Virus record (IMG/VR): IMGVR_UViG_3300048029_000153
Location: 1 to 21,730 of that record
DNA length: 21,730 nt
Source of the DNA: a virus
Direction: 5' to 3' (one strand)
This document shows, piece by piece, positions 1 to 21,730 of the stretch (position 1 is the stretch's first letter; each line of letters opens with the position of its first letter). The translations under genes and the position numbers were made by a program. The notes below the pieces were generated by a model. The model saw only the letters and a list, made by a program, of their open reading frames with translations. It ran no database searches and had not been told where the DNA came from.

Positions 1-885
1 CAGCTTAAAGCCGTAGGCCCATCTTCGTGGTGGAAGCTGCCACAAAGTTAAGTCACTTATTGGCGTGGCCTCTATTAGCCGCCCAAGGCTTTCTATCTGA
101 TCGCGTACTGCATCTGAGCCTTCGCGCACATAAACGTCATTCCAATCTTCGCCTTCGTCAAATGGATGAACATATGGCAAACCAGTCTTTTCCGCTCCCT
201 CGATGCCGCTTTTGTCATTATCAGCAGCAACTATAAACTCGCAATTAGGTTTACTTTTTTGCAGCAATTCAGCAACGACAGGTAAATTGTAGGAGCTAAG
301 ACAAAACACAGATGGACGACCTGTTGCCTGACTGACTGAAACGGCTGTCGCCCATCCTTCACATAAATACACAACACCCTTTAATGGCCCGTTGATGGGT
401 AGAAAACAGCCCTTAGTAGGCTTGTCAGGCTCAAATCGCTTTTTCTTACCATCTGGTGGTATTGTCTGTGTGTTTACTTTATTGTTATCTATATCCACGA
501 TTGTGATGATTACGTTGACACCATCGCAAACTACACCCCTTGTTAGCGGCACTTGCTTGCGCTCATGGTAAGGCAATATATTTTGGAAGTCTGATAGATC
601 GCTGCCCACTGCCTTATTTGCTTTTTGACCTGTGGGAATTACCCCATCCGCACGCATGATTTCATAAATCGCAGCCCAATCACCGCACTGCCGACAATTC
701 AATCGAACCTGACTTTGATACTGATTAATCCAAAATCTGTCAGGATCTTTTGGCGTATTTGTACCACAACTTGGACATGCACCATGAAATTCTCCCTTAG
801 ATTTTTCTTTCAGATTATATTGCTGTGCTATGCGGCTTGAGTATTCATCCCAATATAATGTGGGGTATTTACTTTCATCTGCCAT
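1..885 (-). CDS. DNA primase, zinc-ribbon plus TOPRIM (C-terminus outside window)
   Basis: Leftward reading frame open to the left edge; 295 residues are visible. It has a CxxC...CxxC zinc ribbon (C37, C40, C64, C67; CPSCG and CRQCG), as in phage primases that recognise ssDNA template. A TOPRIM domain follows, with its acidic residues visible: E176 in LCEGWATA and the DND pair D222/D224 in VAADNDKSG. The role would be RNA primer synthesis at the phage fork; a fused or adjacent helicase may lie off the left edge. ATG at 885 was chosen because AAGGA lies upstream (about 13 nt away, longer than ideal). The frame stays open to an ATG at 966, adding 27 residues, only 6 nt after the ssb stop but with no ribosome binding site and with the 937-965 hairpin inside it. 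The primase call is strong and the start is uncertain. Confidence 0.85.
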   Translation of the reverse strand, partial: MADESKYPTLYWDEYSSRIAQQYNLKEKSKGEFHGACPSCGTNTPKDPDRFWINQYQSQVRLNCRQCGDWAAIYEIMRADGVIPTGQKANKAVGSDLSDFQNILPYHERKQVPLTRGVVCDGVNVIITIVDIDNNKVNTQTIPPDGKKKRFEPDKPTKGCFLPINGPLKGVVYLCEGWATAVSVSQATGRPSVFCLSSYNLPVVAELLQKSKPNCEFIVAADNDKSGIEGAEKTGLPYVHPFDEGEDWNDVYVREGSDAVRDQIESLGRLIEATPISDLTLWQLPPRRWAYGFKL

Positions 886-936
886 ATCTTGTATAAATTC
901 CTTATATCTGGCGGCTGTCAGGTTTATCGCTCGATT

Positions 937-974
937 TGGCCAGCAGTATCCAACACTGCTGGCCATTTTTATTT
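937..974 (+). terminator. Perfect 11-bp hairpin with T-run, terminator-like on the + strand
   Basis: TGGCCAGCAGT (937-947), a 7-nt loop and ACTGCTGGCCA (955-965) form a perfect inverted repeat. It is followed on the + strand by TTTTTATTT (966-974). This is the textbook shape of an intrinsic terminator for rightward transcription, although the surrounding genes are read leftward. On the - strand no T-run follows the stem, so leftward termination is not expected; there it would be an intercistronic stem-loop between ssb and the primase gene. It could block antisense transcription, act as an mRNA processing or stability element, or be a single-strand initiation hairpin. The structure is certain and its function is not. 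Confidence 0.6.
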
Positions 975-1626
975 AGAAGGGTATTTCATCATCGAAATCG
1001 TCAGTTGCCGCTTGTTGTTGTTCTTTCATTGGCGGCAAACCAAATTCATCTAATGTATCCTCTTTTTTATCTGACTGGATTACTTCTGTTTCGACTGTAT
1101 CGAAGTCATCATCTGTGGAGCCATAGACTGCTTTAGTAACTTGCAGCTTGTCAAGGATAAGTGAAACGCCGCCATTGCCATCAGGATCAGAAACGGGAAA
1201 TGCTAGAATGACTGCATTGCCGACTGAGCCGGTGTATAGTCGTTTATTCTCTAGCTCTTTCTTTTGCCCATCTAAGACCAGTGGCGGCTGGTTCATTTCA
1301 CCTTTTTGTGACATGGCGCGTTTTTTTGCAGTGAATGTGACCAAAGCGCCATCTTCTGATTTCTTCATGCCGAATACTTTGCTGAATTTGGTCAGCTTTG
1401 TATTGCGTGTCATGCAGTCTTTGTAGTGTTCCTGCAATTCAAGAAAGATGCGTTTGCCTTCTTCAGTGCTGACTGTAAAGCCGCATGAATATGCAGCGCC
1501 TTGTGCGGCTGCTGGTGCTGGCTCGCTACGCTTTTCTTGGCTATTATAGCGATATGGCTGGTCTAGCTTAGGCCATGCCAGTAGCGCATCTTTTATCATA
1601 AATTTCTTAAAGTCTGGATTTGCCAT
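973..1626 (-). CDS. Single-stranded DNA-binding protein, T7 gp2.5-like
   Basis: A 217-residue protein ending in an acidic tail with terminal phenylalanine (ATDDFDDEIPF). This is the hallmark C-terminus of SSB proteins, which recruits polymerase, primase and recombination partners. The body lacks a bacterial Ssb signature and is basic and aromatic in its first half, fitting the divergent OB-fold of T7 gp2.5-type phage SSBs. It would coat ssDNA during replication and recombination. The ATG at 1626 follows a strong ribosome binding site (GAAGGAGAAATACG). The gene sits between a RecE-like nuclease (upstream) and the primase (downstream), and hairpins lie on both sides. The family is inferred mostly from the tail and the neighbourhood. 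Confidence 0.8.
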   Translation of the reverse strand: MANPDFKKFMIKDALLAWPKLDQPYRYNSQEKRSEPAPAAAQGAAYSCGFTVSTEEGKRIFLELQEHYKDCMTRNTKLTKFSKVFGMKKSEDGALVTFTAKKRAMSQKGEMNQPPLVLDGQKKELENKRLYTGSVGNAVILAFPVSDPDGNGGVSLILDKLQVTKAVYGSTDDDFDTVETEVIQSDKKEDTLDEFGLPPMKEQQQAATDDFDDEIPF

Positions 1627-1648
1627 CGTATTTCTCCTTCGTGGCTAT

Positions 1649-1665
1649 GTAGGGAACCGCCCTAC
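1649..1665 (-). promoter_or_regulatory. Small intercistronic stem-loop upstream of ssb
   Basis: GTAGGG (1649-1654), a 5-nt loop and CCCTAC (1660-1665) form a perfect 6-bp stem. It overlaps the stop codon of the RecE-like nuclease gene (1662-1664) and lies about 9 nt ahead of the ssb ribosome binding site. No T-run follows, so it is not an intrinsic terminator. It could affect ssb translation or mRNA ends; this is inference from position only. Confidence 0.35.
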
Positions 1666-2432
1666 TCGGTTGTCATCCACTGTGGTGGGTGGATCATAGT
1701 AAAGCGCGGCCAGCCTGTTTCGTAAACATTGGATTGCTTTGCCTTAGCTATTTTCTTAAGCGCGTACATCATGTCCTTTTTGCCTAGTGCAAGTGCTTCT
1801 AGGCTCATGGAGTGCATGTGCGCTTTATATGGTGCGGTTGTGCTAACTGCTAAGAAGATGAAATGCTTTATATCCCAACCGGCGAGTTCTGCCACATAGG
1901 AATAAAAGCAGCCTTGGACATCATAGCGATATTTGTAGCACTCTCTTGTGAAACCATCAGGTGATGGGTCTACGGTTGTTTTAACGTCTGCCATTACATG
2001 ATCTGCTGTATTGTAGCAGTCTGGCCTTGCTTTGAGTTGCAAGCCTGTTTCTGGGCATTTTACAAAGATGCTTTGCTCTTTAAGGGCGTTTGGATGATCT
2101 AGTTGCTTTATGCAGACCGGATCTTGCCGCAGGGCATCAGCTATTGCTTTGGCCTTTCTGTATTCTGGCTCTGGCAGCACAAGCTTATCACCGGCTTCTT
2201 CCTGTGCTATCTTCCACGCATTGCCTCTGCGCGTTTCTGGGCCGCATATGGTGTTAGCGCCGCCTTCTAATGACAGATCATGCACGGCTGTGCCTAATTG
2301 CATTGCTGGCGTTTCTTTGCGCTCTTGGTGATGCCAGTGCCAGACTGATGACATAAGCACAGACTTTACATCAGATGAGCTTATCGCGTCATGTGCGTGA
2401 TATTGTTCATTGGTGAGGTCATCGCGGATCAT
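1662..2432 (-). CDS. PD-(D/E)XK exonuclease, RecE/exonuclease VIII-like
   Basis: A 256-residue protein resembling the nuclease domain of RecE/exonuclease VIII and related phage proteins. The core is visible in order: GTAVHDL (H51), a strand with KARPD (D138), DVKTT (D149, K151), and the downstream helix DVQGCFYSY (Q173, Y177) that follows the PD-(D/E)XK core in RecB-like nucleases. The expected role is 5'-3' resection of dsDNA ends, or DNA trimming, in phage recombination. Usual partners are a single-strand annealing protein and an SSB; the SSB is next door, but no Bet/RecT/Erf-type gene is visible here. The start overlaps the end of the upstream nuclease gene by 14 nt, showing translational coupling. 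Confidence 0.82.
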   Translation of the reverse strand: MIRDDLTNEQYHAHDAISSSDVKSVLMSSVWHWHHQERKETPAMQLGTAVHDLSLEGGANTICGPETRRGNAWKIAQEEAGDKLVLPEPEYRKAKAIADALRQDPVCIKQLDHPNALKEQSIFVKCPETGLQLKARPDCYNTADHVMADVKTTVDPSPDGFTRECYKYRYDVQGCFYSYVAELAGWDIKHFIFLAVSTTAPYKAHMHSMSLEALALGKKDMMYALKKIAKAKQSNVYETGWPRFTMIHPPQWMTTE

Positions 2433-2826
2433 TCATCAATTCCCTACATAGGTAGCAGAAGCCCTCGATGGAAAGCTCTACTAGGATTTTGCCATCGTCT
2501 TGTGTTCCGTACATCTTGGCAATGGCTTCCAAGCTTACGACTGCCCTTGGTTTATATCGGTCATATTTATAGATGACGCAGGGCATTTTGTTTGCAGCGA
2601 TTGCTGCCTTTTCTGATTGCTTCCACCATTCTGGCTTGCATCCAACGCCTGACTTGTAATGCTTGGCCTCGATGGAAAACGGGAACTGCTCATTATCTGG
2701 GATAAGATCACCGCCTTCTGCTGTGCGGTATTGTTCTAGGTTTCTTGAGAAGGTGATGCCTAATTCAAGGAATAGCACCTTTGCCAAGTCTCTTTCCCAT
2801 TTAGCCCCTTTTGAGCGATTAGACAT
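2419..2826 (-). CDS. PD-(D/E)XK endonuclease, Holliday-junction-resolvase-like
   Basis: A 135-residue protein with the compact Hjc-like layout. An N-terminal helix carries SKGAKWERDLAK (E11), then a basic stretch (SRNLEQYR), then GGDL (D40) and the catalytic SIEAKHYKSG (E53, K55), then a helix with WWKQSEKA (Q70). Phage proteins of this shape are resolvases or structure-specific endonucleases. The likely job is resolving branched DNA before packaging, or acting with the neighbouring exonuclease. It overlaps the regulator gene by 8 nt and the exonuclease gene by 14 nt, so all three are on one mRNA. The superfamily is well supported by its residues; exact substrate specificity is inference. Confidence 0.75.
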   Translation of the reverse strand: MSNRSKGAKWERDLAKVLFLELGITFSRNLEQYRTAEGGDLIPDNEQFPFSIEAKHYKSGVGCKPEWWKQSEKAAIAANKMPCVIYKYDRYKPRAVVSLEAIAKMYGTQDDGKILVELSIEGFCYLCRELMNDPR

Positions 2827-2986
2827 CTGCTGATGGTTGCTCTGTATGAACGCCGCGTTTGGCTAAGTAATCGCGCAAAGCATCTTCTACTATTGCAGCC
2901 ATACTGCGGCGTTCTTTTTGCTTAATTATGCGCATTGCTTCTACTAGATCAGGATCAATACGCACTAATAATTGGTGTAATTCCAT
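2819..2986 (-). CDS. Ribbon-helix-helix (Arc/CopG-like) DNA-binding regulator
   Basis: A 55-residue protein with an N-terminal strand (HQLLVRIDPDLV) and two helices ending in AAIVEDALRDYLAKRG, the pattern of Arc/MetJ/CopG dimers that bind palindromic operators through a beta ribbon. The ATG at 2986 was chosen because GGAG sits about 6 nt upstream. Earlier in-frame starts exist (TTG at 3040; ATG 12 nt upstream), but they have weaker signals and would lie in the likely operator. It is the first gene of the leftward replication operon, next to a divergent control region with a palindrome, so autoregulation or an early switch is the simplest role. A toxin-antitoxin antidote is less likely because the next gene is a nuclease of recombination type. 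Confidence 0.72.
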   Translation of the reverse strand: MELHQLLVRIDPDLVEAMRIIKQKERRSMAAIVEDALRDYLAKRGVHTEQPSADV

Positions 2987-3011
2987 AGATAACTCCATTC
3001 TTGCAATCATG

Positions 3012-3061
3012 TTGATATATTTTAATTGACAGTCGGTCAATAGCTATCGTACTGATATATT
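3012..3061. promoter_or_regulatory. Divergent promoter/operator region
   Basis: This lies between the leftward regulator gene and the rightward small-gene cluster. TTGAC (3026-3030) and GTCAA (3036-3040) form an inverted repeat around five bases. Leftward, TTGACC (3040-3035), a 17-nt spacer and TATCAA (3017-3012) give a plausible sigma70-type promoter for the replication operon. Rightward, the extended -10 TGATATATT (3053-3061) lies close to the first rightward gene, and TTGACA (3026-3031) is present but at a poor spacing to it. The palindrome overlaps the leftward -35, so a bound ribbon-helix-helix dimer could repress there. The palindrome is seen directly; promoter use is inferred. Confidence 0.45.
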
Positions 3062-3074
3062 ACAAAGGGAGATA

Positions 3075-3227
3075 ATGATGAATTATTGTAAGGAGTGCGA
3101 AGGCACTGGCAGTGTTTTGCGCATGGGATTTGACAGATCACCTGATGGCGGTGAATTATTGCCGTGTACGGAATGCCAAGATGAAGATGATTATGATTGG
3201 CGTGAGTTAAAAGGGGATGACGAATGA
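3075..3227 (+). CDS. Small zinc-knuckle protein (50 aa)
   Basis: A 50-codon frame starting ATGATG after a strong ribosome binding site (AAAGGGAGATA). It has two CxxC pairs (CKEC at residues 5-8 and CTEC at 31-34) about 22 residues apart, with GTG after the first. This resembles a DnaJ-type zinc repeat or other small treble-clef knuckle. The C-terminus is very acidic (QDEDDYDW...GDDE). It ends in an ATGA overlap with the next gene, supporting real translation. It could be a small regulator or host-takeover protein binding protein or nucleic acid; the function is not known. Confidence 0.65.
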   Translation: MMNYCKECEGTGSVLRMGFDRSPDGGELLPCTECQDEDDYDWRELKGDDE

Positions 3228-3415
3228 CCTTAGCGGAACCAGTATTTATGGCATTTGTTGTGTTCTCATCGCCAGATGAATGTAAGGCATTTGCTGAATA
3301 TTATAACTTGAAGCGGATATTTGAGCCGCAATGTGTAGAAATGGGCGGTGAAGCAGATTATCGTCGGCCTATTCCCAATATAAAACCAAAAGCGAGGCCA
3401 GCAGAAAATGACTAA
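3224..3415 (+). CDS. Hypothetical small phage protein (63 aa)
   Basis: A 63-residue frame joined to the previous gene by ATGA and overlapping the next start by 8 nt. The N-terminal half (FMAFVVFSSPDECKAFAEYY) looks like one strand plus a helix; the C-terminus is basic and proline-rich (RRPIPNIKPKARP). No family is recognised. Its place in a tight cluster of tiny rightward genes suggests an early accessory or host-modulating role, which is inference. Confidence 0.55.
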   Translation: MTLAEPVFMAFVVFSSPDECKAFAEYYNLKRIFEPQCVEMGGEADYRRPIPNIKPKARPAEND

Positions 3416-3575
3416 TATTCTTGATGAATTGGATGAAGTTCTTGCAGAGCTAAAACGCTGTGTAGATAGGAACCGCAACAAAGTTCAGCACGAAGAGAAG
3501 GAGAGGGAGATTGAACCTTACATTAGCAGATCAAGGACATTTAACTTTTCTAAGGGGCGCAGTGGATCGTCTTGA
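3408..3575 (+). CDS. Hypothetical small helical protein (55 aa)
   Basis: A 55-codon frame beginning ATGACTAAT inside the end of the previous gene (8-nt overlap), which supports coupling. The first 38 residues are charged and helical (ILDELDEVLAELKRC), coiled-coil-like; the C-terminal part overlaps the next reading frame and looks less protein-like (SKGRSGSS). No family is recognised. Either this frame or the start of the following gene (TTG at 3511) may be mis-set, because the two overlap by 65 nt. Confidence 0.45.
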   Translation: MTNILDELDEVLAELKRCVDRNRNKVQHEEKEREIEPYISRSRTFNFSKGRSGSS

Positions 3576-3696
3576 GAGGGAAAGCTTCCGATTAGATCCG
3601 CACCCCAATGTAAAACAAGACCTTGACCGCGCTCGACGCGAGTTAAAGGCATTTATATTATCACTGCAAAAAGAGGGAAAGAATATTCATGGATGA
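3511..3696 (+). CDS. Hypothetical small helical protein (61 aa), TTG start
   Basis: A 61-residue frame with no in-frame ATG near its beginning. The TTG at 3511 follows an excellent ribosome binding site (AAGGAGAGGGAGA), so it is taken as the start. A GTG at 3562 preceded by AAGGGG is an alternative that would shrink the overlap with the previous gene to 14 nt. The product is mostly helical and charged (AVDRLERESF, LDRARRELKAFILSLQKEGK) with no recognisable domain. It overlaps the following HTH gene by 8 nt, so it is part of the same translationally coupled cluster. Confidence 0.5.
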   Translation: MNLTLADQGHLTFLRGAVDRLERESFRLDPHPNVKQDLDRARRELKAFILSLQKEGKNIHG

Positions 3697-3997
3697 AAGC
3701 CTGTTAGCCGCCAAAATGAAGGAAATGGCAAAACAAGATATGAAATACGTCAAAGCCAGTGGATCATTTGGCGATAATCCAAATTTCGGTAAAACTAGGC
3801 AATTCCTGCAAAAGCAGAGAATGGGTGGTCATAAGGGCAGACCGAACGGATACAAAGTTAAAATATATGAGCGATTAGAAAAAGGTATGTCTGTGGACGA
3901 TATTGTGGCAGAATTAGGCTGCACCCGTAACATCGTTAATCGCTATCGACGAATGCGGATTGCGGAACAGGATGCCGCGTCCTCCCACGCGGCGTAG
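3689..3997 (+). CDS. Small helix-turn-helix protein (102 aa)
   Basis: Last gene of the rightward cluster. The N-terminal half is charged and low in hydrophobics (GDNPNFGKTRQF, GGHKGRPNGYKVK). Residues ~57-92 read as a Hin/resolvase-like helix-turn-helix: IYERLEKGMSVDDIVAELG, then the recognition helix CTRNIVNRYRRMR. It is therefore probably DNA-binding, perhaps a middle or late regulator. A small-terminase-type role is less likely because the capsid-side genes are far away. A 7-bp hairpin (GCCGCGT/ACGCGGC, 3974-3993) lies inside its last codons, just before the main terminator. No exact family is recognised. Confidence 0.6.
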   Translation: MDESLLAAKMKEMAKQDMKYVKASGSFGDNPNFGKTRQFLQKQRMGGHKGRPNGYKVKIYERLEKGMSVDDIVAELGCTRNIVNRYRRMRIAEQDAASSHAA

Positions 3998-4023
3998 ATG
4001 AGGGGTACTAGGCTCCCCCTCTC

Positions 4024-4063
4024 CCCCGTCACTACACATTTTCTCCGTAGTGGCGGGGTTTTT
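4024..4063 (+). terminator. Intrinsic terminator of the rightward cluster
   Basis: CCCCGTCACTAC (4024-4035) pairs with GTAGTGGCGGGG (4047-4058) as a 12-bp stem with one G-T wobble, an 11-nt loop, and TTTTT at 4059-4063. It lies 26 nt after the last rightward gene and faces the convergent leftward lysis genes. The T-run is only on the + strand, so it ends rightward transcription; no equally good leftward terminator is seen in 3998-4127. Confidence 0.88.
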
Positions 4064-4127
4064 CGTGGGGCCAGCAAGTCCATCACAACCCTGTCACAGT
4101 TTCCTATGAGCCAGCCCCGACTTATGT

Positions 4128-4556
4128 TTATGACCAATCCTTAACGGCAAAGCAAGGACAAGCTTTTCTTGCATATGAATTATGCCCAGATATTTCTTTT
4201 ATGCTTGGAAACTTGCTGCTGTATTCCACAATCAATTCACGCAAAGCTTCTTCTTGCTCTGGTGTAAAATTATCTAAGAAAGCATCATCAGCACAGCCAC
4301 CACGCCCACCTACTAGGCTCACCCCTATGGATGACTTGTTGCGGCCTCTACAGTGCGCCCCAGAGCGCTCTACGGGCCTTCCATAGCCAACAGATCCATC
4401 ACGGTGAATGATTGCATGATAGCCAATGTCAGACCAGTTGCGTTCTTCTACATGCCAGCGCCTAATCTCTGTTACCACATCCTCAACGGGCCGATCAGCA
4501 TACCAGCTTGGATTTGTTGCGGTGCAGTGAATTATAATCTCGTTTATCTCTCTCAT
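4128..4556 (-). CDS. Endolysin: N-acetylmuramoyl-L-alanine amidase, T7-lysozyme-like
   Basis: A 142-residue amidase_2/PGRP-fold zinc amidase that cuts the bond between MurNAc and L-alanine in peptidoglycan. Visible residues match T7 lysozyme: zinc ligands H10 (IIIHCTAT), H125 (SGHNSYAR) and C133 (KACPCF); catalytic Y46 (IGYHAIIHRDG) and K131. The H-K-C spacing (+6, +8) equals that of T7 (H122, K128, C130). There is no signal peptide or anchor, so export depends on the holin gene just upstream, joined by an ATGA overlap. It is the last gene of the late leftward operon. T7 lysozyme also inhibits T7 RNA polymerase, but nothing here shows that role. Confidence 0.93.
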   Translation of the reverse strand: MREINEIIIHCTATNPSWYADRPVEDVVTEIRRWHVEERNWSDIGYHAIIHRDGSVGYGRPVERSGAHCRGRNKSSIGVSLVGGRGGCADDAFLDNFTPEQEEALRELIVEYSSKFPSIKEISGHNSYARKACPCFAVKDWS

Positions 4557-4948
4557 TTGGTTAAGCCTTTCTGCTTTTCATATGTCCTCAGACCGCCAAT
4601 TCCTAACATGCCGCCAAGAACAGTTAAAAGCGTTCCCATATCAAACTCTGGCAAAGGCGGGATTTGGGTGCCAGTTAGCGCAACGACAAAAAGGGCAACA
4701 GGCTGACCAATAAAATGCCAACCAAAAGCAAGCCCACAGACCCAGCCAATGAAAGGACGCCAGCCACCTTTAAAAGTGCTTCCACTTGCTGCCTCTGCTT
4801 GGTTGACCGATATTTGAGCGAGGGCCAAGTCTTGCGCGTGACGCTGTGACATAGTGGCAATTTCGTGCGCGAGTTTTGCTTTCTCGTCGGCATCTGGGAT
4901 AAACTTGTCTAAAAGACCAGTTACGGGTGCTATTAGTTTATCAATCAT
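4553..4948 (-). CDS. Holin, 3TM gene-transfer-agent type
   Basis: A 131-residue protein. It has an amphipathic N-terminus (MIDKLIAPVTGLLDKFIPDADEK), a charged helix (AKLAHEIATMSQRHAQDLALAQ), the motif GGWRPFIGWVCGLAFGW, and hydrophobic segments at about 67-85, 85-95 and 104-118, ending in GLRTYEKQKG. This is the layout of the 3TM holin family of alphaproteobacterial gene-transfer agents and related phages; the protein would open the inner membrane for the endolysin. The ATG at 4948 was chosen because it gives an ATGA junction with the upstream gene and has GGAG just ahead. An ATG at 4966 adds six residues but has no ribosome binding site. Confidence 0.85.
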   Translation of the reverse strand: MIDKLIAPVTGLLDKFIPDADEKAKLAHEIATMSQRHAQDLALAQISVNQAEAASGSTFKGGWRPFIGWVCGLAFGWHFIGQPVALFVVALTGTQIPPLPEFDMGTLLTVLGGMLGIGGLRTYEKQKGLTK

Positions 4949-5133
4949 TTCTCCGATCCCAGCCATACCGCGAATGCACCAGTCATGGCACCCGCAACAA
5001 CACTAATCAGTGCGCTCTGCTGCGTACTAAGATCAGGTTGTGTCAGCGCCCACTCGATGCAGCGTATATACATGATCGTCATAACCAGCATCATCAGACG
5101 CGGCATGATCTTCCAAGCAAGTATCTTTTCCAT
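4945..5133 (-). CDS. Small two-helix membrane protein, possible holin partner
   Basis: A 62-residue protein with two predicted membrane segments (about 10-31, PRLMMLVMTIMYIRCIEWAL, and 40-58, SALISVVAGAMTGAFAVWLG) and short charged ends. It lies directly before the 3TM holin and is joined to it by an ATGA overlap, with AGAGG upstream of its own start. Two-TM proteins at this place are often second holins, antiholins or pinholins. Membrane location is clear; the lysis role is inferred from context. Confidence 0.65.
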   Translation of the reverse strand: MEKILAWKIMPRLMMLVMTIMYIRCIEWALTQPDLSTQQSALISVVAGAMTGAFAVWLGSEK

Positions 5134-5134
5134 G

Positions 5135-5389
5135 TCAAACCTCTATGTTTATCTTGGTTCCTTGCGGCCTGTCAGCATTAGTCTTGCGACCAAACCTATC
5201 ATAAGTTTCGTTTAGATCAAATCTTTGCTTTGCGAGCGCCTCTAGGTGGCTGTGATTGGCCCTATGCTCTTTCTCCGCAAGTTGCTGCGCTAAGTGCGTT
5301 TCTATGCGCTCACGGCTTTGAGTTTGCTGGTGAATGTCTGACTGCACGTTAAATGGCGCAGATCCTATGCCTGATACACCGTCAGCCAT
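5135..5389 (-). CDS. Hypothetical structural or accessory protein (84 aa)
   Basis: An 84-residue soluble protein starting MADGVSGIGSAPF, with a long charged helix (QTQSRERIETHLAQQLAEKEHR...HLEALAKQRFDL) and an extended, positively charged C-terminus (RFGRKTNADRPQGTKI). It starts one base after the stop of the upstream gene (TAAATG) and ends one base before the next ATG, so it is embedded in the lysis-region operon. No family is recognised; coiled-coil virion or assembly factors look like this. Confidence 0.6.
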   Translation of the reverse strand: MADGVSGIGSAPFNVQSDIHQQTQSRERIETHLAQQLAEKEHRANHSHLEALAKQRFDLNETYDRFGRKTNADRPQGTKINIEV

Positions 5390-5872
5390 TTACCACCACC
5401 CTGCGCCTAAACCAGTCAACCATGTGCCGCCGACTATGATAGCTGCCAACATCGCAAGCAGTAATATTAACAGCAGGGTTTCAAAGAATGCCGCTTTGCG
5501 TTCCTGTTGACGATATAGCGTTTCCTCGCGCTCCTTCTTAATCTTGCGCCGTAACTCCACCATTTCTCGCCAAGTGCCATAGCCAAACCTGTTATTCAAA
5601 AGCTGCTGCAAGTCTTTTTCTTGCTCTGCCAGCTTCTTCTGGTGGATAATGATCTGAAGCGCCTCTTGTTCTACAGACCCAGATGAAAAAAGCTTAGTAA
5701 AGATAGGCGGGTTTTTGCGTTGCTGCTCTGCTCTGCCAAGATCCGCTGCGGCTCCGTACCACTTGCCTAGTTGACCAGCTATATCTTCTAATTCTCTACC
5801 CGCATAAACCAGTTTCTTGACCATATTATAACTGGCTGTTGCTGCACTAATTGCTGTGATTGGATCTATCAT
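5390..5872 (-). CDS. Coiled-coil protein with C-terminal membrane anchor (160 aa)
   Basis: The start at ATG 5872 gives an ATGA overlap with the small gene upstream and has GGGGAAAG ahead; a GTG at 5905 would add 11 residues. The N-terminus is alanine-rich and helical (MIDPITAISAATASYNMVKK). Residues ~77-125 are highly charged and coiled-coil-like (HQKKLAEQEKDLQQLLNN, ELRRKIKKEREETLYRQQER). A hydrophobic stretch at about 130-152 (LLLILLLAMLAAIIVGGTWL) ends two short turns from the C-terminus. It would be anchored in the inner membrane with its coiled coil in the cytoplasm or periplasm. No enzyme motif is seen. Spanin-like or DNA-entry roles are possible but unproven. Confidence 0.65.
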   Translation of the reverse strand: MIDPITAISAATASYNMVKKLVYAGRELEDIAGQLGKWYGAAADLGRAEQQRKNPPIFTKLFSSGSVEQEALQIIIHQKKLAEQEKDLQQLLNNRFGYGTWREMVELRRKIKKEREETLYRQQERKAAFFETLLLILLLAMLAAIIVGGTWLTGLGAGWW

Positions 5873-6042
5873 GTGTCTTTCCCCACAATTACATAAGACC
5901 AGCACTGAGCATCAGGATGAATACGGTGAATTTTAGGATAATGATAATAAAATGATGGGCGCGGGCAGCGATACCGGCAAGCCTTATACATCACCCCGAA
6001 AGGATACATTCCAAAGGCAATAGATGTTAGGGCGCAGATCAT
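5869..6042 (-). CDS. Small cysteine- and aromatic-rich ORF (57 aa)
   Basis: A 57-codon frame in the otherwise empty stretch between two membrane-protein genes. ATG 6042 is preceded by GGTGGGG, and its TGA overlaps the next gene's ATG (ATGA), the same junction type used by its neighbours. The product starts hydrophobic (ICALTSIAFGMYPFGVMY) and then becomes rich in Cys, Arg, His and Tyr (KACRYRCPRPSFYYHYPK). No family is recognised. The junction and ribosome binding site support translation; composition alone would not. Confidence 0.5.
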   Translation of the reverse strand: MICALTSIAFGMYPFGVMYKACRYRCPRPSFYYHYPKIHRIHPDAQCWSYVIVGKDT

Positions 6043-6061
6043 GGCCCCACCATACCATATT

Positions 6062-6274
6062 TTATCGGGAAGCTAAATTCTGCAAATCACGCTGCATTTG
6101 CTTTTGATCGTTACGCACTTCTTTTAGCAATTCGTGCATCATTTCAGTCTTTTGCTCTAATAGCTCAATCTTTTTAGTATTGGTAAGGATATTACGAACA
6201 ACCCACCAAAGACCGGCCAAAGCAGCGGCTATAACGCCCCATATTATAGTTGCAAAGTTCTCCATGAAGCGCAT
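6062..6274 (-). CDS. Small membrane protein with coiled-coil tail (70 aa)
   Basis: ATG 6274 follows AGAGGTTGAA, so this start is preferred over an in-frame upstream start at 6307 that would overlap the preceding gene. One membrane helix at about 8-27 (TIIWGVIAAALAGLWWVVRN) is followed by a 35-residue charged coiled coil (IELLEQKTEMMHELLKEV, NDQKQMQRDLQNL). N-anchored coiled coils next to lysis genes can be i-spanin-like (Rz) or XhlA-like, but no o-spanin lipoprotein gene (lipobox) is visible nearby. The topology is clear; the function is open. Confidence 0.62.
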   Translation of the reverse strand: MRFMENFATIIWGVIAAALAGLWWVVRNILTNTKKIELLEQKTEMMHELLKEVRNDQKQMQRDLQNLASR

Positions 6275-6282
6275 TTCAACCT

Positions 6283-6816
6283 CTACTTGATGACCCGCAT
6301 ATAGCACTGATCTGCATTTACTTTAGCCAGATATATCACATCATGGCCTGATGCTGTATCTATAATTTCTGCTGGCCCTGTCCACAAGCTACTATCACCA
6401 CTGTATTCTGGCTCATCTGCGCTTATTAAATCACCAGAAGCATTATATCGATCAATCAAAATAGGATATTCGCCATCGCTGCGTTTATATATTTTGCTTT
6501 CTATTAGGCTATTAAAATCATTGTAAGCGTAGCTACGCAGCATTTCGCTGTCAGTCTGACCATCGCAATACAGCCTAAGCTTTGATGTTCCTAAGCTCTC
6601 CAAATCTACGCCATAGCGTTGTGTGGCCGCAGAAGATATTTCGTCTGGCACTTCACCAATAATATCGGTGAGCGCCTCTATGCTGTTGAAAACCACACAA
6701 ACGCTTAATTGCCCATCACGATAGCTAAAAACAAGCTCTTGCACAGATGGAAAGACAAGAAAGCTCATCTGGTTTAATGCTGATGAATGCTGTCCAAATT
6801 TATTAATCCAACTCAT
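6283..6816 (-). CDS. Hypothetical protein, downstream of fibre genes (177 aa)
   Basis: A 177-residue soluble acidic protein joined to the upstream glycine-rich fibre gene by TAATG. It shows alternating strands (QELVFSYRDGQLSVCVVF, SKLRLYCDGQ), an aromatic-rich middle and a C-terminal strand (DVIYLAKVNADQCYMRVIK). No recognisable family, signal peptide or membrane helix. Position after a fibre suggests a fibre-associated or tail decoration role or a fibre chaperone. Confidence 0.5.
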   Translation of the reverse strand: MSWINKFGQHSSALNQMSFLVFPSVQELVFSYRDGQLSVCVVFNSIEALTDIIGEVPDEISSAATQRYGVDLESLGTSKLRLYCDGQTDSEMLRSYAYNDFNSLIESKIYKRSDGEYPILIDRYNASGDLISADEPEYSGDSSLWTGPAEIIDTASGHDVIYLAKVNADQCYMRVIK

Positions 6817-7562
6817 TAGACCACCGTATATGTGCCATCAGTGCCAGTTCTGACAACTTCTGAGCCATTAGAATTAATAACAACAAGGCCAGAGAGGCCA
6901 GCAGCGCCATCAAATGAACTATCACCGCCCGCGCCGCCTACGCCTAAATCGTACACTATTGACCCGCCAACAGCTACATAATCAGTTTGCGTCTGCTCTG
7001 ATCCAGCTAAACCGCCCTCGCCCTTGTTACCAGAGCTATCATATTGATCTGGGTTATCACCGCCAGCACCAGATCCCCCAGCCGCAAAGCCTGTGCCAGC
7101 CGCGCCATTCGTTTGCTGCGGGCTTTCGCCGCCAGATGTACCAAAGTTCTCAGAATAGCCTTGGCTTGTATCTGCGTTCTGACCAGCGGAACCAGACTGA
7201 TTATAATAAATGGCACCGTTATCACCCCCAGCGCCACCGTTTGCGGTGTATGTGGTGCCGTTATATGTTAAAGTGCTATTACCGCCATCCGCAGCTTTTC
7301 CTGATCCACCGCCATTGAAAACACCATAACCACCGCCGCCACCAGCGCCCAACAGCTTCCAAACAATATATCTAGCTTGGAATGTGCCACGAAACTGCGA
7401 CATTTTAATAGTTCCCGACTGAGGAACAGTTGTGTTATTTCCACTTACAGCCGCTTCGTATGTATTGCTCCGATAATATTCAGACAGAGAAATGGGATTA
7501 GACCCACCAAACTCAGTCTGGATCGTAGACATAGAAATTGGGCCTGTGGAAGGAATAGCCAT
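6816..7562 (-). CDS. Glycine-rich tail fibre/adhesin (248 aa)
   Basis: Starts MAIPSTGPISMSTIQTEFGG, a typical N-terminus of glycine-rich phage fibre proteins, with a conserved-looking QSGTIKMSQFRGTF at about 48-62. From residue ~68 (IVWKLLGAGGGGGYG) to the end the sequence is dominated by GG, GAGG and GGSG clusters alternating with short polar strands (STLTYNGTTYTANGG), like glycine-rich distal fibre or adhesin domains. It is likely part of the receptor-binding apparatus. ATG 7562 shares a base with the upstream stop (TAATG); an earlier TTG would read into the upstream gene. Not seen: an intramolecular chaperone motif. Confidence 0.75.
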   Translation of the reverse strand: MAIPSTGPISMSTIQTEFGGSNPISLSEYYRSNTYEAAVSGNNTTVPQSGTIKMSQFRGTFQARYIVWKLLGAGGGGGYGVFNGGGSGKAADGGNSTLTYNGTTYTANGGAGGDNGAIYYNQSGSAGQNADTSQGYSENFGTSGGESPQQTNGAAGTGFAAGGSGAGGDNPDQYDSSGNKGEGGLAGSEQTQTDYVAVGGSIVYDLGVGGAGGDSSFDGAAGLSGLVVINSNGSEVVRTGTDGTYTVV

Positions 7563-7927
7563 TAGATAGTTCCAAGCGCCGTTATATCGCCAACACAAGT
7601 TAAAGCGCCAGCAGACGATAGTTTCATCTTAGCTGCGCCGTTATATTCAAACGTCAAATCATTCCCAGAAAGGTCTAGCTTCCAATTCCCAATAATCGGA
7701 TGAAAGTTGTTATTTGTGGCGTCTAATTCACCTATAACAATCCACTGAGCGCCATCATATATTTGCAGCTTGTTTGTGTCCGTTTCAAACCACAGCATAT
7801 AAGCTGATGGGCTTGATGGAGCGCTTGCACCAGAGTGAAGAGTTTTAAGCGTATCAAAGGCATTGTTGATAGCAGTCCTTGCTGATGCCGCCGTTACGTT
7901 TCCGATTGTTAAGCTATTCTGTGACAT
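7562..7927 (-). CDS. Small tail fibre protein (121 aa)
   Basis: A 121-residue protein. The first part is helical (TAASARTAINNAFDTLKTLHSGASAPSS); a short repeat-like stretch follows (YMLWFETDTNKLQIYDGAQWIVIGEL), the pattern common in phage fibre proteins ("W..T....L.I..G..W"). The C-terminus ends in strands (LTFEYNGAAKMKLSSAGALT). It sits between the J-like tail tip and the glycine-rich fibre with TAATG junctions on both sides. It probably connects fibre to tip or forms a short fibre; this is inference from composition and place. Confidence 0.6.
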   Translation of the reverse strand: MSQNSLTIGNVTAASARTAINNAFDTLKTLHSGASAPSSPSAYMLWFETDTNKLQIYDGAQWIVIGELDATNNNFHPIIGNWKLDLSGNDLTFEYNGAAKMKLSSAGALTCVGDITALGTI

Positions 7928-10647
7928 TAGTAACCTACCGTTGCTGAAAGAACTGTGATGGCTGGTGATACTTCAGTATTCGTTGCATTTAAGTTTACCC
8001 TAAATTGGAAGCCTCTGCCAACCACTTGCTGACCAATAGCGTTTTCCCATGCGCCCCATGTCGGTGACGATGCTGGATTATCTGGCGTTGATCTTACCTG
8101 AACAGAAGTTGAGAAATCACCAAAGGCAGCATCCTCATTTGTCCAGTCATCAAATGTATCAGGCCAAGTATCCCAATTCTGGGGAATATTATCAAAGACA
8201 GAAGCATAATCGATATGCCGCGCAAAAGTCACACTGCCAGTTGTGGTGGCCGTTCTGCTTGATCCCAAATCAATATAGTCAGCGCCATTTGTATCGGTTT
8301 GTGAGCCAGACAGGTTGCCACCAAAATAATAAATACCGCTTGGCGTAGCCGCAGAAGTGTCGTTGATGCGTAATTCATCTGGGTTTGGCGAGGTATCAAC
8401 AGTGATATTGGTGTTGCTGATGCCGGTATTACCAGCAAATGTATGCGCCCCGCTTTCCGTCTGCGTTACAGCCACGCCCAAAGTTGGAAGTGAAGCAGCA
8501 GGAATAACAACAAAAGCCGCATTGTTTGATGGGTTTCCAGCCTTGTCATATGCCTTTATTAAGAATGTTCCCGATCTGGCTGGCACTGTGGCGAATGTGG
8601 CGGGCCTAGCAACGCGGTTAATAGCAATGTTGGAGTTACCACCCCAGAGCGCATTTGCATCACTGGTGGACGCTGTGGTTAAGTCTGACGAATACTTTAT
8701 CTGATAGTAAGATAAATCTAAATCAGCGATTGGCTCCCACTGCAAAAACAACGTGCCACCAGAAACCTCAAATATAAAATCATTGCTGACTACATCTGCT
8801 GGTGGCGTATCCAAGGGAGCTAAGAGGAAATTAAGCAAATAGCTATATTCGCCCTTCACGCCAAACGTATTAACGCCTCTGACCCGCGCATCATAATTAG
8901 CTTCATCCAGATCAAGAACACTATACCGACCAAGGCCACCCGTTCCTATGTTCAGATAATCGCCCGTATTTGCCACCCTATACTGCACTTCTACACGATC
9001 AATCCTAGAGGCGTCTGCTGCGGTTACGTCTAGCTGTAGCTCACGCAATAGCTTCTCGCTCACAACCTTAAACACGCCGCCATATTCATTAGATGTGGCT
9101 ATCGCTACTGGTGGCACCTCAAATGGGCTGAGAAGCGTTGTATTATCACGCTCATATACAATACCATCAGATATATCATCAAAGACGCTTGCAGATATTT
9201 CTCGCAGCACCAAATTACAGCGCAGATCGTTATCTTCCTGCAATCCAAACGTCCATTGCACCACTTCATATTCTTTGTTTGTCCAACCAAATCTGGCAAT
9301 AGTCATTTTAACAATATCACCAACTTGAACTTGAAACGCCCTCATGCCCAGCGAAACTTGAACAGTTAGCTGCTGACGATTGCGCTCCAGCGTAATAAGA
9401 GCCAGCCGCCGTGCTATGTCAAAGCTATCGGTAAATGGCAAATCTAAGTCATAGGTGCTGATTTGATTGTTGTCAGCCGTTCTAAATGCAGCATTGGTGA
9501 CTTCTGCATAATCTGTCGGCTGATAATCTGTTGCTGGCCCTCTGAATACACCTTTGACCGTGTTGAAGTTATCCCTGCGGCTATGACGGGTGGAAACTTG
9601 CACATTAGAACGCAAATCATCCTCAGTAAATGTAACGGTAGGTGCAACGTAATGCCCTGCCTTCATGCGCCACTTGCCTTGACCATACCAAATCAGCCCA
9701 GCCATTGCGGTTAGCATATCCATCATGTGATCGTGTGGAGTGACCGCCGTGGTAAATGAGCCATCCATAGTGAAACGCAAACCACCAGTCTTAGTAGACG
9801 CTGGATCTGCGTTGTTCACATCGTAATTCTTATATTGGCAAACATCAGCCGCAACCGTAACCGCATCATCATCAATCGATGCAGACCCCTCGCCAAGACC
9901 ATAAGACGCGCTTGTAATGTAATCCCGTAGACAAAGCGCAGGATTATCTGACCATGCTGTGCTGGATGATCTGGGATCATAGACCTTCTTGCCTTTAATG
10001 ATGCAAGTTATCTCAGGAACGCCATTAGGGAAGGCATCAGCGTCAAATTCCATGCGGAAATAAGCGTAAGCTACGCCTTGTAACTTATGGTCTTGCGTCC
10101 ATGCTACACCACCAGAAATGAGGGCTGCGATTGCTGTATTATTCTCTGTGCCACCTTTGCGCTGATAAATCCGCACATAATCATTATATCTGGTGCTGGT
10201 TGCGCCGGTCTTAGTGGTGGCAACGGTTGGCTTATAATAAGTGTCACCATTGCTATCTGTATCGGTTGTGAGGGTAAGAGCCTCATCATTGAAGTAAAAC
10301 GTGCTAAATTCTTCTATTTCATGCCCAGCAAAAGCAATAACCCTGTGAAGGATCTTGTTATTAACGCCTGACACGGCATCGAATACAATCGCGCCGCCAA
10401 CCTTGGTTTGACCGTATATAATCTGATGGTTTTGAGCAGACCCCCTAGACGAAATCTGATAGCCACGGTTAGCCGCGTTTGATCCCGTTGATACGTTTGG
10501 AATGCTTGGCTTTGGTGTAAGCGCATTAAGAGCCGCACCCATAGCCGTGGTGACTAAGAAGTGCGTCATTATTGATCCACCAATCAACGCGCCAGTTAGA
10601 CCAGCCGTTGCGGTACTCATAATTGCCATGCCAGCAGAAATAGCCAT
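7927..10647 (-). CDS. Tail tip/host-specificity protein, lambda J-like (906 aa)
   Basis: A 906-residue central tail-tip protein of the lambda gpJ type, which forms the baseplate hub and carries receptor-binding domains. Residues 1-45 are strongly hydrophobic and alanine/glycine-rich (GLTGALIGGSIM, TTAMGAALNALTPKP), as in many tip proteins with a membrane-inserting start. The next region (GSAQNHQIIYGQTKVGGAIV, about 69-88) and ITCIIKGKKVYDPR match the conserved J/phage-tail_3 core. About 520-760 reads as fibronectin-III-like repeats (LFLQWEPIADLDLSYYQIKY, FLIKAYDKAGNPS). The end is strand-rich and variable, as expected for a receptor-binding tip. It is joined by TGATG to the acetyltransferase gene and by TAATG to the fibre gene. 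Confidence 0.87.
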   Translation of the reverse strand: MAISAGMAIMSTATAGLTGALIGGSIMTHFLVTTAMGAALNALTPKPSIPNVSTGSNAANRGYQISSRGSAQNHQIIYGQTKVGGAIVFDAVSGVNNKILHRVIAFAGHEIEEFSTFYFNDEALTLTTDTDSNGDTYYKPTVATTKTGATSTRYNDYVRIYQRKGGTENNTAIAALISGGVAWTQDHKLQGVAYAYFRMEFDADAFPNGVPEITCIIKGKKVYDPRSSSTAWSDNPALCLRDYITSASYGLGEGSASIDDDAVTVAADVCQYKNYDVNNADPASTKTGGLRFTMDGSFTTAVTPHDHMMDMLTAMAGLIWYGQGKWRMKAGHYVAPTVTFTEDDLRSNVQVSTRHSRRDNFNTVKGVFRGPATDYQPTDYAEVTNAAFRTADNNQISTYDLDLPFTDSFDIARRLALITLERNRQQLTVQVSLGMRAFQVQVGDIVKMTIARFGWTNKEYEVVQWTFGLQEDNDLRCNLVLREISASVFDDISDGIVYERDNTTLLSPFEVPPVAIATSNEYGGVFKVVSEKLLRELQLDVTAADASRIDRVEVQYRVANTGDYLNIGTGGLGRYSVLDLDEANYDARVRGVNTFGVKGEYSYLLNFLLAPLDTPPADVVSNDFIFEVSGGTLFLQWEPIADLDLSYYQIKYSSDLTTASTSDANALWGGNSNIAINRVARPATFATVPARSGTFLIKAYDKAGNPSNNAAFVVIPAASLPTLGVAVTQTESGAHTFAGNTGISNTNITVDTSPNPDELRINDTSAATPSGIYYFGGNLSGSQTDTNGADYIDLGSSRTATTTGSVTFARHIDYASVFDNIPQNWDTWPDTFDDWTNEDAAFGDFSTSVQVRSTPDNPASSPTWGAWENAIGQQVVGRGFQFRVNLNATNTEVSPAITVLSATVGY

Positions 10648-11102
10648 CAGTCACCTATATATTTCTGATAAACACGTTCTACCATATTATACTTTAGATA
10701 TTCCATTAGTTTATCAAATGGCCTGTGCGTCTTAGTGTTTATTGTCATCACAGAAACGCCTTCTTTCTTTAAGCACTTCTCAGCGAACTTAACTAACTTT
10801 ACACCAGTTAAGCCTCTTCGCCAATCCTTGTGAAGGTATAGCACATCATTAACCGCAAACACATGATCCTTATAATGCAAATTCATGCCTATGATTAACA
10901 CGAAATAACCCACTAGCTTTTGGTTTTCCCGCGCCGTGTAAATGCGTAACTGGTTTTCCTTCTCTAGCTCCTGATACGCTTCCCAATGCGGGTTTAGCTT
11001 AATCTTGTGCTTATTGATTGCTATTTCTTGCCAATGTAATTCTAGGAGATGTTTGGCGTCATCCACGCAAGAAGCTAGAAATTCTTGCTGGAAGTTAGGC
11101 AC
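10647..11102 (-). CDS. GNAT-fold acetyltransferase in the tail module (151 aa)
   Basis: A 151-residue protein with the GNAT layout. A helical N-terminus comes first, then strands (LRIYTARENQKLVGYFVLII), a central strand (HVFAVNDVLYLHKDWR) leading into the acetyl-CoA loop RRGLTG (95-100) and its helix (VKLVKFAEKCLKKEG), then a C-terminal strand and helix (FDKLMEYLKYNMVERVYQKY). The family transfers an acyl group from CoA to amines; the substrate cannot be read here. It overlaps the upstream tail gene by 8 nt and joins the J-like gene by TGATG, so it is fixed in the late operon. In lambda-like tails this slot holds an NlpC/P60 peptidase gene. Acetyltransferase-like proteins are known in phage structural regions, including T7-like internal virion proteins. 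Confidence 0.8.
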   Translation of the reverse strand: MPNFQQEFLASCVDDAKHLLELHWQEIAINKHKIKLNPHWEAYQELEKENQLRIYTARENQKLVGYFVLIIGMNLHYKDHVFAVNDVLYLHKDWRRGLTGVKLVKFAEKCLKKEGVSVMTINTKTHRPFDKLMEYLKYNMVERVYQKYIGD

Positions 11103-11772
11103 CAGCCCTGCCCCAAGTTATCTGAAGGTCTTGCATCCCCTCGACGAAATCAAACCCCTTATCATCAGGATATATTGATTTCTGATATTCAGATGTAAAC
11201 CGGCCAACTCTAGGGCGCTCTAAATCAATCAGTTTGTTTTCTGCCGATAGCTGCAATGTGCTGGCGTCTGGCCCCTCATCAATGGATAGCTGATCCATAT
11301 AACCAGTGAATATTTCTGTGAGGCTGGTTTTGTTAGCCTCTAAGATCATGCGACCGCCGGTTTGCAGCAGAATATAAACCGGCGCATCAGTTGCACTGGT
11401 TTGATCTTCTAGCCGACCCTCTTGGAATAGGCCAAAGAATATCTTGCATGTGCGCCCCTGATATTGCTCCGTGAGCGCCAAAGATATGACTTCGCTAGGC
11501 ACAGAGCTTAGAGTTAAAGAAGCGCCTCTAGCGGCTATTTCTGTGGTTTCCTCAATGACTGACACATCAAGCATAGTGCCAGTGCCAAAATATTCGTTGC
11601 CCTCATAAACCAGAGTGCCTTGACCTGTCCAAAGGCGCAAAACGCGGTTGTAGACGTTTCCATCTGCCGCTTCAAACGTACCATCATCAAAGTTAAGCTC
11701 TACCGCAAAGAACGGAAAGATAACATCATCTTCAAGATTGACGGTTACACCACCAGACAGGTCACGCGACAT
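11095..11772 (-). CDS. Minor tail/hub protein, gpL/DUF2163-like position (225 aa)
   Basis: A 225-residue beta-rich tail protein. Start MSRDLSGGVTVNLEDDVIFP, then FFAVELNFDDGTFEAADG, RLWTGQGTLVYEGNEYFGTG and a later section (ILEANKTSLTEIFTGYMDQL, STLQLSAENKLIDLERPRVG) that resembles phage tail hub proteins of the type found just before gpJ. It probably connects the tail tube end to the tip. There is no zinc or cysteine cluster, so an iron-sulfur gpL proper is not indicated. It is joined by TAATG to the gene upstream and overlaps the acetyltransferase gene by 8 nt. Confidence 0.72.
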   Translation of the reverse strand: MSRDLSGGVTVNLEDDVIFPFFAVELNFDDGTFEAADGNVYNRVLRLWTGQGTLVYEGNEYFGTGTMLDVSVIEETTEIAARGASLTLSSVPSEVISLALTEQYQGRTCKIFFGLFQEGRLEDQTSATDAPVYILLQTGGRMILEANKTSLTEIFTGYMDQLSIDEGPDASTLQLSAENKLIDLERPRVGRFTSEYQKSIYPDDKGFDFVEGMQDLQITWGRAGA

Positions 11773-12302
11773 TATGCTGCGTCCTTCACAGGTTGTGGTG
11801 TTGCATCTACTGTAGCCTGTGCCGCAGCACGTTCAGCCACATCAGTAGTAATCAACGGGTTTTCGATTGTTTCCTGAGTAGGCTCTGCCTCTAAATCATC
11901 AGAGTAAACCGTGCGTGTGACTGTAGCCTCAACAGGTTCAATGGCTGTGACTGTGATAACCTCGTGCATCACGTCTTCCATTTCCATTGTCTCTTCGTTG
12001 AACACCTGTTCACCAGTAGGCTGCATTTCCCGTACTTCTGCACGACCAACTGCAACGACATACTGTGCTAGTCGGGCTACTGCTACACGGTAGGCTGCAA
12101 GCTGTTGGTTGAACTGCTTTTCGTCTGCCGCTGCCTGTAGGTCTTCAGGAATATCACCGTCGAAGCAAGCTGCGCCTTGTTCAATGATTGCGTCTAGCAT
12201 CTGTTCGTACAAACCGCCACGGTAGGGAAATGTTGTTCCTGTTTCAGTATCAAGCACAGAAGGCTTCCCGTTGGGGGATGCGGGAATAATATTATATGCC
12301 AT
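11772..12302 (-). CDS. Probable tail fibre assembly/chaperone protein (176 aa)
   Basis: A 176-residue acidic protein, rich in Ala, Glu and Thr. It starts MAYNIIPASPNGKPSVLDT and has a central helix (QQLAAYRVAVARLAQYVVAV) followed by a low-complexity tail (MEMEDVMHEVITVTAIEP, ERAAAQATVDATPQP). Such short Q/A-rich helical proteins behind a fibre gene are commonly fibre chaperones, but no defining motif was recognised. TAATG junctions on both sides place it firmly in the fibre operon. Confidence 0.45.
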   Translation of the reverse strand: MAYNIIPASPNGKPSVLDTETGTTFPYRGGLYEQMLDAIIEQGAACFDGDIPEDLQAAADEKQFNQQLAAYRVAVARLAQYVVAVGRAEVREMQPTGEQVFNEETMEMEDVMHEVITVTAIEPVEATVTRTVYSDDLEAEPTQETIENPLITTDVAERAAAQATVDATPQPVKDAA

Positions 12303-13357
12303 TATAATTCTCCATCTACAGCTAAAAACGCTGATGCTTCATATCCCGCTATAGTGTACGCCCGATCATCCGCAACGGAAGCACCTGTTATTCGCAGATA
12401 CGCATAGGATGATCCGACTAGATAATCATCGTTAAGAACAATCGTAGCTGAAGTGGTGTTAACCCTTGCGCTATCGGTATAAATATAAACCGTTCCCATA
12501 TTGCTTTGCGGAAGGCTTGTAATATCACGCATTCCTACAGTTAATGGTAAGTGAAACTCTAAAGTAGAGGTGCTATTTGCTCGTGCCGCCGCCACGGGTC
12601 TTTGCCCTGCTGCTGCGTCAATCAACACCTGATAATACCGCTGGCACAACGCCAGTTCTTCGCCATAGCTGCGGTGTTCAAACGGGGTGGCGACTTTGCC
12701 TAGTTCTAGTTGGACTTCTTTTATATCGAATGTTTTACCATTTTGGTTTGTAGAGCTAACATTCCCATAAATGAAAATCTCTAGGCCATAGCTATCATTA
12801 CCAAACGTAGTGCTTTCAGGTATGTCAAAAGTAAATGTAAATTGCCGCCATTCTGTACCAAATGTGAACGACTCAAAGCTTACATGGACGTTATAACCCC
12901 CGCCATCAAAGTTTCGGATATACACAGAGCCATCTGCACCCAAGCCGTCATCTGATTTCATCCAGAAACTTAGCGTAAGGGTTTTACCCGCTAGTTTTCT
13001 TGGATACTCAACTTTGTGTTGGAGGTAGTTACTATCTGCATAGTTCCCGCAAACAACATGAGCGTATGGATTACCCCAAGTGTCAGTTTCTTGGTTTAGT
13101 AAAGAACGAACAACATACCAACGATCTGCTGTTTGCATTGTAAATGCGTTGACTGTAGAAGACATTGAAGTCCCACGTTGCCATACCTGAAAATCACCAT
13201 TAATAATCAGGTTCCTACGACCAGCACCAATCAGGTTAAACTGTTCCTGTGGTGTCTCAGCACGAAGCATTGCCTCGCCAGCAATACCCGTGGGTTTGTC
13301 TAGTTCTGCCAGTTTCTCTCTTACGTTTACTACTGGCTTAGATACGTTGACTGTCAT
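12302..13357 (-). CDS. Tail fibre with beta-sandwich (carbohydrate-binding-like) domain (351 aa)
   Basis: A 351-residue fibre. The helical start (VREKLAELDKPTGIAGEAML, AETPQEQFNLI) probably attaches to the virion. From residue 48 a beta-sandwich follows (RNLIINGDFQVWQRGT, then LTLSFWMKSDDG, FGTEWRQFTFTFDIP) and ends in FDIKEVQLELGKVATPFEHR, a motif I recognise from many marine phage fibres, then ELALCQRYYQV. The C-terminus (about 250-351) is strand-rich and probably the receptor-facing part. It has a good ribosome binding site (AAGGAGTGACAG). It is followed by a fibre chaperone candidate. Receptor type is unknown; surface glycans are likely. Confidence 0.75.
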   Translation of the reverse strand: MTVNVSKPVVNVREKLAELDKPTGIAGEAMLRAETPQEQFNLIGAGRRNLIINGDFQVWQRGTSMSSTVNAFTMQTADRWYVVRSLLNQETDTWGNPYAHVVCGNYADSNYLQHKVEYPRKLAGKTLTLSFWMKSDDGLGADGSVYIRNFDGGGYNVHVSFESFTFGTEWRQFTFTFDIPESTTFGNDSYGLEIFIYGNVSSTNQNGKTFDIKEVQLELGKVATPFEHRSYGEELALCQRYYQVLIDAAAGQRPVAAARANSTSTLEFHLPLTVGMRDITSLPQSNMGTVYIYTDSARVNTTSATIVLNDDYLVGSSYAYLRITGASVADDRAYTIAGYEASAFLAVDGEL

Positions 13358-13367
13358 CTGTCACTCC

Positions 13368-16190
13368 TTATTCGTCAGCCACTAGGCCGTTAGATGCACT
13401 GATTGCAGCACCGACAGCGGTTGTTGTGTTGTCTACTCGACGTAAGCCTTGGAAGACTGAACGCCCTGCGCTTGTACCTACATGAAGCAGATTAGTGCTA
13501 TCGTCGTATGCCAAAGCTGTTACCGCATCAGAGGAGCCGTATAGCGTGGCCTGTGCGTTCTCTTGGAATAGCACCTTCTCGTCCTCGTAGATTTTAGCGA
13601 TCTGCTCTGGGGGGGCCAAGGTGTGACTAAAGCGTTGTAAGGCAAGCGATCCTAAAAAGGGGTGATTACGCCCTGACGTTCCACCCCAAAGGCCAATATA
13701 GTAGGCTTCGTCTGTGTCTACCGTGTAGGTAGATATTGAAAAAGTGTCTATCAAAACACCATCAAGATATATTTTTTTAGTGCTTCCATTATCAACTAAA
13801 ACCACATGATGCCATGTGCCATCGGTTACGACTGAAGCAGTATTATCGGTACCATTTACGCTGTCATATGCGTACAAAACACCAGTCGTCTGATGTATAG
13901 CTAAACCATAAGAAGAACCACTCTCACTTCCCAAACTCAATAAATACTGGTACCCAGATGTTGATGAGGTTTTAAACCAACCCATAAAAGTTTTGTTATT
14001 TGCTCCCTGCATATCTGCATTGACTGGCTGTCTTAAATAGTTGTTTAGACTAAACCCACTATACGCCACCAGATCAGCACCAGTAGCCACAGCCGATTTG
14101 GTCACAGTGCCAAACACTTGCAAGCCATTGCCGTTTACGCTGCGGTCTGCTTCGGCTAGGCGTACTGAGACGTTGTCTAGTGTTAAAATACACGCACCAT
14201 TACTTGCTGCATCTGCTTGCAGACTAAACCCTGTTCCATCACCTGCGGCTGTCCAAGTAAAGCTATGTAAACCCACACTTCGAAGTTTACTGACTGCAAC
14301 GGTTGTAGAAGTACCACTGCTATAATTTGCATAAATGGTGATTCCACCAGAAGTAAACGCAGTCACTTCAACGGAAATAGTGTACGTTTTACCCGAAACA
14401 AAAGATGTTGCAGTTTGTTGTAAATTCGAGCCATGCGATGGTGAAGAGAATGTTGCTACACCACCTGATATAGAAACCCCTGTTGGAACACTCCACCCTG
14501 TAGCAGAACTAAAGTCGCCATTCGTCACCAACTCACTGCCAGTAACATTGGTAGCATCCGTGTCGGACAAGGTGGCTAACTTGATGTCGCCGTTCATCCA
14601 GCCTGTGTTGTAGTCGGAGGTAATGTAGGCCATTGAACTATTAGCAGGGGTTGTAGTGTCTTCAAATAACAAACCCAAGCCATATAAACTTGATCCATAG
14701 GCTGATCCATTAACCAGTCCATTACCTTGATTACCAACATGAGTTCCTGCACGAAGATTATTAAACTCTGCTATGTATGAAGGCATCTGAGAGTAAAAAC
14801 TATTTGTCTGATCGGACGATGGTATGCTGAATTTGTATATTGTATTTGCATCATAGCTTCCGATGTCAGTGCTAACGTAAATGTAAGCATCATGAAAATC
14901 TATAATGTGTGCGGCAGGGTAATTAGTAGGCGCAAGATCGTAGACGTTCCCATCATCCTTGATAACAGAAACCCCACCATCAGTCGCAACCGCAATAGTA
15001 GGCACAGGCAAGCCCGTAGCAGCATCAATAGGTGCGTTGGGTAGCACGGTCATGGCTACATCGTTGACTACGTTGTTTACGATACTTATGGAACTGTCGA
15101 CAAGGGTATGTGTTCCAGTTGTATTACGCTCAGACACGTTTAGTAGCTTCGTATACAACCCATTTGTTTGATAGTTGTAGCCGTAGTCTTTCAAAAAATC
15201 AGCTGTATATAAACCACCTCCGCTTGAGCCATTAGAACTAGTTATAATACCACATGAAGCATTAACAACAGCTATTGTAGCGTTCCCGCCAAACATATGA
15301 TTAGAACCAACATTAAACACCATCCACATAGGCAGGTCAGGATCATCACCATCGTAGATCGTAACCTGATCACTCTCAGCCACAATAACAGCAACCGCAG
15401 GGAACTCCTTACGGCTACCACGGGTGCTAGATGCAGCTTCATTGTACCATGAGGTATGCTGTGTGCGCTTACGCCATGCACCGCCATCACTGTCCTTGCG
15501 GGTGTCGTACACAAAGATGTCTACGGCTGTGTCGCTGATAGTGGCTGCGATTGCGTTAAGGTCTAGTTCGTCTGTGGTGGTCTTGCCTGTGATAGAAGCG
15601 CCTGTTGAACTAAAAATTACCCTAGTTGCAGCAGCAGCCCTCAGAACAAGTTGATCGTTTGAATTAAAATATTTTATTGAGCCAGCATCAGCATCAGTAT
15701 CACCTAATCTAAGTTCACTTGTGCCACCTATAGATGATAAAATTGTCATTTCTGAAGAAGGATCAGACGTAGATCCAACCGTAACGGCATCAAAGGAAGG
15801 GCTGTCGCTAGTGGACAAACCTTGGTTAATTGCTTTGACTGCCGCCAAATTTGAAAGCTCACTGTCCATCAGTGCGCCAGCCGCTGTTACATTGGTTGTG
15901 TCTGTAACGTCTGCACCAGCCTCAATGCCATCTAGCTTAGTGCCATCTGCTGATACATCCCGACCATCAACATTTCCAGAAACTACTACATTAGGAACTG
16001 TCAAGTTGCCCGTCATGGTATCGCCAGTGATCCTGACAAAGCCTGTGGCTGTATCTAGGGCAGTCTTAAACTCACCAAAGGTAATCGCTTTTGTTTCATC
16101 TGCGCTTGTATCTACCAGTGCAAATTCATCATCATCAGCCAGATTAGCGCCTGTGATGTTGGTTAATTCAGATATTTTACGATCAGCCAT
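13368..16190 (-). CDS. Large modular tail fibre with carbohydrate-binding and LamG-like domains (940 aa)
   Basis: A 940-residue mosaic fibre. Residues 1-48 (RKISELTNITGANLADDDEF...VDTSADETKAIT) are the usual attachment head. Residues ~50-215 are fibre shaft (GDTMTGNLTVPNVVV, DVSADGTKLDGIEAGADVTD). Residues ~225-300 (VYDTRKDSDGGAWRKRTQHT, YDGDDPDLPMWMV) form a widespread marine-phage fibre block, from memory. About 375-550 looks beta-propeller-like (GGVSVIKDDGNVYDL, SIPSSDQTNSFYS). About 553-678 is a carbohydrate-binding-like sandwich (ELVTNGDFSSATGWS, ILTLDNVSV). About 705-855 is a LamG/concanavalin-like module (KTFMGWFKTS, DGTWHHVVLVDNGSTKKIYL). It would bind host surface sugars. The mosaic style suggests domain shuffling. 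Confidence 0.8.
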   Translation of the reverse strand: MADRKISELTNITGANLADDDEFALVDTSADETKAITFGEFKTALDTATGFVRITGDTMTGNLTVPNVVVSGNVDGRDVSADGTKLDGIEAGADVTDTTNVTAAGALMDSELSNLAAVKAINQGLSTSDSPSFDAVTVGSTSDPSSEMTILSSIGGTSELRLGDTDADAGSIKYFNSNDQLVLRAAAATRVIFSSTGASITGKTTTDELDLNAIAATISDTAVDIFVYDTRKDSDGGAWRKRTQHTSWYNEAASSTRGSRKEFPAVAVIVAESDQVTIYDGDDPDLPMWMVFNVGSNHMFGGNATIAVVNASCGIITSSNGSSGGGLYTADFLKDYGYNYQTNGLYTKLLNVSERNTTGTHTLVDSSISIVNNVVNDVAMTVLPNAPIDAATGLPVPTIAVATDGGVSVIKDDGNVYDLAPTNYPAAHIIDFHDAYIYVSTDIGSYDANTIYKFSIPSSDQTNSFYSQMPSYIAEFNNLRAGTHVGNQGNGLVNGSAYGSSLYGLGLLFEDTTTPANSSMAYITSDYNTGWMNGDIKLATLSDTDATNVTGSELVTNGDFSSATGWSVPTGVSISGGVATFSSPSHGSNLQQTATSFVSGKTYTISVEVTAFTSGGITIYANYSSGTSTTVAVSKLRSVGLHSFTWTAAGDGTGFSLQADAASNGACILTLDNVSVRLAEADRSVNGNGLQVFGTVTKSAVATGADLVAYSGFSLNNYLRQPVNADMQGANNKTFMGWFKTSSTSGYQYLLSLGSESGSSYGLAIHQTTGVLYAYDSVNGTDNTASVVTDGTWHHVVLVDNGSTKKIYLDGVLIDTFSISTYTVDTDEAYYIGLWGGTSGRNHPFLGSLALQRFSHTLAPPEQIAKIYEDEKVLFQENAQATLYGSSDAVTALAYDDSTNLLHVGTSAGRSVFQGLRRVDNTTTAVGAAISASNGLVADE

Positions 16191-16193
16191 GAC

Positions 16194-16808
16194 TTACCCC
16201 GTTATTGCTTCAACGGCTTCAAATGAAATACCGTAAATTGATGCGTTATCGATTGACCAAGATGTTACATTATTTGACAGCCGAAATACACCTTTCGTGT
16301 CATTCGTACCAATAACCTCATTGCTATAGTTCACCTTTAGATTAGGAAATATCTCCACAGTGCCATTGCCGGTTCTATCCTCTAAAATCTGATACAGCCG
16401 CGCCGTACTATCAGCACCAACTTGTATATAATCACCGGCCAGCAAAGTGCTTGATTGATCCTGCATGGTAATCGTTAAAAAACTCTGACCAGCAGTGCCG
16501 CTAATCGTTGCTTGGTTTCCTGCGTTTGTAGAGCGCAGAGTGCCGCGTGGAAGCGCATAATCAGGATCACCCAGCAGAAAGGTGCCTAGAGATCCTTTGA
16601 GGCTTACAAGGGCTGCTTTCCACGCTGCCGCATCATCACGTTTCATAGGTGGCAAGTTTATAGATGCCTCAAACCGCTGACCGCCATGCGAAACGATCTG
16701 CTGCTTATAGGTAAATGGTGACTGAGAAGTTGCGTTAGCATTAACTGTGCGCAACTCAACAGATGAAACCCCTGTCGTGGGTAAAGTTAAAGGATATGTA
16801 ATAGCCAT
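16194..16808 (-). CDS. Distal/minor tail protein (204 aa)
   Basis: A 204-residue beta-rich protein directly behind the tape measure gene (TAAATG junction). It starts MAITYPLTLPTTGVSSVEL and contains QQIVSHGGQRFEASINLPPM, a helix (DDAAAWKAALVSLKG), FLLGDPDYALPRG and further strands. This is the place and style of the distal tail protein that closes the tube and holds the hub (DUF2460/lambda gpM-like slot). Fold and role are inferred from position and pattern, not from a signature motif. Confidence 0.7.
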   Translation of the reverse strand: MAITYPLTLPTTGVSSVELRTVNANATSQSPFTYKQQIVSHGGQRFEASINLPPMKRDDAAAWKAALVSLKGSLGTFLLGDPDYALPRGTLRSTNAGNQATISGTAGQSFLTITMQDQSSTLLAGDYIQVGADSTARLYQILEDRTGNGTVEIFPNLKVNYSNEVIGTNDTKGVFRLSNNVTSWSIDNASIYGISFEAVEAITG

Positions 16809-18746
16809 TTATCCGAATACCGCCTTCATCTGACCGCCACGCCTACGGCTCTCCATTATTGATTGCTGCGTCATCTTAGCAATTTTTGGCGCTTGCTGGG
16901 CAATTATTTGCTTTACGCTCTCATCTCCATTTGCAGCGAAGTTAAATGTTTGCTGAACAACCACACCGCCGCCCATCTGGTTATTTGGCACAACGTGAGA
17001 ATTACGGCTTGGAATTACAAGCTCTGGGCCACGCTCACCAACCATATAGGCTTGCCCGCCAGACATGGGGCCACCCATAGCGCGGCGCGGCGCTCTAGGC
17101 GGCGCAACAGATCCACCCGTACCAGCGGCAGAAGCAGGGGCAAATGCACCAGAAACAGCCCCCGTAATAAATCCCGTAATTTGCTTAACCACGAATATCC
17201 GGTAAAGTTCAGAGATAATGTCACGCGCCATTGTTCTGAATGCATCTTTAGCTGTCATCGTACCATCTACCATAGACATGATGGCGCTTTCAAATGAGCT
17301 ACCTACCATCTCTGATGCGTCCTTGATCCGCATAAGCTCTGGGCTTAGTTCAGTTTTCATAATCTCAGCGGTGTTCTTTATGCTTTCACTGCCTTTATCA
17401 CCGCCTGTGATCTTCGCATAAGCCTCTTGCATTTCTTTTATGGCTTTTGCCCTTTCGGTTTCCGCAACCGTTACAGAAGCCTCAATCATAAAGCTTGCGC
17501 GAGCGGCAGCTATCTCAGACTGCTTTGCCGCAAGCCTGTCTGCGTATAACTTATTGTTCGCCGCTATAGCCGCAGAAAGCCCCTTTTCACTACCTAATAT
17601 ATCAACATAATCGTTGGCTGTAGTGTCTATAGTGCCAAGCCTATTCTTATAAAGCTGGTTTGCAGCTTCAACTGCTTGAGCCAAGCCGTTCTCGCTGCCC
17701 AATATATCAACGTAATTTGCAGCAGTCTTATCTATCGCTCCATTTTTCTCAATGTAAAGCTGCTTTATGGCTTCTTCAGCCTGAATAAGGCCATATGTGC
17801 TGCCCAATATATCTCTATAAGCATCTGACGTTTTAGACGCTTCATCCTTGGTGGCGCTGGCCTCTTGGCTAATTACGCCAATAAGACCTTGCTGTTCAGC
17901 AAATAACTTTAATTGCTTGTCTAACTCAGGAGTAAGTAATTGTTCAGCATCAAGCGTACTAATTGCATTCTGCAAACTTTCAGCGGCTTCTTGCCTTGTG
18001 CTGCCATTTATGCCAAGCAAGATTTCTTCAGCCCTAGCCCTTTTCTGGGTGATAGCCAACAAACTTTTATAAATTGACTGCTGAGCTTCAGTCAATTTTA
18101 CGTTATTGCCAACATCAGTCTGAATTCTTTTCAGCATGTCTTGTTGGGAACTGACCAATTCAGGCGGCAAAGCTCCCAATACAGTTTTGAGCGCTTGATC
18201 TCTCTGCTCTTCAGCCACCCTTCTTATCAACGCAAGTAAGTCTGAATATTTGGCCATAGCAGCAGTGGCGGGCGCTGATAATTCATCACCTAAACCCGCA
18301 AAATCTATGCTGTCTAACGTATCATAAGCCGCTGATAACTGAGTTACCGCAGTTTCTACATTATTAGTCGCACCAGCAGCCTTATCAGCAGCCATCTTGA
18401 ATGCAGAGAAAACAGATATAGCCGCGCCAAGCACAGCACCAAATGGGCCAAATATCTGAAAGAATTGTCCAGCCTGTTGACCAAATGCTTGTGTCGCGCT
18501 GGTTCCATTGGCAACCTGAACTGCATAGTCACCAATTTGATAACCCGCTTGCTGAACCCCGCCTAATGCGAATTTACGCAAGTTCTTAGTGGCTCCTGTT
18601 AAAGAACCGCCAAACTGGTTCATCTGAACTGAACTTTGCTTTATCTGACGATCAAAGTTTCTAACGCGACCCTGAACTTGCTGAATAGGCCGACTAGCGC
18701 GATCAACCGCGAGAAGTTCAAACTTTAGCTGTTCTGCGCTTGCCAT
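16809..18746 (-). CDS. Tape measure protein (645 aa)
   Basis: The start at ATG 18746 (MASAEQLKFELLAVDRASRP) has GGCGGG upstream and begins inside the frameshift extension of the preceding gene. An in-frame ATG at 18794 would add 16 residues that belong to that other frame. The N-terminus is coiled-coil-like (IQQVQGRVRNFDRQIKQSSV). A hydrophobic stretch at about 100-116 (GPFGAVLGAAISVFSAF) and a long helical middle with tandem repeats follow. The C-terminus carries the tape-measure hallmark MVGERGPELV (570-577) and a glycine-rich end. It sets tail length and assists DNA delivery. A 645-residue tape implies a tail shorter than lambda's, using the usual length relationship. Confidence 0.9.
   Translation of the reverse strand: MASAEQLKFELLAVDRASRPIQQVQGRVRNFDRQIKQSSVQMNQFGGSLTGATKNLRKFALGGVQQAGYQIGDYAVQVANGTSATQAFGQQAGQFFQIFGPFGAVLGAAISVFSAFKMAADKAAGATNNVETAVTQLSAAYDTLDSIDFAGLGDELSAPATAAMAKYSDLLALIRRVAEEQRDQALKTVLGALPPELVSSQQDMLKRIQTDVGNNVKLTEAQQSIYKSLLAITQKRARAEEILLGINGSTRQEAAESLQNAISTLDAEQLLTPELDKQLKLFAEQQGLIGVISQEASATKDEASKTSDAYRDILGSTYGLIQAEEAIKQLYIEKNGAIDKTAANYVDILGSENGLAQAVEAANQLYKNRLGTIDTTANDYVDILGSEKGLSAAIAANNKLYADRLAAKQSEIAAARASFMIEASVTVAETERAKAIKEMQEAYAKITGGDKGSESIKNTAEIMKTELSPELMRIKDASEMVGSSFESAIMSMVDGTMTAKDAFRTMARDIISELYRIFVVKQITGFITGAVSGAFAPASAAGTGGSVAPPRAPRRAMGGPMSGGQAYMVGERGPELVIPSRNSHVVPNNQMGGGVVVQQTFNFAANGDESVKQIIAQQAPKIAKMTQQSIMESRRRGGQMKAVFG
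17520..17819 (-). repeat. Three tandem ~105-bp repeats inside the tape measure gene
   Basis: The protein repeats a 35-residue unit starting Y(R/V)DILGS: first at 17819 (YRDILGSTYGLIQAEEA...), second at 17714 (YVDILGSENGLAQAVEA...), third at 17609 (YVDILGSEKGLSAAIAA...), the last about 30 residues long. Shared positions include DILGS, G at 10, A at 14 and LY at 21-22. The spacing is exactly 105 bp between starts. Repeats of this kind lengthen or shorten the tape, so the unit probably arose by duplication. Confidence 0.8.
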
Positions 18747-19229
18747 CTTCTTCCCGCCTTTCGTCTGCGATCTTAAAGTATGCGACCCATTCATTATACT
18801 CCGTTACCGTGATTTTCTCAATCTCGCTAATGGTGCGGCCTAATCTATCTGCTAATGCGATTAAATTAAACCTGAATGGGTCTTTCCTTAGTTTCCCTCG
18901 GCTTCCTCAATAGAGCCAGCAGACATCATAGGCGCACTGATCTTATAGATCACCTCATGGGGAATGCGCTTCAGCTTAGGCTTATGCTCAATCGTATAAG
19001 CCTTTTCGCCATCCTCCTTTAGAGCCTTCAAGATAATCAGATCAATCAGAGCGTCTATGTTGGCAGATGGGAAGTCAGAATGCTTCCTCTGGATCGTTGA
19101 CATTTCGCCAGAAGTCATAGGGGTATAGTAAACACGCAGAGGCTTGGCCCCTGCGCGTAATGTTACTTCTATATGCCTTGTTTCGATATTTGATAAATAA
19201 TCGTCTAAGGCATCAATAGGGTTGGACAT
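18718..19229 (-). CDS. Tail assembly chaperone GT-type fusion via -1 frameshift (170 aa)
   Basis: Reading 19229 to 18891, then slipping back one base at GGGAAAC, continues to a TGA at 18718-18720. The result is the 113-residue first part plus a 57-residue extension (LRKDPFRFNLIALADRLGRT, EIEKITVTEYNEWVAYFKIA). The extension has the E..EWxAYF pattern seen in the T part of lambda GT-type tail chaperones, and a strong protein-like composition. It has no ribosome binding site of its own and ends inside the start of the tape measure gene (29-nt overlap), exactly as in lambda G-GT-H. The fusion would hold the tape measure protein and recruit tube subunits. The frame is read directly; frameshifting itself is inferred from the motif. 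Confidence 0.88.
18888..19229 (-). CDS. Tail assembly chaperone, gpG-type (113 aa)
   Basis: A 113-residue acidic and helical protein between tube and tape measure genes. It starts MSNPIDALDDYLSNIETRHI and contains TLRAGAKPLRVYYTPMTSG and ALIDLIILKALKEDGEKAY, the pattern of gpG-like tail assembly chaperones. It ends EEAEGN at a TAA placed immediately after the slippery heptamer. This unshifted product would be the major form; the -1 product is listed separately. The gene begins 3 nt after the tube gene's stop. Not a virion component in the known systems. Confidence 0.85.
   Translation of the reverse strand: MSNPIDALDDYLSNIETRHIEVTLRAGAKPLRVYYTPMTSGEMSTIQRKHSDFPSANIDALIDLIILKALKEDGEKAYTIEHKPKLKRIPHEVIYKISAPMMSAGSIEEAEGN
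18891..18897 (-). promoter_or_regulatory. -1 ribosomal frameshift slippery site GGGAAAC
   Basis: On the leftward strand the heptamer reads G GGA AAC in the zero frame, an X XXY YYZ slippery site, and the next codon is TAA. An SD-like GAGG lies about 7 nt ahead, which could stimulate slippage. Downstream bases are A/T-rich with no strong hairpin seen. The close relative in lambda is GGGAAAG. Confidence 0.88.
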
Positions 19230-19232
19230 AGG

Positions 19233-19622
19233 TTACACCGTTGTAGCTGTTAATGCCCCGCTACCTTGCACAGTTATTGACGCTTCCACAAGACCATCAA
19301 ATGATGATGAGCGTGTGATCCCTGTCACAATAGCCGCTCCACTGTAATATGTATCACCAGAAGCATCACCTTCTGGATAGACATTAAGCGTAACAGAAGC
19401 ACCGATTGTCAAAGCGCCTTGACCACTTGTGTCTGTCTCATCCCAAAATACATCTACTGATCCGGTGAATGTTGTCAGCGAAGATTTATAGGTGCGAGCA
19501 GTGTCGCCCATACTTGTATCTTCTAAAGTATCCGCTGTTTCTTCTAAGCTGAAAGAACGAATTTCTGCAATCGCGTTGGAACCGACCTTAACAGTTCCTT
19601 CGCTACCCGCGTGAGTTGCCAT
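19233..19622 (-). CDS. Major tail tube protein (129 aa)
   Basis: A 129-residue beta-rich tube subunit: it starts MATHAGSEGTVKVGSNAIAE, followed by strands RSFSLEETADTLEDTSMGDT, the loop ARTYKSSLTTFTGSVDVFWD, a glycine-rich turn and SFDGLVEASITVQGSGALTA at the end. This is the length and pattern of TP901-1/lambda V-like tube proteins that polymerise around the tape measure. It follows the tail terminator gene and precedes the chaperone gene, the canonical order. The ribosome binding site AAGGAGACTTTACT is good. It should be one of the most abundant late proteins. Confidence 0.85.
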   Translation of the reverse strand: MATHAGSEGTVKVGSNAIAEIRSFSLEETADTLEDTSMGDTARTYKSSLTTFTGSVDVFWDETDTSGQGALTIGASVTLNVYPEGDASGDTYYSGAAIVTGITRSSSFDGLVEASITVQGSGALTATTV

Positions 19623-19634
19623 AGTAAAGTCTCC

Positions 19635-20078
19635 TTATCTGGCGGTTTCAACATCATTAATAGCCGTATCATACCTTACATCAAATGTCAGCTTTGCGGA
19701 ACCTATTGGTTGTTCCGCTTCGCCTGAAAAGTTGATGTCTGTACCGGATAATACAGCCGACTTTGCAAGACCATTGACCGTGAAGTCATTGGCTATTGCC
19801 TCTTCGATCTGAACGGCAATAGCGTCCACATCATTATCAAAATTAGTTGTTGCGCGTACATATGCGTCCACCTCAATGGAAACAACACGCGCAGATGTCT
19901 TTACACCAATGGTTTGCAGCGCAGATGCCTCTGATCCTGCATAAACCGTAATGGCGGGCAAATCAGCGTCAGTCAGAGAATAAACCCTAGTGCCATATAC
20001 GCGGTTGCTGACCAGCGTGACATTAGTAGTAAGCACAGAAACAATGCGCTCCCTTATTTGCTGCCTAACGTGAGCCAC
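19635..20078 (-). CDS. Tail terminator protein, gpU/DUF3168-like (147 aa)
   Basis: A 147-residue alpha/beta protein: helical start (HVRQQIRERIVSVLTTNVTL), a strand pair (VYSLTDADLPAITVYAGSEA), the strand SARVVSIEVDAYVRATTN, a helix (DNDVDAIAVQIEEAIANDF) and a last strand (GSAKLTFDVRYDT). This is the order in lambda gpU/HK97 terminator proteins that cap the tube end facing the head. It is joined by overlap to the head-tail joining gene. Only one terminator-type gene is seen, so a separate Z-like protein is not evident. Confidence 0.78.
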   Translation of the reverse strand: MAHVRQQIRERIVSVLTTNVTLVSNRVYGTRVYSLTDADLPAITVYAGSEASALQTIGVKTSARVVSIEVDAYVRATTNFDNDVDAIAVQIEEAIANDFTVNGLAKSAVLSGTDINFSGEAEQPIGSAKLTFDVRYDTAINDVETAR

Positions 20079-20374
20079 TATGATTTCTCCAACTGAACAA
20101 CAGTGACGCCAGTGCCATCATGTATCCACGCCCGCACATAATACGTTACAGAATTAATAACCATAGTCTGATTGTAAGCTATGCTGGAAATGTCTGCTGT
20201 TCTGCATGTCAGACGCGGCTGCTCTTCGTGAACAGAAACATAACCACCCGTATCAACAGGAATAGTCTCGTTGTCGAAAATGCCGTTTATCGTGCCGCCA
20301 CCATAAGTGACCGCAGTGGCAAATTCATCAACGTCGAATATGTCTGCTAAATCATTAGCTAGTGGCAGAGCCAT
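20078..20374 (-). CDS. Head-tail joining protein, lambda gpFII-like (98 aa)
   Basis: A 98-residue protein starting MALPLANDLADIFDVDEFAT, with strands VTYGGGTINGIFDNETIPV and TMVINSVTYYVRAWIHDGTG. This is the pattern of phage head-tail attachment proteins (FII-like), which form the ring between portal and tail. Its ATG lies inside the end of the upstream small gene (20-nt overlap), and its stop is joined to the terminator gene. The family call rests on pattern plus the exact lambda-like position. Confidence 0.75.
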   Translation of the reverse strand: MALPLANDLADIFDVDEFATAVTYGGGTINGIFDNETIPVDTGGYVSVHEEQPRLTCRTADISSIAYNQTMVINSVTYYVRAWIHDGTGVTVVQLEKS

Positions 20375-20522
20375 CTTCTTCAGCCTTCTCTTCTTTTACA
20401 TACGGCTTTGCATATCCGCGATCAATTAGCTTCTGAGCTATGCGGTCATCAACTGTATGACTTGCACCAGCCTTGCCGTTCTTCCCGCCCCAAGAGGCGT
20501 CTTTGACCAGCGTAATCTTCAT
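20355..20522 (-). CDS. Small connector-region protein (55 aa)
   Basis: A 55-codon frame: ATG at 20522 overlaps the upstream stop (ATGA), and its end overlaps the head-tail joining start. It reads MKITLVKDASWGGKNGKAGA then TVDDRIAQKLIDRGYAKPY and a Lys/Glu-rich tail. The pattern MK(x)3-4 K...G(x)nAG...V...A..L...GY resembles its upstream neighbour, suggesting a paralog pair. It fills the lambda FI-like slot between capsid and joining gene. The function is unknown. Confidence 0.65.
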   Translation of the reverse strand: MKITLVKDASWGGKNGKAGASHTVDDRIAQKLIDRGYAKPYVKEEKAEEDGSATS

Positions 20523-20713
20523 TTCTTGGCCCTTGTGGTCTTAGGCTTTGCTGCCCGATCAGTCGGAGCCGCAACCGGCTTAGGCGCAGGAGCATCACCA
20601 ATCCGTCCATAACCTTTTAGCGCAGTCGCTTCGTCTGCTGAAAGCTCTACTATGTCGCCAGCTTTTCTAGCCTGACCAGCGGCAACACAGGATTTTAGGA
20701 TAATGTATTTCAT
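20519..20713 (-). CDS. Small capsid-adjacent protein (64 aa)
   Basis: ATG 20713 follows AAGGGGCGAAAG, so this start is used; upstream in-frame codons reach into the terminator-like hairpin. It reads MKYIILKSCVAAGQARKAGD, then VELSADEATALKGYGRIGDA, then a Pro/Ala/Lys-rich tail (PAPKPVAAPT). It shares a pattern with the next gene (paralog-like). A position right behind the capsid gene fits a minor head or connector protein. No known family assigned; the hydrophobic start is too short for a membrane helix. Confidence 0.65.
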   Translation of the reverse strand: MKYIILKSCVAAGQARKAGDIVELSADEATALKGYGRIGDAPAPKPVAAPTDRAAKPKTTRAKK

Positions 20714-20730
20714 CTTTCGCCCCTTATTGG

Positions 20731-20753
20731 AAAGGAGGGCCAAGTGGCCCTCC
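20731..20753 (-). terminator. Hairpin behind the capsid gene, terminator/attenuator-like
   Basis: On the leftward strand GGAGGGCC, loop ACTT and GGCCCTCC form a perfect 8-bp GC-rich stem (20734-20753), followed by TTT. The T-run is short, so termination would be partial. It lies 14 nt after the capsid stop and just ahead of the next gene's ribosome binding site, a place where phages often reduce read-through from abundant capsid mRNA. Confidence 0.6.
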
Positions 20754-20766
20754 CAAGTTAGCATTC

Positions 20767-21730
20767 TTATGAACCGTCATTGTTGAATGCAAAGCTTACT
20801 GCGTGACGTACAGCTACGTCTACAGTTTGCAGTGCGACAATCCGTACTGTGCCTGAGCTAGACGCAGTATATGGATCTACAACAATGTCCAAACCGCCAT
20901 ACATGCCGATCAGCAAGTCAGCAAAGTTGCCGAAATACAGATCACCAGCAGTAACTTGGTTTGATACGATTGCATTGTAACCGTTCATTGATCCATCAGG
21001 AGCAACAACAAACTGGCCTGAACCAGCGTCTTTTGCAGTTGTTTTCAACGCACCGTACATGCTGGCTGGCAAGATGTAAGCCAAGTTGCCTTGCAGAGCG
21101 TTATCTTCTGCTACCGCAGTTTCCATCGCTACAACTTCAGCAAATGTTGGGTTAGCTGCTGCAAAGTCAGTTGGTGTGTTAATGCCAGATGTGTTCTTTA
21201 CACCAGTTGGTTGACCAGATGATCCTGTTCCGGCCAATGCACCCAGATCAATCGCAAGAGCGATAGAAGCTGTCAGATCATTACGCACCAGTGCTTCAAC
21301 ATCCAAGGATGATTGCTGCATCATAACGCGTGTAATGTCTGTATGTGCGCCCAATACTTTAGGTGCCATAGTGACCTGACCAACAGTTGGCTCGCTTTCA
21401 GCAGATGCGCCACCCTCAGATGAAATCCAACCAGCAGATGATGCGGCTGTTTTCTTCGGGATCTTCACGTTGCCTGACAAGCCTGTCAGCATTGTTGCAC
21501 CAGCTTGCATAACTGATGAAGCATTCCGCAATACGTCGATGAAATCGCCGCCACGGAAATCGTCAGCAATGATGCCAGCATCGTTAGTTGTATTCATGTC
21601 GCGCACTTTCCAGCTACGCAATACATCTGCTGGGATCATAATGCCTTGTGCTTCAACACCCATCGCGTCTGACGCAGCAGCAGCAGCTTCTAATTCAAAA
21701 GCAGCAGCCTTTTGTGCAGAGCGATCAGTT
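20767..21730 (-). CDS. Major capsid protein, HK97-fold (N-terminus outside window)
   Basis: Open to the right edge; 320 residues are visible. They start with an alanine-rich helical stretch (AQKAAAFELEAAAAASDAMG), then the conserved core: GIMIPADVLRSW, GGDFIDVLRNASSV, LSGNVKIPKKTAASSAGWIS, ITRVMMQQSSLDVEALVRND, IDLGALAGTGSSGQPTGV and the end TVRIVALQTVDVAVRHAVSF. These are typical HK97-family (phage_capsid) landmarks, including the GTGSSGQPTG loop. The visible helix could be the end of an N-terminal scaffold (delta) domain, the rest lying off the window. A prohead protease gene would be expected further right. Confidence 0.92.
   Translation of the reverse strand, partial: TDRSAQKAAAFELEAAAAASDAMGVEAQGIMIPADVLRSWKVRDMNTTNDAGIIADDFRGGDFIDVLRNASSVMQAGATMLTGLSGNVKIPKKTAASSAGWISSEGGASAESEPTVGQVTMAPKVLGAHTDITRVMMQQSSLDVEALVRNDLTASIALAIDLGALAGTGSSGQPTGVKNTSGINTPTDFAAANPTFAEVVAMETAVAEDNALQGNLAYILPASMYGALKTTAKDAGSGQFVVAPDGSMNGYNAIVSNQVTAGDLYFGNFADLLIGMYGGLDIVVDPYTASSSGTVRIVALQTVDVAVRHAVSFAFNNDGS

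Follow-up and report, generated by a model that had tools for sequence, protein, structure and literature searches.

Organization of the locus

The sequence analysed here (the window) is a 21.7-kb viral fragment of 21,730 nucleotides. Among annotated phages, those closest to it are Roseobacter phages of the CRP-811/CRP-822 group, and its source virus is a marine phage related to roseophages. The genes of interest lie on the minus strand in the order tube, G, T and tape measure, which is the order found in the G/GT class of tail chaperones. The major tail (tube) protein gene (19233..19622) matches PHROG 1407 major tail protein with E 2.5e-13 and is the upstream neighbour of the 0-frame gene G (18888..19229; 113 aa), a putative tail assembly chaperone. 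The tape measure protein gene (16809..18746) matches PHROG 1538 tail length tape measure protein with E 1.6e-24.

Read directly, the end of G (minus strand, 18908-18888) is GAG GAA GCC GAG GGA AAC TAA. It contains an SD-like GAGG (18905..18908), a slippery heptamer in the phase G_GGA_AAC (18891..18897), which is unique in the window on both strands considered, and the 0-frame stop TAA (18888..18890) directly 3' of the heptamer. After a -1 slip the next codon would be CTA (18891-18889), and reading would go on as CTA AGG AAA GAC in a frame (18718..18891; T) that stays open for 57 codons until the TGA at 18720-18718, giving a predicted G-T fusion of 170 aa whose junction is spanned by EEAEGNLRKDPF. 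The extension contains the motif EYNEWVAYF, and its end reaches 29 nt into the tape measure gene (ATG 18746). An earlier reading of the letters and their open reading frames (the sequence-only reading) had claimed just such a site, with GGGAAAC (18897-18891) abutting TAA (18890-18888), a 57-codon -1 frame ending inside the tape measure start and the motif E..EWxAYF in the extension, and each of these was confirmed.

For the tape measure gene, the ORF finder chose ATG 18794 as the start, a position within T that overlaps the 3' arm of the RNA stem described below. The start at ATG 18746, behind AGGCGGGAAGAAG, matches the annotated relatives and is the likelier one.

Conservation of the putative slip site among relatives

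Relatives of G were sought in IMG/VR, INPHARED and one genome collection, and we got 241 of them, including the window itself and some overlapping extracts from the same contigs. After 4 relatives cut by contig ends and 2 with a broken G frame were left out, 235 intact relatives remained, which form 41 clusters below 90% identity; the cluster count is the fairer count. It turned out that an X_XXY_YYZ heptamer ends exactly at the 0-frame stop, at a distance of 0 nt, in all intact relatives (235 of 235), with G identity going down to about 27%. The heptamer is AAAAAAC in 126 of them, GGGAAAC in 86 and AAAAAAG in 23, and the stop varies among TAA, TAG and TGA while its position is fixed. The -1 extension is also kept in all 235, and no intact relative lacking the heptamer or the -1 frame was found among them, so that the conservation which the sequence-only reading had proposed to look for holds throughout. 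In 98 intact relatives the -1 frame is closed immediately 5' of the heptamer, which means that entry into T must occur within those 7 nt. A 57-codon open frame alone is possible by chance, and it is the conservation that exceeds chance. The relatives are not independent draws, yet the protein has diverged while the site has stayed.

The two relatives with a broken frame (L055 and L065) were considered as exceptions and rejected as such: the reading frame of G is disrupted, either within the gene or at its end, and AAAAAAC with a stop triplet is still present. The end of G in L065 carries a 26-nt tandem duplication, by which the GAGG-AAAAAAC cassette occurs twice and the frame is shifted; this is a defective variant or an assembly error. 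In L055, the G homologue (2204-2563) has a frame change 5' of an AAAAAAC-TAA that is itself intact, and a pseudogene or a sequencing error is the probable reason. In Pelagibacter phage HTVC202P (2460-2644), nine A, C and TAA are followed by a T extension that lies upstream of the tape measure gene and is not annotated. Besides, relatives of the module occur on contigs binned to very different bacteria, a Burkholderiales MAG (L245) and a Flavobacteriaceae MAG (L246), which are probably viral contigs in the wrong bin.

Identity of G and T and coding constraint on the -1 frame

To characterize the two products, we compared them with profile, structure and sequence databases. The G protein of 17 of the 21 family members matches PHROG 344 (tail assembly chaperone; best E 1.9e-10), and for T, PHROG 337 (tail protein) is matched by 20 of 21. 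The AlphaFold model of G has a mean pLDDT of 85, and its best PDB fold match is HK97 gp13 (2OB9; probability 1.00, E 0.02, TM 0.53), with YqbN also among the best fold matches. For T, the family profile and the T part of HK97 gp14 align with E 7.9e-7 (39% identity over 36 residues), above all 150 shuffles. Against lambda T alone the match is weak, with E 0.009 and one of 150 shuffles scoring equally high, and this similarity is suggestive only. When the sequence of G was compared directly with lambda G and with HK97 gp13, neither match was significant; a Pfam chaperone match was obtained in only 1 of 12 relatives (PF16459, E 0.003), and no match was returned by the PDB sequence search with the family profile, by the NCBIfam search or by the Rfam search of 18600-19100. 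Taken as a whole, G and T are homologous to known tail-chaperone parts.

For 26 haplotypes of the window clade, dN/dS in the T region is 0.19 in the -1 frame versus 1.34 and 1.25 in the other two frames, and dN/dS of G is 0.055. T is under purifying selection in the -1 frame, and the lack of coding constraint that would have spoken against the sequence-only reading is not what these substitutions show. T is conserved family-wide with invariant positions A, L, E, E and W, and its conserved domain begins within a few codons of the heptamer. In the window, the initial 34 codons of T are free of ATG, GTG and TTG, which makes independent initiation unlikely there, and in 13 of 41 clusters the initial 20 are free of them.

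Heptamer strength and the upstream GAGG

The heptamer GGGAAAC is canonical by eukaryotic rules and weak by E. coli standards: Sharma et al. 2014 (PMC4066793) name G_GGA_AAC and A_AAA_AAC as heptamers of low efficiency in E. coli that IS elements probably use all the same. The word "canonical" in the sequence-only reading is thus right in the eukaryotic sense only, and its idea that a heptamer next to the stop makes slippage frequent does not hold for the heptamer by itself. The strength of the heptamer was overstated there, and the downstream stem was missed. With a weak heptamer, stimulators are likely.

An SD-like GAGG about 7 nt upstream had been proposed as such a stimulator. It is present 7 nt 5' of the heptamer in the window and in 33 of 41 clusters overall, and codon choice favours it: the Glu codon at position -6 is GAG in 34 of the 40 clusters with Glu there (expected 18.1, sd 3.0), and a GAG preference was not seen at codon -5. 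The strongest anti-SD pairing in the last 90 nt of G also falls at GAGG. The spacing of 7 nt is closer than the 9-14 nt quoted for SD-like -1 stimulators (PMC5009743), and with AAC in the P site it becomes 11 nt. The over-conserved GAGG is under selection and is a candidate stimulator of slippage.

A long-range RNA stem downstream of the heptamer

A stem that stimulates -1 frameshifting usually sits 5-9 nt downstream of the slippery sequence. The window has GACCCATTCA (18882-18873), which starts 8 nt after the heptamer and pairs perfectly over 10 bp (10 of 10 pairs) with TGAATGGGTC (18793-18784), 79 nt further on, which falls in the codons of the conserved N-E-W-V of T. A local hairpin right after the window heptamer was rejected, its z being 0.1 versus synonymous recoding over the first 50 nt. 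The folding signal appears only once the fold reaches 110 nt, and this led to the long-range stem.

Several comparisons bear on the stem. None of 500 synonymous recodings of the window pairs as stably. For the 20-nt segment at the 5' arm, the 41 clusters compared with synonymous recodings gave a mean z of -2.9 and a combined z of -18.9 (-19.3 in a repeat), whereas equal segments along G, used as control, gave mean z from -0.1 to -1.1 and combined z from -0.8 to -6.9. RNAalifold on 22 relatives proposes the long-range stem and no other. A 12-pair version of the stem is 92% paired in these relatives with a covariation exceeded by 0 of 500 shuffles, and alignment columns 18-112 alone change from C-G to U-A in seven sequences; the 22 relatives were picked partly for pairing, and the recoding test per cluster is the fairer evidence. 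In the window clade, third positions vary in 1 of 15 codons in one arm and 1 of 15 in the other, in 5 of 15 in the loop and in 52 of 113 in G. Judged by this comparative evidence, the stem is selected beyond coding need, and it probably stimulates slippage. It has apparently been overlooked until now.

A single structure common to all clades was also considered and rejected, since a near hairpin is confined to one clade and a mid-range stem to another. In the first of these (12 clusters), the 5' arm position pairs about 30 nt on, in a hairpin of up to 15 pairs with z down to -6.7 (-5 to -6.7 versus synonymous recoding in most clade members), and long-range pairing is mostly no better than chance. 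The hairpin, CGATCCG...CGGATCG, was observed from about 7 nt after AAAAAAC in L057, L066, L070, L083, L196 and others. In the AT-rich pelagiphage-like clade, the 5' arm position pairs about 75 nt on, with compensatory changes; the mid-range pairing GGATAGTAATTT / AAATTACTATCC, with the partner in the I-S-V codons, was seen in L141, L112, L246, L115 and L117. In HTVC202P there is no clear stem. A tree of the 41 clusters implies four changes between stem types, the hairpin type being one strongly supported clade. Thus, in nearly all clades, the 5' arm keeps its distance of 6-8 nt from the heptamer and it is the 3' partner that shifts, a pattern more in keeping with a stimulator facing the ribosome than with a control element of the tape measure.

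Proposed mechanism and alternatives

The conserved site, the -1 frame and stem under selection and the family membership, all drawn from comparative sequence data, argue very strongly that this tail-assembly-chaperone gene undergoes programmed -1 ribosomal frameshifting like that of lambda G/GT and HK97 gp13/gp14. The tail-chaperone claim of the sequence-only reading is well supported in this light by conservation, by selection on the -1 frame, by PHROG 344 and 337 and by HK97 T homology. Most ribosomes would translate G and terminate at TAA, and a minority would slip back one base on G_GGA_AAC, with the tRNAs re-pairing from GGA to GGG and from AAC to AAA. The slipped ribosomes would bypass TAA and append the 57-residue T domain. 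Slippage on the weak heptamer would probably be raised by the upstream GAGG together with the downstream stem. In lambda, G is the partner of the tape measure, and GT, the rarer product, binds the tube subunit through its T part (Atkins et al. 2016, PMC5009743); by analogy, G would coat the tape-measure protein here, and G-T would use its T part to recruit the tube protein. We infer that slippage occurs, how often it does so, that the stem and GAGG stimulate it and that the product acts in assembly.

Other ways of making or using these signals were weighed against the frameshift. The idea that T is a separate small gene with its own internal start, next to which the heptamer is incidental, could draw on the TTG, GTG or ATG codons inside T of some relatives, but it is scarcely credible in view of the stretches free of start codons given above for the window and the 13 clusters, the T domain that starts a few codons from the heptamer and the invariant place of the heptamer (235 of 235). 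Slippage by the polymerase rather than the ribosome could also give a second frame on an A-rich run, and AAAAAAC or longer A runs in relatives, such as the nine A of HTVC202P, could slip in this way; for the locus it is nevertheless very improbable, as the window clade has GGGAAAC only, a run too short for polymerase slippage, and the stem and GAGG are stimulators of the ribosomal type. As to the role of the stem, it might serve tape-measure translation (by coupling or by masking of the ribosome site) or mRNA stability instead of frameshifting. Its place is 5' of the tape-measure start, and tail genes may plausibly be coupled in translation, but we consider such a role unlikely, for in nearly all clades it is the distance between the 5' arm and the heptamer that is fixed (6-8 nt) and the distance from the 3' arm to the tape-measure start that varies; the tape-measure ribosome site of the window is outside the stem, and the 5' arm is at the usual place of a -1 stimulator.

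Within the preferred explanation, a programmed -1 ribosomal frameshift, the flush stop leads to a more detailed hypothesis, which we offer tentatively: slippage may take place after translocation, in the E and P sites with the stop in the A site, and the release factor would then compete with it and set the ratio of G-T to G. The flush stop occurs in all relatives, unlike lambda, where the heptamer is 15 nt before the stop, HK97, where the slip run ends 15 nt before it, and P2, where the heptamer ends 18 nt before it, and annotated frameshift sites of actinophages have a mean distance to the stop of 26 nt (PMC10885494). The GAGG spacing of 11 nt with AAC in the P site also agrees with this hypothesis. 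In work on the HIV heptamer in bacteria, as reported in PMC4373837, a stop directly after the heptamer made frameshifting dependent on release factor, which speaks for it, but according to the same report a stop at that place lowers frameshifting; moreover, the flush stop may have been inherited from one ancestor. Going further, it is conceivable, though doubtful at present, that these loci form a class of tail chaperones with a flush stop, direct competition between release factor and slippage, and a weak AAC heptamer driven by a stem with a fixed 5' arm and a repeatedly swapped 3' partner (near hairpin, mid-range or long-range).

Comparison with known systems and annotations

The window site is a further member of the G/GT class with distinctive cis-signals. 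Like HK97 gp13/gp14, with its annotated -1 frameshift in gp14, it lies between the major tail protein and the tape measure, its T domain is homologous and its G fold matches the solved gp13 (2OB9); unlike here, HK97 has a longer T, and a moron gene precedes the tape measure. It shares gene order and logic with lambda G/GT, which slips on GGGAAAG instead of GGGAAAC, but its T similarity to lambda is marginal on its own. With E. coli dnaX and IS911/IS3-type elements it shares an upstream SD-like element, a slippery heptamer and a downstream RNA structure (PMC5009743), whereas the product is unrelated, the stem here is long-range with a clade-dependent 3' partner, and the SD spacing is shorter.

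The closest annotated cases are the CRP-822-type roseophages CRP-811, -821, -822, -823, -831 and -406, which have the same gene order and, in three clusters, G 32-37% and T 58-70% identical to those of the window. They carry AAAAAAC flush with TAA, not GGGAAAC, and the long-range stem is present at the sites of CRP-811, -823 and -406, as in the window. The predicted G-T junction of CRP-811 lies within EHEKNLRSDPFR. In the deposited roseophage annotations, 138 nt between G and the tape measure are left blank and T is omitted, just as the sequence-only reading had foreseen for standard annotation, and the word frameshift is absent from the paper describing these phages (PMC12629253). Neither the marine roseophages nor pelagiphage HTVC202P have the predicted GT product in their deposited annotations. 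GT is an essential tail factor in lambda, and with GT unannotated, the counterpart of this factor would be hidden in the roseophage/HTVC202P group. Since the family varies in heptamer, stop codon, SD-like element and stem partner, it is a natural series and a test bed for the use of weak AAC heptamers by bacterial ribosomes and for the tuning of -1 frameshifting by an A-site stop.

Other observations in the window

Elsewhere on the minus strand, inspection by eye suggested two further putative products, one acetyltransferase-like and encoded in the tail-tip region (10647-11102), the other a T7-lysozyme-like amidase (4128-4556).
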